Under the pieces are notes generated by a model. That model saw nothing but the letters and a program-made list of their open reading frames with translations, was not told the DNA's origin and did not search any database. Positions 1 through 64,000 of a DNA stretch of 64,000 nucleotides are shown in pieces (position 1 is the stretch's first letter; each line of letters opens with the position of its first letter). The position numbers were made by a program, and so were the translations under genes. The DNA is from an uncultured Lachnospiraceae bacterium. GTDB taxonomy: Bacteria; Bacillota; Clostridia; Lachnospirales; Lachnospiraceae. The stretch spans positions 124,001-188,000 of the forward strand of contig CANOZK010000004.1 in the NCBI GenBank assembly GCA_947571775.1, given 5' to 3'.

Positions 1-172
1 AAACTTCACTTAGACGAAGCAGACTATTAATATCTGGATAGGTCTTACCCGTTTCCCAATTTGATATGGTCTGCCTGGAAACATATATTTTTTCTGCCAG
101 CAAATCCTGGGAGAGTTCCAATTCATCCCGATATTTTTTAATCTGTTTACCCAGTTCCACTCTTAATCTCAT
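1..172 (-). CDS. XRE-family HTH transcriptional regulator, N-terminal part (runs off the left edge)
   Basis: Reading leftward from an ATG at 170-172 gives a protein beginning MRLRVELGKQIKKYRDELEL and continuing with SQDLLAEKIYVSRQTISNWE, the classic Cro/C1-type helix-turn-helix (recognition helix VSRQTISNWETG). It acts as a cytosolic DNA-binding regulator; the target cannot be seen because the C-terminal part lies outside the window. An AAGGGGG purine tract directly abuts the ATG, which is too close for a good ribosome site; a GTG four codons further in (VELGKQIKK...) has about 12 nt spacing, so the start is uncertain. Its relation to the neighbouring restriction operon is unknown because it lies beyond that operon's terminators. 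Confidence 0.85.
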   Translation of the reverse strand, partial: MRLRVELGKQIKKYRDELELSQDLLAEKIYVSRQTISNWETGKTYPDINSLLRLSEV

Positions 173-263
173 CCCCCTTCTTTTTTTGTCTATTGTGGGC
201 GAATTTATCCGTTTTGTCTATCCAATATTTTTGACATCCCTGTATTTTCCAGTGTCAAAAGTC

Positions 264-322
264 TTTGACGCCCTTGATTACTGCATCAAAAAATCCCCCT
301 GCTTCAAAATAGCAGAGGGATT
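264..322. repeat. Flanking repeat, left copy
   Basis: 264-322 aligns with 8432-8491. The core (283-309 against 8451-8476) differs by a single 1-nt indel; the outer parts agree less well. The copies are in the same orientation and bracket the type I operon plus its two accessory genes. Confidence 0.6.
286..322 (-). terminator. Intrinsic terminator, copy A of a duplicated sequence
   Basis: On the minus strand a 12-bp stem (arms 311-322 and 292-303, one G-U pair) with a 7-nt loop is followed by six T residues. It can stop leftward read-through from the type I operon. Loop, one arm, T-run and the following GATGC are shared with the terminator at 8457-8491. Confidence 0.75.
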
Positions 323-374
323 CACTCTCCTATCCTCTCATGAATGAGAGAAATCGCGGAATTTTCCATAAAGC

Positions 375-400
375 AAAAAACGCCTTGCTGTACAAGACGT
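375..400 (-). terminator. Intrinsic terminator after the type I RM operon
   Basis: On the minus strand an 8-bp stem (arms 393-400 and 380-387, one G-U pair) with a 5-nt loop is followed by a run of T (375-380). It lies about 100 bases after the stop of the last leftward gene and is the first terminator of the restriction operon. Confidence 0.8.
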
Positions 401-499
401 CTTCAGAAACTCCTTCTACACATGGCAGATGAGCTATTATTAAGTATATGCTATCTTCATCAATTTGTCAACAACTCTAAGCGATAAAATTTGCACTAA

Positions 500-1030
500 T
501 TATTTTTCTGTGGATGAAATTTTTGCCTTATACCGCTCATAATGCCTCAATTTTTTTCTTAACGAATGATCTTGCTCAAAGTAAAAGGCAGTAACCAACA
601 AACAGTATGAATCTCGTCGCTCTACAACAACCATATAGCGTTCTTCTTCAAATAACATATGTACTCTGGTGGTGTTTTTATATGGTTCGCTCCAAACTTT
701 TATCCCTTCACATTCTTCACACTGTGAGGAATCACAATCATAATTTTCAATAAATGCTCTAATCCATCGGATTCTCTCACATCTCCTAAAATCCGGTACA
801 CGCTCCCCATTTTTTAAATAATCTTGACAGGTAACATGAAAAAAGGCTTCTTCCTTACCATACTCAATCGGATGTTTACGAATATTGACTTGTTTGCCTT
901 CAAATACAGGATGTGTCTTTATAAAATCAGCTTTAAAAATTTGATATAATGCCTCCTGATATTTCATCCAATCATTTTCATAATCCTCCCACATTTCCTG
1001 TTCAGGCAGCCAACAAGTGTCTCTTGTCAT
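500..1030 (-). CDS. Hypothetical protein, possible BECR/RelE-like nuclease fold
   Basis: A 176-residue protein with no family I can name with certainty. I start it at the ATG at 1028-1030 (MTRDTCWLPEQEMWEDY), because the longer frame would overlap the upstream gene and a G-rich ribosome site (GGGGG) precedes this ATG. The last 60 residues run as an R-x-H-x-L-F-E strand, then YMVVVERR, YCLLVTAFYFEQ, and a basic helix (RKKLRHYERYKAK). This strand order resembles the phage-type barnase/EndoU/ColicinE5/RelE (BECR) nuclease-like domains, but the assignment is inference. Three Cys cluster before it (CDSSQCEEC). The gene lies 1 nt after the DUF3800 stop, so it is almost certainly co-translated with it and belongs to the restriction operon. 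Confidence 0.7.
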   Translation of the reverse strand: MTRDTCWLPEQEMWEDYENDWMKYQEALYQIFKADFIKTHPVFEGKQVNIRKHPIEYGKEEAFFHVTCQDYLKNGERVPDFRRCERIRWIRAFIENYDCDSSQCEECEGIKVWSEPYKNTTRVHMLFEEERYMVVVERRDSYCLLVTAFYFEQDHSLRKKLRHYERYKAKISSTEK

Positions 1031-1031
1031 A

Positions 1032-1739
1032 TTATTCCCCCGCTTTCCACGCAAGCAGGTTTACTTTTTCCTCACGTAATAAAGTGGTTTTGTGTAATGT
1101 ATAACCCGATCGTTTTTTTATCAAATCAACTATTTCCTGTTTTGCCTGGCTTTTTACAAAGCCTTTTGGGAAAATCCTATTTTCATAACAAATGGCCCCT
1201 ATTATAATATCCACTATCTGCATAATCTGAACTTCATCGGAGCGTATTGTCTGCAAACGATGAATTGTTTTTTGTGAAAAAACATTAATTGAATTGCAGC
1301 ATACTTCCTTTAACTTTTTTGCTTTCTGGGAAGAATTGCTGTCTTTTATATCAATATATATTTCATAACAGTCCATTGGTGAAAAAATAACTTTTAACAT
1401 ATCAAAATACATTTTATAATACCATATATCATGTGTTTGATTATACTCATCATGACTCAGTTTAGTTTTATCTGGAATAATAACACCACGGAAATGCAAA
1501 TCATAATCATCAAAAAAATAATGAACCAAATCTTTATATAAATCAACTTTCGCAGGACTAATTTTTGTCCACTTCATTTCCATTGTTTCAGAAATATGAT
1601 TTCTTTTTTTTATCTGCCGAATATGTTTATTGATTTCTTTAAGTTTAAACTGGGGACACCACACAGCCCCCAATACCATAGCATTGCTACTGTCATGTTC
1701 AAGATGACATGTTTCATCGCAATAAATATTATATAACAT
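1032..1739 (-). CDS. DUF3800 domain protein
   Basis: A 235-residue protein with the features of the DUF3800 family, thought to have an RNase H-like fold: an acidic N-terminus (YCDET), a GAVWCP strand, an ExKW-type motif (EMKWTKIS), a central YIDIKDS strand and a C-terminal QIVDIIIGA motif, the equivalent of the family's 'LQxADxxxG'. The acidic residues are placed as in a two-metal nuclease site, but enzymatic activity is inference. The start at 1739 has AAGGTGGTG six bases upstream and lies 12 bases after the hsdR stop, so it is the fifth gene of the type I operon. DUF3800 proteins are often seen near defence genes; a role as an accessory or fail-safe effector is possible but unproven. Confidence 0.85.
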   Translation of the reverse strand: MLYNIYCDETCHLEHDSSNAMVLGAVWCPQFKLKEINKHIRQIKKRNHISETMEMKWTKISPAKVDLYKDLVHYFFDDYDLHFRGVIIPDKTKLSHDEYNQTHDIWYYKMYFDMLKVIFSPMDCYEIYIDIKDSNSSQKAKKLKEVCCNSINVFSQKTIHRLQTIRSDEVQIMQIVDIIIGAICYENRIFPKGFVKSQAKQEIVDLIKKRSGYTLHKTTLLREEKVNLLAWKAGE

Positions 1740-1751
1740 ATTTTCACCACC

Positions 1752-4700
1752 TTAGTTTTTCTGTTTCCTCCCATAATAAGTGGATTCTTCTGCTACCATA
1801 GCTTGTGTTTTGGGTTCATCGTAAAGACGTGTAGCCTTCTCAAGGTCTTTTTCAAATTCTGCGCTTACCAAACCAAAATATTTTTCAAAAAACGCTTTCA
1901 GTTTTTCGATGACTATCTGCTTCTTTTTATTACGATTTGCTCCACTGCCAAAACGAGAGACAGGCGGCATCAGACGGTCAATATCGGTTCCAGTTGTCTT
2001 AAATATACCATCACGGAAAGCATTCTCCACAAACTTCCTAGTTTCTTCCAACTTTAATTTTTCTTCTGTAATCAAAATCTGAATATCCGCTTCGCGCTGT
2101 TTTTTTACAAAACGCTGCCAGTCTGCATTTATATCAGTATTGATATTAATAGTGGAAATGAAGTTTTCGATCAGTTCTTTTTTCGATCTGAGCTGTAAAC
2201 TGGATTTGATTGCCTTATCAATTACACTCAGAATTTCTTTATCCTTGCAATTGCTATTGTGATATTTTGCAACCAACATCAGGATATAATCTATGTTAAC
2301 TTCAATTTGCTTAACCAATTCCATTTCAAAGACAACATCATCCAGGATACTGTCCTTACTCCCTGGCTTAGGCCTTATTTCATCATACACATCATGATAT
2401 GTACCTGTATAATCCTGAAAATCAATTGGAGTTAAAATTTCATTTCCTGCAAAACGGTCAAAAGCCGAAAGAATGTTTCTTAAACGAAGGATGTTGCCGA
2501 ATAGTACAAGGAACTCTTTTTTGTTCTGTTCTCCAATAATCGGTCTTCCCAAAGGAAAGCGTTCAAGCAATTCTGTAATATGTTCTTCATAGCCTTTCTG
2601 GTTATCCCCTTTATCATTGGTGTATCCATAATAATAATCATCATAAGATTTTAAAAGCACAACACCATTGGCTTCTTTATCTCCAAACAATGCGACTGCA
2701 TTGTTTGTCTCTTTTTCCAAATCACGGAAACAGACAATATTACCAAAAGTTTTAACAGAATTCAAAATGCGGTTCGTTCTTGAAAATGCCTGTATCAGAG
2801 CGTGCATTTTTAAGTTTTTATCAACCCAAAGGGTATTGAGCGTTGTGGCATCAAAACCAGTCAGGAACATATTCACGACAATCAGCAAATCAATCTCTCG
2901 TTTCTTTACCTTATCAGATAAGTCTTTGTAATAATCCTGAAATCCCTTGCTGGACGTGTCAAAGTTCGTTTTAAAGATTTTATTGTAATCTTTGATTGCC
3001 ATATCCAGAAAATCACGAGAGTTCTGGTCAAGACCATCCATATCAAAACTTTCATCCTCCAGAATTCCATCCATATTATCTGCTTCGTTCGGAGCAAAAG
3101 AAAAGATAGTTGCTATTATCAGATCACGGTGCTGGCCTGCTATCTGTTTTTTCAGCTCTAAGTAATACTTTTTGCAAACAGAAATGGAGTTGACTGCGAA
3201 TATAGAATTAAATCCATTCACACGCTGACTTTTCAGATTGTAATAAGAATTTCGCATAGTCTTTTGGTCAAAATGTTCCAGAATATACTTCACAACTTCC
3301 GAAATACGATCTGATGATGCAAGTGCTTCTTCGGTATCAATGGCGGTAACTTTTTTGTCCTGCCTGCCGTCTCTTTGCCTGACTGTGTTGATATAGTCAA
3401 TACGAAATGGAAGAACATTGCCGTCATTGATTGCGTCCACAATGGTATAAGTATGAAGTTTCACACCAAATGCCTGTTCTGTGGTTTTCAGATTGGGATT
3501 GCTGCCAGTACTGGCATTGACAGCAAAAATCGGTGTGCCTGTAAATCCAAAAATATGATAATTCCTGAAATACTTATCTGTCTTAATGATTTTTCCACCT
3601 TTTTTTATCTGGCCTCCTACTATTCTGCTGTGCATATCTCCGAACTGACTTCGATGACATTCATCAAATATCAAAACGACATGCTTATCTCTAATAGAAT
3701 GCAACGGATTTTTCATAATAAATATATCCAACTTTTGGATGGTCGTTACAATAATCCGGGAAGTACTGTCCTCAAGCTGTCTTTGAAGAACAGCTGTACT
3801 CTTATTGCTGTTGGCGGCGCCCTTCTCAAAGCGGTCATATTCCTTAATTGTCTGGTAATCCAAATCCTTACGGTCAACCACAAAGAGAACTTTGTCAATA
3901 TACGGCAGACTTGCCGCAAGCTGTGCCGTCTTAAAGGAAGTCAGAGTTTTTCCACTTCCTGTGGTGTGCCAGATGTATCCTCCGGCTTCGATAGTGCCTG
4001 TTTTCCTATAATTTGCAGATACTTCAATTCTGTTTAGAACCCGTTCAGTTGCTATAATCTGATAGGGCCTCAGGACAAGCAACATTTTTTCGGATGTGAA
4101 TACACAGTATTTTGTCAGAATATTCAAAATGGTGTGTTTCGCAAAAAATGTCTTTGTAAAGTCCACAAGGTCTGGAATAATTCGATTATTGCCATCTGCC
4201 CAATAGGAAGTGAATTCAAAGCTGTTGGAAGTTTTCTTGCTGTGTTTCCTGGATGTATTTGTGCTTTCCTTAATATGACTGGCTCTGGTAGTATTGGAGT
4301 AATATCTAGTGAATGTGCCATTGGATATTACAAAAATCTGCACATACTCATAAAGTCCGCAGCCAGCCCAAAAACTGTCACGCTGATATCGATTAATCTG
4401 GTTAAACGCCTCCTGAATAGCAACGCCGCGGCGTTTCAGTTCTACATGAACCAGTGGCAAACCGTTGACCAAAATTGTCACATCATACTGGGTATCATGC
4501 CTTGCACCATCTTTTATGTCGGAAACATACTGGTTAATGACTTGTAAACGGTTGTTATGAATATTCTTTCTATCAATCAGGGAGATGTTTATGGTCGTAC
4601 CGTCCTCACGAATCAAATTCTGCACATGATCTTCCTGAATTTTTTGGGTCTTTTCCACAATTCCCTCATTGACATTGGCAATTTTACTTTTGAAAAAGCT

Positions 4701-4943
4701 GTCCCATTCCTTATCCGTAAACGAATAATTGTTTAGCGATTCTAACTGTCTGCGAAGATTGGCAATGAGTGCATCGCAATTTGTAATAGCCATATACTCA
4801 TAACCCTGTTCTCCCAGCATCTTGATAAATACCGATTCCAGGTCTGGTTCGCTCTGGTATGTGTCAGAACGTTCGCTCTGTGGCTCATATTCGGTTACAA
4901 CCGTACTTTCATCAGTGGAGAGCACAATATTGTAGGTACTCAT
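1752..4943 (-). CDS. hsdR: Type I restriction endonuclease, R subunit (system 1)
   Basis: 1063 residues, the usual HsdR length. The N-terminal PD-(D/E)xK nuclease site is visible as D154 and ELK at 168-170. The superfamily 2 translocase follows: Walker A TTGSGKT (to residue 333), DECH at 427-430, FTGTP motif III and a motif VI region (QAFSRTNRI). The C-terminal part is helical, as expected for the HsdM/HsdS-docking region. HsdR cleaves DNA after ATP-driven translocation when the HsdM2-HsdS core meets an unmethylated site. AAGGGGG lies 5 bases before the ATG at 4943. It is the fourth gene of the operon, 19 bases after the half-length hsdS, and no frameshift is seen. Confidence 0.97.
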   Translation of the reverse strand: MSTYNIVLSTDESTVVTEYEPQSERSDTYQSEPDLESVFIKMLGEQGYEYMAITNCDALIANLRRQLESLNNYSFTDKEWDSFFKSKIANVNEGIVEKTQKIQEDHVQNLIREDGTTINISLIDRKNIHNNRLQVINQYVSDIKDGARHDTQYDVTILVNGLPLVHVELKRRGVAIQEAFNQINRYQRDSFWAGCGLYEYVQIFVISNGTFTRYYSNTTRASHIKESTNTSRKHSKKTSNSFEFTSYWADGNNRIIPDLVDFTKTFFAKHTILNILTKYCVFTSEKMLLVLRPYQIIATERVLNRIEVSANYRKTGTIEAGGYIWHTTGSGKTLTSFKTAQLAASLPYIDKVLFVVDRKDLDYQTIKEYDRFEKGAANSNKSTAVLQRQLEDSTSRIIVTTIQKLDIFIMKNPLHSIRDKHVVLIFDECHRSQFGDMHSRIVGGQIKKGGKIIKTDKYFRNYHIFGFTGTPIFAVNASTGSNPNLKTTEQAFGVKLHTYTIVDAINDGNVLPFRIDYINTVRQRDGRQDKKVTAIDTEEALASSDRISEVVKYILEHFDQKTMRNSYYNLKSQRVNGFNSIFAVNSISVCKKYYLELKKQIAGQHRDLIIATIFSFAPNEADNMDGILEDESFDMDGLDQNSRDFLDMAIKDYNKIFKTNFDTSSKGFQDYYKDLSDKVKKREIDLLIVVNMFLTGFDATTLNTLWVDKNLKMHALIQAFSRTNRILNSVKTFGNIVCFRDLEKETNNAVALFGDKEANGVVLLKSYDDYYYGYTNDKGDNQKGYEEHITELLERFPLGRPIIGEQNKKEFLVLFGNILRLRNILSAFDRFAGNEILTPIDFQDYTGTYHDVYDEIRPKPGSKDSILDDVVFEMELVKQIEVNIDYILMLVAKYHNSNCKDKEILSVIDKAIKSSLQLRSKKELIENFISTININTDINADWQRFVKKQREADIQILITEEKLKLEETRKFVENAFRDGIFKTTGTDIDRLMPPVSRFGSGANRNKKKQIVIEKLKAFFEKYFGLVSAEFEKDLEKATRLYDEPKTQAMVAEESTYYGRKQKN

Positions 4944-4962
4944 AAAAACCCCCTTCTTCGCA

Positions 4963-5514
4963 TTACTCTGCCGGTTGGAAAGTCAGCAGTTTATCGCGAT
5001 AGTATTCATATTGCTTCTGGCGGGCTTCGATTTCTGCCGGAAGTCCGCTAATCAAATCATTGCAAAGCGCATCAAAATGGTCAAGAATAGAAACGATACG
5101 ATTCTGTTCTTCAAACAATGGAATTGAAAGTAATACTTGTTTTACCTGCCCCGCTGTGATAAGGGGCTGACCTCCACCTTTTGCATAACGGTGCAAATCC
5201 ATATTGACAAGCTGATAGTAAATATATTTAAGATTATAATCTTCTTTTACATCGACAATAAGGGTGTTATCAGATACATCATATTTGTCATGTGATAAAT
5301 GGGTATATCCTGCATTTGCTCCAACACGAGCAACCAAAATATTTGTCTTGTTATAAACTGCCTGATTGGTTCGTGCGATTATACCAGTCGAACCGTATAC
5401 AGGATATTTGCCATCAATATTTTTTGTCTTTGCTTTTCCTGATGAAACAGAATAGCATATTTCATCTAATGGTAGCATAACAAAACCAAACACATACTGA
5501 ATGAGCTTAATCAT
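4963..5514 (-). CDS. Half-length type I specificity subunit (one TRD)
   Basis: A 183-residue protein with a single target-recognition domain (about residues 14-150, with SSGKAKTKNIDGKYPVYGSTG and GGGQPLITAGQVKQ, typical of HsdS TRDs) and one conserved spacer helix (GLPAEIEARQKQYEYYRDKL). Full HsdS carries two such halves. Its ATG overlaps the stop of the preceding hsdS (ATGA at 5511-5514) and has no independent ribosome site, so it is expected to be made by coupled re-initiation. Half subunits of known type I enzymes can dimerise and recognise palindromic sites, so this protein may give HsdM a second specificity. In a changed repeat phase (tract at 5518-5545) it would be fused to the upstream HsdS. 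It could also be a remnant of an hsdS duplication. Confidence 0.9.
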   Translation of the reverse strand: MIKLIQYVFGFVMLPLDEICYSVSSGKAKTKNIDGKYPVYGSTGIIARTNQAVYNKTNILVARVGANAGYTHLSHDKYDVSDNTLIVDVKEDYNLKYIYYQLVNMDLHRYAKGGGQPLITAGQVKQVLLSIPLFEEQNRIVSILDHFDALCNDLISGLPAEIEARQKQYEYYRDKLLTFQPAE

Positions 5515-6752
5515 ACCTGCTCGTTGCTCGTTGCTCGTTGCTCGTCAGAGACGATTGCACCAGTCTCGGAAAATGTCAATAGAATATCACGATAATATTC
5601 ATATTGTCTTTGTCGTGCTTCAATCTCTGCTGGCAAACCGATATTCAGTTCGGAACAAATTACATCAAAATTATCCAGTACATTGACAATACGTTGCTGA
5701 ACTTGCAAATCTGGAAGCGCAAGCTTTGTATCCAAAATGAGTGTTGAATTTAGGTCGCCTCTGGCTCCCCGCCTTTTCAAGAGCAATTCGGAATATTTTC
5801 TACACATACAGTAATAAACATATTTATAGAGAGCTTTAGAAGGGTCAATCTCCATATTCAAGCAATGTTGATTTGTAGTTACTTTGATTTTATTGACTGC
5901 ACAACGTCCTGCCGATGCACCAGAAATTGTTACAATCACACAATTTTCTGGAATCCATTTTACAGCTGTTTCTCTGACTGCTTTCTCGGTAATAAAACTG
6001 TCTACTTCATAAATTTCATTAAATTTTACATCCTGTGTTCTTATCCATGGAATCGTTCCATTTTCATAAAAATCTGAGGTTCCTTTCGCTGGTGTGGCGC
6101 CTGAACAACTGCGTTTGACTACATCTCTTAGAGAAACAATATTCACTTCATTATCGAAAGTCAGTAGTTTATTACGATAATAGTTATATTGTCTTTGCCT
6201 TGCTGTTAGTTCCGCTGCCAATTCCGCTGTTAATCCTGCTATTAACTCTGTGAAATTATCTAAAATACGAACAATTTCACTCTGGATTGGTAAAGGCGGA
6301 ACTGGTATAACAAATTCTTCTGTTACGGGTAATGAAATTTGTGGCAGTGAACCCATACCAGATGCTAAATTTCTAAATTTTTGAATGTTATTCTTCAGAA
6401 CATAGTATAAAAATTTCACTGTGATTTTATTATCGGTTGTATATGCCCACATTTCATTTTTAAAAGTGAATGGTTTTTCGTAATATACAACATCAATAAT
6501 ACCTCTAGATTGAACTAATACAGCGGGCATTCTTGTAATATTAGCGTTAGGAATATCTTCTTCTCGTGCATTTATAACGGTTTTTCCACCTGCAAAAACT
6601 TTAATTTTTCCATCTGGAGTATTAATTTCTTTCATTTTTTTTGCTGTAATAGATGTGCCTTTTATTCTTTTAAAAACATCTTTTACTTTTTTAAATTCAA
6701 CACCATTAGGGCAAAGTTTCTGAATTAATTTTTCAAGTTTGCTCATTATCAT
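5511..6752 (-). CDS. hsdS: Type I restriction-modification specificity subunit (system 1), two TRDs
   Basis: 413 residues with the standard architecture: TRD1 (about 15-155), a central spacer helix (about 165-198), TRD2 (about 205-350) and a C-terminal spacer (about 365-394). It sets the bipartite DNA target of the methylase and nuclease. The central spacer carries three 4-residue units (GLTA, ELAA, ELTA; residues 173-184), one unit more than the C-terminal spacer or the half-HsdS. The last residues (SDEQRATSNEQV) are encoded by a 7-bp tandem repeat that ends at the stop. The ATG at 6752 overlaps the hsdM stop; an alternative ATG two codons later (MSKLEKL) looks more like other HsdS N-termini. 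Confidence 0.95.
   Translation of the reverse strand: MIMSKLEKLIQKLCPNGVEFKKVKDVFKRIKGTSITAKKMKEINTPDGKIKVFAGGKTVINAREEDIPNANITRMPAVLVQSRGIIDVVYYEKPFTFKNEMWAYTTDNKITVKFLYYVLKNNIQKFRNLASGMGSLPQISLPVTEEFVIPVPPLPIQSEIVRILDNFTELIAGLTAELAAELTARQRQYNYYRNKLLTFDNEVNIVSLRDVVKRSCSGATPAKGTSDFYENGTIPWIRTQDVKFNEIYEVDSFITEKAVRETAVKWIPENCVIVTISGASAGRCAVNKIKVTTNQHCLNMEIDPSKALYKYVYYCMCRKYSELLLKRRGARGDLNSTLILDTKLALPDLQVQQRIVNVLDNFDVICSELNIGLPAEIEARQRQYEYYRDILLTFSETGAIVSDEQRATSNEQV
5518..5545. repeat. Four perfect copies of a 7-bp unit at the hsdS/half-hsdS junction
   Basis: The unit is TGCTCGT on the plus strand (ACGAGCA in the coding sense), four times without a mismatch. Seven is not a multiple of three, so each gain or loss shifts the frame. 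With four copies hsdS stops at TGA overlapping the next ATG; with three it stops at a TAA two codons later; with five (or two) it reads through into the half-hsdS in frame, giving a predicted fused protein of about 598 residues for five copies. Confidence 0.95.
6201..6236. repeat. Three degenerate 12-bp units (TAEL-like) in the central HsdS spacer
   Basis: Encodes GLTA-ELAA-ELTA in the spacer helix. The two other spacer copies in this locus (near 5000-5050 and 5590-5645) have a single unit (GLPAEIEARQ). The EcoR124-type enzymes change the spacing of their bipartite target by gaining or losing a TAEL unit in the same place. Confidence 0.75.
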
Positions 6753-8311
6753 GCCTCAATTTCTGTAATGATTTTCGTAATTTCATCTCTCAAAAACTGC
6801 TCTCTGACAACGATTTTTTCGATTTCTGTATTGAGTTTCACAATATCGATTTCCTCTCTAGTATTTTTCTGCTCTACATAAGTATTCACAGAAAGATTGT
6901 AGTTCTGTTCAAAAATTTCTTCATAAGGAACACATCGGGCAAAGTAATCAACATCCGCACGAGAAACAAATTCCTCCACAATATGCATTATATTTTCATC
7001 TGTCAGCCGATTACTATTTGTTACTTTTACAAATTCGTTGGAAGCATCGATAAACAAAGTACGATTGTCAGCCTTGCTGCGTTTCAAAACCATAATGCAA
7101 GTCGCAATCGAGGTTCCAAAAAACAGATTACTCGGCAACTGAATAATACAGTCAATGAAATTATTATCAATCAGATATTGACGGATTTTCTTCTCAGCTC
7201 CACCGCGATACATGATACCAGGGAAGCAAACAATGGCCGCTGTTCCATTGGTGGCAAGCCATGCCAGAGAGTGCATGATAAACGCAAGGTCTGCTTTGGA
7301 CTTCGGTGCAAGCACTCCGGCAGAAGAAAAACGAGGGTCATTGATCAAAACAGGGTTGTTATCTCCCTCCCATTTGATGGAATATGGAGGATTGGAAACA
7401 ATCACCTCAAAAGGTTCATCATCCCAATGTTGCGGGGACAGTAATGTATCCTCATGAGCAATGTCAAACTTGTCAAAATCGATGTCATGAAGAAACATAT
7501 TGATACGGCAAAGGTTATAAGTGGTCAAGTTTATTTCCTGACCATAAAAACCTTGGCGAACGTTCTCTTTACCAAGGATTTTCGCTGCTTTTAGAAGTAG
7601 AGAACCAGAACCGCAGGCGGGATCATATACCTTATTAACCTCAATTTTTCCAACAACCGCAATACGAGTCAGCAATTCCGATACTTCCTGGGGAGTAAAA
7701 AACTCTCCGCCGCTTTTTCCGGCATTGGATGCGTACATACTCATTAGATATTCGTAGGCATCGCCAAAGGCATCAATGGAGTTTTCCTTGTAATCACCCA
7801 GCCTCATATTCGCAACGCCCTCAATCAGCTTCACAAGATTTGCATTTCGTTTTGCAACAGTGGCCCCCAGCTTATTGCTGTTGACATCAATATCATCAAA
7901 CAGTCCGGCGAAATTACCTTCGCTTTCACTGCCTTTCGCAGACTCCTCAATATGGTGAAAGGCAGCTTCTAAAGTCATATTCAGATTTTCATCACTTACA
8001 GCTTTCTTTTTAACATTGCAGAAAAGCTCAGACGGCAGAATGAAGAAACCTTTTGTATGAACCAAATCTTCACGAGCCTGTTCTGCATCTTCATCGGATA
8101 GCAAAACATAATCGAAGCCATCGTTTCCTGCTTCAATTTCACCCTCGTTGATATAATTGGTCAGATTCTCAGAAATATAGCGATAGAACATCATGCCCAG
8201 CACATAAGATTTGAAATCCCATCCGTCTACACTCCCACGCAGTTCATCAGCAATCGCCCAGATTGCGCGATGCAGCTCATCACGCTCCTGCTCTTTTTTT
8301 ACATCAGCCAT
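6749..8311 (-). CDS. hsdM: Type I restriction-modification DNA methyltransferase, M subunit (system 1)
   Basis: 520 residues. An N-terminal helical HsdM domain (1-160) precedes an N6-adenine methyltransferase domain with GGEFFTPQ (201-208), the SAM-binding DPACGSG (230-236) and the catalytic NPPY (307-310). Two HsdM and one HsdS form the modification enzyme. AAGGAG lies upstream of the ATG at 8311, and a promoter candidate is at 8380-8408. The stop overlaps the hsdS start by 4 bases. It is the first gene of the operon hsdM-hsdS-half hsdS-hsdR-DUF3800-small protein. Confidence 0.97.
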   Translation of the reverse strand: MADVKKEQERDELHRAIWAIADELRGSVDGWDFKSYVLGMMFYRYISENLTNYINEGEIEAGNDGFDYVLLSDEDAEQAREDLVHTKGFFILPSELFCNVKKKAVSDENLNMTLEAAFHHIEESAKGSESEGNFAGLFDDIDVNSNKLGATVAKRNANLVKLIEGVANMRLGDYKENSIDAFGDAYEYLMSMYASNAGKSGGEFFTPQEVSELLTRIAVVGKIEVNKVYDPACGSGSLLLKAAKILGKENVRQGFYGQEINLTTYNLCRINMFLHDIDFDKFDIAHEDTLLSPQHWDDEPFEVIVSNPPYSIKWEGDNNPVLINDPRFSSAGVLAPKSKADLAFIMHSLAWLATNGTAAIVCFPGIMYRGGAEKKIRQYLIDNNFIDCIIQLPSNLFFGTSIATCIMVLKRSKADNRTLFIDASNEFVKVTNSNRLTDENIMHIVEEFVSRADVDYFARCVPYEEIFEQNYNLSVNTYVEQKNTREEIDIVKLNTEIEKIVVREQFLRDEITKIITEIEA

Positions 8312-8379
8312 TTTGTTCTCCTTTTCAACCGATATGAATCCAGTTAATTTTTCTCGCTGTAATAATTTACCATCTCAAT

Positions 8380-8408
8380 ACTCTATCACGAAAATGCAAA
8401 ATTTTCAA
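8380..8408 (-). promoter_or_regulatory. Candidate promoter of the type I operon
   Basis: On the minus strand TTGAAA (8403-8408), a 17-bp spacer, then TAGAGT (8380-8385), about 70 bases before the hsdM start. The -10 match is only moderate. Confidence 0.4.
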
Positions 8409-8431
8409 TCTATTGACATTATTTTTAAGGT

Positions 8432-8491
8432 TTTGACCTCATTGCTAAAAGCATCAAAAATCCCCCTGCTTCAAAACTGCAAGGGGATTTT
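8432..8491. repeat. Flanking repeat, right copy
   Basis: Partner of 264-322, same orientation. The best-conserved stretch is 8451-8476. Confidence 0.6.
8454..8491 (-). terminator. Intrinsic terminator, copy B, after the sodium:solute symporter gene
   Basis: Minus-strand stem of about 13 bp (arms 8479-8491 and 8457-8469, one G-U pair) running into a T-run. It lies 20 bases after the symporter stop and separates it from the type I operon. Confidence 0.85.
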
Positions 8492-8510
8492 CTAAATCTT
8501 TTACAAAACT

Positions 8511-10043
8511 CTATTCTTCTTCCGGCAGCGCTGTTTTCTTACGCACAGATACGGTCTCGTCGTAACAGGTAAAGATTTCTTCTACTTCTTTTTTATCAAA
8601 CACTGGCGTCAGCAAACTTACCACTGGCACAACAATCAGCCCTACAATCATCGCAGCCGCCCCGGCGTTGATTGGGGACTGGATAAAATGCAAAAACATA
8701 TTCAACACGGTAATTCCCACGCCGCAGATAAAGCTGGCCCATACGGCAGGTCGGGTCACTCGCTTCCAGCAAAGCCCATACAGGAACGGAGCCAGGAACG
8801 CCCCGGCCAGAGCTCCCCAGGAAATCCCCATCAACTGAGCGATAAACGTAGGCGGGTCTAATGCCAGCACTACGGAAACAGCGATAAAGAATACAATCAG
8901 CACCCGCATCACCAGAAGCTGAAGCTTGTCGCTCATGTCCTTGACCAAATTTCCTTTGATGAAATCCAGCGTCAGCGTAGAGCTGGAGGTCAGCACCAAT
9001 GAAGACAGCGTGGACATGGAGGCAGACAAAACCAGAATAATCACAACTCCAATCAAGATATCCGGCAGTGTGGACAGCATAGACGGAATGATGGCGTCGT
9101 ATGCGATCGCGCCGTCCGGCCCATAGATGGAATCGTTTTCAAACAAACGGCCGAATCCGCCCAGGAAGTAACAGCCCCCGGAAATCACCAGAGCAAAAAA
9201 CGTAGAGATAATGGTTCCTGCTTTTACCGCTTTTTCGTCCTTTATGGTATAAAACTTATGTACCATCTGGGGAAGTCCCCAGGTTCCCAGAGAAGTCAAA
9301 ATTACCACGCCCAATAAATTTAAGGGATCTGGGCCAAAAAACGAAGTAAACGCCCCCGGCTGGCCGGCAGTAATCGGCACATCGCTTTCTAGTTCCGCCA
9401 ACTTGCCCACCGCTTGCATAAAACCGCCCTGGCCGTTCAATACAGCCGCAATGACGGCCACGATCCCACCCAGCATTACAATTCCCTGGATAAAATCGTT
9501 GATCGCTGTGGCCATATATCCGCCCAGGATTACATAAATCCCGGTCAAAACCGCCATCAGAATTACACAGACCGCATATGGAATGTCAAAAGACATCCCG
9601 AACAGACGGGATAACCCATTATACAAAGACGCAGTATAAGGAATCAAAAAGATAAACACGATAGCAGAGGCAGCAACCCGCAAAGCATTGCTGTCAAATC
9701 GTTTTCCAAAAAAGTCCGGCATAGTCGCTGCTTCCAAGTGCTTGGTCATAATCCTGGTTCTCCGTCCTAAGAGCACCCAGGCCAGCAGGCTTCCAATCAG
9801 CGCGTTTCCAATTCCTACCCATGTGGTTGCCAGACCATATTTCCAGCCAAATTGCCCCGCATAGCCCACAAACACGACTGCGGAGAAATAAGAAGTCCCA
9901 TAGGCGAACGCGGTCAGCCAGGGGCCGACCGAACGGCCCCCCAGCACAAAATCATTGACACTGCCCGCATGTTTTCTGGAATAGACGCCCACTCCCACCA
10001 TAACGCCAAAAAAGATAAGTAGCAGCAAAATTTTTACAATCAT
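8511..10043 (-). CDS. Sodium:solute symporter (SSS family)
   Basis: 510 residues with about 13 hydrophobic membrane segments and SSS-family landmarks: an N-terminal helix followed by DFVLGGRSVGPWLTAFAYG, then GGYMATAINDFIQG and the SMSTLSSLVLTSSSTLTLD sodium-site region. It would use the sodium gradient to import a small solute across the cytoplasmic membrane; proline/PutP-like, pantothenate-like and other relatives cannot be told apart by eye. GGGAGGGGAG precedes the ATG. It lies 38 bases downstream of nrdD and may be read through from it. A short charged cytosolic tail follows the last segment. Confidence 0.92.
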   Translation of the reverse strand: MIVKILLLLIFFGVMVGVGVYSRKHAGSVNDFVLGGRSVGPWLTAFAYGTSYFSAVVFVGYAGQFGWKYGLATTWVGIGNALIGSLLAWVLLGRRTRIMTKHLEAATMPDFFGKRFDSNALRVAASAIVFIFLIPYTASLYNGLSRLFGMSFDIPYAVCVILMAVLTGIYVILGGYMATAINDFIQGIVMLGGIVAVIAAVLNGQGGFMQAVGKLAELESDVPITAGQPGAFTSFFGPDPLNLLGVVILTSLGTWGLPQMVHKFYTIKDEKAVKAGTIISTFFALVISGGCYFLGGFGRLFENDSIYGPDGAIAYDAIIPSMLSTLPDILIGVVIILVLSASMSTLSSLVLTSSSTLTLDFIKGNLVKDMSDKLQLLVMRVLIVFFIAVSVVLALDPPTFIAQLMGISWGALAGAFLAPFLYGLCWKRVTRPAVWASFICGVGITVLNMFLHFIQSPINAGAAAMIVGLIVVPVVSLLTPVFDKKEVEEIFTCYDETVSVRKKTALPEEE

Positions 10044-10081
10044 TCGTTTTTTCTCCCCTCCCGGACTTTCACGGCTGCGCG

Positions 10082-12454
10082 TCAGATCCGGTTTTGTATG
10101 TATCTGCGTATATTGGATGTATTGACATACTTACTCAGTTTTTCCCCATCTTTTACCACTAAAGTCGGGGCCTGCATAATGCCGAACTTCCGGGCCAGAT
10201 CCGGATGTTTCTCTGCGTCGATAATCTCGACCTTTTCGTCTGCTAACATCGCCTTTGCCGCTTTACAATTCGGGCAAGTGCTGGTGGTAAACAAATATTT
10301 CACCCCGGCAGCCGGCTGGATATCTACCTGATCCTCGCTAATGGTCACCACCTGGCTGGGAAGCTTTCTTTTCCTTGCTTTGATCCGACGGACATCGTAA
10401 AGTTTCCGATTCTTGTATTCCTGGCTCTTTCCGTCGTTCCAGTTCTGCACCGGCCGGTAATAACCCGTGATGCGGCTGTAAACCTCTGCCTCCGCCCCGC
10501 AAGTCGGGCAGGTGAAGTGTTCGCCGGTAATGTATCCATGCTCTGCGCAAACCGAATAGGTTGGAGAAATGGTGTAATAGGGAAGCTGGTAATTTTCGGC
10601 AATTTTGCGCACCAGGGAAGCCGCGGACTTCCAGTCTGGCAGTTTTTCTCCAATAAATCCGTGGAACACAGTCCCGGAAGTGTACAAGGTCTGCAACTCG
10701 TCCTGAATATCCAGGGCATCGAAAATGTCTTCGGTATAGCCTACCGGAAGATGGGAACTGTTGGTATAGTAAGGCATATCGCCGGTTTCCCCCGCTGTGC
10801 GGATATCCGGCCAGCGATCCCGGTCATGCTTCGCCAGACGATAGGCTGCGGATTCTGCCGGAGTGGCTTCCAGGTTAAAAAGCTCGCCGTACTGCTCCTG
10901 ATAATCCGATAATTTTTCCCGCATATGATTCAGCACTTCTCTGGTGAATTTCTGCGTCTTTTCATCGATCATGCTCTCTCCGAGCCAGCAGGCGTTTAAG
11001 CCAACCTCGCTCATGCCCACCAGTCCAATTGTGGAGAAATGATGGTCAAAATTCCCCAGATACCGTTTGGTATAAGGATACAGACCTTCGTCCAGGAGCT
11101 TTGTGACAACTTCTCGTTTGATATGCAAAGAGCGGGCGGACAGATCCATAATCCGGTCTAAGCGATGGTAAAATTCCTCTGGACTCTTGGAAAGGTAGGC
11201 AATCCGGGGCATATTGATGGTCACCACGCCGATGGATCCGGTGCTCTCCCCAGAACCGAAGAATCCGCCGGTTTTCTTTCTCAGCTCCCGCAGATCCAGC
11301 CGCAGCCGACAGCACATGCTCCGAATGTCGCTGGGCTTCATATCGCTGTTGATGTAATTGGAGAAATAAGGCGTTCCGTACTTGGAGGTCATCTCAAAGA
11401 GCAGGCGGTTGTTTTCTGTATCGGACCAGTCAAATTCATTGGTAATGGAATAAGTCGGGATGGGATACTGGAATCCTCTCCCCTCGGCGTCCCCTTCGAT
11501 CATGATTTCAATAAACGCCTTATTGATCATATCCATCTCTTTTTTGCAGTCCTTATACTGGAAATCCATCTCCTCCCCGCCTACGATAGCCGGAAGCTCC
11601 GCCAGGTCATCGGGAACCGTCCAGTCCAGCGTGATATTGGAAAAGGGCGACTGCGTTCCCCAACGGCTGGGCGTATTTACCCCATAAACAAAGGATTCGA
11701 TGCATTTTTTTACCTCTGGATAAGTAAGGCCGTCCACCTTGACATAGGGAGACAGGTATGTATCAAAAGAGGAAAACGCCTGTGCGCCTGCCCATTCATT
11801 CTGCATAATCCCCAGGAAGTTGACCATCTGGTTGCAAAGTACGCTCAAGTGCTTGGCCGGGGAAGAGGTAATCTTGCCGTGGATTCCCCCCAGTCCTTCC
11901 TGAATCAACTGTTTGAGCGACCAGCCTGCGCAGTATCCGGTGAGCATGGAGAGATCGTGGATATGGATATCCGCATCCCGGTGCGCCTGGGAAATCTCCA
12001 GGTCATAGACTTCAGAGAGCCAGTAATTCGCGGTCACCGCGCCGGAATTGTTTAAAATCAGACCGCCTACGGAGTAGGTAACCGTCGAATTTTCTTTTAC
12101 CCGCCAGTCCTCTACCTTCACATAGCTGTCTACAATCTCTTTATAATCCAGGATAGTAGATTTCATATTGCGAACCTTCTCCCGCTGTCTGCGGTACAAG
12201 ATATAGGCTTTCGCCACATCGGCATAGCCAGTCTGAATCAATACGTTTTCCACACTGTCCTGGATATCCTCGACGGTAATCTGCCCGTCCTTTATCTTTT
12301 CCTGAAAATCTGCCGTTACCCGAAGCCCCAGCAGGCTTAAAATATCATCGCCATACTGTTTTTCCTTCGCCTCAAAGGCTTTGCGGATTGCTTCGTTGAT
12401 CTTATCCAACTGAAATTCTACAATTTGACCATCACGTTTGATTACTTGAAACAT
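10082..12454 (-). CDS. nrdD: Anaerobic ribonucleoside-triphosphate reductase (class III) with C-terminal glutaredoxin-like domain
   Basis: 790 residues from the ATG at 12454, preceded by AGGAGG at 12461-12466; the frame stays open upstream but has no other good start. It reduces NTPs to dNTPs under anaerobic conditions with a glycyl radical. The order is an N-terminal ATP-cone (MFQVIKRDGQIVEFQLDKIN), the 10-stranded NrdD barrel, a zinc site (C636, H639, CPTC at 649-652), the glycyl-radical loop RITGYY (Gly about 664), and a final 70 residues forming a thioredoxin/glutaredoxin fold with CPNC (727-730) and a cis-Pro (APTLVV). The fused redox domain suggests a thiol-dependent subtype rather than the formate-dependent one. 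The activase gene nrdG is not adjacent. Two NrdR boxes and a promoter lie upstream. Confidence 0.95.
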   Translation of the reverse strand: MFQVIKRDGQIVEFQLDKINEAIRKAFEAKEKQYGDDILSLLGLRVTADFQEKIKDGQITVEDIQDSVENVLIQTGYADVAKAYILYRRQREKVRNMKSTILDYKEIVDSYVKVEDWRVKENSTVTYSVGGLILNNSGAVTANYWLSEVYDLEISQAHRDADIHIHDLSMLTGYCAGWSLKQLIQEGLGGIHGKITSSPAKHLSVLCNQMVNFLGIMQNEWAGAQAFSSFDTYLSPYVKVDGLTYPEVKKCIESFVYGVNTPSRWGTQSPFSNITLDWTVPDDLAELPAIVGGEEMDFQYKDCKKEMDMINKAFIEIMIEGDAEGRGFQYPIPTYSITNEFDWSDTENNRLLFEMTSKYGTPYFSNYINSDMKPSDIRSMCCRLRLDLRELRKKTGGFFGSGESTGSIGVVTINMPRIAYLSKSPEEFYHRLDRIMDLSARSLHIKREVVTKLLDEGLYPYTKRYLGNFDHHFSTIGLVGMSEVGLNACWLGESMIDEKTQKFTREVLNHMREKLSDYQEQYGELFNLEATPAESAAYRLAKHDRDRWPDIRTAGETGDMPYYTNSSHLPVGYTEDIFDALDIQDELQTLYTSGTVFHGFIGEKLPDWKSAASLVRKIAENYQLPYYTISPTYSVCAEHGYITGEHFTCPTCGAEAEVYSRITGYYRPVQNWNDGKSQEYKNRKLYDVRRIKARKRKLPSQVVTISEDQVDIQPAAGVKYLFTTSTCPNCKAAKAMLADEKVEIIDAEKHPDLARKFGIMQAPTLVVKDGEKLSKYVNTSNIRRYIQNRI

Positions 12455-12460
12455 AAAATG

Positions 12461-12466
12461 CCTCCT
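12461..12466 (-). promoter_or_regulatory. Ribosome binding site that fixes the nrdD start
   Basis: AGGAGG in the minus-strand sense, 6 bases before the ATG at 12452-12454. It decides against the 56-codon upstream extension. Confidence 0.85.
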
Positions 12467-12478
12467 GTTTTTTCTTTT

Positions 12479-12511
12479 GTGTACTTTCGGAAAAAAATTC
12501 CAAGAGTACAC
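12479..12511 (-). promoter_or_regulatory. Leader hairpin in the nrdD 5' untranslated region
   Basis: A 33-nt inverted repeat with 14-nt arms (one mismatch, one wobble) and a 5-nt loop begins and ends with GTGTAC/GTACAC. It lies in the predicted 88-nt leader, 12 bases upstream of the ribosome site. No poly-T follows directly, so it is not an obvious terminator; it may stabilise the mRNA or bind a regulator. Confidence 0.55.
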
Positions 12512-12548
12512 TTTTCTGATGATTTTCCCATTACGGTACTTGCAGACT

Positions 12549-12577
12549 ATTATAACAGTACAGATCCGATCAGTCAA
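12549..12577 (-). promoter_or_regulatory. Sigma-A promoter of nrdD
   Basis: TTGACT (12572-12577), 17-bp spacer, TATAAT (12549-12554) on the minus strand. This near-consensus promoter predicts transcription from about 12542. Confidence 0.85.
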
Positions 12578-12585
12578 GGATAGAT

Positions 12586-12631
12586 TACAAGATATTGTAC
12601 TTTGTCGATTTGTATAAAACAATATCTTGTG
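12586..12631. promoter_or_regulatory. Two NrdR-type boxes upstream of nrdD
   Basis: TACAAGATATTGTA (12586-12599) and AACAATATCTTGTG (12618-12631) agree with the NrdR-box core CACWATATATWGTG at 11 and 12 of 14 positions. They are 32 bp apart, the three-helical-turn spacing known for NrdR sites. They sit just upstream of the -35 element. They are also inverted copies of each other over 12 bp. Confidence 0.75.
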
Positions 12632-12640
12632 ATTCTATTT

Positions 12641-13678
12641 CTATCGCGTTTGCAGGAAAGCCGCCTCTCTCTGGGCATTTTCATCGTCTGGATAACGCGT
12701 CAGATATTCGGTAATTTTATTTTTGGCCGTGGCAAAATCCAGTTTATACTCATAAGCCACCACCTCATTATACAAAAGCTCCTGAAAATCATCCGGCTCG
12801 GCGGCCTCCAGGCCCTTGGCAATATTTTCCAAAGCCCCGTCGTAATTTCCCTCCGCCATATCGCAGAGCGCCAGGCCGTTATAGGCCTTGGCTCCGCCGC
12901 CGTCCCCTTTTGCATACTCTTGGTACATGGAGCGGGCACTGGCGGTATCTTTCTGCTCCAGATATATTTTTCCCAGAAAAAGCTGCGCGTCCCTATATCC
13001 GCTGTCCGACGCCTGTACAAGCTCTTTCTGGGCATTGGGGAAGTCTCCCATAAAATAATAGATACGTCCCCGCTGGTAATGATCCGATCCATCTTTTGGG
13101 CTTAACTCCAAAGCCCTGGATAAATACGCTTTCCCGTCCGCGTCCATATCCTTTTCCCCATAAGCCTGATAAATATTCAGAAACATCTTATAGCTGGTAT
13201 CTCTCTCCACCGCCGCGTCAAAGTTGCTCTTGGCAGCATCGTACTGGTCAAGTTGCAGACCAATTCTGCCCAGCAGGTAATAACAAGCGGCGTCCGCCCC
13301 GATTTCCTGAATCTTCTCGCAGCTTTCCAGAGCGTCTGTCATGCGTCCGCATTCATATTCGGCGGTAGCTTTATAAGACAGTACGTCTTTCTGAAATTTT
13401 TTGCTGTCCTCTCCTTCCAGAGCCGCCTCAAAAGAATCGATGGCCTGTTCATAGTTTTCCAGATTCATCTGGGCAATTCCCTTTCCCCGCTGGGACTGCG
13501 GGACTTTCATCTCAAAATCGATGCAGTCCTGAAAATCCGACTCTGCTTTTTCGTACTTTCTTTGTTCCAGATTTTCACATGCTTGCTCATATATCTTTTG
13601 CTTTCCCCCGCTGCATGCGGTTAGGACCAGTGCTGCCCCGATTGCCAGCACTGGCGGCAGAATGTTCTTTCTCTTCAT
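12641..13678 (-). CDS. TPR-repeat lipoprotein
   Basis: 345 residues. A short basic N-terminus and hydrophobic segment end in the lipobox LTAC (Cys about residue 22), so the protein is predicted to be a membrane-anchored lipoprotein exposed outside the membrane. The rest is a series of tetratricopeptide repeats from about residue 28 to 340 (for example YEKAESDFQDCIDFE, YEQAIDSFEAALEGED, YDAAKSNFDAAVERD). TPR proteins act as scaffolds; the partner is unknown. It lies 4 bases after glmM, with GCGGAG as ribosome site, at the end of a cell-envelope/translation run, so an envelope role is plausible but inferred. Confidence 0.9.
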   Translation of the reverse strand: MKRKNILPPVLAIGAALVLTACSGGKQKIYEQACENLEQRKYEKAESDFQDCIDFEMKVPQSQRGKGIAQMNLENYEQAIDSFEAALEGEDSKKFQKDVLSYKATAEYECGRMTDALESCEKIQEIGADAACYYLLGRIGLQLDQYDAAKSNFDAAVERDTSYKMFLNIYQAYGEKDMDADGKAYLSRALELSPKDGSDHYQRGRIYYFMGDFPNAQKELVQASDSGYRDAQLFLGKIYLEQKDTASARSMYQEYAKGDGGGAKAYNGLALCDMAEGNYDGALENIAKGLEAAEPDDFQELLYNEVVAYEYKLDFATAKNKITEYLTRYPDDENAQREAAFLQTR

Positions 13679-13682
13679 GGGC

Positions 13683-15029
13683 TTACTCCGCTATCAGTCC
13701 TTCTTCCCGTATAACCTGCACGACTTCCTGCACATATTTTTTACACTGCTCTTGGCTGGCGGCCTCCACCATCACCCGGATCACCGGCTCAGTGCCGCTT
13801 TCTCTGACCAGGATTCGGCCGTCCTCTCCCAGAGTCTTCTCAACAGCCGCCACGGCCGCCTGCACCTTCGGATTCTCCCGTGCGGTTTTCTTATCCGATA
13901 CCCGCACATTTTCCAATAACTGGGGATAAATCTGTACCTCTTTTGCCAGCTCGTTGAGGGTAGCCTTTTTTTCCATCAGAGCTTCCATCAGCATCAGGGA
14001 AGTGAGGATTCCATCTCCGGTAGCCGCATGGCGGGTAAAAATGATATGGCCCGACTGTTCTCCGCCCAAGCTGTGGCCGTTTGCCATCATATTTTCACAG
14101 ACGTACTTATCTCCCACCGCTGTTTTTTCATAGGAGATTCCCTCCCGATCCAGCGCTTTGTACAGCCCTAAGTTTGACATAATCGTAGTCACAATGGTAT
14201 TATTGCTCAGTTTTCCCTGTTCTTTCAGATATTTTCCGCAGATGTACATGATTTTATCGCCGTCCACCACATTTCCCAGATGATCTACGGCAATGCACCG
14301 ATCGGCGTCCCCGTCATAGGCAAATCCCACGTCCAACTGCTGTTCTTTGATAAATTCCTGAAGAACTTCGATATGGGTAGACCCGCAGTTGGTGTTGATG
14401 TTGGTTCCGTTCGGCTCGTTGTGGATCACATAGGTCTTGGCGCGCAGCGCGTCGAACACGCTTTTTGCTATCGAGGATGCGCTGCCGTTGGAACAGTCCA
14501 GCCCTACTTTTACATTTTTAAAGGAATGGGCCGGTATGGACATCAGATAGCCGATATAACGATTCCTTCCCGCTGTGAAATCCACGGTGCGCCCGATGTT
14601 CTCCCCGGTTGCCAACTCAATCTCTGGAAGCTCCCCGTCAATGTATTTCTCGATCTGTTCTTCCACAGAGGCCTCAATTTTTTGCCCCATGCCGTTGATG
14701 ATTTTGATTCCATTGTCGTAAAACGGATTGTGACTGGCAGAAATCATAATGCCACAGTCAAAATCTTCTGTGCGCACGACATAAGAAACGCTGGGCGTGG
14801 TGGTCACATGGAGCAGAAAAGCATCCGCCCCCGACGCCGTCAGCCCGGCGGCCAGTGCATATTCAAACATATAGCTGCTTCTTCTCGTATCCTTGCCGAT
14901 GGCAATCTGAGCTTTTTTGTTCCTGCCGTAATACCAGCCTAGAAAACGCCCCACACGAAACGCATGTTCCGCAGTCAGAACGACATTGGCCTCCCCGCGG
15001 AAACCATCTGTACCAAAATATTTTCCCAT
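13683..15029 (-). CDS. glmM: Phosphoglucosamine mutase
   Basis: 448 residues, normal length. It interconverts glucosamine-6-phosphate and glucosamine-1-phosphate in the cytosol for UDP-GlcNAc and peptidoglycan synthesis. The active serine lies in ISASHNP (Ser about residue 99), the metal site is DGDADR (about 240), and the phosphate-binding loop is RESGTEPVIRVM near the C-terminus. The N-terminal FGTDGFRG is diagnostic for the GlmM branch. The ATG at 15029 follows a GAAGGAAGGAATG ribosome region and lies 30 bases after the nucleotidyltransferase gene, so both are probably co-transcribed. Confidence 0.97.
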   Translation of the reverse strand: MGKYFGTDGFRGEANVVLTAEHAFRVGRFLGWYYGRNKKAQIAIGKDTRRSSYMFEYALAAGLTASGADAFLLHVTTTPSVSYVVRTEDFDCGIMISASHNPFYDNGIKIINGMGQKIEASVEEQIEKYIDGELPEIELATGENIGRTVDFTAGRNRYIGYLMSIPAHSFKNVKVGLDCSNGSASSIAKSVFDALRAKTYVIHNEPNGTNINTNCGSTHIEVLQEFIKEQQLDVGFAYDGDADRCIAVDHLGNVVDGDKIMYICGKYLKEQGKLSNNTIVTTIMSNLGLYKALDREGISYEKTAVGDKYVCENMMANGHSLGGEQSGHIIFTRHAATGDGILTSLMLMEALMEKKATLNELAKEVQIYPQLLENVRVSDKKTARENPKVQAAVAAVEKTLGEDGRILVRESGTEPVIRVMVEAASQEQCKKYVQEVVQVIREEGLIAE

Positions 15030-15059
15030 TGTCTCATTCCTTCCTTCTTTCTCGCTTTT

Positions 15060-15974
15060 TTAGAGCTTATTCGGATAAACCCCTTTGCGGATCAGCTCTT
15101 GAAAAGCTTCCCGAACCGCATACTTATCCTCCTGATACGTCACCCCGAACCAGGTATCCTCCGTCTTTAATACCGACACCTGTGCTTTCTTTTGGCCAAC
15201 CAGCTTATCTACGATATCTGGAAGCAGGTATTCTTTTTTCAAATCCTCTGGGCCGCACTGGGATAAAAATTCTGTAAATCCGCCCTCCAGAACTTTCATA
15301 AATTCCGGCGTCAGTCCCCACATATTCATGGAAACCAGCGACTGGCAGTCGAGCTTTCTCTCTGTCCCGTCCGGCAAAAGAGCGCTGGCGCCTTCGGCCG
15401 TCTTCTGAATATTCCTGGTTTCGTCTACGCCCAACAGCATCCCGTTTTCATCTACTGAGCAGATGCCCCTGGTCACAGTGCCATATTCGCTTAAAGTATT
15501 TCCCAGGATAAATCCGGCCATGCAAATATCCAGTTTCTCAGAAAGCGCCCTCTCTGTTGTAAGATATTCATGCACCTTTACAAATGCCTCTTTTCCGTAG
15601 TAATCATCTGCATTGATCACCACAAAAGGCTCCTGAATCAGATTGCGGGCGGCCAGCACGGCCTGTCCGGTTCCCCAGGGTTTTGTCCGATCCGGCGGAC
15701 AAAGAAAACCTTCGGGCAAGTCCTCCAACTCCTGAAAAGCATATGCCACCTCTGTCAGCTTCTCAATCCGGCTGCCGATAATCGCCCGAAAGTCTTTCTC
15801 CAGATCTTTTCGTATAATAAAAACGATTTTATCAAACCCAGCCTGCAAGGCGTCGTAAATGGAATAATCCATAATAATCTCCCCGTTTGGCCCCACGGGT
15901 TCCAACTGCTTAATCCCTTTTCCAAATCGGCTGCCAATGCCCGCTGCCATAATTACCAACGATGTTTTTTTCAT
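15060..15974 (-). CDS. Sugar-phosphate nucleotidyltransferase family protein
   Basis: 304 residues with the Rossmann-type nucleotidyltransferase signature at the N-terminus (MAAGIGSRFGKGIKQLEPVG, residues 9-28) and the metal-binding INADDYYG (about 120). It should transfer an NMP to a sugar-1-phosphate; the exact sugar and nucleotide cannot be read from the sequence. It lacks the left-handed beta-helix C-terminus of GlmU, so it is not the bifunctional GlmU. It sits directly upstream of glmM and 27 bases after prfA, and may act in an envelope-precursor path, but this is inference from context. Confidence 0.88.
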   Translation of the reverse strand: MKKTSLVIMAAGIGSRFGKGIKQLEPVGPNGEIIMDYSIYDALQAGFDKIVFIIRKDLEKDFRAIIGSRIEKLTEVAYAFQELEDLPEGFLCPPDRTKPWGTGQAVLAARNLIQEPFVVINADDYYGKEAFVKVHEYLTTERALSEKLDICMAGFILGNTLSEYGTVTRGICSVDENGMLLGVDETRNIQKTAEGASALLPDGTERKLDCQSLVSMNMWGLTPEFMKVLEGGFTEFLSQCGPEDLKKEYLLPDIVDKLVGQKKAQVSVLKTEDTWFGVTYQEDKYAVREAFQELIRKGVYPNKL

Positions 15975-16001
15975 TCGTACCGATCCTTTCTCTCAATTCT
16001 C

Positions 16002-17078
16002 TTAGATTTCCTGATTTAAGCGGCTCAAGCGCAGCGCCTGATCCGCCGCCGTCAAACTGTCAATGATTTCTTCCAAATCCCCGCCCAATACGGATTCCAG
16101 TCGGTGCAGCGTCAGTTTAATCCGGTGGTCTGTCACCCTTCCCTGTGGAAAATTATACGTTCGTATCTTCTCCGAGCGGTCCCCGGTTCCAACCTGGCTT
16201 CTTCTGGCTTCCGCCTCCGCGTCGTGCTGTTTGGCCAGTTCCATCTCATACAGCCGGGAACGCAGGACTTTCAGCGCCTTTTCTTTGTTCTTTAACTGGG
16301 ATTTTTCATCCTGGCAGGAAATGACGATTCCGGTTGGAATATGCGTCAGACGCACGGCGGAATCCGTGGTATTGACGCACTGGCCGCCGTTTCCAGAAGC
16401 GCGGAAGACATCGAATTTACAGTCGTTCATATCCAGTTGAAAGTCAATTTCCTCCGCCTCGGCCATAATGGCTACGGTTATGGTGGACGTGTGGATTCTT
16501 CCCCCGGATTCCGTCTCCGGCACCCGCTGTACCCGGTGGACGCCGCTTTCGTATTTCAGTCTGGAATAGGCGCCGTTTCCATTGATCATAAAAATAACCT
16601 CTTTGAATCCGCCGATGCCGTTCTCATTCAGACTGAGCATCTCCGTCTTCCAGCGCTGATTTTCCGCGTATTTTACATACATCCGGTAAATATCCGCGGC
16701 AAATAAGGCGGCCTCGTCGCCCCCTGCGCCGGCGCGGATTTCCACAATTACATTTTTGTTGTCATTCGGATCTTTTGGCAGGAGAAGAATTTTCAATTGT
16801 TTTTCCAAACCGGCCATATTTTTCTTGGACTCGGACAGTTCTTCCTTTAACATCTCCCGCATTTCTTCATCCGATTCTTCTTCCAGCATGGACAGACTGT
16901 CTTCTTCCGTCTGCCTGCATGCTTTATATTTCTGGTAGGTATCCACGATGGGCTGCAGATCGCTCTGCTCTTTCATCAGCTTCTGAAAGCGTTCCTGGTT
17001 CCCTGCCACATCCGGCTCCCCCAGTTCTCCCAAAACCTCTTCAAAACGAATCAGCAAATTTTCTAATTTATCAAACAT
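16002..17078 (-). CDS. prfA: Peptide chain release factor 1
   Basis: 358 residues from the ATG at 17078, preceded by AAGGAGAAGAGC. RF1 recognises UAA and UAG in the ribosomal A site and triggers peptide release through its GGQ loop (231-233, [18 protein letters not shown]). The longer open frame upstream is rejected because it lies inside prmC. The start overlaps the 3' end of prmC by 8 bases. The neighbouring gene encodes the methyltransferase that modifies the GGQ glutamine, a conserved pairing in Firmicutes. Confidence 0.97.
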
Positions 17079-17955
17079 GCTCTTCTCCTTTTCCTTCGGG
17101 GACATACCCCAGAACAACCCGATCCAGGCCGGATAAATCCTTGATAATCTGCACTTTTTGATAATCCATGGCTTCCATGCGCGCCCGCACCCAATCTCCC
17201 TGATCGGATCCAACTTCCAGCAGGAGCACTCCGCCCGGCGTTAAATACTCCCTGCTTTCCTTCAACAATCTTCGATAAAAATCCAGGCCGTCCGCGCCCC
17301 CGTCCAGCGCCAGATGAGGGTCATACCTGCGAACCTCTTCCATCAAAGAGTCAATCGCGCCGCTGGGTATATACGGCGGATTGGACACGATCATCTGAAA
17401 CCTGCCCGTTATGTTCTCAAATAAATCACTTTGTATAAATTCTGCCAGAAGCTTAAAGCGGCGGCTGTTTTCCTCTGCCACCATAAGCGCCTCCTGCGAA
17501 ATATCCGCTCCGGTTCCTTCTGCCTTTGGGCAGTGATAAAGCAGGCTCAGCAAAATACACCCGCTTCCAGTACACAGATCCAACACACGGTTGCCCGGAT
17601 ACAGTTTTTTCCTGGCCTCTTCCACCAGGATTTCTGTGTCTGGCCTGGGTATCAATACATGGGAATTCACCAGAAATTTCAGCTCCATAAAATAGGCATA
17701 GCCCAGGATATGTTGCAGCGGCTCCCTCTCTCCCCGTCTGAGCAGGCAGCGTCGGTACTGCTCCAATTGTTCTTTCTGCTTCTCCCTGATGATAAGCTCC
17801 CCTCTGTGCGCATAATAAAACGAGCGATCGATCTGCCAGATCTGCTCCATCAGATACCAGGCGTCCAGAGCCGCGTCTGGAACCCCTTTGCTCTCCAGAA
17901 AAGCTTTTGCATTTTTCAAAATCTGCTCCAAGGTGCACAATTTCTCCTCCATCAT
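17071..17955 (-). CDS. prmC: Release factor glutamine N5-methyltransferase
   Basis: 294 residues. It methylates the glutamine of the GGQ motif in RF1/RF2 using SAM. The SAM-binding motif is DLCTGSG (126-132) and the catalytic motif NPPY (192-195), after a helical N-terminal domain that docks the release factor. Its ATG overlaps the DUF1385 stop (ATGA) and its end overlaps prfA, indicating translational coupling along the cluster. A second Met directly follows the first. Confidence 0.96.
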
Positions 17956-18914
17956 AGGGACGCATTCCTCGGCACAGAGGTATCCTCCTCCCCTGCCAGA
18001 TAAGCCCGCCAGTCAAACACCGCCTCCACCGCGCAGATGGCGACCTCCGCCATATCGGCCTGCGGCTCTCTGGTCGTCAGCTTTTGCAGAGCCAATCCTG
18101 GTTTACTCAGCAGGCTGCTTAACCCCTGGTCGTTGTTTCCCGCCCACTGGATAAATTCATAAGAAATCCCGGCAATCAGCGGCAAAAGAAGAATCCGCAG
18201 CAGGATCTGCATCCATTTCGTCTCAATGGGGAGCAGCGTAATACCGAAATGGATAATCACGCTGACAATCATCACAAAAAGAAGGAAACTGGTGCCGCAA
18301 CGTTTATGCTGGCGGGAGCTTTTCAGTACGTTTTCTACATTCAGCTCCCATCCATTTTCCACACAATTGATACATTTATGCTCTGCCCCATGGTACATAA
18401 ATACCCGCTGGATATCCTTTGTCCGGGAGATCAGCAGCAGATAAAGCAAAAAGATAAGAATCCGCACCACCGCCTCCGCAGCGGCAAACGCCATATCCGA
18501 CGGGGTAAGCATTCTCACCGCCTGGGCCACCCAGTACGGCAGAATCATAAATAAACCTACTGAGAGCACCAGTGATACGAAAACGGTGCCGTACATAATC
18601 AAACTCTCCATGCGCTGCTGTTTTTTCTCATCCTTTGCAGCCAATTCCTGGTCTGTCTCTTCTTCCTCCTCTTCATAAAAAGAAGCGGAATACATCAGGC
18701 ACTTTGTCCCGATCACCAAAGAGTCCACAAAGCTGACCACTCCGCGCAGCAGGGGCCATTTCATCCATTTATGTTTTCCGAAAACACTTCGGTAATCTTC
18801 AACCTTGACTTCAATCTCTCCGTTCGGCTTGCGAACGCCTATGGAATACACGTCCCCATGGCGCATCATAATTCCCTCCATCACAGCTTGCCCGCCGATA
18901 TTTGATGATTTCAT
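17952..18914 (-). CDS. DUF1385 membrane protein (YqhQ-like)
   Basis: 320 residues from the ATG at 18914, chosen because GGAGGTAGGG lies directly before it; a TTG 12 bases upstream is inside the ribosome site. The N-terminal block NIGGQAVMEGIMMRHGD and the HGAEHKCINCVENG motif are typical of the DUF1385 family. Four or five hydrophobic segments (about 115-145, 155-180, 210-240, 245-270) predict an integral membrane protein. Its function is not established. In Firmicutes it is often found between rpmE and prmC/prfA, as here. Confidence 0.93.
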   Translation of the reverse strand: MKSSNIGGQAVMEGIMMRHGDVYSIGVRKPNGEIEVKVEDYRSVFGKHKWMKWPLLRGVVSFVDSLVIGTKCLMYSASFYEEEEEETDQELAAKDEKKQQRMESLIMYGTVFVSLVLSVGLFMILPYWVAQAVRMLTPSDMAFAAAEAVVRILIFLLYLLLISRTKDIQRVFMYHGAEHKCINCVENGWELNVENVLKSSRQHKRCGTSFLLFVMIVSVIIHFGITLLPIETKWMQILLRILLLPLIAGISYEFIQWAGNNDQGLSSLLSKPGLALQKLTTREPQADMAEVAICAVEAVFDWRAYLAGEEDTSVPRNASL

Positions 18915-18929
18915 CCCTACCTCCAAACG

Positions 18930-18960
18930 AAAAATAGGGCGAGATTGTCCACCTCACCCT
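18930..18960 (-). terminator. Terminator or attenuator between rpmE and DUF1385
   Basis: Minus-strand 8-bp stem (arms 18953-18960 and 18936-18943, one G-U) with a 9-nt loop, then ATTTTT. It follows rpmE by 25 bases and ends 16 bases before the DUF1385 start, so it may cap rpmE mRNA while letting part of transcription continue. Confidence 0.7.
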
Positions 18961-18984
18961 GTTCATTCCACTATATACACCAGT

Positions 18985-19188
18985 TTACTGCTGAATACCA
19001 TATTTTTTATTAAATTTGTCAATGCGTCCGCGTGCCTGTGCAGCTTTCTGCTGTCCAGTATAGAACGGATGACATTTGGAACAGATTTCCACATGAATAT
19101 CTTCTTTTGTGGAGCCTGTGGTAAATGTATTGCCGCAGTTGCAAGTCACTGTTGCCTGATAGTATTCTGGATGAATACCTTCTCTCAT
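18985..19188 (-). CDS. rpmE: 50S ribosomal protein L31, zinc-binding type
   Basis: 67 residues from the ATG at 19188 ([20 protein letters not shown]), selected because AGAGGTGAG lies 6 bases upstream; the GTG nine bases earlier falls in that site. The cysteines CNCGN and [10 protein letters not shown] (with C36/C39-type spacing) mark the zinc-containing C+ form of L31, which in other Firmicutes serves as a zinc store and is replaced by a C- form in zinc shortage. It has its own promoter and a terminator. Confidence 0.96.
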
Positions 19189-19250
19189 GATTCTCACCTC
19201 TATCTATTTTGAATTTCCTTATACATCTGCTTCATGTAAACGGTCAACAA

Positions 19251-19279
19251 ATTATAGCATGTTCTTTACGAAAATGCAA
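19251..19279 (-). promoter_or_regulatory. Promoter of rpmE
   Basis: TTGCAT (19274-19279), 17-bp spacer, TATAAT (19251-19256) on the minus strand, about 60 bases before the rpmE start. Confidence 0.75.
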
Positions 19280-19308
19280 GTTCTTTCCATGAAATTTAAA
19301 TAAATTCA

Positions 19309-20667
19309 TTACATAAATTTCTGCTTTTTCACAATCTGCACAAACTCCCAGTTGCTTTTTGTTTTGGCAAACATATTTAAAATCTGTTCCACTGCTTCGT
19401 CTGCTTTCATACCGTTCAATGCCTTACGCATATTGTAAACAGCCTCCTGCTCTTCGCGGCTGAGCAGCAGATCCTCTCTTCTGGTACTGGATTTTACAAT
19501 GTCAATGGCGGGAAATACTCTTTTCTCTTGCAGCTTTCGATCCAGAACAAGCTCCATATTTCCAGTTCCCTTAAATTCCTCGTAAATTACATCATCCATC
19601 TTACTCCCAGTATCCACAAGCGCCGTTGCAAGGATCGTCAGGCTGCCCCCTTCCCGCATATTCCTGGCTGCCCCAAAAAAACGTTTGGGCATATGCAAAG
19701 CCGCCGGATCCAGACCGCCGGACAGTGTCCTGCCGCTGGGCGGAATCGTCAGGTTATACGCTCTGGCTAAACGGGTAATACTGTCCAAAAGAATCGTTAC
19801 ATCTTTTCTGTATTCCACCAGCCGCTTGGCCCGCTCGATAACCATCTCCGAAACCCGTTTGTGGTGTTCCGGCAGTTCATCAAATGTAGAATAAATGACC
19901 TCCACATTTTTTCCCACAATGGCCTCCCGGATATCGGTAACCTCCTCCGGCCGCTCGTCGATCAGCAAAATAATCAGATGCATCTCCGGGTTGTTTTTCA
20001 GCAGAGACTTTGCCACATCCTTTAGCAAAGTGGTTTTTCCCGCTTTCGGAGGCGACACAATCATTCCGCGTTGTCCTTTTCCGATAGGGCTGATCAAATC
20101 CACCATGCGCATGGCCATGCTTCCGCCCGCCCGTTCCAGCACCAGACGCTCATTTGGAAAAATCGGCGTCATATTTTCAAAGTTGTAGCGCCGCATGTCG
20201 TTGGGAGAAATGCCGTTGATAGAAGTCACATACAAAAGGGCGCTGAACTTTTCCGACTGGGTCTGAACCCGAATATTTCCCTGAATGATATCTCCCGTTT
20301 TCAGTCCAAATCTGCGTATCTGAGAAGGGGAGACATACACATCGTTCTCACCTGGCAGATAATTCGCACAGCGGATAAAACCATATCCGTCCGGCATGAC
20401 CTCCAAGATTCCGTCCGCCTTCTGCCCGCTGTCCAATTGAGCTGTATCCGCAGGGATTTTTTCCTCTGTTTTATAGCTCTCCTTTACCACCGGCCTGGCC
20501 TCTGCCTTTTCTTTATCCCTCTCGTCTTCTTCCAGCATGGCTTCTACCAACTGACTTTTTTTTAGCGTAGAAATGCCCTTTAAGCCTCTCTTCTTGGCCA
20601 ACTCCCGCAATGCCATCACCGACAGGGATTCATACTTTTCTCTCATGAATTCACTCTTTTCTTTCAT
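19309..20667 (-). CDS. rho: Transcription termination factor Rho
   Basis: 452 residues. Rho is a hexameric RNA-dependent ATPase that ends transcription. An N-terminal SAP-like helical domain ([20 protein letters not shown], with a short acidic linker 45-80), a cold-shock-type RNA-binding fold (about 85-150) and the ATPase core with Walker A PPKAGKTT (206-213) and [12 protein letters not shown] are all visible. The start at 20667 lacks a clear ribosome site; an ATG seven codons later (MREKYESLS, 20646) is an alternative. The gene is followed by the separate rpmE promoter. Confidence 0.95.
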
Positions 20668-20810
20668 TTAATTCTATAACAAGTAACTGTGTAATTTATA
20701 TGGGTAATCTGTCCAAAGCGACAATACTATGGCCGATATTTACAGAAAACGGCCAGGACGGACTGTTGAATTAATGTATTTTATCACACAATACATCAAA
20801 AGGGAACCCC

Positions 20811-22346
20811 CTATTTTCCTTTTCCCAGATAATGAAAGAAAAAACTTTCTTCTGGATGATAAGCAAAAAACTGCTGACGGCAGATTTCCAGAATATTTTC
20901 GCTATCCGTGGCGAAATCCTGGAAGCTATAAACCCACTCCACTGGCTCGGCCTGACGCTTCACTGTATTGGAAACACTGCGGTGCAATTCAGACAACGGC
21001 GTTACCGCCGCCAGGACAAGCAGCAGTCCAACTGCCCACCGTTTCCAGATCCCCCGCTGCTCCAGCAGATAACGCATGAGGCAAATTGATAAAATCAGCA
21101 GCGCAGGTATGGACGCCCGCATGGCAAAATCGTTTGCCACGGTCATTTTGTACATAGGGATCAGCGCCAACTCCGCAAGCGCCAGCCACAGATAGCTGTA
21201 TTTTTTCAGACATTTGCCCAAAATCAAAACATAAATCCCAATCTCCAAAACAAGAAACAGCACATAGGCTGGCAGCAAATCCACCACTTCGTAATACTCA
21301 AAAATCCATCCATTTACGGACAAGCTGCCAGGATTGGATAGATAAAAGCTTCCGAAAACCAGCAGCATAGTCAGCGGAATCAGCGCATTCTCCCAGGTTA
21401 CTGCTTTCTTCCAGTTTTGTTTTTCTCTGAAAATGGAATAAACCGCCAATGGTATCATTCCAAAAGTGGCAAATGGCGAGTAGGCAAACGCCAGCGCACT
21501 CAGCCCCGCCCCAGAACCGTTTCCCCGCAGATTGAGTAGCAGAGTCACGATCAGCCATACAGGAATTGCCTGGTTAAAGACCCAGTACAGAACCGTGGTA
21601 TTGGAAGAATACTGAAAATATGTGCTCCACCACTCTAAATGTGTGCCCAATTCAAAATCACCGCTTGCAATCCGATAACCAACGGCATCAAATCCACTAA
21701 AAAAAATAAAAATCCCAGGTATAATCCAAGAACAGCGTTTCAAATACCGATGTATCTGGTACAAAACCAACATCACGCCCAGATATGCCCAGGCGAGCAA
21801 AAAGATATTTGCAAAAAGCTCTTTTCCGGCAAACAGCTTGGAAAGCAGTGCAGGCGGTAGCCAGAAACAGAAATAATAGACAAAAGCAACCGTATCGTTG
21901 CCCAAGACGGCTTGTATCGCTTCTCTCTGCGTGGAAAAATCAAAAAATACCGGCCACGGCTGATTGACCAAATCTCGATAAATGGGATTGCGCACATAAA
22001 AATCTGTATTCTGAAAAGAAAAACCACCGATGCCGCTGAACAAAACCCAAATAAAAACCACAACGCACAAAGTGATCCAGTATTCCGGCCGGGTTTTAAA
22101 ATTTACACCCTGGCCTTTTACGCACAAACTCTGACTGATACGGCAAAACAGCCAGAGAAATAGCAGAAACAGCAAAACCGCAAAAGGAAGACGAAGCCAT
22201 CCAAAGAAAAACAGGAAAATCGGAAGAAACAGATAAAACAGTGACAACGTCATACCTTTATCCTGCCGCAGCCCCCTCCCCCATATTTTTGCCTGATTTT
22301 TCGCTTTTTCCAAAAATGTATCTGTTGAATCTATTGGTTTTTCCAA
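20811..22346 (-). CDS. Polytopic membrane protein of unknown function
   Basis: 511 residues with about 11 predicted membrane segments (first at about 34-70) and a large hydrophilic loop between segments 3 and 4 (about 110-150). The general plan, with an early loop containing acidic residues and a C-terminal soluble tail, recalls GT-C glycosyltransferase-like or oligosaccharide-related membrane proteins, but I recognise no signature and do not assign a function. It lies 25 bases after the chemoreceptor gene and may be co-transcribed with it. The protein is tryptophan- and phenylalanine-rich, as usual for this type. Confidence 0.8.
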   Translation of the reverse strand: MEKPIDSTDTFLEKAKNQAKIWGRGLRQDKGMTLSLFYLFLPIFLFFFGWLRLPFAVLLFLLFLWLFCRISQSLCVKGQGVNFKTRPEYWITLCVVVFIWVLFSGIGGFSFQNTDFYVRNPIYRDLVNQPWPVFFDFSTQREAIQAVLGNDTVAFVYYFCFWLPPALLSKLFAGKELFANIFLLAWAYLGVMLVLYQIHRYLKRCSWIIPGIFIFFSGFDAVGYRIASGDFELGTHLEWWSTYFQYSSNTTVLYWVFNQAIPVWLIVTLLLNLRGNGSGAGLSALAFAYSPFATFGMIPLAVYSIFREKQNWKKAVTWENALIPLTMLLVFGSFYLSNPGSLSVNGWIFEYYEVVDLLPAYVLFLVLEIGIYVLILGKCLKKYSYLWLALAELALIPMYKMTVANDFAMRASIPALLILSICLMRYLLEQRGIWKRWAVGLLLVLAAVTPLSELHRSVSNTVKRQAEPVEWVYSFQDFATDSENILEICRQQFFAYHPEESFFFHYLGKGK

Positions 22347-22371
22347 AGCTCTCCCTCCATTTAGACACGCT

Positions 22372-24048
22372 CTAACGAAGACGGAATCTCTGTACGGAAT
22401 TTTTCAGTTCTTCCGCCTGATTTTCAAGCTCTCTTGCAGACGATGCGGCCTCCTGCGCATTGGCTGCGTTATTCTGTACCACATCGCTGATCTGGCGCAT
22501 TCCCTGCGTCAGTTGTTCCAGCGACTGCGCCTGCTGTATTGCGGACTCTGCGATCTGGTCTATTAACTCGGCGGACCTTCTGCCTCCTTCGACTACCGCC
22601 AGCAACGATTCTTTCATGTCAGATGACACAGACGTACCATATTCTACCTGTTTGATGGAATTTTCAATCAATTCTGTAATATTCTGTGCAGACTCGGAAC
22701 TCTTGTTTGCCAGGCTTTGCACCTCGTCCGCAACAACCGCAAACCCTTTTCCCGCTTCTCCAGCCCGCGCAGCCTCCACCGCAGCGTTGAGCGCCAGCAG
22801 ATTAGTCTGAAACGAAATATCTTCTATGGTTTCGATAATACCGCCAATCTGGTGGGAAGATCTGGAAATATCTTCTATCGCCCCGGTAAGCGACTTCATC
22901 CGCTCATTGCACAGCGAAAGTGCTTCCATCACGCCTGTGGAGGCCTGTTTGCTATTCTTTGCATCCTCCGAAGTCCGATTCACCTGCATGGATATCTGCT
23001 CAATATTGGAAGAGAGCTGCTCCACTGCAGAGGCCTGCTCCGTGGTGCCGTTTGCCACCTGCTCCGCATTCGCCGCCATACGTTTTGATTCCATGGACAC
23101 CCCTTCCGCTGTCAGATTGATACTGGAAAGCGCGCTGTTCAAAGCATCCAGTATTTGCCGCATCGCGTTTTGAATAGGCAGAAATTCCCCGCGATATGTA
23201 CTGCCCATACTCAAATCCATATTCCCCTGGGCCATCTGATCCAGTTTGGAATCAATATCCTGAATATAACGTTTCAGTTCCCGCTTTGTCTCATGTATGG
23301 AATTTACCAGCATACCAATCTCAGAAGTATCCGGCTGAAGGGCAAAATCTGCGGAGAGATCTCCCTGGGAGATCTGCATCATCTGATCCCTGACTGCAAT
23401 CACGGGGCGCAGGACTCTTCGTCTGACAAGCAGCATATTGATGATCTGCAAAATGATAACAATACCCAATGCGGTAAACATAATCGCCCGGATGATATCC
23501 GTCTTTCTGACCAGTGTGTCGATCCGATTCATTGTCGTGTTGTCCAGATCCGCCAAAAATGTCTCCTTTAGCGTATTGATTCGGCCGATGGCGTCGTTAT
23601 ATTCTTCTCCGTATACATAGGAAAGGGCCGCTTCCTGCTCCCCATTTTTCACCTGGTTCATTGCCTCCTCTTCCAGCGGCACCAGTTCATTGGAAATGGA
23701 TGACATCTCGTCGATCATCCCCTGCTCTTCTTGCGTAATGCCGATTTCCTGCATGGCTGCCACGCCCTGATCCCGATTTTTCAGCGTATTGACCTCGTTC
23801 CAGTAATTATCGTAATGCTCCTGATTCGCCGTTGCCGAGAACGCCCGCACTTCGTTGGTCAGGTATGCCGAGCCATTCATAAAACGATTGGCGTTATACG
23901 TCAGTGCAAACCGCTCCTCATTTGCTTGGTTCAGATCCTTGCTGGCCCTGCTATAACTAACCAGCGAACATGCCATCAGCAGCAGTGCAAGGATGGAAAA
24001 TCCGTTTAGTATAAAGGTCAGTAATGTTTGGTTCATTGCTTTTTTCAT
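22372..24048 (-). CDS. Methyl-accepting chemotaxis protein, transmembrane
   Basis: 558 residues. Two membrane segments (about 9-31 and 186-208) enclose an external helical sensor of four-helix-bundle type (about 35-180). A HAMP region (about 209-265) and the long signalling coiled coil follow, with the conserved tip [20 protein letters not shown]. It should pass ligand or redox information to CheA/CheW. The ligand is unknown. GGAGGG lies upstream of the ATG. No che genes are nearby, and the ending lacks a CheR-tether pentapeptide. Confidence 0.95.
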
Positions 24049-24213
24049 TCTAATTATGCCCTCCGGTGCATCTTGTATCTTTCCTGGCTATAAAAGAAAC
24101 CCTCATTTATAAACCAGAAAAAGAAGAATAGTTAATATTTATTAGTTTACAAAAAATCGGACAAAAATTCAACAGCAATTACAAAAGATCTGCATTTTGT
24201 CCATTTTTACCTA

Positions 24214-24243
24214 TTGACAAAGAAGTTCCTTCTATAATATAAT
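24214..24243 (+). promoter_or_regulatory. Promoter of rpsT
   Basis: TTGACA (24214-24219), 18-bp spacer, TATAAT (24238-24243). An overlapping TATAAT five bases upstream would have a poor 13-bp spacer. Confidence 0.85.
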
Positions 24244-24331
24244 GACAAAGTATGTTGTCGATGAAATGTCCGTGTCTGTTCATCGGCAGAAATCTTTTGA
24301 ATCGAAATTGCAACGATGGGAGGTGTACCAG

Positions 24332-24595
24332 TTGGCTAATATCAAATCCGCAAAAAAGAGAATCCTTGTAAACCGGACAAGGGCTGCCAGAAATAAAGCA
24401 ACCAGGTCCGCGGTAAAAACTTCGATCAAGAAAGTTTATGCTGCAATTGACCAGAACGATAAAGAAGCTGCAAACGCTGCTCTGAAAAACGCTGTTGCCA
24501 CAATCAGCAAAGCAGCATCCAAGGGTGTTTATCACAAAAACACTTCATCCAGAAAAATTTCCCGTTTATCGAAAGCGGTAAACGCTCTAAACTGA
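24332..24595 (+). CDS. rpsT: 30S ribosomal protein S20 (TTG start)
   Basis: 87 residues beginning (M)ANIKSAKKRILVNRTRAARN, the conserved N-terminus of S20. The start codon is TTG at 24332-24334, preceded by GGGAGGTG at 24318-24325; the longer ATG frame starting at 24242 overlaps the -10 element and cannot be the start. S20 binds 16S rRNA early in small-subunit assembly. The gene is monocistronic, with its own promoter and a strong terminator. Rare start codons on rpsT are known in other bacteria and fit with autoregulated translation. Confidence 0.96.
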   Translation: MANIKSAKKRILVNRTRAARNKATRSAVKTSIKKVYAAIDQNDKEAANAALKNAVATISKAASKGVYHKNTSSRKISRLSKAVNALN

Positions 24596-24605
24596 TTTTT
24601 TAGAA

Positions 24606-24644
24606 AAAAAGGACAGCCTTTCCGTCTGCGGCTGTCCTTTTTTT
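24606..24644 (+). terminator. Terminator of rpsT
   Basis: A 13-bp perfect stem (24606-24618 with 24630-24642) ends in a T-run. The A-run before it makes it potentially bidirectional, so it may also stop leftward transcripts from holA. Confidence 0.92.
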
Positions 24645-24778
24645 GATCTAAATTTGTCTCAGCGGGAGTCCAATCTTCGACTGTGAGAAATACTCCGGCA
24701 GATAGCAGGCCTGCGGAGACGTATTTGTCAGCAAAGCTGGCCCGCACAGTGTCACAAGAACGTCCCGGCACTCTTGAA

Positions 24779-25756
24779 CTATCTGCTGTACTTCACAATC
24801 AACAGCTCCACGCTCAGTGTATCTCCCAAACGCCCGGTTTTTACATCCTCTTCCGCATCGGTAAAATCTTCCACCGCCTGTCTCAGCTCCCCGACTCGAT
24901 ACCTCTTCACGCAATTTACATAATTTCGTGCGGCAAATCCCGGAACGCCCAGAGTTTTACTGATCTCCTGCTGCCCTTTGCCTTCCTCCAGCATCTCCCT
25001 GGTCTGCATCAGATGCCGGAACTGACGGGCAAGCAGGTACAAAATCCGCATAGGCGGTTCTTTAAGCGCCAGCAGATCTTCATACAAATCCAAAGCCCTC
25101 TTCTGGTTTTTTTCCGTTACCGCCCGCACCATATCAAAAATTTTGTTGGTAATCTGCGTGACACAGACAGCCTCAATATCCTGGGAAGTGATTTTATCCC
25201 TGCCCATGGTGTAACAGAGAAGCTTTTCCGCTTCCTGATGAATGTTTCCCATATCGGAACCAGTCTTAGACAAAAACAATTCCATATCTGATCTGGTAAT
25301 GCCCTTTCCTTCCTTGGAAAAAATTCCCGCTATCCACTGCATCAAAGTCTTTTCATCCTGAGTAGAGAACGAGACAACCCTGCCGGCATTCGCCGCCGCT
25401 TTATACATACGGCTGCGCTTATCTACCTGTTCCTCGGAAAAAATCAAATATAAATAATCTGGTATCTCTTTTAGATAATCTGCAAGCAGATCGCATTTGT
25501 TTTTGAAAAAACCGCTGTCTTCTATCACAAGGATTCTTCTCTCTGCAAAAAAAGGCAGAGTCTCGGCCAAATCGATCAGCGACCCGACTTCAATATTCTT
25601 TCCCTCATAGGACGCCACATTCATAGTGTCCCCGTCTGGATTCAAAGCTGTAAGCAGCTTTTGTTTGTACCACTGTCTTAGAAAATGTTCCTCGCCATAT
25701 AACAGATAGACATGCTGAAAGACTCCGGTTTGAATATCCTGTTGCACGTTTTTCAT
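24779..25756 (-). CDS. holA: DNA polymerase III subunit delta
   Basis: 325 residues. Delta is the clamp-loader subunit that opens the sliding clamp. The N-terminal HVYLLYGEEHFLRQWYKQKLL and the central LDYLYLIFSEEQVDKR-type AAA+ remnant match HolA. GGAGGTATT precedes the ATG at 25756. It lies 22 bases after comEC, a common Firmicute arrangement (comEC-holA-rpsT). Confidence 0.94.
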   Translation of the reverse strand: MKNVQQDIQTGVFQHVYLLYGEEHFLRQWYKQKLLTALNPDGDTMNVASYEGKNIEVGSLIDLAETLPFFAERRILVIEDSGFFKNKCDLLADYLKEIPDYLYLIFSEEQVDKRSRMYKAAANAGRVVSFSTQDEKTLMQWIAGIFSKEGKGITRSDMELFLSKTGSDMGNIHQEAEKLLCYTMGRDKITSQDIEAVCVTQITNKIFDMVRAVTEKNQKRALDLYEDLLALKEPPMRILYLLARQFRHLMQTREMLEEGKGQQEISKTLGVPGFAARNYVNCVKRYRVGELRQAVEDFTDAEEDVKTGRLGDTLSVELLIVKYSR

Positions 25757-25778
25757 AATACCTCCGCCAAAGGACGCT

Positions 25779-28067
25779 TTAATCAGACAGATACGTTTCC
25801 ACTTTTACTGTCTCATCCTCTGCCTTTAGGGTAACCGCTCCGCTGTCTTTTGTCAAGAATACATAGCAGTTGTTTTCTTTTAGGCGTTTGAGCGTATCTG
25901 GATGTGGATGACCGTATGTGTTAGTGGCGCTGGCAGAAGCCACGGCAAGCTTGGGGCGCACTTCCTGTAAAAACCGGTTCCCTGTGGAATACCGGGAGCC
26001 GTGGTGGGCCACTTTCAAAAAATCGCAGTCCATCAGATGGCCGGATAGCCGCTCTTCCTGCTCTTCCCCAATATCCCCGGTAAAGAGTCCCCGAAAGCTG
26101 CCGCTCTCCAGCAGCAACACCAGAGAATTTTCGTTGATATCGTCCGACTGATTGTTTTCCAGAGGAGAAAGCGCCCGCCACCGGATGCCGTCTGCCGTTA
26201 CCTGTTCCCCGGCTTTCATATATCTCACCGCAGTCCCGTCTTGTCTCGCCAAAGCGGCCAATCTTTGTTGCCCTTCGTCCTTCCCGCTCAGTCTGGGAAG
26301 TACCAAGCAGTCTATCCTAAGAGAAGTCTGCCCTGTTTGAATCATCTGTAAAAGCTCCTCAATGCCGTTGATATGGTCCGCATCCGTATGGCTGACAAAT
26401 GCTACATCAATCTGAGAAACACCCTGGCTTTTCAAAAACGGCAGAATCCGGTACTGGCCCACTTTTTTCTGGCTGCTGCTGCCGCCGTCTATCAGATAAC
26501 ACTCCCCCTGGGGCGTACAGACAACGGCGCTGTCTCCCTGTCCCACATCCAAACAGGTGATTTCCATACACATTCGGAAACGATGGCACATCAGCAGCGT
26601 TCCAGCGCACCAGAATATCAGAAAGACTGCAATACCAACCAGCCGTCTAGGAATTTTCTCTTTCTGTCGTGTCTCTTTCTTTTCTGACTTCAAAGCCTTT
26701 TTTGCCGCGGCCTTTCCCAACAGACATCCGGCCGCCAGCAGGCCATAATACAGCAATATCTGCCATTTTTTCGGCTGTCCGACAATCCAGACAGCACCCG
26801 GAAGCTTTCGGGCCAGTTCACATAGAAACTGATAGCCTTGAATCAGTATGCAGCCTGGGAATAAAAGAATTTTTGCCGCAGACACCTGCCAGATTCCCAC
26901 CGCGGCCCCCAACACCCCTGATACCAGTACTATGGCCAGTGTTGGGATAACCAGCAGATTGATCCAGATTCCATACAAAGGGATTTCACAATAAAACCAA
27001 GCCACCAGCGGCAGCGTCGCCGCCTGCAAAGCGAACCCTGTCAACAGAGCTTGTCCCAGTTTTTTCAGCGAAAGGATTGCCTGCATCTGGGGCAGCAGCA
27101 CGCCCACGGCACAGATGCAGCCGCAGGACAAAAGAAATCCGCTGTAATACAGATAAGCCGGATTGTCCAACAGCAAAAGAATCGCGGACAATGCAAGAGC
27201 ACTGAGCAAATCATAGCTTCTGCCCACAGCCTTTGCCGCCATAGCCAAAGCAAACATCCCCAGGGCGCGCATGGCGGAAACACTTTCTCCGGTCAGCATT
27301 CCGTAAAAGAGCATCAACATCACAGAACATACGGATGCAGATAGGATACTCATACGCAACCGCTGAAGCAGGTGAAAACACAGCATACCCAATAAGCTCA
27401 GATGCATCCCCGATATGGAAATGATATGGGAAAGAGAGCCGACGGCCAGCAGATTTTTTTCCTCCTGTTTCAAAAGGCTTTTCTCCCCTGTTATCATAGC
27501 GCAGAACATTCCCGCCTGTTTCGGCGCGGCCCTTTTCAAGGAATGAACCAGGGCTTCCCGGATTTGCCGCAGGCTTTCCCGCAGATACCAGGTCTGCCTT
27601 TTGCACACGGTCAATTCCTGGCCGCTCATCCGGTAATCTATTTTCCTGGTCTGATAATATAGACGGCCGTCAAATTCCCCTGGATTTCTGGGGCCTTCGA
27701 TCGCCTGCAACTTTCCTTTTACCCGTATCCAGGTGCCAAGCGGCAGGCTCGTGTCAGATTCTTCCTGCATGTATACCATGGTCTGCCCCCAGGGCTTTGT
27801 TTTCTTTTCTGTTTGATGAGAATAAAGATTGGTTTGAGATTCCAGATAGACATTTTTTAGACAAATGCCCACAGAATTTTCCGAATAGTAATATTGATAG
27901 ATCTGGCCGTAAACCGCTGCCTGCTGGGCAGGCTGGGAACTGGAAATCGACTTGATGGGCATTACCCCGGTCAGATCTCCCAGCCAAATCCCAGCCATCA
28001 ACAGCAGACAAAGCCAGCACATGGGTCTTTTTCCCATACAATGGATTTTTTTATCTGGTTTTATCAA
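25779..28067 (-). CDS. comEC: ComEC/Rec2 DNA-uptake channel protein (TTG start)
   Basis: 762 residues, typical full length. An N-terminal DUF4131-type region with one or two membrane segments, the central competence domain with about ten segments (SISGMHLSLLG motif at about 215), and a C-terminal metallo-beta-lactamase-like domain (DVGQGDSAVV, HTDADHINGIEE) are present. It forms the inner-membrane channel for single-stranded DNA in natural transformation. The start is TTG at 28067, with GAGGAA four bases upstream, overlapping the GerMN gene end by 17 bases; an ATG at 28037 lacks a ribosome site. Confidence 0.95.
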   Translation of the reverse strand: MIKPDKKIHCMGKRPMCWLCLLLMAGIWLGDLTGVMPIKSISSSQPAQQAAVYGQIYQYYYSENSVGICLKNVYLESQTNLYSHQTEKKTKPWGQTMVYMQEESDTSLPLGTWIRVKGKLQAIEGPRNPGEFDGRLYYQTRKIDYRMSGQELTVCKRQTWYLRESLRQIREALVHSLKRAAPKQAGMFCAMITGEKSLLKQEEKNLLAVGSLSHIISISGMHLSLLGMLCFHLLQRLRMSILSASVCSVMLMLFYGMLTGESVSAMRALGMFALAMAAKAVGRSYDLLSALALSAILLLLDNPAYLYYSGFLLSCGCICAVGVLLPQMQAILSLKKLGQALLTGFALQAATLPLVAWFYCEIPLYGIWINLLVIPTLAIVLVSGVLGAAVGIWQVSAAKILLFPGCILIQGYQFLCELARKLPGAVWIVGQPKKWQILLYYGLLAAGCLLGKAAAKKALKSEKKETRQKEKIPRRLVGIAVFLIFWCAGTLLMCHRFRMCMEITCLDVGQGDSAVVCTPQGECYLIDGGSSSQKKVGQYRILPFLKSQGVSQIDVAFVSHTDADHINGIEELLQMIQTGQTSLRIDCLVLPRLSGKDEGQQRLAALARQDGTAVRYMKAGEQVTADGIRWRALSPLENNQSDDINENSLVLLLESGSFRGLFTGDIGEEQEERLSGHLMDCDFLKVAHHGSRYSTGNRFLQEVRPKLAVASASATNTYGHPHPDTLKRLKENNCYVFLTKDSGAVTLKAEDETVKVETYLSD

Positions 28068-28971
28068 TTAATTCCTCGTTTTTTTCATAGAATTGATCCA
28101 AGTACATCGTTTCCCCATAAGTAATGTCCGTGACCCCCTCGATGGATAACTGTACTTTGTCCACCCGACAGGTATCGATCAGCGAATTGACAATCGAATA
28201 GATGGGGATTTCTTCTTTCAGAGGCAGAGCCTCCTCAATAAAATTTTTGTTAAAATTCACATAACAGATCTGATCCATCGTAGTGACAGACACCAGTTTT
28301 GCAGTGGAGGGCAGCGTGGGATTTGCAGATTCTTTTGGCCCTTTTAGCAACTGTTCCACCACCACGGTTTCCAGCGTCACATTTTTGTCAAAATAAACCT
28401 TTCGCTCCTCTCTGACCAGCTTACGGCCGCTTTCACTGACAAAATACAGCACGACGTTTGCCTCTTGGTAAGAATTCAAGGTTTCCCCAGAGCTTTGCAG
28501 AAAGCTTTCCTCATTCATAATGCCGATGGGCTTCTGATTGGAATCCAGAAAGGGTTTGCTGTCCACCTGGAATTTCACATACTGAATATCTGGAATCTGG
28601 GCAAAAGTTTTGACCACTCCGGCCCTCGCCAGCACTTCCCTGGCCGCGTCCATCTGCAGATAGGCCCGGTTGAAATCCAGGTTCAGCACCCCGTCGTGAA
28701 CGCTGTGCGTGACGATCTCCACATCCTCCGGGAGCAGGCTGATATCGTTTTTTCCATGCACTTTGCTGTTCAAAAGCTGCATAAAATCCTGGATCATATT
28801 CTCTGTGGTTTCCCTGTTCGGCTCATAGGCTACCTTCACCAGCTCCGTCTTTGTCTCGTCAATATGATAAAAATAATAGTCCGAATCCGGTACATCCCGG
28901 CTTTTTCCCAGAAAAGAACATCCGGTCAGTGCAAACAGAACCGGAAAAATAAAACAGATCCACCTCTTCAT
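28051..28971 (-). CDS. GerMN-domain lipoprotein
   Basis: 306 residues. A signal peptide ends in LTGC (Cys 18), predicting a lipoprotein. Two GerMN repeats follow (about 30-155 and 165-290), the second with VVVEQLLKGPKE and the first with MIQDFMQLLNS. GerM-type proteins function in sporulation/germination in Bacillus and in envelope assembly elsewhere. Here the gene follows a two-component system, so it may be part of an envelope-stress or sporulation regulon; this is inference. Confidence 0.9.
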   Translation of the reverse strand: MKRWICFIFPVLFALTGCSFLGKSRDVPDSDYYFYHIDETKTELVKVAYEPNRETTENMIQDFMQLLNSKVHGKNDISLLPEDVEIVTHSVHDGVLNLDFNRAYLQMDAAREVLARAGVVKTFAQIPDIQYVKFQVDSKPFLDSNQKPIGIMNEESFLQSSGETLNSYQEANVVLYFVSESGRKLVREERKVYFDKNVTLETVVVEQLLKGPKESANPTLPSTAKLVSVTTMDQICYVNFNKNFIEEALPLKEEIPIYSIVNSLIDTCRVDKVQLSIEGVTDITYGETMYLDQFYEKNEELIDKTR

Positions 28972-29019
28972 GGCCGCCTCCCTGAGAGATACTGCTTATC
29001 GTGCGTCTGAAAACACACG

Positions 29020-30453
29020 CTAAGGAATATAAGATAAAGCAATGCGTACTGTAAAAACAGTCCCTTCCTCTTCCTTGCTGCTTACGTTAATGGTTCCATG
29101 ATGCATCAGTATGGCGCTTCTGGCGATGGACAGACCCAGACCGGTTCCGCCGATTTCCCTGGAATGAGATTTATCCACCCGATAAAACCTCTCGAAAATC
29201 CTCTCCAGAGCTTCCTCCGGGATGCCCATGCCGGAATCCGAGACTTTCACATAAAAATATTTATGATCCGCGTCCAGAGATACCCGCACCCAGCCGTCAT
29301 CCACATTGTATTTGATTGCATTCTCCACCAGATTGGAGATAGCAAGCGTGAATTTCACCTCATCCACATCCGCCTCAACCGGGCGGAAGCTGTCCAAAAT
29401 CAGATCGATATTTCGCCTGTCTGCAATGGGACGCAATCGTTTTAAAATAAGTTCCAGCAGATCGTTGATATTCACATGTTCGATTTTCAGATCCGAAACC
29501 TTCTTGTCCAGTTTTACCAGGGAGAGCAAATCCGTGATAATCTTGCTTTCCCGATCGATTTCCACCGTAATATCCTGCAAAAATTCCTGATACAGCTCTT
29601 CCGGGACATTCTGCTGCCCCACCAGAGAATCCGCCAGCACCTTCATGGAGGTCATAGGCGTTTTGAGTTCATGGGACACGTTGGAGACAAACTCCTGCCT
29701 GGATTCGTCCAAAATCTTCATCCGGTTCAGCATCTTATTGAACGCGTCGGTAATCAGCTCAGTTTCCGTATAATCCTCTACGAAAATATCCCCTTTTTGA
29801 TAACCATCTGTAATCTCCTCAATGGCTTTGGTGATCTTGTCAAAGGGTTTTACCAACGCTTTGGAAGCCAGATAAGAAAATACTGCCACAATCAGAGCAA
29901 TAATCGCCTGAAACAGCATTCCATCTTGCTCCAAAGACTCCACAGACGAGGAGATCTCCCCAGTGGAAATACTGATGAGCATCACTCCCTGCTGTTCTTT
30001 CTGCCCTGGACTTTTGATGGGGACAGTCAGCTCCAGATAATCGTTTTTCTTATTATAGTTGCTGGTCAACGTTCCTTCCTGACAGCGGATCACATCTGCT
30101 GCAATGACCGTCTTGCCCTCGTCCAGACTATACGTATCCTTGATCACCTTAAAGTAATTGTTAATCAGCAGGATTCTTCCGCTATAAACATTGGATAGAA
30201 CCTCCAATTGTTTTTCAATTACCTTAGACTTAGGGTTTTCCATATAGCCCTCGCTGACAAGCTGGTTGCAAAGAATATCACACTGGTTCCTCACATTGCT
30301 GATGCGCAGGGAAATCGCACGGTTTTCATAAGAATGGATCGTGGCCCTGGCGATGATCAGGCTGGGGGCAATCCCCAACACAATCATAATCACCATAATG
30401 CGGAAACGCACGCTGTTGAAGAAATTCATCTTTTTTCTTGGCATCCCACGCAC
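29020..30453 (-). CDS. HAMP sensor histidine kinase (WalK/ResE-like)
   Basis: 477 residues. TM1 (about 18-38), an extracellular domain (about 40-178), TM2 (about 180-200), HAMP (about 201-255), HisKA with SHELKTPMTSM (His 261), and an ATPase domain with NLVENAIKY, DSGMGIPEEALERIFERFYR and GTGLGLSIARS. It phosphorylates the response regulator encoded 3 bases upstream. There is no PAS domain, unlike Bacillus WalK. The start is uncertain: GTG at 30453 or ATG at 30444 or 30429. Confidence 0.94.
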   Translation of the reverse strand: MRGMPRKKMNFFNSVRFRIMVIMIVLGIAPSLIIARATIHSYENRAISLRISNVRNQCDILCNQLVSEGYMENPKSKVIEKQLEVLSNVYSGRILLINNYFKVIKDTYSLDEGKTVIAADVIRCQEGTLTSNYNKKNDYLELTVPIKSPGQKEQQGVMLISISTGEISSSVESLEQDGMLFQAIIALIVAVFSYLASKALVKPFDKITKAIEEITDGYQKGDIFVEDYTETELITDAFNKMLNRMKILDESRQEFVSNVSHELKTPMTSMKVLADSLVGQQNVPEELYQEFLQDITVEIDRESKIITDLLSLVKLDKKVSDLKIEHVNINDLLELILKRLRPIADRRNIDLILDSFRPVEADVDEVKFTLAISNLVENAIKYNVDDGWVRVSLDADHKYFYVKVSDSGMGIPEEALERIFERFYRVDKSHSREIGGTGLGLSIARSAILMHHGTINVSSKEEEGTVFTVRIALSYIP

Positions 30454-30456
30454 AAC

Positions 30457-31149
30457 CTATCCCTGAAAATAATATCCGACGCCCCATTTGGTGTGTACAA
30501 ATTTCGGCTCGCTCGGATTCACTTCAATCTTTTCCCGAAGCCGCCGGATATGTACATCCACCGTCCGTACATCCCCCGGATACTCATAACCCCACACAAT
30601 ATTCAAAAGATTCTCCCTGCTGTACACTTTATTGGGGTTAAACGCCAGAAGCTCCAGCACGTCAAATTCTTTGGCGGTCAAATTGATCTCCCTGCCGGCG
30701 ATAAACACGCGTCTGCCCTCACAGTCCAAACGCAGATCCCCGACCTCTACGGTCTTTGCCTTCTCCTCCTTATTATCCCCTTCCTGGTGAGCGCGGCGCA
30801 TAATCGCCTTGATGCGCGCTTTCACTTCCAGAATATTAAAAGGTTTGGTGATGTAATCATCCGCCCCATATTCCAGCCCAAGGATTTTATCCATATCCTC
30901 GCCCTTTGCCGTCAGCATCACAATCGGGACATTGGAAAAATCCCGAATCTGCTGGCATACTTCAAATCCGTCCATCTTCGGCAGCATAACATCCAGCAAA
31001 ATGATATCGTAATGATTCTCCTTGGCAAGCTCCAGCGCTTCCTCTCCATCGTATGCACAGTCCACATGCATATCATCTTGCTCCAAACTGAAGCGTATGC
31101 CCTTTACAATCAATTTTTCATCGTCTACCACCAATACCCGTTTGCTCAT
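30457..31149 (-). CDS. OmpR/PhoB-type response regulator (WalR/ResD-like)
   Basis: 230 residues with a receiver domain (acidic pocket DD at 9-10, phospho-acceptor Asp 53 in LLDVMLPKMDG, Lys in LTAKGEDMD) and a C-terminal winged helix (about 130-228, ending VHTKWGVGYYF). It is a DNA-binding activator or repressor paired with the adjacent kinase. The sequence is closest in look to the WalR/PhoP/ResD group, but the exact orthologue cannot be fixed by eye. Confidence 0.96.
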   Translation of the reverse strand: MSKRVLVVDDEKLIVKGIRFSLEQDDMHVDCAYDGEEALELAKENHYDIILLDVMLPKMDGFEVCQQIRDFSNVPIVMLTAKGEDMDKILGLEYGADDYITKPFNILEVKARIKAIMRRAHQEGDNKEEKAKTVEVGDLRLDCEGRRVFIAGREINLTAKEFDVLELLAFNPNKVYSRENLLNIVWGYEYPGDVRTVDVHIRRLREKIEVNPSEPKFVHTKWGVGYYFQG

Positions 31150-31179
31150 GAATGACTCCCCTCTATGATCATTATTTTC

Positions 31180-31668
31180 TTATTCTACTGAAATCGCATC
31201 TTTGATTTTGCTAAATATGCCGTCTTTGATGCCGTCTACCTGCTTGATGTCCTCAATCGTCTGAAAAGCGCCGAAACTCTCCCGGTAAGAAACAATGGCC
31301 TGCGCACGGGTCTCCCCGATGCCGTTTAACGTTTGCAGGGCCGTTATATCCGCCGTATTGATATTTACTTTCCCCTCCTCTTCGGGGGACGCCGGCAAAG
31401 GCTGGATGGCTTCCCCGGTGAACTGCTGCACCTGGGTTTCACCCGTGCAATTGCAGGTAACTTGTATCACTGGATCGATGTTCAGCGATGCCAGGTTTTC
31501 TTTCACAACTTCTTCGAGCAAGGCTTTTAAGTCTTCCTCGTCCCAATCGGGCGCCGCCTCGGTTGTCTCCTCCTCCAGTTCAAAAACCGGAGCTTGGCCG
31601 TTTCGCCCGCACCCGCTCCAAAGCAAAGACATTACGGCAATAACAGCATATATGATATATTTTCTCAA
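31180..31668 (-). CDS. ComEA-like helix-hairpin-helix lipoprotein (TTG start)
   Basis: 162 residues from the TTG at 31668, supported by GGAGGAC at 31674-31680; the longer frame from 31713 adds 15 residues without a ribosome site. A hydrophobic N-terminus ends in LLWSGC, a lipobox, then an acidic linker, and a C-terminal ComEA helix-hairpin-helix domain (KVNINTADITALQTLNGIGE ... IVSYRESFGAF). ComEA binds double-stranded DNA outside the membrane and hands it to ComEC. Lipid anchoring would replace the usual N-terminal membrane helix. It is the first gene of the run leading through the two-component system to comEC. Confidence 0.9.
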   Translation of the reverse strand: MRKYIIYAVIAVMSLLWSGCGRNGQAPVFELEEETTEAAPDWDEEDLKALLEEVVKENLASLNIDPVIQVTCNCTGETQVQQFTGEAIQPLPASPEEEGKVNINTADITALQTLNGIGETRAQAIVSYRESFGAFQTIEDIKQVDGIKDGIFSKIKDAISVE

Positions 31669-31738
31669 TAACAGTCCTCCTTGCCCGTCCAGTTTTCCAA
31701 AAACCCCTGACAAACAGAACCATGCATAACCACTTGTT

Positions 31739-31767
31739 ATTTTAACGAATGATTAACAATTTTACAA
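31739..31767 (-). promoter_or_regulatory. Candidate promoter of the comEA-like/two-component/comEC run
   Basis: TTGTAA (31762-31767), 17-bp spacer, TAAAAT (31739-31744) on the minus strand, about 70 bases before the TTG start. Confidence 0.6.
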
Positions 31768-31876
31768 TAGTAAATCAAAAAAATTATATTTTTTTCATTT
31801 TTTTTATGGCAAGAAAAAATACCACGCAAGAGATGATTTTCCTATGTGATTATTTTTATATGTTACATATCAATTA

Positions 31877-34800
31877 TTATGCCACACTCCTGTATCTCGT
31901 ATAAACATACTCATAAATCTGCTGGCGGTATATAGAAATGCTGGCTTCATCGTAGCATTCCGGCAGTTCTGCCCAGAGCGTATCACGAATAAGATTATCC
32001 ACAGCAGCTTTGGTTTCCTGTTTGTCTGTCCAATGGTCGAGTTCGGTAATCTTGGCCTTTATCTTCTGAAACAGCACAATAGAAGCTTCCTTTAGTTTCT
32101 GGATGTCATTTTTGCTTAGGTTATCGCGGAACAAGGTGTCATAAAAAGAAAGCTCTTCATCGCTTGTGAAGCCTTCACGAATATAACGCTGCTCTTCCTG
32201 ACTTATCTGGTTGGCCAAATCCATCAAATCCATAAATGTCTTTTCAATTGTGGCCCTGTCCTGCTCGCGGTTGTAATCATTGATAATCTGCCGATAGCGT
32301 TCGTAATAATTGATACGATTAGGATTCGTAGACAACATTTTGTCTAACTTCTGCCGAATGACTTCTTCCAAATCCCTCATTGCCAGATTCTTTTTCTTAA
32401 CCTTTGCAAACTCTTTGCGCAGAAGGTCAAAGTCAATTGCACTGATATCAAGGCGGCACGACTCCTTACGCATCATAGACGTAGGCTGGATTTCCACATA
32501 AGCACTGATAATTCCATTGATTTCAACCATCAACTCTGCTGCATAGACGTGTTTGCGCTTTTTTTGAAGCTCTGCATAGATCGCGGCAATCGCCTCATAC
32601 TGCTTACGGATATGCCCCGTAATATCATCGCGCTCCATGTACTTCATAAGCCTGCTAAGTTCGGAGGCATAGGTTGTATAGGTTTTCTTCTTCTCAATGG
32701 AAGCACATACTGCATTGGCAGCTTCCTGCAAATAGGAAAGTTTCTGAAAATCATTCGCATTGATGAGGAGCTCCAAGTCAAAATTATTCTCTGCCAGGAA
32801 AGATTTAGCCTTGCCGATAGTCTCGATAATTCGAGCAATCAGCTCAGCCTTATCTATCGTAGGATCGGTTCCGCCGCTGCCACCTGCATTTGCTGTATAA
32901 TCCGCAAGCGCTTTTCTCAGCGCTTTCACAATACCAATGTAGTCTATAATCAAGCCATTGCTTTTGCCTTCACTGACACGATTTGCACGTGCAATTGTCT
33001 GCATCAGCGTATGAGCTTTTAATGGTTTATCCAGATATAGGCAGGACAAACATTTTACATCAAAGCCTGTCAGCCACATCGCACACACAAATACAACACG
33101 AAGCGGATTCTTAGAATCTTTGAATTCTCTATCCAATTCACGCTTTTCCATCTTTGCACGATGATATTTGATATCCAAATCCCACTTTTTGAAAGTCTGG
33201 ATTTCATTTTGTTCCTGACTGATAACAACGGCCATTTCTGTTTCCTGCATCCACTTCAACTTGTGCTCAAGTTGCTGAACGCTCTGCCAAGTGACATTTT
33301 TTATTTTTGCTTTTAGGCTCTCGATTTCTTTCTTCCAATATTCCTGCACATAGTGATACATCCGAACACAGGTTACTTTATTTAGACAGACAAACATAGC
33401 CTTGCCGCTCGTCCATAAATCGGTGTAATGATTCACAAAATCGCGAGCGATAGACCTTAATCTTGGTTCTGCTGTGAGTATATGTATTTCCTTGGAAAAT
33501 TCGGCTTCCAGCTTGTCCTGCTGCTTCGCATCAAGGTCTGCACTCTCAATCGCATCCAAAATCTGATTTGTGATTTCTGGATTGCGTAGGTCAAGAATCT
33601 TTTCTCCGCGATTTTCATAGTAAAGAGGTACAGTAGCGCCATCCTCAACCGCTCTCTTGAAATCATAAACCGAAACATAGCCCCCGAAGGTACGAGCCGT
33701 AATATTGTCATTGGATAAAAGCGGTGTTCCGGTAAAACCGATACGAGCTGCGGTCGGCAATAATTTCATCATATTGTCAGCAAAAATACCATTCTGACTA
33801 CGATGTGCTTCATCGGACATGATGATAACATCGTGGTCAGGGTATATCGCCTCTGTATTTGGCTTGTTGAATTTCTGAATCAGGGTGAAGATAAAGCTGG
33901 GATTACCATGTAATTTCTGTACGAGGTCATCACCGCTTGCAGCAATAAACTGAGAGGCCTTTGTTTTTCCAAGCAAACCGCAGTTTTCAAAAGTATCACT
34001 GATCTGCGTATTCAGCTCCTGCCGATCTGTGAGAATCATAAAGGTCGGTGAACTCTTAAATTTCCTGCGGATCTTCTGTGCCAAAAACAGCATGGAATAA
34101 CTCTTTCCGGAGCCCTGCGTATGCCAGAATACACCAAGTTTACCATCGTTTAATTTTCTTGCGTCATAGACTTTCACCGCCTCGTTTACGCCAAGGTATT
34201 GGTGGTTACGAGCAAGAATCTTTGCTGTGTGGCCGCCGGAATGGTCATAGAGAATAAAATTCTCAAACAGGTCAAGGAAGTTCTCTTTCCTGCAAACACC
34301 ACGAAGCATCGTTTCAAGAGCCACACTTCCCTGGTCTTCCTCATTAAGACGCTTCCACTCATGGAAGAATTCAAATTTGCTGCCAAGCGTACCCACCTTT
34401 GCCTCCATGCCATTGGAGAGTATAACAAAAGCATTGTAATAGAACAGATGCGGAATGGTGTCCTGGTAATCGGTGTAATTATCATCGTAGGCGCTTTGCA
34501 CATCGACCGTATTTTTCTTTAATTCCACAAACAGCAGAGGGATACCATTTACAAAACCAACAATATCTGCTCTGCGGCGGTATAAATCACCATGAATTTT
34601 CAGTTCCTTGATAGCGAGGAAACAATTGGTTTCTGGATCGTGGAAATCAATTACAATCGCTTTCTTCATTTCCGTCTGTCCGTTGGGCTTTTTTACTGTA
34701 ACAGGAATGCCGTCACGAAGCATGAAATACTTCTCTTCATTCACCTGCAAAAGAGATGAAGTAGAAAGTCGATTTTCCAGAACCTCTTGAGCTTCTGAAA

Positions 34801-35014
34801 TCTGGTTATCGTTCATCCACGGATTCAGCGTTCTTAGAGCTTTACGAAAGTAGCGCGTGAGAAGTATTTCCTTGTAGCTTTCTCTGCCGAAAGTGCCGTC
34901 TTTGCCTAACACTTCTGTATGATATGCAAACTGAACATCCCATCCCAGCTCGTTATGGAGCAGATTACCGGCACTTTCCTGTACGAGAATATTTTCGGAA
35001 TAATCATAGCTCAT
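31877..35014 (-). CDS. hsdR: Type I restriction endonuclease, R subunit (system 2)
   Basis: 1045 residues. The nuclease site shows D150 and ELK at 164-166; Walker A TQGSGKS (to 305), DEAH at 401-404, FTGTPLL, and motif VI QTIARANRV follow. It is clearly a different HsdR lineage from system 1 (for example DEAH instead of DECH, different N-terminus). AAAGGAGGTC precedes the ATG at 35014. It is 15 bases after hsdS. Its translocation/cleavage role is as for other HsdR proteins. No obvious terminator follows; the downstream gap (31714-31876) is A/T-rich. Confidence 0.97.
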   Translation of the reverse strand: MSYDYSENILVQESAGNLLHNELGWDVQFAYHTEVLGKDGTFGRESYKEILLTRYFRKALRTLNPWMNDNQISEAQEVLENRLSTSSLLQVNEEKYFMLRDGIPVTVKKPNGQTEMKKAIVIDFHDPETNCFLAIKELKIHGDLYRRRADIVGFVNGIPLLFVELKKNTVDVQSAYDDNYTDYQDTIPHLFYYNAFVILSNGMEAKVGTLGSKFEFFHEWKRLNEEDQGSVALETMLRGVCRKENFLDLFENFILYDHSGGHTAKILARNHQYLGVNEAVKVYDARKLNDGKLGVFWHTQGSGKSYSMLFLAQKIRRKFKSSPTFMILTDRQELNTQISDTFENCGLLGKTKASQFIAASGDDLVQKLHGNPSFIFTLIQKFNKPNTEAIYPDHDVIIMSDEAHRSQNGIFADNMMKLLPTAARIGFTGTPLLSNDNITARTFGGYVSVYDFKRAVEDGATVPLYYENRGEKILDLRNPEITNQILDAIESADLDAKQQDKLEAEFSKEIHILTAEPRLRSIARDFVNHYTDLWTSGKAMFVCLNKVTCVRMYHYVQEYWKKEIESLKAKIKNVTWQSVQQLEHKLKWMQETEMAVVISQEQNEIQTFKKWDLDIKYHRAKMEKRELDREFKDSKNPLRVVFVCAMWLTGFDVKCLSCLYLDKPLKAHTLMQTIARANRVSEGKSNGLIIDYIGIVKALRKALADYTANAGGSGGTDPTIDKAELIARIIETIGKAKSFLAENNFDLELLINANDFQKLSYLQEAANAVCASIEKKKTYTTYASELSRLMKYMERDDITGHIRKQYEAIAAIYAELQKKRKHVYAAELMVEINGIISAYVEIQPTSMMRKESCRLDISAIDFDLLRKEFAKVKKKNLAMRDLEEVIRQKLDKMLSTNPNRINYYERYRQIINDYNREQDRATIEKTFMDLMDLANQISQEEQRYIREGFTSDEELSFYDTLFRDNLSKNDIQKLKEASIVLFQKIKAKITELDHWTDKQETKAAVDNLIRDTLWAELPECYDEASISIYRQQIYEYVYTRYRSVA

Positions 35015-35029
35015 AGTTCGAGACCTCCT

Positions 35030-36187
35030 TTACATTTCAATTTCGCCGCTCATGAGCTTGGGGAGTAAGCGGTCACGAGCTTCCTGCGAAGCTACTATTT
35101 GACTTTTTAATGTTTCCATCTTTTTCTGGTATGCTTCACAATAGGTGTTAAAACGATTTATTATTTCTTCGCTTGGAATATAAACCAAGATTTCCTCAAG
35201 CATACGCTTAGTTAGAAATTTTATAGTTGAACCGCTTGCTCCTTGAAATAGCTGACGCATATTGTTTTTTACCGCATAATACAAGAGATACAAATTTTGT
35301 GAATCAAACGGTGAAAATACATATGTTCTTTGATACGCTTCAAATTGTCCTCTATAAAGCTTTACATTAAAGTCACCATTGCCTGCCAAAATGACAGCAT
35401 CACAATCAAATGAATAGGATGGTGATTTGATTGGCTCTTGGGCACATGTGAAGAATAAATATTTTCCGTTTTCCGCTCCAAAATTTGCATCTTTTTTTCC
35501 GGTTACAATAGGTGCAATATCTGGAAGATTTACTTTATTCCATCCCTCTGGCACACCATCAACAACAACCACGTCCTCATGTCCCGGAAAACGCAAATCC
35601 ACAAACCATTCCTTATATAAATGCTGTGCGGCTTCTTCAAGGAGCTTGATTTGTTTTTGATTATTTTTGATAAGCTCATCGTAAGCGCTTAAAAAATCAG
35701 CAATCTTTTTCTGCATCATATAATCTGGCAACTTGAATCTATAATTATATATCTTAGTCGGTGAAGTATGGTGAACTGTTGAGCCAGAAGATGTATTTGC
35801 TATCGACCTTTGATAATCATTAGTCTGCATTACATAATAAATATAATCCTTGTGAATACTATCATCTTTAAATGTTATTAACCCTATCCGTTGATTGTGC
35901 AAGTAAGTCCTTTTAGGATTATCTGGAACTTTTGCACTGTAACCAAGAGTATCAATAGTCTTACTTAAATCAGTCATTGTCACAATATAATCACCAGCAT
36001 GCAATATAAAATTTTCTGGAATTTTACCAGTAAAAAACTTACATTTTTCTTCCTTGAATCCACCCCCTATCTTGAAGTTACCAGGAGTTACAAGAACTAT
36101 ACTATTATCTTCGGACACAATGCATTCACCTTTGAATGCATATCCATGCTTTATATATATAATGTCACCTAAGTTTACTTCTCTCAT
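35030..36187 (-). CDS. hsdS: Type I specificity subunit (system 2)
   Basis: 385 residues. TRD1 about 1-155, central conserved helix about 158-195 (IADFLSAYDELIKNNQKQI), TRD2 about 215-340 and a C-terminal conserved helix ending ARDRLLPKLMSGEIEM. The spacer family differs from that of system 1, so the two systems probably do not exchange subunits or TRDs by homologous recombination. The start overlaps the hsdM stop (ATGA). No tandem repeat is seen here. Confidence 0.95.
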   Translation of the reverse strand: MREVNLGDIIYIKHGYAFKGECIVSEDNSIVLVTPGNFKIGGGFKEEKCKFFTGKIPENFILHAGDYIVTMTDLSKTIDTLGYSAKVPDNPKRTYLHNQRIGLITFKDDSIHKDYIYYVMQTNDYQRSIANTSSGSTVHHTSPTKIYNYRFKLPDYMMQKKIADFLSAYDELIKNNQKQIKLLEEAAQHLYKEWFVDLRFPGHEDVVVVDGVPEGWNKVNLPDIAPIVTGKKDANFGAENGKYLFFTCAQEPIKSPSYSFDCDAVILAGNGDFNVKLYRGQFEAYQRTYVFSPFDSQNLYLLYYAVKNNMRQLFQGASGSTIKFLTKRMLEEILVYIPSEEIINRFNTYCEAYQKKMETLKSQIVASQEARDRLLPKLMSGEIEM

Positions 36188-38004
36188 AATCCCATCTCCT
36201 TCATGTTTCGTGAGATGGTATCCATTAAATCATTCGATTCCGCTTGCAGTAATAAAAGTTCACGATGGATTTCTGCCATACGCTCTTTAAAATCTACACC
36301 ATCATCTTCAATAGGAGCGACGCCGACATATGCCCCCGGTGTAAGCGACCAGCCTTTCGCTTCAATCTCTGAAATATCAGCCATTTTACATAGACCAAGA
36401 ACGTCAGCATATACGCCGTCGCCAAATTTTTCATACAGCCAGTTTGCTTCTTTAGCTACTGTGAGCGTTTCGGTAAGCTCTGCAAGTTTTGCATCGTATT
36501 CTTCCTGCGTCTTTTTCTTCTCACGCCTTTCAGCAGCTTTTACCGCTTTTTTTGATTCGGTTCTGAGAGTCTTTGCTTTCTCGGAAAGTTCCTGCACCTG
36601 CTCTGCAAACGGCTTCTCACTGCCAAGTGCAGCGCGGTATTCATCAAGAAGCACCGTATATTTATCGGTTTCTCCACGGTACAGCCATACGATGGCATTC
36701 ATGTTTTTAAGCTGCCAGTCTGACCATTCGTTCAGGGTACGGTCAATTACAGTGTAATAGTTTCTAGCGTCAATAAACAGTACCTTATCCTTAATTGTTT
36801 CGGCCTTTCCCTTGTCAAAGAACCAAAGAGAACAAGGCAGAGATTTTGCATAAAAAAAGTTATTGCCGACGCTAATCATGACATCCACATGCCCTGTTTG
36901 AATTAGGCTTTCCCGGATGTCTTTATCTTTTCCCTGGCTGTCTGTTGCAGAGGAAGCCATAACAAAGCCTGCGCGACCATGTTCATTTAAGTAGCTGTAA
37001 AAATAAGAAATCCACAGATAGTTTCCGTTTCCGACTTCCTTATTTTTATTGACGCTTGGCATACCGAAAGGCAAACGCTTTGCATTTTCGCAGGATTCCG
37101 CCTTTACCTTATCTACATTGAAAGGCGGATTCGCCATCACATAGTCGCACTTACCGTTCAAGTTGTGTGCGTCATGATAGAACGTGTTTGCTTCATCACC
37201 AGATTTGATAACTCCAGTAAGTCCGTGAACAGCCATATTCATAAGACAAAGTTGCGCATTATATTCTACCTTTTCCTGCCCATAGAAGGTCATAGTGTTG
37301 TTGACATTCATACCGGATCGATTTACAAAATCTCCAGACTGAATAAACATACCGCCGGAACCACAAGCGGGGTCAAACAAAACCCCGTTTGAAGGCTCAA
37401 TGATATTTACTATCATTTTTACCAATGATTTGGGCGTGAAGAAGACACCGTCGTCCGAAGCGATATTCTTAGCAAACTTATTCAGAAAATACTCATAGAT
37501 ACGTCCAATGATATCGCCGCCAATTTCATCAAGTGCGCTGTTGTTAAATATACGAAGTAATTCTGATAAAATTTCATCTGAAAAGTCCGTATAGCTCTTA
37601 GGCAAAATACCTGTGAGCTGTTCGCTTTGCTCCTCAATCAACTGCATAGCATGATTTACCACCTCGCCAAGACTGGTCATGGTATGACCTTCCTTATTGG
37701 TAAGTTCTGCTGCTGAGATGTCATCAGGTAAATTTAGCAGATAATCATACAATGCTTCCCTTGGAAGATATAGAGCACTCTTAGCCGCAAAGTCACTTGC
37801 TTCAACGGGCATTACTCTGCCGCCGCGCGATGGACGTCCATTTAAAATCTCTGACTCTACTATTTTAAATCTGCTGTATGCGTAGCGCAGGAAAATAAGA
37901 CCGAGCACTGGCATACAGTACTGATTCGACGTAAGTTTTGAACCTGAACGTAACAAATCTGCGGACTCCCACAGTTCACTTTCTAATTTGCGAATATTTA
38001 TCAT
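36184..38004 (-). CDS. hsdM: Type I DNA methyltransferase, M subunit (system 2)
   Basis: 606 residues. SAM motif DPACGSG (211-217), catalytic NPPF (292-295; N-P-P-F is a normal variant), and VFFTPKSLV (about 187). A charged coiled-coil insertion (about 465-510, rich in Lys/Glu/Ala) lies in the C-terminal part. GGAGG lies 10 bases before the ATG, and a TATAAT is at 38047-38052. It starts the operon hsdM-hsdS-hsdR. Confidence 0.97.
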   Translation of the reverse strand: MINIRKLESELWESADLLRSGSKLTSNQYCMPVLGLIFLRYAYSRFKIVESEILNGRPSRGGRVMPVEASDFAAKSALYLPREALYDYLLNLPDDISAAELTNKEGHTMTSLGEVVNHAMQLIEEQSEQLTGILPKSYTDFSDEILSELLRIFNNSALDEIGGDIIGRIYEYFLNKFAKNIASDDGVFFTPKSLVKMIVNIIEPSNGVLFDPACGSGGMFIQSGDFVNRSGMNVNNTMTFYGQEKVEYNAQLCLMNMAVHGLTGVIKSGDEANTFYHDAHNLNGKCDYVMANPPFNVDKVKAESCENAKRLPFGMPSVNKNKEVGNGNYLWISYFYSYLNEHGRAGFVMASSATDSQGKDKDIRESLIQTGHVDVMISVGNNFFYAKSLPCSLWFFDKGKAETIKDKVLFIDARNYYTVIDRTLNEWSDWQLKNMNAIVWLYRGETDKYTVLLDEYRAALGSEKPFAEQVQELSEKAKTLRTESKKAVKAAERREKKKTQEEYDAKLAELTETLTVAKEANWLYEKFGDGVYADVLGLCKMADISEIEAKGWSLTPGAYVGVAPIEDDGVDFKERMAEIHRELLLLQAESNDLMDTISRNMKEMGL

Positions 38005-38311
38005 TTCGCTTTATCCTCCATTGTCATAGATGTCAATCATCATGTAATTATATCACAAATATATGAACTTTTGTACCTTCTGCGGCCGTTCAAACCATAT
38101 CGCAGGTATTTGTCTAATTAATGCGCCGGGATGCGATTTGTTGTTCTTCAGGAATCACGGAAACTTTATCGGGAAAATTATTATCACGGAAAAAAATAAA
38201 ATATCGGCATAACCTACATTTCTGCAAGCTATACCGATATTTTCGGAAACTAAAAATCTCTTAAATGAAATGCTCTTTTTCTGTTTCACATTTTGTCTGA
38301 TGTATTTTTCA
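38005..38311. other. Intergenic gap between hsdM2 and the siroheme reductase gene
   Basis: The 307-base gap has no convincing gene. It contains a TATAAT (38047-38052, minus sense) that probably belongs to the hsdM2 promoter and the strong leftward terminator at 38198-38243. The one 60-codon frame across it overlaps the terminator and is not accepted. Confidence 0.6.
38190..38243 (-). terminator. Terminator after the siroheme reductase-like gene
   Basis: On the minus strand a 15-bp stem (outer arms 38234-38243 and 38198-38207 perfect, inner five pairs with two G-U) is followed by ATTTTTTT. It separates the sulfur operon from type I system 2. Confidence 0.88.
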
Positions 38312-39265
38312 TTAACACGTTGCCCCGCCTGTTTCATGCAGCTTGGCGTCTAAAATCTCCTGCTTCCTGCCTAAAATATCATCGGACAGTACTTCTGCTT
38401 CCACTTGCTCAAAACCCAATCTTTCAATAGTTTGGGCAAGACGTTCTCCGGTTTTTCCTTTTTCCCGATACAGCAGGATAACTTTTTCCACTACTTTAAG
38501 CACTTCTTCCTCAGAAGTGAAAATCTTGCTTAAAGTCTTCCCCTGCGCTGTTTTCTTTCCCCATCTTCCGCCAATATAAACTTTATAACCGGTTGTGCCG
38601 TCTACTATGGCATCAAAATGACAATTATCTACACACCGTCCGCAGTTATTGCACAAATCCTTGTCAATTTCCAAAATGCCGTCTACGACCTTGGCGGCGT
38701 CAACTGGGCAGATTTTTGCAACCGAGCATTTTTTGCATCCGTTGCAGGCATCTTCATCAAAATTCGGAATTAACTGCCCAACGATTCCCACATCGTTCAG
38801 TTCTGGCTTCACGCAGTTATTTGGACATCCCCCTACGGCAATTTTGAATTTATGGGGCAGTTTTACCTGGCGGTAACCCTCATAAAAAGCTTTGTGAACC
38901 TTTTCAGATAAATCAAACGTATCAATCCTGCCATACTGACAAGTCGTTCCTTTACAGGAAACCACCGGACGTACCTTGGAGCCGGTTCCCCCTGTTGCAA
39001 GCCCGGCTTTTTCTATGTATGCCCGGAACTCATCAATTTTTTCATAGGGAATTCCCTGAACTTCCACGGTTAAACGGGTGGTATATACCACATTTCCGTT
39101 TCCGAATTTTTTAGCGGCTTCCCCAATTGCCACATGCTGTTCTGCGGTCAGTTTTCCATTTACGGTAATGACACGGCCAGAAAAATTGTCTGTCCCTTTG
39201 TTGCTCAAAAATCCCAGCGCTTTTACTCTCTTTTCATCTTCCTTGCTGATTGTAAGTGTAGCCAT
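38312..39265 (-). CDS. Siroheme/4Fe-4S sulfite- or nitrite-reductase-like protein with ferredoxin domain
   Basis: 317 residues. An N-terminal ferredoxin-like half (GKLTAEQHVAIGEAAKKFGN), a siroheme-4Fe4S binding region with CKGTTC and CPNNC (about 113-170), an inserted two-cluster ferredoxin (CNGCKKC...CP and CNNCGRCVDNC), then the C-terminal reductase half. This is the plan of small sulfite reductase-like proteins of anaerobes. The first cysteine pair is CX4C, where the classic spacing is CX5C. The substrate (sulfite, nitrite or a sulfur species) is not determined by sequence. It lies 14 bases after the CoA-disulfide reductase gene and is surely co-transcribed with it, suggesting sulfur metabolism. 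Confidence 0.9.
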   Translation of the reverse strand: MATLTISKEDEKRVKALGFLSNKGTDNFSGRVITVNGKLTAEQHVAIGEAAKKFGNGNVVYTTRLTVEVQGIPYEKIDEFRAYIEKAGLATGGTGSKVRPVVSCKGTTCQYGRIDTFDLSEKVHKAFYEGYRQVKLPHKFKIAVGGCPNNCVKPELNDVGIVGQLIPNFDEDACNGCKKCSVAKICPVDAAKVVDGILEIDKDLCNNCGRCVDNCHFDAIVDGTTGYKVYIGGRWGKKTAQGKTLSKIFTSEEEVLKVVEKVILLYREKGKTGERLAQTIERLGFEQVEAEVLSDDILGRKQEILDAKLHETGGATC

Positions 39266-39279
39266 ATAATTTTTCCTCC

Positions 39280-40905
39280 TTAATCATCCAGATTATTAAA
39301 TGTTGTGCCGCCCTCTAAAGCGCGTGTATTTTTATAGCCATAATGTTTCAGGCGATTCTGAAGAAGATAGGCCCTTTTTCCCTTCGCACATACCAAAAGC
39401 AGTTTTTCTTCCTGCCCTAAGCCGTCCACTGGCCCTTCTACATCTGTAAGATTCACATAAGGAGCGCCCTCGATAGACGGAGCTGGGGAGGCATCCACAA
39501 TTCGATATTGCTCTGCTTCTCCTGCGGCAAACTGAGCAGGCGTAATAGTCGCAAACTCTCCCTGCATTTTATTCAGAAGAATATTGACCATATGTCCAAA
39601 TGGATGAATTGCCGTTGAAAACGGCGGTGCATAGGCAAAGTCCAAGTTTTCCAGCTCTGTGACCTTAGCGTTCATACTGAGTGCTACAACGGCAATATCT
39701 ATCATTTTATCTACCGCGCCTTTTCCCAGACATTGAATCCCTAAGAATTTACCGCTTTCTTTATCTGCAAGCATTTTTACGATAAAGGAACCCGCGCCCG
39801 GATAATAATGCGCCTTATCATCTACCACGCCAATCACGGTAATTGGATCGTATCCCGCTTCTTTTGCCGCTTTTTCTGTCAGCCCAGTCCGACCTGCGTT
39901 CATCCCTGGAAGTTTTACAATACCTGTCCCCAAAACGCCTGGATAAACGAAGCTACCGCCATTGATGTTTTTGGCCGCAATCCGGCCTTCGATATTCGCA
40001 GAAGAACCCATTGGCGACCAGGCTTCTTTTCCTGTCATCCGATTGGTAACCATAGCGCAATCGCCCAGAGCATAAATGTTTTCATCATTGGTCTGAAGAT
40101 AAGAATTGACCTGAACCGTCCCATTAGAAGCCAGCGTAATTCCCGAGGAAGCCAAAAATTCCGTGTTGGGGCGGATTCCCAGCGCCATAATCACTGCGTC
40201 CGCCTTAATTGCCCGCTTCTGCGTCTGAACTTTTTCTACTTTTCCTTCGCCCAGAACAGCCTCCAGCTTTGTACTCGTCAAAGCCACAATCCCATTTTCC
40301 GCCAGATGGTCTTCTGCGTAAGCTGCCATTTCTGGATCAAAGCCGGGTAAGATCTGTTCTGCCATATCAAGAACGGTTACTTTCACTCCCTGGCTTTTGA
40401 GGTTTTCTGCCACTTCCAATCCAATAAAGCCGCCTCCGGCTACCACAGCTCGCCTGATCGTTCCTTTTGCGACAGAGGCTTTTAATGCATCCGCGTCATC
40501 CGGTGTTCGCATATAGAACACATTTTCCAAATCCACTCCGTCAATGGAAGGCTTTATGGGAGACGCCCCTGTGGCAATCACAAGCTTATCATATGGATAT
40601 TCCTGCTCCTGGCCATCCTCCAGATGAACAGCTTTCACTACTTTCTTTTCCCTGTCCAAAGCTATCGCTTCCACGCCTGTCTCTACCTCTGCCCCTGTCA
40701 GTTTGCAGAAACTTTGCGGTGTATTGACAATTAGTTTGCCCCTCTCTTCAATCAAGTTTCCGACATAATAAGGAAGCCCACACCCAGCATAAGAAATTTC
40801 TTTGCTTTTTGTTAAAATCTTTACCTGCGCATCTCCGTTTTCACGTTTCAACTTTGCGGCTACTTTTGTTCCTGCTGCTACACCGCCAATTACCAGTACT
40901 TTCAT
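39280..40905 (-). CDS. CoA-disulfide/persulfide reductase with C-terminal rhodanese domain
   Basis: 541 residues from the ATG at 40905 (MKVLVIGGVAAGTKVAAKLK). FAD-binding GGVAAG, the redox cysteine in SYAGCGLPYYVG (Cys 42), the NADH-binding VVAGGGFIGLEVAE, and FAD motif ENIYALGDCA are present. The last 70-80 residues are rhodanese-like with VCAKGKRAY, giving a second active cysteine. This layout equals the CoADR-RHD enzymes, which reduce CoA persulfide or polysulfide with NADH. The shared operon with a siroheme protein supports reduction of sulfur compounds. The ribosome site (AGGAGC) is rather far, about 15 bases, from the ATG. Confidence 0.93.
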   Translation of the reverse strand: MKVLVIGGVAAGTKVAAKLKRENGDAQVKILTKSKEISYAGCGLPYYVGNLIEERGKLIVNTPQSFCKLTGAEVETGVEAIALDREKKVVKAVHLEDGQEQEYPYDKLVIATGASPIKPSIDGVDLENVFYMRTPDDADALKASVAKGTIRRAVVAGGGFIGLEVAENLKSQGVKVTVLDMAEQILPGFDPEMAAYAEDHLAENGIVALTSTKLEAVLGEGKVEKVQTQKRAIKADAVIMALGIRPNTEFLASSGITLASNGTVQVNSYLQTNDENIYALGDCAMVTNRMTGKEAWSPMGSSANIEGRIAAKNINGGSFVYPGVLGTGIVKLPGMNAGRTGLTEKAAKEAGYDPITVIGVVDDKAHYYPGAGSFIVKMLADKESGKFLGIQCLGKGAVDKMIDIAVVALSMNAKVTELENLDFAYAPPFSTAIHPFGHMVNILLNKMQGEFATITPAQFAAGEAEQYRIVDASPAPSIEGAPYVNLTDVEGPVDGLGQEEKLLLVCAKGKRAYLLQNRLKHYGYKNTRALEGGTTFNNLDD

Positions 40906-40958
40906 TATGAGAATCTGCTGCTCCTTTCCAATATTTGCTTGTTTTATCCTTTTGCTGT

Positions 40959-40987
40959 ATCTTACCACTTGTTTATCTATATGTAAA
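40959..40987 (-). promoter_or_regulatory. Candidate promoter of the CoA-disulfide reductase operon
   Basis: TTTACA (40982-40987), 17-bp spacer, TAAGAT (40959-40964) on the minus strand. The DNA just upstream is very A/T-rich with several TATA-like motifs. Confidence 0.5.
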
Positions 40988-41043
40988 ATATTATAATGTT
41001 ATATAGTTAATAGTTTTTTCTTATTAGATGATTCCTATTCAAC

Positions 41044-41079
41044 AAAAATCAGTCCCGCGTAAAGCATTGGGACTGATTT
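41044..41079 (-). terminator. Terminator of the polyphosphate:AMP phosphotransferase gene
   Basis: Minus-strand 11-bp perfect stem (41069-41079 with 41046-41056) with a 12-nt loop followed by T residues, 6 bases after the stop. Confidence 0.88.
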
Positions 41080-41085
41080 AAATTT

Positions 41086-42543
41086 CTATAACCTTTCTTC
41101 TATGGCCTGGATAACGGTTTTCAGCACCTTGATTCTCGCATAATACTTGTCGTTGCTTTCTACGACTATCCAGGGCGCATAGGGAGTGGAAGTCCGTATC
41201 AGCATTTCGTTGACTACCGCTTCGTACTGATCCCACTTTTCCCGGTTTCTCCAGTCCTCGTCGGTAATCTTCCACTGTTTCTCTGGGTTTTCCTGCCTTG
41301 CCTTGAAACGCCGTTCCTGCTCGTCCTTGTCAATCTGCATCCAGAATTTCAACACAATGGCCCCGGCGTCGTACAAGTCGCGCTCCATATCGTTGATTTC
41401 CTTGTAAGCCCGCTGCCATTCCTCGGTGGTGCAAAAGCCCTCGATCCGCTCAACCATCACCCTGCCGTACCAGGTCCGGTCAAAGATAGAGAAATGTCCG
41501 GCTTTGGGCATGTCTTTCCAGAACCGCCACAGGTAATGATGCGCATTTTCCCAGTCATTTGGAGAAGCCGTAGGGATTACCATATAGCCTCTGGGATCCA
41601 GCTTTGCGGTCAGACGTTTGATGGCTCCGCCTTTTCCTCCGGCGTCCCAGCCCTCAAAGCCCAGCACAACTGGAATCCGCTTCCGGTACAGTTCTCCATG
41701 CAGAAGCTGGATTTTCGACTGAAGTTTTTTGAGCTTTTCTTTATATTCTTTCTGGGTGTAAGACAAGCTCAAATCTACTTTGCTTAAAATAGATTCCCTC
41801 AAATCCCGATCGTCGATATACAGGCTGTGTTTCGTTGTCTCGGACTTGGGAGCCGTCGCCCGCTCAATGCTCTCGGCCAGAGCGTTTATGACAATGGTAT
41901 AGATTTTCACTGTGGCGAATCGCCGGTCCGTGGATTCTATGATATGCCAGGGCGCATAATCCGTATCCGTTTTCTGAAGCATTTCCTCATAGATTTTTTC
42001 GTACTTTGTAAAATTTTCGTTATGCTTGCGGTCTGCGTCCGATACCCGCCAGGCAGACTCTTTGTTTTCCTCAAGTTTCTTGAAACGCTTCTTCTGCTCT
42101 TTTTGGTCAATGGCCAGAAACAGTTTTACCAAGACAATCCCGCCGTCTGTAATCTGCCGCTCAAAAGATAAAATGGATTCATACGCTCTTTTTTCATGCT
42201 GCTCCGTCAGCACCTTGCGGTACCAGCTCGTATCGTAAAGGGCGATTCTGCCCTTCGCAGGCATCTTGGTCCAGAACCGCCACATAAATGGATGCATCCG
42301 CTCTTCTTCGGTTTCTTTTTTTACCGCGTGGACTTCAAATCCCCTGGGATCCAAAGCGCGGATCAGAGCGGCCATTTGCGCGCCCTTTCCCGCTGCCGGA
42401 TAGCCTTCAAACGCAATCATAATGGGGATATCCAGGCTTTTGCATTTGCGCTGCAGTTCCCCCAGTTTTGCTTCCAGCCCTTCCATTTTTGCCTGATACT
42501 CTTCTTTTGACATTCTTTTGGTTAAATCCACTTTCTCCAGCAC
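41086..42543 (-). CDS. pap: Polyphosphate:AMP phosphotransferase (tandem PPK2 domains)
   Basis: 485 residues made of two PPK2 domains. Each has a Walker A (GYPAAGKG at 47-54; GWDAGGKG at 298-305) and a Walker B-type motif (LYDTSWYRK; FDRTWYGRV). The class II PPK2 fold uses polyphosphate to phosphorylate AMP to ADP in the cytosol, linking polyphosphate stores to nucleotide energy. The length and duplication fit the Pap group. It follows the ACT gene by 22 bases and ends in a strong terminator. Both P-loops keep their Lys, so both halves may be active. Confidence 0.93.
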   Translation of the reverse strand: MLEKVDLTKRMSKEEYQAKMEGLEAKLGELQRKCKSLDIPIMIAFEGYPAAGKGAQMAALIRALDPRGFEVHAVKKETEEERMHPFMWRFWTKMPAKGRIALYDTSWYRKVLTEQHEKRAYESILSFERQITDGGIVLVKLFLAIDQKEQKKRFKKLEENKESAWRVSDADRKHNENFTKYEKIYEEMLQKTDTDYAPWHIIESTDRRFATVKIYTIVINALAESIERATAPKSETTKHSLYIDDRDLRESILSKVDLSLSYTQKEYKEKLKKLQSKIQLLHGELYRKRIPVVLGFEGWDAGGKGGAIKRLTAKLDPRGYMVIPTASPNDWENAHHYLWRFWKDMPKAGHFSIFDRTWYGRVMVERIEGFCTTEEWQRAYKEINDMERDLYDAGAIVLKFWMQIDKDEQERRFKARQENPEKQWKITDEDWRNREKWDQYEAVVNEMLIRTSTPYAPWIVVESNDKYYARIKVLKTVIQAIEERL

Positions 42544-42565
42544 TACTTTCGTCTCCTTTCACATT

Positions 42566-42985
42566 TTATTCACTAAAACTGTCCATACAGGTAAATCCTT
42601 TTGATCTGAGTACGTTCTCTGTCTCAAAAACTTCGTCCGCATGAAGGATGATCGCTGGGAGCTTGCTCATCCGTCCAAATGAAGAATATGTGTAATTGAT
42701 GCTGACATTGCTTTCATAGAGCGCCTCCAGTAGAGAATCCATGCCGCCCTCCTCGTCTGAAAGCTGCACAGCAATCACTTCACAGAGCTTGGTCACAAAC
42801 CCCTGTCTGGTAAGCGCTTCTTTCGCCTTTTCAGGCTTATCCACTACCATGCGCAGAATTCCAAATTCTGGTGTATCAAAAGAAGCAGACGCATAAATAT
42901 TGATTTTCTCGCTGTGAAGAGCCATTGTCACTTTCCGCAGGCTTCCCGACTCATTTTCCACAAATACCGCTAGTTGTTTTAACAT
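42566..42985 (-). CDS. ACT-domain protein (tandem ACT)
   Basis: 139 residues containing two ACT-type beta-alpha-beta folds (KQLAVFVENESGSLRKVTMAL at 3-23 and VIAVQLSDEEGGMDSLLEAL at about 72-91). ACT domains bind amino acids and regulate enzymes. Genes of this type commonly follow phenylacetate-CoA ligase in anaerobic Firmicutes, where they may sense aromatic amino acids or their acids. It lies 27 bases after the ligase gene. Confidence 0.9.
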   Translation of the reverse strand: MLKQLAVFVENESGSLRKVTMALHSEKINIYASASFDTPEFGILRMVVDKPEKAKEALTRQGFVTKLCEVIAVQLSDEEGGMDSLLEALYESNVSINYTYSSFGRMSKLPAIILHADEVFETENVLRSKGFTCMDSFSE

Positions 42986-43012
42986 TTTTGCACCATACCT
43001 TTCTTCATTTTT

Positions 43013-44323
43013 TTATAATCCTTCGCCCCGCAGGTCTGTCACCCGTTTTGCTTTTCCCTCAAATCTTTGCAGACTCATAGGAGCCACAATCTGGATGACC
43101 GCGTCCAGTCCCAAAATTGCTTTTAAGTTTCTGCGGATTCTCTCGTTTAATTCTTCCAGCTTCTTATAGGAATCCAGCAGCCGATCGTCAATCAGTTCCA
43201 CTGTAATGGTCATGACATCCAGCCGGTTCTTTCGCTCCACCTTGATCTCATAATGCGCCCCGATCTCCGGCGTCTGCAAAAGCACTTCTTCAATCTGAGT
43301 GGGGAATACATTGACGCCCCGAATCACCAGCATATCATCCGAACGGCCGGACAGATTTTCCATACGAACCGTGGTTCTTCCGCAGGGGCATGGCTCATAC
43401 ATCAGCCTGGAAATATCCTTGGTGCGGTAACGGACAAGGGGCAAAGCCTCTTTGCCCAGACAGGTGATAACCAGCTCGCCCTTAGAACCAGGCGGAAGCA
43501 CTTCCCCGGTCTCTGGATCGATAATCTCTGGAATGAACCAGTCCTCATTCACATGCATTCCTTGCAGATATTCACACTCTCCAGAAACACCAGGGCCGCA
43601 CAGCTCGCTCATGCCGTAATTTTGGGTACACAGAAAGCTCTTTCCCCAAACCCGGTGCATCTCATCCCGCATGGACTCTGTCATGCCTTCTCCGCCGAAC
43701 AGACCGATGTGCATGTCCAAGTCTTCTTCCGGGTCAATTCCCATAGAACGGGCGACTTCTCCCAAATGCAGCGCATAAGAAGGCGTGGCTACCAGAAGCG
43801 TAGTTCCCATATCCTGCATAAACATAATCTGTTTTTTAGTATTTCCAGAAGACATAGGGATTACCGACGCGCCAATATTTTCCAGTCCTGCATGAAGACC
43901 CAATGCTCCAGTAAAAAGACCATAACCAAAAGCAATCTGTGCAACATCATCCGGGGTCGCCCCGCCCATGCAGGCGATCCGGGATACGTTGTTTGTCCAC
44001 AGATGCATATCGTTTCTGGTATACCCCACTACCGTAGGCTTCCCGGTGGTTCCAGAACTGGCGTGTACGCGCACCAGCTCCTTCCGCGGCCGTGCAAATA
44101 ATCCGGTGGGATAATTTTCCTGAAAATCCGATTTGTTGGTAAACGGAAGCTTCTCCAAATCTTTAAGCGTCTGGATATCGCCTGGCTTGACGCCGGCCTT
44201 ATCCATTTTCTTTTGATAAGCCGGAACCTTCTCGTAGATATATGCCACCGTCTGTTTCAGCTTGCGAAGCTGAATAGCCTGCAATTCTTCACGGGAATAC
44301 GTTTCTTCTGGTGCCCAAATCAT
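43013..44323 (-). CDS. paaK: Phenylacetate-CoA ligase family enzyme
   Basis: 436 residues from the ATG at 44323, with AGGAGG seven bases upstream; the 25-codon extension is rejected. It activates phenylacetate (or a related arylacetate) to the CoA thioester with ATP. The adenylate-forming motif HASSGTTGKPTVVGYT, the GEGMTE turn, MLVIRGVNVFPTQIEE and the C-terminal lid are all present. In gut anaerobes such enzymes take part in aromatic amino acid catabolism; indole-acetate is another possible substrate. It forms an operon with the ACT protein and perhaps pap. Confidence 0.92.
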   Translation of the reverse strand: MIWAPEETYSREELQAIQLRKLKQTVAYIYEKVPAYQKKMDKAGVKPGDIQTLKDLEKLPFTNKSDFQENYPTGLFARPRKELVRVHASSGTTGKPTVVGYTRNDMHLWTNNVSRIACMGGATPDDVAQIAFGYGLFTGALGLHAGLENIGASVIPMSSGNTKKQIMFMQDMGTTLLVATPSYALHLGEVARSMGIDPEEDLDMHIGLFGGEGMTESMRDEMHRVWGKSFLCTQNYGMSELCGPGVSGECEYLQGMHVNEDWFIPEIIDPETGEVLPPGSKGELVITCLGKEALPLVRYRTKDISRLMYEPCPCGRTTVRMENLSGRSDDMLVIRGVNVFPTQIEEVLLQTPEIGAHYEIKVERKNRLDVMTITVELIDDRLLDSYKKLEELNERIRRNLKAILGLDAVIQIVAPMSLQRFEGKAKRVTDLRGEGL

Positions 44324-44435
44324 TCTATTGTCCTCCTTATGTATATTCCTAACAAACTTTCCTTTATTATAGCACATTTTGTATAAACGCCACAACAATT
44401 ACCTATGATGTTCCCGTCATAAAAAATGATATAAA

Positions 44436-44471
44436 AATAACCGCTCCTGCCTGACAAAGCTTAAGCGGTTA
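44436..44471 (-). terminator. Terminator of the soluble chemoreceptor gene
   Basis: Minus-strand 8-bp stem (44464-44471 with 44438-44445) and T-rich tail, 16 bases after the stop. Confidence 0.75.
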
Positions 44472-44486
44472 CTTTCATACTCTCTT

Positions 44487-45848
44487 TTACCGTTCTGCCA
44501 ACTGTTGGATTTTTTCCAAGTCGGAAAGCAATTCTTTGGAATAAAATTCTGCATCCTTGTAAATCTGCATGGCCTTGGGATAATCTCCGTTTCTCAGCGC
44601 CTGGATGACAGACTCGCCATATTTATGGAATTTTCTGTGCTTAGCCTCCAAGGATTTCCAGATGGGCAGGATTTCTGGGATATTCGGCGTCATGGCATAG
44701 TAGAAATGTCCAAACGCACACTTAGAGGAATCCAACTGAAGCGGAAGAACCGTCTGTTCGTCTACCATTTTTCTCAGATTATTCAGCCATGCCTGATGGG
44801 AGGAAACCGCACTGTTTATATACTTGGCAAATTCCTCGTTTTTCAGGTGATAAAAAGCATCCTGGGACATAACGCCCATCTGTTTCAATGCGACATCGAG
44901 CGTTTTCTCAATTCCCGGAACTGGCTCAATGGCCTCCTGAAGCTGGTCGCTGACATGACACATAAAGTCGGTGCTGCCCTTGATCTGGTTTTCCATCTCA
45001 GACATAGAACTGCTAATCTCCTGGCTGACGGCGGCAATAGAGCTGACGGATTCGTTGACCTTAGAAATATGTTTCTGGCTTTCGCTGTTCAATTCCCAGA
45101 TATTCGAGATCTTATCAGTCATAGATTTCAAAGAGTCAATGGTGTTTGTGGCGCTGTCGATGCTTTTTTTCGACGCTTTCTTGATATTTTCCACAAAACT
45201 GTTCATATTTTTGGTCATTCTCTGGGTTTCCTCGGCGAGTACGCGGATCTCGGAAGCCACAACGGCAAAGCCCTTTCCCGCTTCCCCGGCCCGTGCGGCT
45301 TCCGTGGAGGCGTTCAGTGCCAGAAGATTGGTCTGCATGGATATGGCATCCACGCCGGCGATCACGCTGCTTAGCTGGTTGATGACCTGGGAAAGATTAT
45401 GGATATCCTCCTGCATCTTCATAGAGGTTTCAATCGTCTCATTGGAAAGTTCCCGAATGTTGGTCAGCTCATCCTGGCCTTCCTTCGTCTTCTGGTAGAT
45501 TCCCTCGGTTTCCGAGGCAACGCGAATAATGGTGTTGGTCATTTCCTCATGCTGGTTACTGCTTCTTCCAGTAATATGTTCGGAGCTTCCGAAAATGGAT
45601 TCGGTGGCTTTTGTGATTTGGCGGGAAATGTCGAGAATTTTTTCAGTTTCATGCTTCATGGTCAGATCTAGGGAACTGATTTGCATAACTGCATTGATAT
45701 TCTTTTCAAAAACTTCTGCAAATTGTTTCCGGCCTTTTGTCAGTCTCTGAAAAATCTCCTGTAATTCCGGCTCCTGAGAATAATCAGCCTCTTTCAGCTC
45801 AGAAACCGCTTTCATGAGCACTGCTGTTTGTTTCTTTTTGCGTAGCAT
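44487..45848 (-). CDS. Soluble methyl-accepting chemotaxis protein with CZB zinc-binding domain
   Basis: 453 residues with no membrane segment, so it is cytosolic. A helical N-terminus leads to the signalling hairpin with tip [20 protein letters not shown] (170-189). The C-terminus is a chemoreceptor zinc-binding domain with the 3His-1Cys set: His 351, Cys 377 (CAFGHFYY), His 404 and His 408 (HRKFH). CZB receptors respond to zinc and to oxidants such as hypochlorous acid through the zinc-bound Cys. No che gene is nearby. Confidence 0.95.
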
Positions 45849-46146
45849 CGGTATAACCCTCTTTTCTTTTTTTTAAATAAATCGTTACCACTCACAGTCT
45901 TTAATTTATATGTAAAACAACTCAAGACATCTGATAGCCTTTTTTATCTAAAGTACACTGTGCAGAAGTTACGAAACTAAATATCCTAGTTATATAATAC
46001 GAGATTTTTGGCCTTTTGCCAAGCCTTTTCTCTAAGTTTTTGTGACAATAAATCTTGGAAAACGCAGCGGTTCCCATAGCTGGTGAAGAATCAATGACAG
46101 ACCCATAAAAACGATACGGCCATTCCTTTTGCCGGCTCTCATGAAT
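45849..46146. other. Intergenic gap upstream of the soluble chemoreceptor gene
   Basis: About 300 bases. It contains the upstream region of the chemoreceptor (TATA-like sequences near 45990-46005) and no recognisable gene. A 73-codon frame reaching from 46253 to 46032 overlaps the hydrolase gene and looks like chance or a remnant. Confidence 0.4.
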
Positions 46147-46959
46147 TTAATCAGATTTTGCCAAAAAACGCAAAATCCGTTTATGAAAATCTTTGGCTTC
46201 TTCATATAAAGCATGTCCAAGATTACCGTAAATGAACAATTCGCTTTTTTCAATTTTATTCGCCAATTCTAAGGAGGATGCAGCTCCGACAATCTTGTCG
46301 CACCCGCCGCCTATAATCAAAGTTGGACATGATATTTTCTCCAGCTCTGAATAGGCATCGTGACGCAGGCAGGAATCTGCCTGAATGAGAAACCGATTAA
46401 AATCCTTTGGCTTCCCTATATACCTCAAAAAAGGATAAAGCCGTCTATATGTTTTTAGATATTTTTCAGAGTAGGATTTTTCTGCTGTATCAATCATCAG
46501 GGCTTTGTAATTCCCACGTTTGGCCATGGAAACCCAATTGTTGACAACACATTGTATGTTCTCATTTTGTCTGGCAAGCGTAACAGCCAACACCAGTTTT
46601 TTGACCAATTCGGGGTGATCAACAGCCAGATACTGGGCAATCATTCCGCCTTGAGAGATACCTATAATACTGGCATCTGCAATGCCAAGACTCTCCATTG
46701 CCTGAGCCTGATCATCTGCCATATCTCGTGTAGAATAATTGTTTGGTATATCATTTTTTCGGCTGAAAATAAATACAGAATAGTCCTTCGCATATATTCG
46801 ATAGATTAAAGCAAAAATAAGAGCCATACCTTTGACCGTAGCCAATCCATCCCCCAGTCCTGGAAGCATGATTAGAACCTTCTTGCCTTTTCCAAAACAA
46901 ATATAGTCCATATTTGTATCGTTGATGCGGATACACCCATTTTTCGCATGGAAAAACAT
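46147..46959 (-). CDS. Alpha/beta hydrolase
   Basis: 270 residues from the ATG at 46959, with GGAGG six bases upstream; a longer frame is not needed. Alpha/beta fold with nucleophile elbow GISQGGM, acid region GGGCDKIVG and catalytic His in GNLGHALYEE. MLPGLGDG is the oxyanion strand. It could be an esterase, lipase-like or haloperoxidase-like enzyme; the substrate is unknown. It has no signal peptide and stands alone between two terminators. Confidence 0.9.
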   Translation of the reverse strand: MFFHAKNGCIRINDTNMDYICFGKGKKVLIMLPGLGDGLATVKGMALIFALIYRIYAKDYSVFIFSRKNDIPNNYSTRDMADDQAQAMESLGIADASIIGISQGGMIAQYLAVDHPELVKKLVLAVTLARQNENIQCVVNNWVSMAKRGNYKALMIDTAEKSYSEKYLKTYRRLYPFLRYIGKPKDFNRFLIQADSCLRHDAYSELEKISCPTLIIGGGCDKIVGAASSLELANKIEKSELFIYGNLGHALYEEAKDFHKRILRFLAKSD

Positions 46960-47017
46960 AATAACCTCCATAAAAAACAGCAGATACCACAACTACACAG
47001 TCCTCTGCGGCATTGAA

Positions 47018-47054
47018 ATAAAGCGTAAAACCGGAACCCGACCTTACGCTTTAT
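47018..47054 (-). terminator. Terminator of the EF-G paralogue gene
   Basis: Minus-strand 11-bp perfect stem (47044-47054 with 47018-47028) with 15-nt GC-rich loop, then a short T-rich tail. Confidence 0.75.
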
Positions 47055-47074
47055 ATTTTTATCTCTATGAATTT

Positions 47075-49168
47075 TTAGTTGTCTTCCCCGTCTGCCAACT
47101 GGCTCTGCCTATCTGCGATTTCCTTTTCCTGAATCTCATTCGGCGCCTGCTCATAACGGGCAAATTCGTATGCAAAGATACCGCTGCCTCCGGTCATGGA
47201 GCGCAGATCGGTGGAGTATCCGTAGATCTCCAGCATGGGAACGTCTGCTTCCACCACGGTATTTCCGCCCTGATCCGGCGTCATACCCAGAACGCGTCCG
47301 CGGCGTTTATTCAAATCGCCCATAACATCGCCGGTGTATTTATCTGGAACGGTGACTTTCATATTTACAATCGGCTCTAAGAGCACAGGGGCGGCTTCCA
47401 TAAATCCTTTCTTAAACGCAAGGATTGTAGCCATTTTAAATGCCATTTCGGAGGAATCCACCGCATGATAGGAACCATCGTATAACGTAGCTTTTACGCC
47501 TACTACCGGATAAGCGGCCAGCGGGCCTTTCAGCACAGATTCCTGCAATCCTTTTTCCACAGCCGGGAAATAGTTCTTTGGCACGGCGCCGCCCACGACG
47601 ATCTGCTCAAAAACATAGGGTGTTTCCAGATCCCCGGACGGCTCGAATTTCATTTTTACATGACCGTACTGTCCATGTCCGCCGGACTGTTTCTTATGTT
47701 TTCCTTCCACATCTGAAGCCTTGCGGATGGTTTCTCTAAATGGAACCTTCGGCTTATCCAGCTCGATTTCCACTTTATAGCGTTCTTTTAACTTGCTGCT
47801 GATGATATCCAGATGCTGATCTCCCATGCCGTACAGAAGCGTCTGGCGGTTGGCAGAATCGTTGACGGTGCGGATGGTCAGATCCTCATCCATCATCTTG
47901 GCCAGCGCCTGGGAAATCTTATCCACATCCGCTTTGTTTTTCGCTTTGTAGCGTTTGTATGTATACGGTGTGGAAATCACCGTCTTTGGATACAGAACCG
48001 GATGGGCTTTAGTAGCCAAAGTATCGCCTGTGGAGGCTTTTGCCAGCTTTCCGATAGCGCCGATGTCTCCGGCGTGAAGCTCCGGCACTTCTATCGGCTT
48101 ATTGCCTTCCAGCACATACAGTTTATTTAATTTATCTTCGGATTCTTTCTGCACATTGTAGAGCGCATCGTCGCTTTTGATAACCCCAGAGCTTACCTTT
48201 ATCAGAGAATATTTTCCAAGGAATGGATCTACAATGGTTTTGAAAATATAAGCGGATTTTGACTTGGAGAAATCATAATTCGCTTCATAGATTTCATTGG
48301 TCTTTTGATCCAGTCCGTTGCAGCTCCTCTGGTTGGGGCTTGGGAAATAGCCTACGATGTCATCCAACAGATTGGACACACCCGGCAGATTGATCGGAGA
48401 ACCCATGCATACCGGCACAATGGAGCTGTCCTGCACATTCTGAGCCAAGGCCGCAGAAATCTCCGCAACGGAAAATTCGTCGCCCTCAAAATATCTGTCC
48501 ATAAATTCTTCGCTGGTTTCTGCCACAGACTCAAGCAGCACTTCCCGGTATTTGTTCAAATATTCCTGGAGATGATCCGGCACTGGGCATTCCTGCTTTT
48601 TGCCCTTCTCAATGTATTTCCGGCCCGCCTGTTTTACGACATTGACATAGCCCACAAACTTGCCGTCCTCGCGGATAGGGAAATGCAGCGGCGCGATCCG
48701 TTTGCCGTACAGCTCAGTCAACTGCTCTACCACCTGGCGGTAGCTGACGTCGTCCACATCCATCTCTGTGACAAAGATCATCCGGGGCAGCTTGTATTTT
48801 TCACACATCTCCCAGGCTTTCTGTGTTCCCACCTGTACGCCTGACTTACCGGATACTACGATTATGGCAGCATCAGCGGCACTTACTGCTTCTTCAACTT
48901 CTCCCACGAAATCAAAATACCCTGGCGTATCCAATACGTTGATTTTGCACTTTTCCCATTCAATGGGCACAACCGTTGTAGAAATTGAAAATTTTCTCTT
49001 AATTTCCTCTTTATCGAAATCGCTGATGGTGTTTCCGTCCGCCACCTTGCCCAAACGGCTGGTAATGCCGGATAAATAAGCCATTGCTTCCACCATGCTT
49101 GTCTTTCCTGCACCGCCATGACCCAACAGGACTACGTTCCGTATCCGGTCAGTTCTATAAACGTCCAT
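47075..49168 (-). CDS. Elongation factor G paralogue (EF-G2-like)
   Basis: 697 residues with the five-domain EF-G order. The G-domain motifs deviate from canonical EF-G: GHGGAGKT (16-23) for AHVDAGKT, DTPGYFDF (80-87) in place of DTPGHVDF, and TEMD (134-137) in place of NKMD. The catalytic His and guanine-reading Asn/Lys are therefore changed, as in the EF-G2 group of other bacteria. It may act on ribosomes in a specialised state or have low GTPase activity; it is unlikely to be the only EF-G. GGGAGG precedes the ATG, and a promoter lies at 49203-49231. Confidence 0.93.
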   Translation of the reverse strand: MDVYRTDRIRNVVLLGHGGAGKTSMVEAMAYLSGITSRLGKVADGNTISDFDKEEIKRKFSISTTVVPIEWEKCKINVLDTPGYFDFVGEVEEAVSAADAAIIVVSGKSGVQVGTQKAWEMCEKYKLPRMIFVTEMDVDDVSYRQVVEQLTELYGKRIAPLHFPIREDGKFVGYVNVVKQAGRKYIEKGKKQECPVPDHLQEYLNKYREVLLESVAETSEEFMDRYFEGDEFSVAEISAALAQNVQDSSIVPVCMGSPINLPGVSNLLDDIVGYFPSPNQRSCNGLDQKTNEIYEANYDFSKSKSAYIFKTIVDPFLGKYSLIKVSSGVIKSDDALYNVQKESEDKLNKLYVLEGNKPIEVPELHAGDIGAIGKLAKASTGDTLATKAHPVLYPKTVISTPYTYKRYKAKNKADVDKISQALAKMMDEDLTIRTVNDSANRQTLLYGMGDQHLDIISSKLKERYKVEIELDKPKVPFRETIRKASDVEGKHKKQSGGHGQYGHVKMKFEPSGDLETPYVFEQIVVGGAVPKNYFPAVEKGLQESVLKGPLAAYPVVGVKATLYDGSYHAVDSSEMAFKMATILAFKKGFMEAAPVLLEPIVNMKVTVPDKYTGDVMGDLNKRRGRVLGMTPDQGGNTVVEADVPMLEIYGYSTDLRSMTGGSGIFAYEFARYEQAPNEIQEKEIADRQSQLADGEDN

Positions 49169-49202
49169 ATGTAATACCTCCCTGTAAGTATGATATGTTC
49201 AT

Positions 49203-49231
49203 ATTTTACTAAAAATCCGCAATATAATCAA
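49203..49231 (-). promoter_or_regulatory. Promoter of the EF-G paralogue gene
   Basis: TTGATT (49226-49231), 17-bp spacer, TAAAAT (49203-49208) on the minus strand. Confidence 0.7.
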
Positions 49232-49350
49232 GCACTTTTATTGATATATACAAAAACTGGTTACTGTTTGGGCTGTAACGTCATTTACTTGAAAGAAACA
49301 AAACAGAAATTGCGGGATACTTTCCTTGCACAGCACAGCCAAACATAAAT

Positions 49351-49379
49351 TTGACTTTTTCACCTCTGTCACTTAAAAT
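49351..49379 (+). promoter_or_regulatory. Promoter of the tyrA-aroA-larE run
   Basis: TTGACT (49351-49356), 17-bp spacer, TAAAAT (49374-49379), about 32 bases before the tyrA start. Confidence 0.75.
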
Positions 49380-49411
49380 AGAATGGAGTTTGAAGAAAGG
49401 ACCGAAGATAA

Positions 49412-50506
49412 ATGAAAATAACCGTAGGATTTATCGGCCTGGGACTGATTGGCGGCTCCCTGGCAAAAGCAATCCGGCAATTTTATCCAGACAGCCATAT
49501 CCTGGCCTACAACCGGAGCCTTCCGGCGCTGAAAGCTGCAAAATCAGAAGGGGTCGTTGATGAGATATACAGCGAGGTGGATTACCATTTCCGCGCCTGC
49601 GACTATATTTTTTTATGCACCCCCGTTTCCAATAATATCCAGTTTATGAGACTTTTAAAAAATTATCTTTCCCCGGACTGCATCCTCAGCGATGTGGGAA
49701 GTGTCAAGGGAATGATTCATCAGCAGGCAGCCGAACTTGGGTTAAGTCACTGCTTTATCGGCGGGCATCCCATGGCCGGTTCAGAAAAAACTGGATACGA
49801 GAATTCCAAAGCGCGTCTTCTGGAAAATGCCTATTATATCTTGACCCCTGCGGAAAATGTAAATATACAGAAAATATCGGACTATACGGAACTGATTTCT
49901 TCGCTGGGCGCGATTCCTCTGGTGCTGACCCATCAGGAACATGACTATATCACCGCCGGAATCAGCCATCTGCCCCATATTGTGGCCGCTTCCCTGGTCA
50001 ACCTTGTGCGGGAGCTGGATACCGAAGACGAGCACATGAAGCTCATTGCCGCGGGCGGTTTCAAAGACATCACCCGCATTGCCTCCTCCTCTCCAGATAT
50101 GTGGCAGCAGATTTGCCTGGAAAATCCCGAAAACATTTCCAGGGTGCTGGATGTTTTTATCCGTATGCTGGTGCAGGCCAGATGCCAAGTGGATCAAAAA
50201 GACGCTCAGGAATTGTACAACCTGTTTTCCCAGGCCAGGGACTATCGGGATTCCATCGAGATCCTTCCAGAAGGCCCGTTAAAAAAATCTTATATCCTGT
50301 ACTGCGACATCGCCGACGAACCCGGCGGCATCGCCTCCATTGCCACACTATTGGCCATGGAGCAAATCAATATCAAAAATATTGGCATCATCCACAACCG
50401 GGAATTCGAGGAAGGCGTCCTGCGCATTGAATTTTATGAAAACCCAGACTGTGAGAAAGCCTTGGGAATTTTGAAAAAACGCAACTATATCACCTATACC
50501 CGGTAA
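49412..50506 (+). CDS. tyrA: Prephenate dehydrogenase with ACT domain
   Basis: 364 residues. It oxidatively decarboxylates prephenate to 4-hydroxyphenylpyruvate with NAD(P) for tyrosine synthesis. The N-terminal Rossmann motif is IGLGLIGGSLAKAI; GGHPMAGSEKTGYENS is the prephenate-binding region; a C-terminal ACT domain (about 290-364, YILYCDIADEPGGIASIATL) should bind tyrosine for feedback control. GAAAGGACC precedes the ATG. First gene of an aromatic amino acid run with aroA 15 bases on. Confidence 0.95.
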   Translation: MKITVGFIGLGLIGGSLAKAIRQFYPDSHILAYNRSLPALKAAKSEGVVDEIYSEVDYHFRACDYIFLCTPVSNNIQFMRLLKNYLSPDCILSDVGSVKGMIHQQAAELGLSHCFIGGHPMAGSEKTGYENSKARLLENAYYILTPAENVNIQKISDYTELISSLGAIPLVLTHQEHDYITAGISHLPHIVAASLVNLVRELDTEDEHMKLIAAGGFKDITRIASSSPDMWQQICLENPENISRVLDVFIRMLVQARCQVDQKDAQELYNLFSQARDYRDSIEILPEGPLKKSYILYCDIADEPGGIASIATLLAMEQINIKNIGIIHNREFEEGVLRIEFYENPDCEKALGILKKRNYITYTR

Positions 50507-50521
50507 AAAAAGGAGTCCTTT

Positions 50522-51814
50522 ATGAATATACAAAAAGTCAACGGTCTGAAAGGGGAAGTGCAAATCCCTGGCGATAAATCCATTTCCCACCGGGGCATTA
50601 TGCTGGGCGCCCTGGCAAAAGGCACCACGAAAATCACAAATTTCCTGCAGGGGGCAGACTGCCTGTCCACCATCGGCTGCTTTCGGCAAATGGGCATTGA
50701 GATCGAAAATACTTCCAACGAAGTTCTGGTACACGGCAAGGGCCTGCACGGCCTGCGCGCCCCTCAGAATACCCTGGATGTGGGAAACAGCGGAACCACC
50801 ATGCGCCTGCTCTGCGGCATCCTCTCACCCCAGGCGTTCGCGTCCGCACTGACGGGAGACCGTTCAATCCAGACCCGTCCCATGAAAAGAGTCATAGAAC
50901 CTTTGTCCCAAATGGGGGCGGACATCCAAAGCCTAAAAGGCAACGGCTGCGCCCCTTTGCAGATTCAGGGAAGCCGCTTAAAAGGCATCCATTACCAGTC
51001 GCCAGTCGCCTCCGCACAGGTGAAATCCTGTGTTTTATTTGCAGGCATGTACGCGGACAAAACCACGTCCGTTACGGAACCGGTATTATCCAGAAACCAT
51101 TCCGAATTGATGCTGCAACATCTAGGGGCGAAACTGAGCGGCGAGGGAACCACGGTGAGCATTGAGCCGGAACCTCTGCTGGAGGCAAGAGAAATCCCGG
51201 TACCTGGAGATATCTCCTCTGCCGCTTATTTTATCGCCGCAGGGCTTTTGGTTCCGCATTCTCAGATTCTGATCAAAAACGTGGGCGTCAACCCCACCCG
51301 CAGCGGTATGCTAAAGGTCTGCCATGCCATGGGCGCAGATATCCAGTACTTAAACGAACATAGAGACAGCGGGGAACCCACCGCCGACCTTCTGGTGACT
51401 TCCAGCTCTCTAACCGGGACTGTGATAGAAGGGGAAATCATCCCCACATTGATTGACGAGCTGCCCATGCTGGCGGTTATGGCGGCTTTTGCCCAGGGAA
51501 AGACTATCATCCGCAACGCTGAAGAACTAAAAGTAAAAGAATCCGATCGGATCAAGGCTGTAACTGAAAACTTATCCGCCATGGGCGCAGATATCACAGC
51601 CACTTGCGACGGTATGATCATCAACGGGGGACGCAGACTCACCGGTGCAGATATCCGCACGCAAAAAGACCACCGGATCGCCATGTCTTTTGCCGTGGCC
51701 GCCCTGGCCGCAGAAGGCGTCACTCATATTGGGGACGCAGACTGCGTGAACATCTCCTACCCGGAATTTTACCAGGATTTACAAAAGCTAGGAGGCATTC
51801 GTTTTGACCGTTGA
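50522..51814 (+). CDS. aroA: 3-phosphoshikimate 1-carboxyvinyltransferase (EPSP synthase)
   Basis: 430 residues. It joins PEP and shikimate-3-phosphate, the sixth shikimate-path step. GDKSISHRG (18-26), GNSGTTMRL (about 84-92) and the C-terminal KDHRIAMSFAVAAL are the family signatures. AAAGGAG precedes the ATG. The stop overlaps the larE start region (larE begins at 51804), so translation may be coupled. Confidence 0.96.
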   Translation: MNIQKVNGLKGEVQIPGDKSISHRGIMLGALAKGTTKITNFLQGADCLSTIGCFRQMGIEIENTSNEVLVHGKGLHGLRAPQNTLDVGNSGTTMRLLCGILSPQAFASALTGDRSIQTRPMKRVIEPLSQMGADIQSLKGNGCAPLQIQGSRLKGIHYQSPVASAQVKSCVLFAGMYADKTTSVTEPVLSRNHSELMLQHLGAKLSGEGTTVSIEPEPLLEAREIPVPGDISSAAYFIAAGLLVPHSQILIKNVGVNPTRSGMLKVCHAMGADIQYLNEHRDSGEPTADLLVTSSSLTGTVIEGEIIPTLIDELPMLAVMAAFAQGKTIIRNAEELKVKESDRIKAVTENLSAMGADITATCDGMIINGGRRLTGADIRTQKDHRIAMSFAVAALAAEGVTHIGDADCVNISYPEFYQDLQKLGGIRFDR

Positions 51815-52649
51815 AAAAGACCGTCTGTTGGCGCAAATCCAACAATTGGCACAAGAGGATATTATACTGGCTTTCTCCGGCGGGGTGGACAGCGCCCTGC
51901 TGCTGTATCTGCTGACCCTGGCCTGTCGGGAAACAAGCAGACAGGCTTACGCCGTAACCTTTCACACTGCCCTGCACCCCCAGGCCGATCTGGAATACGC
52001 CCGGCAGTTTGCCCGCTCCCTGCACGCCAGCCACCACATACTCCAAATCAACGAACTGGAAAACCCCAAAATATTGGAAAACCCTCCAGACCGCTGTTAT
52101 CATTGCAAGAAAATGCTTTTTGAAAAACTGTGGGAATTTGCCAGAGAAAAGCAAGTAAGCACCATACTGGAAGGCTCCAACAAGGATGATTTAAACGTAT
52201 ACCGCCCCGGCCTGCAAGCCGTACAAGAATTGGGTATCCAAAGCCCTCTGGCACAGTGCGGCATCACCAAAGCTCAGGTTCGGCAGCTCGCCGCAGAATA
52301 CGGGCTGTCCGTGGCGACCCGCCCCTCTGTGCCCTGCCTGGCGACCCGCCTGCCTTACCACACAAACATTGACACGCGGCTTCTCGCCCGCATCGAGCAG
52401 GGAGAACGGTTTCTGAAATATATGGGCATGGGCAACGTCCGCATCCGCGTTCATGGGGACATTGCCCGGCTGGAACTCGATCCAGAAGATTTTCCCATAC
52501 TTTTCCAACACCGGACGGAAATCCTTCTGCAGTTGAAAAAGCTGGAGCTTCCCTATCTCACTTTGGATCTGGAAGGCTTCCGAAGCGGCAGCATGGATAT
52601 CGGCCTTACCAGTGGCGAATCACCTCAAAACGCTCCATCGTATAATTAG
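51804..52649 (+). CDS. larE: LarE-type ATP-dependent sulfur transferase (TTG start)
   Basis: 281 residues starting at TTG 51804, with AGGAGG eight bases upstream and an 11-base overlap with aroA. PP-loop SGGVDS (25-30), GSNKDDLNVYRPG (124-136) and the sacrificial-type cysteine in SVPCLATR (Cys 178) fit LarE, which donates sulfur to build the nickel-pincer nucleotide of lactate racemase and its relatives. larA, larB and larC are not in the window. The 3' end overlaps the opposite MEMO-AMMECR1 gene by 44 bases. Confidence 0.9.
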   Translation: MTVEKDRLLAQIQQLAQEDIILAFSGGVDSALLLYLLTLACRETSRQAYAVTFHTALHPQADLEYARQFARSLHASHHILQINELENPKILENPPDRCYHCKKMLFEKLWEFAREKQVSTILEGSNKDDLNVYRPGLQAVQELGIQSPLAQCGITKAQVRQLAAEYGLSVATRPSVPCLATRLPYHTNIDTRLLARIEQGERFLKYMGMGNVRIRVHGDIARLELDPEDFPILFQHRTEILLQLKKLELPYLTLDLEGFRSGSMDIGLTSGESPQNAPSYN

Positions 52650-53991
52650 CATAAGAAGAGATCCCCGCTTTCTCCAGAGCAATGCGCACCTGCTCCTGCG
52701 ACGTATCCACCCCGGCCAGATCGGGGAGCAGCAGCCCCCTCTTTAACCCGGACTGCACAATTACCCCATACCGTTGTGTGTCGAGCTGATCCACACTTTG
52801 AATCGGCTCTGGGCTGCCCAGAATATCCACACTGTAAGTCAACAGAGGCAGCTCTTCTGGGGTAACCGGAGAAAAGCGGTGATCGCGGACAGCGGCACTG
52901 ATGGCATTTTCTATGATTTCCTCCCCGATACAAGACTGAACGGGCATAATCGTCCCGATGCATCCCCGCAGACGGCCGTCAATCTTCAGACTCACAAACG
53001 CTCCTGCCTGTTCCTGATAAAACTCTTCTGGAAGCCCCTGTGGAAGCGGCTGCCGCTCTCCTTTCTGAATGTAATGTTCCAGCGCTTCTCGCGCCAGATG
53101 GACATACGCATCCTCATTTGCTTTTCGCTCCAACCGTTTCCTCTCCTTTTCACGGATATGCTTTTCCAGGAATTTACGTTCTCCCGACTCCTTTACCAGA
53201 GAAAAAGCCGCCGCCGCATACCCCACGCCGAAAGGCCCCTGGTAAGACAACAGCTCGGCGTCCACGGTCCAGCCGTCAAAAGCCCCGGCCATCACCAGAA
53301 ACGAACGGTGGCCGCATTCCGCGGCAGCCTCGCAGAAATCCGGCTCCATATCCAAAAGCGCATAAAAATCCCCCTGTGAAAAAATCCGGCAAATCTTTTC
53401 ATCAAACAACAGGCCGTCCATAGAAAATCCGTAAGGCCCGTCCTCCCGCAGTTTATGGGAAAGGTCGCCGCTGGCGATGATAATCGTCCTCTTTTTGCTG
53501 CTCAAAGCCGTCTGTCGGATACACTGCCCCAACCGATAATGTTCTTGATAAGAAAGCCCGGAAATGGAAATCCGAACCACAGGCACAGCCCCAGCATATT
53601 TCTGTATAAAATACAGCGGAATCATCGTCCCATGATCCAAAGCCGGATCCTTCTCCCCCAGAAAGCCCGCCGGAATTCCGTGGTATTCCGCTTGAGCACA
53701 GAGTTGATTGGCAAAATCCTGGTCATATGGGGTTTGTACCGTTACCTGCGGCGCCCCAAAAGAACCAAAATCCCCCTGCGCCTGACCTCCCGGCGAAATA
53801 TGCAGATAATCCGCATACATCACACTGTGAGGCGTAATCACAACCAAAGTATCTGGATTTTCCTCGGCAATCCGCTGTCCAATGGTCTCATAAGAATCTA
53901 TTGTCGCCAGTATATGCTGTTCCTGCCCCTTTCCCACCTCTGGGATAATCAGAGGCGGATGGGGTACTGCAAATGCTCCTATTATGTTCAT
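52606..53991 (-). CDS. Fused MEMO-like and AMMECR1-like protein (AmmeMemoRadiSam system)
   Basis: 461 residues from the ATG at 53991, with GGAG eight bases before it. The N-terminal part (about 1-265) is a class III extradiol-dioxygenase/MEMO fold (AVPHPPLIIPE, VITPHSVMYADYLHI, LDHGTMIPLYF, ASGDLSHKL). The C-terminal part (about 290-461) is AMMECR1-like (FVSLKIDGRLRGCIGT, AVRDHRFSPVTPEEL). The two usually go with a radical-SAM partner, which I do not see here. The function of the system is not settled; the histidines for a metal site are present. Confidence 0.9.
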   Translation of the reverse strand: MNIIGAFAVPHPPLIIPEVGKGQEQHILATIDSYETIGQRIAEENPDTLVVITPHSVMYADYLHISPGGQAQGDFGSFGAPQVTVQTPYDQDFANQLCAQAEYHGIPAGFLGEKDPALDHGTMIPLYFIQKYAGAVPVVRISISGLSYQEHYRLGQCIRQTALSSKKRTIIIASGDLSHKLREDGPYGFSMDGLLFDEKICRIFSQGDFYALLDMEPDFCEAAAECGHRSFLVMAGAFDGWTVDAELLSYQGPFGVGYAAAAFSLVKESGERKFLEKHIREKERKRLERKANEDAYVHLAREALEHYIQKGERQPLPQGLPEEFYQEQAGAFVSLKIDGRLRGCIGTIMPVQSCIGEEIIENAISAAVRDHRFSPVTPEELPLLTYSVDILGSPEPIQSVDQLDTQRYGVIVQSGLKRGLLLPDLAGVDTSQEQVRIALEKAGISSYANYTMERFEVIRHW

Positions 53992-54248
53992 TTTCACACT
54001 CCATATAGATATATTTATTTTCATTTGACTTTATTTAAACGTAGCACAATCACAATATAAGTGCAAGGGAAAGAATCCCAAAAATAATTTTATACCAAAT
54101 ATTAAAATTCAAATCAACAGATAGATAATCTATCACAATTCCTATGGTAATTTTCCCCAAAACATTGTAAAATAAAGAATAGCTATACTTTATAACATCA
54201 TTATAAAAAATATGGCAAATGGCAATTCTAATCGGTAGGAGAACGCAA

Positions 54249-56150
54249 ATGAAAATAAAATATCATGTATGGAAATATAAAGAGTTATTCGCATTTATAT
54301 TGATATCTTTATTTATCGTGTCTTTTTTCTTCGTACACGCGAAACATTCTTTTTACAGCAAAAGTGAACCCTTAGAGCACTCCAAGGCCATAAAACTCAA
54401 CAAAATTGACCATATCTCTCAGGAATTGAAAACCGACAAAACGCTTCCTCTGGCAAAGGTTGCTGTTGAATTTGGAACGTATTCCAGAAAAAACCAGGGA
54501 TTCCTGCATGTACAGCTCTTTGAAAACAAAACCTGCATCAGCGAATGGCATTATGATACAGCCAGACTGGCCGATAACGCTTACCAGGAATTTTCTCTGG
54601 ACAAACCCTATACGCTGCATCCCCAAGACTCCTATTATTTATGCATCTCTGAGGATTACAGCGGCGACAATGCAGTCGCCTTTTGGACTTCCGATGAAAA
54701 GGGCGGATCCTGCTGGCAGAACCGTCGCCTTTTACAGGGAAAATCTCTGTGCTATCAGCTAACTTATACCAACCCAAAACTGAAAAACAGGGGAATTCTG
54801 CTGGCAGTTCTCATATTCCTTATATTTGGTATCCTTATCGCATGCAAATTGGACGAAAAGCTCCTTATGAGCGGTCTTTTTCTTACTTTGGGCATTCTCT
54901 ATATGTGCGCATGTCCTCAGTATATAGCTCCAGATGAAGACCATCACTTTCTTCGGGCGTTTGAAATTTCATGCGGCACCTTTATCTCTCCGCATACAGA
55001 GAAATCGGGAGGGAATTTTCTTCCAGCCGCTTTATCCGAATCCTCGGATTCTGATATTTTAGATTGGAACGATACCAAATACCTGAATTTTACCAATACC
55101 TCTCTGTATACGCCGGTAACTTATCTGCCGCAGGCCGTAGGTATCAAAATTGCCCGCTGCTTTACCAACCGAGTATCCGGCATTTTTTATGGGGGAAAAT
55201 ATGCCAACTTTCTGGCCAGCCTTCTTTTGTGTTTGGCAGCTATATATTGGATGCCCTTTGGACAAAAAATCCTGTTTATGATTATGACATTTCCTATGAC
55301 AATACAGGAAATGATTTCCATGTCGCCAGACGGCTTTACCATTTCCCTATGCCTGTTTTTTATTGCATATGTTTTTCATCTTAGCTATGGAAATGTGGAA
55401 AAGCTCCGAAAAAGAGACTTTTGTATTCTAGCCGGATTAAGCCTGATGATTGCCCTGTGCAAGATTGTTTACGTTGTCCTGATTCTTCTTACTTTTATCA
55501 TACCAAACCACAAGATTGGAGAACGGAAAACATGGATGGGATTGAAATTCGGAATTTTCAGCATGGCGCTGGCCGCAAATTTGATTTGGCTGAAAATTTC
55601 GTCGGTGTATCTAGTCGAGATCAGGCCTGGCGTAAACGCCGCAGAACAAATCCGTTATATCTTATTGAATATTGGCGATTTTTACGGCGTCGCTGTCCGT
55701 ACTCTAATGGAAAACAGCGACTATTTTATAAAAACCATGTTCGGCGATCCGATGGGCGCGCTGAATATCGCACTCTCCCCCTTTGTGTGGATAACGTTTC
55801 TGTTTCTGTTTCTCTATGAAATTTACGACTCCAGAAGGCCCACGCTAAAGCTGCATTCTTTTGACCCGCTGGTAATGGCTCTGATTTTTCTTGGCGGCAG
55901 CGGACTGATTTTTACCAGTTTATATGTACAATGGACAGCTCTGAGAAATGAAGTCATCGAAGGTATCCAGGGACGATACTTCATCCCGTTGATTATTTTC
56001 CCGGCCCTTTTAGCTATGTATCGACAGGATAAAAACAGAGAAAAGGAAACGAATGTTTCCGTATGCGAAAAAAGCGGGCAGTATTACTATCTCATTCTTT
56101 TAACTTTAAACGGAATTGCCCTACTTGATATCGTTCAATATTACCTGTAA
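54249..56150 (+). CDS. DUF2142-type polytopic membrane protein
   Basis: 633 residues from the ATG at 54249, with TAGGAGAACGC as ribosome site; ten further codons upstream are rejected. One N-terminal membrane helix (about 13-33), an extracytoplasmic beta-rich domain (about 40-175), then about 11 membrane segments. The APDEDHHFLRAFEIS motif is the DUF2142 signature, with acidic residues like those of GT-C glycosyltransferases. It probably works on a lipid-linked sugar on the outer face. It starts a three-gene run with a GT2 and a YfhO-type protein. Confidence 0.88.
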   Translation: MKIKYHVWKYKELFAFILISLFIVSFFFVHAKHSFYSKSEPLEHSKAIKLNKIDHISQELKTDKTLPLAKVAVEFGTYSRKNQGFLHVQLFENKTCISEWHYDTARLADNAYQEFSLDKPYTLHPQDSYYLCISEDYSGDNAVAFWTSDEKGGSCWQNRRLLQGKSLCYQLTYTNPKLKNRGILLAVLIFLIFGILIACKLDEKLLMSGLFLTLGILYMCACPQYIAPDEDHHFLRAFEISCGTFISPHTEKSGGNFLPAALSESSDSDILDWNDTKYLNFTNTSLYTPVTYLPQAVGIKIARCFTNRVSGIFYGGKYANFLASLLLCLAAIYWMPFGQKILFMIMTFPMTIQEMISMSPDGFTISLCLFFIAYVFHLSYGNVEKLRKRDFCILAGLSLMIALCKIVYVVLILLTFIIPNHKIGERKTWMGLKFGIFSMALAANLIWLKISSVYLVEIRPGVNAAEQIRYILLNIGDFYGVAVRTLMENSDYFIKTMFGDPMGALNIALSPFVWITFLFLFLYEIYDSRRPTLKLHSFDPLVMALIFLGGSGLIFTSLYVQWTALRNEVIEGIQGRYFIPLIIFPALLAMYRQDKNREKETNVSVCEKSGQYYYLILLTLNGIALLDIVQYYL

Positions 56151-56165
56151 GGAGAAAACCGATTT

Positions 56166-57131
56166 ATGGATAAAATAGCTGTATTGATTCCTTGTTACAA
56201 CGAAGCAAAAACCATTGGAAAGGTAATATGCGATTTTAAAAAAATACTGCCGGAAGCAGTTATCTATGTATACGACAACAACTGCACCGATCAAACAGCC
56301 GAAATTGCCAGAGAGGCGGGCGCTGTTGTCCGCTGCGAATACCAACAAGGAAAAGGAAACGTTATTCGCCGGATGTTTCGCGAGATTGACGCTGAGTGCT
56401 ATATTATGACGGACGGGGACGATACTTATCCGGCGGAAGCCGCCAGAGAGATGGCCAACTGTGTATTGCAAAAAAACATAGATATGGTCATCGGCGACAG
56501 ACTGTCTTCCTCTTATTTTACCGAAAACAAACGGCTGTTCCATAATTTTGGAAATATATTTGTCCGCAAAAGCATTAATTTCTTATTTCAAAACGACATT
56601 AAAGATATTATGACCGGATATCGGGCATTCAGCTATGAATTTGTAAAAACCTTTCCAGTATTGTCTAAGGGCTTTGAAATCGAAACAGAGATGAGCATCC
56701 ACGCCATTGACAAAAATATGTCCATAGAAAATCTAATCATTGATTACCGCGACCGGCCAACCGGAAGCCAATCCAAACTGAATACATACTCTGACGGCCT
56801 AAAAGTCCTGCGAACCATTGGACGACTATACCGGACATATAAACCAATCGGTTTTTTCGGGGCGATTGCGTTTCTGCTGGCTTTTTTGTCCACGGCTTTT
56901 TTTCTGCCGATTGTATATATTTTTTTCAGAACGGGGCTGGTACCCAATTTCCCGACGCTTATCGTATGTGGTTTTACCATTATTGTGGCTATCCAGTCGT
57001 TCTTCACCGGTTTGACTTTGCAGACCATTATTCAGAAAAACAGGCAGGATTTTGAAATGGAACTGCACCGCGTCTCAGAAAACAAAAAAACTCTCCTGCA
57101 AAAGGAAACGAAAGGGAAACTACATTTATGA
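56166..57131 (+). CDS. Family 2 glycosyltransferase with C-terminal membrane segments (polyprenyl-phosphate type)
   Basis: 321 residues. GT-A fold with PCYNEAKTIGKV (9-20), the metal motif DGDD (83-86), and two C-terminal membrane segments (about 225-252 and 263-292). The plan is that of CsbB/GtrB/DPM1-type enzymes, which make undecaprenyl-phosphate sugars on the cytosolic side. AAGGAGAAAACC precedes the ATG. The next gene, yfhO-like, overlaps its stop (ATGA), as partners in a lipid-linked glycosylation path. Confidence 0.92.
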   Translation: MDKIAVLIPCYNEAKTIGKVICDFKKILPEAVIYVYDNNCTDQTAEIAREAGAVVRCEYQQGKGNVIRRMFREIDAECYIMTDGDDTYPAEAAREMANCVLQKNIDMVIGDRLSSSYFTENKRLFHNFGNIFVRKSINFLFQNDIKDIMTGYRAFSYEFVKTFPVLSKGFEIETEMSIHAIDKNMSIENLIIDYRDRPTGSQSKLNTYSDGLKVLRTIGRLYRTYKPIGFFGAIAFLLAFLSTAFFLPIVYIFFRTGLVPNFPTLIVCGFTIIVAIQSFFTGLTLQTIIQKNRQDFEMELHRVSENKKTLLQKETKGKLHL

Positions 57132-59518
57132 GAAAATTTTTGACAAAGGAAAGACAAGCCCCTTTTCTGCTAGGGATCTTGCTTTTGATCAGCGCTGTTT
57201 TTATTTACCACCGATTTCTGTTCGGGGATGAACTGTGGGTATTTATCGATCCAGATATCGGTTCGGATACGTTTCAGCAGTATTTGCCGCACTACCATAC
57301 TGTCGTAAACCATATCCGGGAGGGCACGTTTGCCTTCTGGGATTTTAATCACGGTTTCGGGACGAATGTATTCAATCTGAATCTGTTTGACCCTACCCTG
57401 ATTCTTATATATGCCCTGGGTGTTGTCTTCGGCCCGGAACACATCGCCTGGTATCTGGTGTATATGCAGGTTCTTCGGATTGTATTGGCAGGACTTGTCT
57501 TCTACTACTATCTGTCCTGCTTTTCATTTTCTGAGAGAACCAAATGCCTGATTGCCTATATCTATGCATTAAACGGGTTTCAAATGGTATGGGGACAGCA
57601 CTATCAGTTCGGCATGTCGGTCATCTACCTGCCGCTGCTTCTTTTGGTCACGGAGCGGTGTATGCGCCGACAGCGGTTTCACCCGCCTGTGGTTTTGGCG
57701 GTGTGGATCACCACAATTTACAGCGCGTACCGCAGTTATATGATGTTTGTCTGTCTAGGCTTTTATATTTTTATCCGGCTTTTTGCCATGCAGAAACAGC
57801 CGCTGAAAAAGAATTTCCGAATCTTGGGGATTTTATACGGCTCTATGCTCCTGGGAATCGGGATGGGAGCTTTTACCCTATTGCCCACGGCCTATGTCTT
57901 CTCTGGTATGTCCGGCCGGGTGGTGGATCGCCAGTATGGACTTTTGGAATGGCTGGGACGCTCTTTTTTGCCTTATGAACGCCTGCATTACAAAACCTTA
58001 TTTTATAAACTTTTCTCCAGCTACCTGGAAGGTCTGTCGAAGCTGGAGAACCCCAAAGTCCTGTACACTGGACTTTTAAATTATTATGAGGACCCCAATG
58101 TGTTCTGCTCCACTTTGTTTCTGATTCTTGGATGTCAGTATGTATGCTGCATTCCCAGGCTCTTTGCATCCAAAAAACAGAAAATTCTCCATTACGGACT
58201 GTTGGGAGTTCTGGGCTTTTGCCTGATGTTTCCTTTCTGCGGACTGGCTATGAACGGATTTACGGATACCTCCAACCGCCATATGTTTGTGATGATCCCT
58301 TTCTTCTGTCTGATTATGGCAAAGATGTTAAACGATTTGGAGCGGAAACGGATTTTCAGTTATCTGGGTTTTGGCGCGGCCTTGCTGCTGATTCTGTTTG
58401 TGTTCATCCGAAAATATCCGGCGATTGTTTTTTTATCTCACAAACGGAACTTATTGATTTTGAGCATCACCGGAATTTTGATGGCCGCTGCGCTGCTTTG
58501 TCTGGCCAAATGCCAAAAGCAGAATTTCCAAAAGATCCTTGGCGCGTTGCTGTTTGGCTTCGTGATCGTAAATATGGTATCGGAGGGGTATACTTCCACC
58601 CTGGAAAGACTGACTTTACGGAAAAACAACACGGAATATTTCGAGGCTTTATACAATCAGGACACGCAGAACGCCCTGGCCTGGCTAAGAGAACACGACC
58701 CGGAATTTTACCGAGTAGAAAAGGACTTCGACGCCGGCTCGGTCTGCCTCGACTCCCTGGTGCAAAATTACCGGGGCACCAGCACTTATAATTCCACCAT
58801 GAACCAGAATATCAAGCGCTTTACCGCCATTCTTTACCCGGATTTCTGGTATAACGACCTGGCACATTACCGATTCCGTATGATAGAAAAAGGACAGCCG
58901 TTTGCCGATTTATGCGGCATCCGTTATCTCCTTTCCCGCAACGGCGACAAAGACGACCCCTATGATAAAAGCGGCTATCGGCCTATCCAGAAATTTGGAG
59001 AGATCCAGATTTATGAAAATAAAAACGCGACCTCCCTCGGACGCTTTTACGCCGATACTGTGACCTACTCGGAATTTAAAGAATACCTTCAGGAAAACGG
59101 TATTTCAAAGGCGAGAGATTATATCTTGGATCACCTGGTTATAGAAGATTTGCCAAAAAGCCTGGAATTGACTCATAGCAGTGAGAAAGCCTCGGCAAAG
59201 GCTGTTGTTATCGAAGCGCCTGTAAAAGACACCGATCTAAAAGGAACGGTAGACGCCCCCTGCGACGGTTATGTGATGTTCGCCATTCCGTTTGAAAAAG
59301 GCTGGGACGTTTATGTGGATGGAGAAAAACAGGAGCTTGTAAAGGCGAATCTGGGATTTTTCGGAATTTCTGTCGAAAAAGGGCTGCACCAGATTGAATT
59401 GAGATACCACGCCCCCGGATTTTCCCAGGGATTGGCGGTTAGTCTTTTGTGTTGGATCGTTTTTGTCTTTTTGCTTGGCTTCTTTTCCAAAAAATCCAAA
59501 ATGAATTCTGAAAGATGA
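57128..59518 (+). CDS. YfhO-family membrane protein
   Basis: 796 residues. About 13 membrane segments (first at about 13-30), a GT-C-like early loop with DPDIGSDTFQQYLPHY, and an extracytoplasmic C-terminal domain ending with one more membrane helix. In Bacillus, YfhO uses the lipid-linked sugar made by CsbB to glycosylate lipoteichoic acid. The start overlaps the GT2 stop by four bases. No flippase of GtcA type is encoded in the run. Confidence 0.92.
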   Translation: MRKFLTKERQAPFLLGILLLISAVFIYHRFLFGDELWVFIDPDIGSDTFQQYLPHYHTVVNHIREGTFAFWDFNHGFGTNVFNLNLFDPTLILIYALGVVFGPEHIAWYLVYMQVLRIVLAGLVFYYYLSCFSFSERTKCLIAYIYALNGFQMVWGQHYQFGMSVIYLPLLLLVTERCMRRQRFHPPVVLAVWITTIYSAYRSYMMFVCLGFYIFIRLFAMQKQPLKKNFRILGILYGSMLLGIGMGAFTLLPTAYVFSGMSGRVVDRQYGLLEWLGRSFLPYERLHYKTLFYKLFSSYLEGLSKLENPKVLYTGLLNYYEDPNVFCSTLFLILGCQYVCCIPRLFASKKQKILHYGLLGVLGFCLMFPFCGLAMNGFTDTSNRHMFVMIPFFCLIMAKMLNDLERKRIFSYLGFGAALLLILFVFIRKYPAIVFLSHKRNLLILSITGILMAAALLCLAKCQKQNFQKILGALLFGFVIVNMVSEGYTSTLERLTLRKNNTEYFEALYNQDTQNALAWLREHDPEFYRVEKDFDAGSVCLDSLVQNYRGTSTYNSTMNQNIKRFTAILYPDFWYNDLAHYRFRMIEKGQPFADLCGIRYLLSRNGDKDDPYDKSGYRPIQKFGEIQIYENKNATSLGRFYADTVTYSEFKEYLQENGISKARDYILDHLVIEDLPKSLELTHSSEKASAKAVVIEAPVKDTDLKGTVDAPCDGYVMFAIPFEKGWDVYVDGEKQELVKANLGFFGISVEKGLHQIELRYHAPGFSQGLAVSLLCWIVFVFLLGFFSKKSKMNSER

Positions 59519-59534
59519 ATTCATTTTGGATTTT
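59491..59534. terminator. Bidirectional terminator between yfhO-like and GH5 genes
   Basis: An 18-bp perfect inverted repeat (59491-59508 and 59517-59534) with an 8-nt loop; A-runs and T-runs on both sides serve both directions. Its left arm codes for the last residues of the YfhO-like protein, and the stop codon (59516-59518) is in the hairpin. Confidence 0.9.
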
Positions 59535-59549
59535 CTTTGATTCTTCTAC

Positions 59550-60527
59550 TTAAAATTGTTTGACCAGCCATTTTCCCCAGGGGGAAAGATCTGCGTTTTT
59601 CCAAGCCGACGTCTTTGTACAGGAGGAGTTTAACAGTGCGGAACTTTCTTCTTTGTTGGAGAGATTCCAGCCTATGTAACTGATTCGGTTATTCTTCAGA
59701 AATTTCATCCATTGTTTTCCCTCTTTTTGATTCAGCGCTCCGCTGCCGGAAGCCTCGGAAATTCCGAACTCCGATACAAACAGCGGCAGTTTTTGAGCCA
59801 GGGCGGTTTTCGCTTTTTTTCGCAAATCGGCGCCGTGCGTCCCGGCATAAAAGTGCAGCGTGTACATCAGGTTTTGGTAACCTTTTATGGGACTTTTGGC
59901 CGCGACGTCCACATCCTGCGACCAGTTGGGCGTTCCTATAAGAATCACCGCATGCTTATCCTGAGAACGGATCGCCTTTATTACTTTTTTTGCATAGGCT
60001 TTGATGGTGCTCCAGGATGTGCCACCATTGGGTTCGTTGCAGATTTCGTAGAGTATATTGGTATGATTTTTATATTTGGAGGCCATTTTGCGGAAAAATC
60101 GAACTGCCTGCTTTTCATAAGTTCTGGGATTGCCGTCGCTTAATATGTGCCAGTCCAGGATAACATAAAGTCCTGCATTTGTGGCATATTGTATCCCTTT
60201 GTCAATTCTTTCCTCCAGAGCTTTTTGGTTTGCCGCATCCCCAGTGCAGTAGCCGTTATATTCGCTGGTGTAAAGGGCCAGGCGCACGGCGTTTGCGTTC
60301 CAATTCTTTTTGATATTGGTAAACGCTTTTGGATTTACATACTGCGGAAACCAGGAAAGACCGTGGGTGCTGACACCTTTGAGCTGCACAGGCTTGCCCT
60401 TGTCATTGACCAACTGCGTTCCTTTTACGCTCAAAGCGGAAAGTTTTGCCGCCCGAACGGGAGCGACGCCAAAGAATATGCCAAATACAATCAGAAACAA
60501 TAGAAAATAATTTTGATGTTTTTTCAT
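59550..60527 (-). CDS. Secreted glycoside hydrolase family 5 (cellulase-like)
   Basis: 325 residues from the ATG at 60527, preceded by AAGGAGAGGC; the 104-codon upstream frame is rejected. A signal peptide (about 1-27, cleavage near VRA/AKL) exports it. The GH5 barrel shows LKGVSTHGL, acid/base Glu in YEICNEPNGG, and nucleophile Glu in LFVSEFGIS. The likely action is endo-glucanase type, but mannan or other beta-glycans are possible. It has no carbohydrate-binding or sorting domain. Confidence 0.93.
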   Translation of the reverse strand: MKKHQNYFLLFLIVFGIFFGVAPVRAAKLSALSVKGTQLVNDKGKPVQLKGVSTHGLSWFPQYVNPKAFTNIKKNWNANAVRLALYTSEYNGYCTGDAANQKALEERIDKGIQYATNAGLYVILDWHILSDGNPRTYEKQAVRFFRKMASKYKNHTNILYEICNEPNGGTSWSTIKAYAKKVIKAIRSQDKHAVILIGTPNWSQDVDVAAKSPIKGYQNLMYTLHFYAGTHGADLRKKAKTALAQKLPLFVSEFGISEASGSGALNQKEGKQWMKFLKNNRISYIGWNLSNKEESSALLNSSCTKTSAWKNADLSPWGKWLVKQF

Positions 60528-60681
60528 CGTTCTGCCTCTCCTTTCTTTATCCATTCCAGTATGCATTTTTATCGACAGAAAATCAAGTCGAAAAACGGTT
60601 GCACATCCAATTCGTATCTTATATGATAAATATATAGAAATATCATTCAGGTAAAACTCTGAAAAGACAGGAGAAAAACAA

Positions 60682-61581
60682 ATGAAAACAGGTGCTCTGC
60701 TCCTCGCCTCTTTTGAATTGGGAACGGAAAATAGAGGCAGCGAGGAGTTCCCCTTATTCCTTCCCATGTATCCTCTGGACGGCACCACCGTAATTAAACG
60801 GGAAATCGCCGCTTTACGCAAAGCAATGCTTTCCCCCATCGTTGTATTGGCTGGCTACCAAAAACAGATTCTAAAAAACCATCTGAGCCATAACAATGTA
60901 ATTTTCACAGAAGACAAGGAATACGTGAAAAATGACCAGGAGAAGGCTCTGCAAATGGGGCTGGAAACCGCCCGGCAACATATGAACCGCGTTATCGTCG
61001 TTCCGGTGCAATATCCGGCTTTTTCCGCCCGGACACTTCAAATGCTTCTGGAATGTAAAAAAAGCACCATCCCCGTTTATGACGGGCAAATGGGCTGGCC
61101 CAGATTATACGTTTTGCAGGATGATGCACAGGAAGAACCAGAACAGATTCCAGTCGAGGATCCCGGAATTCTACTTTCACTTCTGGAAAAGGACGGAATT
61201 GCACAGACACAGCAATATTTGAAAGCCCGGCGCGGCACCAACGAGCTTCGCTGCAAGACCAAAGTCATTCTGACCAGGGAGGAAGATTTCTTCGGACCGG
61301 GCATTTACCATCTGCTAAAATTGATCGATGAAAACGGATCCATTCAGGCGGCAGCGTCAGAAATGCATATGTCCTATTCCAAAGCCTGGAAGATGGTCAA
61401 CAAAACGGAAAAAGAAATGGGATTTCCTTTTCTGAATCGCTGCAACGGCGGAAAATGCGGCGGAAGCTCTACGCTCACCGATGAGGGAAAGCTGTTTATC
61501 CAGCGGTATCATGCTATGGTAAAAGATATGGAGCGAATCAGCCAAAACTTTTTTGATATTTATTTCAACGATTTTCAGTAA
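60682..61581 (+). CDS. Nucleotidyltransferase-like protein fused to a ModE/LysR-type winged helix
   Basis: 299 residues. The N-terminal 190 residues look like a MobA/MocA nucleotidyltransferase fold (VVLAGYQKQIL, VIVVPVQYPAFSARTL), but the expected G-x-G-x-R nucleotide motif is not visible (LLLASFELGTENRGSEEF). The last 90 residues are a ModE-like HTH (LIDENGSIQAAASEMHMSYSKAWKMVNKTE ... GGSSTLTDEG). Such fusions in Clostridia are linked to molybdenum-enzyme maturation. The degenerate N-terminus suggests a sensor or altered role. AGACAGGAGAAAAAC is the ribosome site. Confidence 0.85.
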   Translation: MKTGALLLASFELGTENRGSEEFPLFLPMYPLDGTTVIKREIAALRKAMLSPIVVLAGYQKQILKNHLSHNNVIFTEDKEYVKNDQEKALQMGLETARQHMNRVIVVPVQYPAFSARTLQMLLECKKSTIPVYDGQMGWPRLYVLQDDAQEEPEQIPVEDPGILLSLLEKDGIAQTQQYLKARRGTNELRCKTKVILTREEDFFGPGIYHLLKLIDENGSIQAAASEMHMSYSKAWKMVNKTEKEMGFPFLNRCNGGKCGGSSTLTDEGKLFIQRYHAMVKDMERISQNFFDIYFNDFQ

Positions 61582-61624
61582 AAAATCGAGTAGGAGGTAG
61601 GTGATTCGTTCACCTACTGACCTC
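61582..61624. repeat. Small inverted repeat between convergent genes
   Basis: An 8-bp perfect inverted repeat with 5-nt loop (61597-61604 and 61610-61617) lies between the ends of the ModE fusion gene and the GNAT gene. The flanks are short of T in the sense of either gene, though a T-run appears about 12 bases later in the minus sense; a weak terminator is possible. Confidence 0.4.
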
Positions 61625-61786
61625 TTACATCAGATTGCGCGTCGAGATTGATGCAATTTTTAAGCGGGTGTTATCCTTTACATTTACTGCAAATGCCCGA
61701 AAAACATGGCTATCGTTACTTTTTGTACCCAAGGAATTCTTGTGATTTTTAATCATCCCGATCAACTGAAATTTATCTGCGAACAT
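61625..61786 (-). CDS. Small open frame of 53 codons, doubtful
   Basis: A frame MFADKFQLIGMIKNHKNSLG ... ASISTRNLM overlaps the GNAT 3' end by 14 bases and ends just before the inverted repeat. GAGG lies a few bases before the ATG. No family is recognised; it could be chance, or the remnant of a lost gene. Confidence 0.25.
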   Translation of the reverse strand: MFADKFQLIGMIKNHKNSLGTKSNDSHVFRAFAVNVKDNTRLKIASISTRNLM

Positions 61787-62225
61787 ACATCCTCATCATG
61801 TCTGGTCCATCCTCTCCTTGAACCAGACACAAAAATTCCCATCCATATCTTTCATAAAAATTTGTGTGGTCAGTGACTAAATATATTGGTGTAATGCCTT
61901 TCGTTTTCAGGTCATCCGCAACCATATTTAACAAATGTCCCGCAATTCCCCTGCAACGATATTCCTTCTCCGTATATACCGCACAGATATTGGGAGTAAG
62001 GTCCTTTCTATCATGAAAATCATTCTCGATCACTCCCAATCCCCCTATGATCTTGTCTTCGTCTAAGCAAAAATACCAACCGTACTCGTTTTCACTATTA
62101 AGATAAGCTTCCATATACTCAAGATAGGCTTCTTGTGGTACTCCCCATTTACTATGAAACCATTTGGCTGCTCTATCCTTTAATTGTGGTTTTTCTCTTA
62201 AAGTGATGTATTTGTACGTACTCAT
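61773..62225 (-). CDS. GNAT-family N-acetyltransferase
   Basis: 150 residues. The acetyl-CoA motif is CAVYTEKEYRCRGIAGHLLNMV (about 82-103), with R/Q-x-x-G-x-A replaced by RCRGIA. The N-terminal LREKPQLKDRAAKWFHSKWG resembles the aminoglycoside/small-molecule acetyltransferase-like group of this family; the substrate is unknown. The start overlaps the aldo/keto reductase stop (ATGA), so both are made from one transcript. Confidence 0.9.
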   Translation of the reverse strand: MSTYKYITLREKPQLKDRAAKWFHSKWGVPQEAYLEYMEAYLNSENEYGWYFCLDEDKIIGGLGVIENDFHDRKDLTPNICAVYTEKEYRCRGIAGHLLNMVADDLKTKGITPIYLVTDHTNFYERYGWEFLCLVQGEDGPDMMRMYVRR

Positions 62226-63259
62226 ATTTTTTGATTTCCTATGGACCAGACATGCTCCTCTTTCGCCGTCTGCACAGTATTCTGTGCCATGACTCCCACC
62301 AGGGAATGGGGAACATATGGCTCCTCCAAATAAGTAAGTTCCTCTGACGAGAGAACCAAATTTACAGCTTTTACAGCATCTTCAATATGGTATATTTTAG
62401 TCGCTCCAACAACCGGGGCTGTTACTTTTGTCAAAAGCCACGCCAAAGAAACTTCCGTCATAGACGCGCCATGTCTTTTTGCAAGTTCAGCTACCCGTTT
62501 GATGATCAGGCTATCCTGCCCCGCAGTTGCATCATATTTTGATTTTGCATAGCTGTCTTCTTCCAGACGCTTCGATGTCTCACCTGGAGCCTTTGATAAA
62601 CGTCCGCTTGCCAGAGCGCTGTATGGCGTCATGGCAATGTTGTCTTCCGCACATAATTTTGTCATTTCCCTTTCCTCCTCACGGAAGATCAGATTGTAGT
62701 GCCCCTGAACGGAAATAAATTTTGCAAATCCCTCTTTTTCCGCCAATGCATTTGCTTTCGCAAGTTGCCACGCAAAACAGTTAGAAATGCCTATGTACCG
62801 TGCTTTTCCCGCCCTAACAACACGATCCAGGCCATCCATGATATCATATAGCGGTGTCTGGTAATCCCACATATGGTAAATATATAAATCCACATAATCC
62901 ATGCCAAGATTTTCAAGGCTCCTATTGATCATCCGTTCAATGTGCTGCTGTCCCGTAATTCCTGCCTCAATGTCCGCCTGTGTACGAGGCAAAAACTTGG
63001 TTGCCAGCATAACATCGTCCCTTTTTACAAAATCCCTCAATGCCCTTCCTACATACTGCTCACTGGTTCCGCTCTGATATGCGATGGCGGTATCGAAAAA
63101 ATTTATTCCCGATTCCAATCCACACCGGATGATCTTGCGGGAACGTTCTTCATCAAGCGTCCATGAATGCTGTCCGTTCTTTGCATCCCCAAATCCCATA
63201 CACCCCATACAAATACGGGATATATTTAAATCTGAATTACCCAATTTCATGTACTGCAT
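62222..63259 (-). CDS. Aldo/keto reductase
   Basis: 345 residues from the ATG at 63259, with AAGGAG five bases before it. TIM-barrel AKR motifs: FFDTAIAYQSGTSE (Asp and Tyr of the catalytic set), ATKFLPRT (Lys), YIYHMWDY (His), and the NADP-binding C-terminal VVGATKIYHIEDAV. It reduces carbonyl compounds with NADPH; substrate unknown. It is coupled to the GNAT gene. Confidence 0.94.
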   Translation of the reverse strand: MQYMKLGNSDLNISRICMGCMGFGDAKNGQHSWTLDEERSRKIIRCGLESGINFFDTAIAYQSGTSEQYVGRALRDFVKRDDVMLATKFLPRTQADIEAGITGQQHIERMINRSLENLGMDYVDLYIYHMWDYQTPLYDIMDGLDRVVRAGKARYIGISNCFAWQLAKANALAEKEGFAKFISVQGHYNLIFREEEREMTKLCAEDNIAMTPYSALASGRLSKAPGETSKRLEEDSYAKSKYDATAGQDSLIIKRVAELAKRHGASMTEVSLAWLLTKVTAPVVGATKIYHIEDAVKAVNLVLSSEELTYLEEPYVPHSLVGVMAQNTVQTAKEEHVWSIGNQKI

Positions 63260-63429
63260 ATATTCTCCTTCATTTCTGTAATGTCTGTTACACCGCCCAA
63301 TACGACTTTCTCTTTGGGCAGTTTTTGAAAGCAATCCTGATGTACAAGGCGGTATTCTCCTGCACCTGAATCAGATCGGATATGCCGGATAAAACAGCCA
63401 GGACTCCATCTAAATCCATTGTAGTGCAC
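63260..63429 (-). pseudogene. Possible remnant of a PAS/PAC-domain gene
   Basis: A 60-codon frame from a GTG at 63429 to 63247 reads ...SGAGEYRLVHQDCFQKL...GGVTDITEMKE, resembling the end of a PAS/PAC sensor domain ('GEYRWV ... G.. DITE.K'). In-frame stops lie directly upstream, and the frame runs into the aldo/keto reductase start. It could be a decayed sensor gene or chance. Confidence 0.3.
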
Positions 63430-63451
63430 AAGCCATCATCAACCGGCTTTT

Positions 63452-64000
63452 TTAGCTTGCATCAGGTTGTTGTCCATTATGAGCGTTCCACTGGCATTCC
63501 ATCATTTGCATATTCGTAAATACCGCTTTGAAAGAGGATTCCTCTGGCGAGCAGGCATAGATACCGAATTGGATCTTCCCAGCCCCTTTTTGCATATGGC
63601 AAATTCTCATCTGATTAAAATGCATACCATCCGCAGAGCATTCGATACAGTAATCATCCTCCCGCCGGCTAAAACGATACCACATAGACTTTACCGAAGC
63701 ATCGATAACCGTGGTAGCCCAGTCAGAATATCCTCCGTTTGTCACAACGCTGCCTAAATGCTGGTACTTTTCATTCTCATATTCAACAGATGCTTTTAAC
63801 CAATTTTCACTGTCAAGATACATCACAATACCGCATTGGTCAAATCTATGGCAGCTTTGTGTAAATTCTGTTTTCACAACAAAACTGAAATACTGCTCTT
63901 CTGTTTCCATTTGGAACACTGGCGCATTGTCATTTTGGAAATGATAGTATGTTCTTTGCCATAGATCCGTGTGCTGTTTCGTGATGATCTCAACCCTGCC
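63452..64000 (-). CDS. DUF1349 family protein, C-terminal part (runs off the right edge)
   Basis: At least 182 residues. The frame is open to the window edge; reading from 64000 gives GRVEIITKQHTDLWQRTYYH, followed by FQNDNAPVFQMETEEQYFSF. TDxWQRTYY, FDQCGIVMYLDSENWLK, and GGYSDWATT are typical of DUF1349, a concanavalin-like jelly-roll fold found alone or in glycan-active proteins. The ATG or GTG inside the frame (63919, 63910) is not the start. The function is unknown; some relatives are annotated as regulators of enolase but without proof. Confidence 0.88.
   Translation of the reverse strand, partial: GRVEIITKQHTDLWQRTYYHFQNDNAPVFQMETEEQYFSFVVKTEFTQSCHRFDQCGIVMYLDSENWLKASVEYENEKYQHLGSVVTNGGYSDWATTVIDASVKSMWYRFSRREDDYCIECSADGMHFNQMRICHMQKGAGKIQFGIYACSPEESSFKAVFTNMQMMECQWNAHNGQQPDAS

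Follow-up and report, generated by a model that had tools for sequence, protein, structure and literature searches.

The two specificity genes of a type I restriction-modification locus in an uncultured Lachnospiraceae bacterium meet at a short tandem repeat, four copies of the 7-nt unit ACGAGCA, which very probably serves as the slipped-strand frame switch of a type IC HsdS. Judged from the sequence, changes in copy number would alternate between a two-TRD HsdS accompanied by a half-HsdS and a single three-TRD HsdS. The locus lies on the minus strand of the 64,000-nt stretch of DNA that was analysed, here called the window, and comprises the following features.

1752..4943, minus strand: hsdR, 1063 aa, with PF12008 (EcoR124_C), PF04313 and PF18766; its start lies 19 nt past hsdS2
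4963..5514, minus strand: hsdS2, half specificity subunit of 183 aa, TRD3-CR3, an open reading frame matching PF01420 (E 5.3e-19)
4979..5043, minus strand: CR3 copy of a 65-nt conserved-region direct repeat (repeat search, 74% to the CR2 copy)
5511..6752, minus strand: hsdS1, two-TRD specificity subunit of 413 aa, TRD1-CR1-TRD2-CR2, with two PF01420 Methylase_S stretches
5518..5545, minus strand: probable frame-switch tandem repeat, 4 x ACGAGCA (TGCTCGT x4 on the plus strand; TRF, 100% matches)
5572..5636, minus strand: CR2 copy of the 65-nt direct repeat, the reference copy, just upstream of the array in the reading direction
6157..6221, minus strand: CR1 copy of the 65-nt direct repeat (repeat search, 75% to the CR2 copy)
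6749..8311, minus strand: hsdM, methyltransferase of 520 aa (PF02384 and PF12161), overlapping hsdS1 by 4 nt

The hsdR, hsdM and hsdS genes stand together in the locus, Pfam matches were obtained for all four proteins, and 4-nt overlaps occur at two gene pairs, hsdM-hsdS1 and hsdS1-hsdS2. The best match of hsdS1 to a solved structure is 7bst_A, the S subunit of EcoR124II (E 4.6e-52), and its CR1 contains degenerate, TAEL-like tetra-residue repeats (LTAELAAELTAR, at about 6200-6240 on the minus strand). Tetra-residue repeats of the TAEL type in the central conserved region are described as a feature of type IC systems (PMC10030836). By its sequence, the system is a type I restriction-modification system of type IC, on which the Pfam set, the likeness to EcoR124 and the TAEL-type repeats all agree. 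The number of the TAEL-like repeats varies among the relatives read; they set the spacer length in EcoR124-type systems, where the spacer repeat unit is 12 nt, and could be a second, in-frame dial. Past hsdR, also on the minus strand, lie a DUF3800 protein (PF12686, 1032-1739) and a 184-aa ORF without a Pfam match (500-1054), which possibly belong to the same locus.

The array is the top-scoring period-7 array of the window (TRF), and its 28 nt form the longest perfect period-7 tract, compared with at most 22 nt in 300 simulated first-order Markov sequences of 64 kb. In the 2.70 Mb of its own genome, the two-copy 14-nt pattern occurs at one place, with three overlapping matches, all at the array. 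An earlier note on this DNA described four perfect copies ending at the hsdS stop; the four copies are there, but the array stops 4 nt short of it. As that note had recognised, the stop is overlapped by the start of the next specificity frame, the ATG of hsdS2 (5514-5512) and the TGA of hsdS1 (5513-5511) sharing ATGA at 5514-5511. Translation of the locus with 1-11 copies yields fusion proteins of 591, 598, 605 and 612 aa at 2, 5, 8 and 11 copies, respectively. The frames are split at 1, 4, 7 and 10 copies, with a stop 7 nt past the array, and at 3, 6 and 9 copies, with a stop 11 nt past it; these hsdS1 stops fall on, or just beyond, the hsdS2 ATG. The frame arithmetic given before (three or four copies split, two or five fused, about 598 residues at five) agrees with this series. 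The heptamer as such was discarded as an hsdS-specific element: its three-copy, 21-nt pattern is spread over many phyla, in at least 117 stretches. The operon's four proteins matched none of 80 loci with this pattern (0/80, tblastn), in a search repeated with the own locus as positive control, which was the sole match.

One allele is seen at two copy numbers, four in the window and eight in the database protein P0001. This protein of 495 aa is the best database match to hsdS1, with 100% identity across the whole query; it represents a cluster of 11 sequences, lies on a contig of 1802 bases, and is read here from the representative. Its linker consists of eight repeat units and the frame continues into hsdS2, 478 of the 495 residues being those of the 8-copy reading of the locus, including the first 56 residues of hsdS2. 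The last 17 residues (479-495) depart from the hsdS2 frame inside TRD3, and the allele may have been broken there by a real second mutation, or the contig may contain an assembly error. P0001 thus follows the half-HsdS for 56 residues only, and the window allele is not seen in an intact fused form. The earlier note had proposed that copy number toggles between the split and fused states, and had named an invariant count of four as one sign to the contrary. P0001 bears the proposal out, being identical to HsdS and reading through eight units into the half-HsdS, and because it carries eight, the count is not always four. Against the switch reading stand the broken half-HsdS frame of P0001, which is the only other allele of this locus seen, and the shortness of the four-copy array in the window. 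By DNA, none of the four other genomes of the same genus matches the hsdS region, and therefore there is no copy-number series within the genus. None of the half-HsdS matches listed, whose further source organisms are more distant, exceeds 80% identity, and the window's own half-HsdS was therefore not found in the database.

Related proteins extend the picture to other alleles. The protein search with hsdS1 returned 7969 matches, of which the best 120 were examined. Fused forms account for 63 of these 120: 61 in which three conserved regions were recognised, P0001, and P0090, which had escaped the landmark pattern. Among the other 57, five have a split-like tail of the DRQ type (P0008, P0010, P0012, P0026, P0051) and 52 do not. 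The linkers of the fused forms show peptide periods of 4, 5, 7 or 2 residues, as units of 4, 5, 7 or 2 nt give, and some contain a single repeat unit. In the metagenomic alleles P0083, P0086, P0088, P0089 and P0093, the sequences on both sides of the linker are 100% identical and the repeat number alone differs. A search with residues 1-405 of P0088 identified P0242 (435 aa, from a cluster of 33 members), the split-phase form of the P0088 allele, with 423 identical residues; with P0242 split and P0088 fused, a second allele is therefore seen in both phases. The best 120 matches of the P0088 query comprise 111 of fused length (109 by the three-region pattern, plus P0248 and P0310), seven split forms with repeat tails and two two-TRD proteins without a tail (P0289, P0292). 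Lachnoclostridium sp. An181 and a Lentisphaeraceae MAG are among the sources of the listed hsdS1 relatives, and Roseburia hominis is among those listed for the P0088 query.

At the DNA level, 32 of 397 genomes of the family (the own genome included) match the hsdS region, and 30 of the 32 yielded the locus. Junctions were recognised by the conserved-region motif followed by a conserved half-gene start (QYVFG or similar as landmark) after which 100 or more codons are open, in loci from the hsdS DNA matches and in further locus sets, including loci with GACA arrays. The scan gave 14 distinct hsdS/half-hsdS junctions, the window included, which are homologous and not independent, and every one has a tandem tract at the hinge. 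The unit is GACA in 11 of the 14, ACGAGCA in the window, an 8-nt unit in G242 and a 2-nt unit in G171 (in G202 the tract is partly masked and 10 nt of it were read); unit lengths are 2, 4, 7 and 8 nt, and none is 3, 6 or 9. At each of the 14 junctions, a single frame leads to fusion and the remaining two meet a stop 5-27 nt past the tract. Four junctions are fused (G283, G120, G371, G242) and ten are split, near the 1:2 ratio of random phase. The related genomes, to which the earlier note had pointed for a comparison of copy number, thus hold frame-shifting repeats at the corresponding hinge, with some loci fused and others split. A further split junction, additional to the 14, occurs in G406, from another family of the same order. 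Five loci were left out (G268, G318, G009, G302, G607), being cut by a contig end or having no half gene behind. The design is not universal among the relatives, as G141 and G612 have a two-TRD hsdS without tract or half gene.

Arrays of at least five GACA copies occur at 59 places in 41 of the 397 family genomes. In 13 of these places the array comes after a conserved region of hsdS, which in one case is an 11-residue stub where the contig ends. The hsdS tail of G302 (L133/L220) carries 11 GACA copies; a half-hsdS was not found behind it, and it is perhaps a deletion derivative. The other 46 places lie away from hsdS (L191, L195, L205 and L206 among the GACA loci), and the four arrays checked adjoin an Acyl_transf_3 (PF01757) frame, just before it. 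Some genomes have several GACA arrays, such as G384 and G005 with four each, and tetranucleotide phase variation of other genes therefore looks common. AGCAG arrays were found in five of the 397 genomes, at one place each, none at hsdS and none entered by an open frame longer than 60 codons; the 5-nt hinge unit is thus deduced from the peptide period alone.

In the proposed mechanism, slipped-strand mispairing would presumably alter the number of ACGAGCA units, and the count modulo three would set two overlapping frames (as with four copies) or one joined frame (as with eight). In the split state, the two-TRD HsdS would read its usual bipartite site. The half-HsdS, whose translation is presumably coupled through the ATGA overlap, could act on a palindromic site by self-pairing, as is known of half-HsdS proteins in other systems. 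In the fused state, TRD3 would be tethered beside TRD2 and find its partner in the same chain, so that a site read by TRD2/TRD3 (or TRD1/TRD3) would be added. Because TRD3 would pair in trans when split and within the chain when fused, switching would give TRD3 a different partner and leave the system on. Recognition of palindromes is on record for truncated type IC HsdS proteins of other systems (studies cited by PMC10030836 and PMC3936762), and in Helicobacter pylori the three-TRD HsdS of JHP1422/JHP1423 is reported to use different TRD pairings to methylate two sites, TRD3 of JHP1422 alone acting on a palindrome (PMC3936762). On account of these two precedents, the predicted methylation is one constant motif, from TRD1/TRD2, and a second that changes with the phase.

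In the window, where the ATG of the half gene overlaps the hsdS1 stop, coupled translation in the split state is plausible, and in G171 the GTG of the half-hsdS likewise overlaps the hsdS stop by 4 nt. It is less sure in the split loci of the other relatives: in the remaining eight of the ten, the nearest half-HsdS start is a TTG 2-8 nt past the hsdS stop (five loci) or a GTG 13-23 nt past it (three), and the half-HsdS may therefore not be made there. Starts of this kind, 2-23 nt behind the stop, favour an on/off switch of the third TRD, in which the half-HsdS is made only when fused and, in the split state, the ribosome leaves and the two-TRD HsdS works alone. We regard this alternative as rather unlikely, given the start codons that overlap the stop by 4 nt in the window (ATG) and G171 (GTG), the similar overlap of hsdM and hsdS in the same operon, and the size of the half-HsdS matches, 81 of the best 120 being 210 aa or shorter; half-size proteins are thus often predicted, although some are perhaps fragments.

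It is improbable that the repeat is a passive by-product, with the split pair fixed at the locus and copy changes being rare or a neutral decay. The four copies of the window, the downstream break of P0001, and the scatter of ACGAGCA arrays of three or more copies over many unrelated genomes, where 0/80 loci match the operon proteins, would suit such a history. They leave aside that all 14 junctions hold a non-triplet tract with paired stops just past it, that identical alleles differ in copy number (P0083, P0086, P0088, P0089, P0093), and that a second allele exists in both phases (P0088/P0242).

The third TRD itself is drawn from a pool that it shares with TRD1 and TRD2. Clustering of 187 TRDs at 60% identity gave 30 clusters, five of which occupy more than one position; the cluster of the window TRD2 contains 18 TRD2 (the window included) and 36 TRD3, and five TRD3 group in TRD1-type clusters. 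Sequence therefore places TRD3 among the ordinary recognition domains. In the window, TRD2 and TRD3 fall in different clusters. The fused relative P0005 has three Methylase_S stretches (Pfam), and its AlphaFold model, nearest to the HsdS structures 1yf2 and 7bst, contains three TRD modules (mean pLDDT 78.2, pTM 0.42); the single TRDs come out fairly well but, at this pTM, their arrangement is uncertain, and the model therefore does not decide the TRD pairing. Recombination between the three 65-nt direct repeats (CR1-CR3), which are 74-75% alike, could exchange TRDs or delete the half gene. That recombination among them, shuffling the TRDs, is the real diversifier and the tandem repeat secondary is very doubtful: these repeats and the clusters common to more than one position fit, but the non-triplet tract at one hinge and the copy-number series with identical TRDs are left unexplained. 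TRD recombination and the tandem-repeat switch can coexist.

Several known systems share parts of the design that we propose for this switch. In NgoAV of Neisseria gonorrhoeae, hsdS1 and hsdS2 are fused by the loss of one G in a poly-G tract; on its own, hsdS1 gives a truncated HsdS of 208 aa (full length about 410), hsdS2 is said to encode no active protein by itself, and fusion restores the full-length HsdS (PMC9577141). As in the window, where a tract between two hsdS frames sets their fusion by its length, a tract prone to slippage, 3'-terminal in hsdS1, determines whether hsdS2 is separate or fused, changing the specificity of NgoAV. The tract is a homopolymer there and has a 7-nt unit here, and the fused product described for NgoAV is a full-length HsdS, whereas in the window an already complete two-TRD HsdS (two Methylase_S stretches) gains a third TRD from hsdS2 (one stretch). 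JHP1422 of H. pylori resembles the fused state in being a single chain with three TRDs; its TRD2 equals its TRD3, unlike those of the window, and a repeat-driven split/fused switch is not mentioned in the part of PMC3936762 drawn on here.

The locus is like EcoR124I/II in its best structural match (7bst), the EcoR124_C domain of HsdR and the TAEL-like repeats between TRD1 and TRD2. The known type IC repeat variation alters the spacer in frame (PMC10030836, as far as drawn on here), whereas the array in the window would alter how many TRDs each chain has. In Bacillus licheniformis, BlihIA also combines a full HsdS and a one-TRD half HsdS in one system, the part of PMC12429846 used here mentioning no switching tract. 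Loci of the SpnIII type likewise have phase-variable specificity, which there comes from several hsdS genes recombining at their inverted repeats (PMC7394358). An inverting locus was considered and rejected for the window: inverted repeats between an expressed and a spare hsdS were not found in 4900-8320, which holds one imperfect 16-nt pair, with one arm in hsdM.

Repeats in hsdS genes are themselves not rare, being present in 7.9% of them in a REBASE survey (Atack 2020, quoted in PMC9577141 and PMC7394358). The same survey (FASEB J) is cited for three-TRD HsdS by PMC12429846; it may already describe repeat-bearing three-TRD genes, and a first report is therefore not claimed. The earlier note put the novelty too high: repeats in hsdS, fusion switching as in NgoAV, and HsdS chains with three TRDs have each been described before. 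A hinge switch of the present design, toggling between a split and a three-TRD subunit, is described in none of the titles and abstract openings listed in the literature searched. What is special is the gain of a third TRD, the varied non-triplet units at one hinge, and both phases for two alleles.

More broadly, and tentatively, the locus may belong to a type IC family, probably centred on gut Clostridia, with a fixed slippery hinge after TRD2, for which nearly any non-triplet repeat (2, 4, 5, 7 or 8 nt) would serve. The partner of TRD3 would be rewired in this family, being TRD3 itself in trans when split and TRD1/TRD2 in cis when fused, and the second motif would flip between palindromic and asymmetric while the first remains constant. 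Such loci provide natural material for asking how type I enzymes use a third TRD; in the literature searched, JHP1422 is the only case of this to have been characterised. The DNA sites that a cell marks would probably change with copy number. If this is true, the array is a cheap genetic dial by which one methylation and restriction specificity is kept and a second flips within a clone, the methylated motifs should be predictable from tract length alone, and there would be consequences for phage defence and possibly for gene expression.
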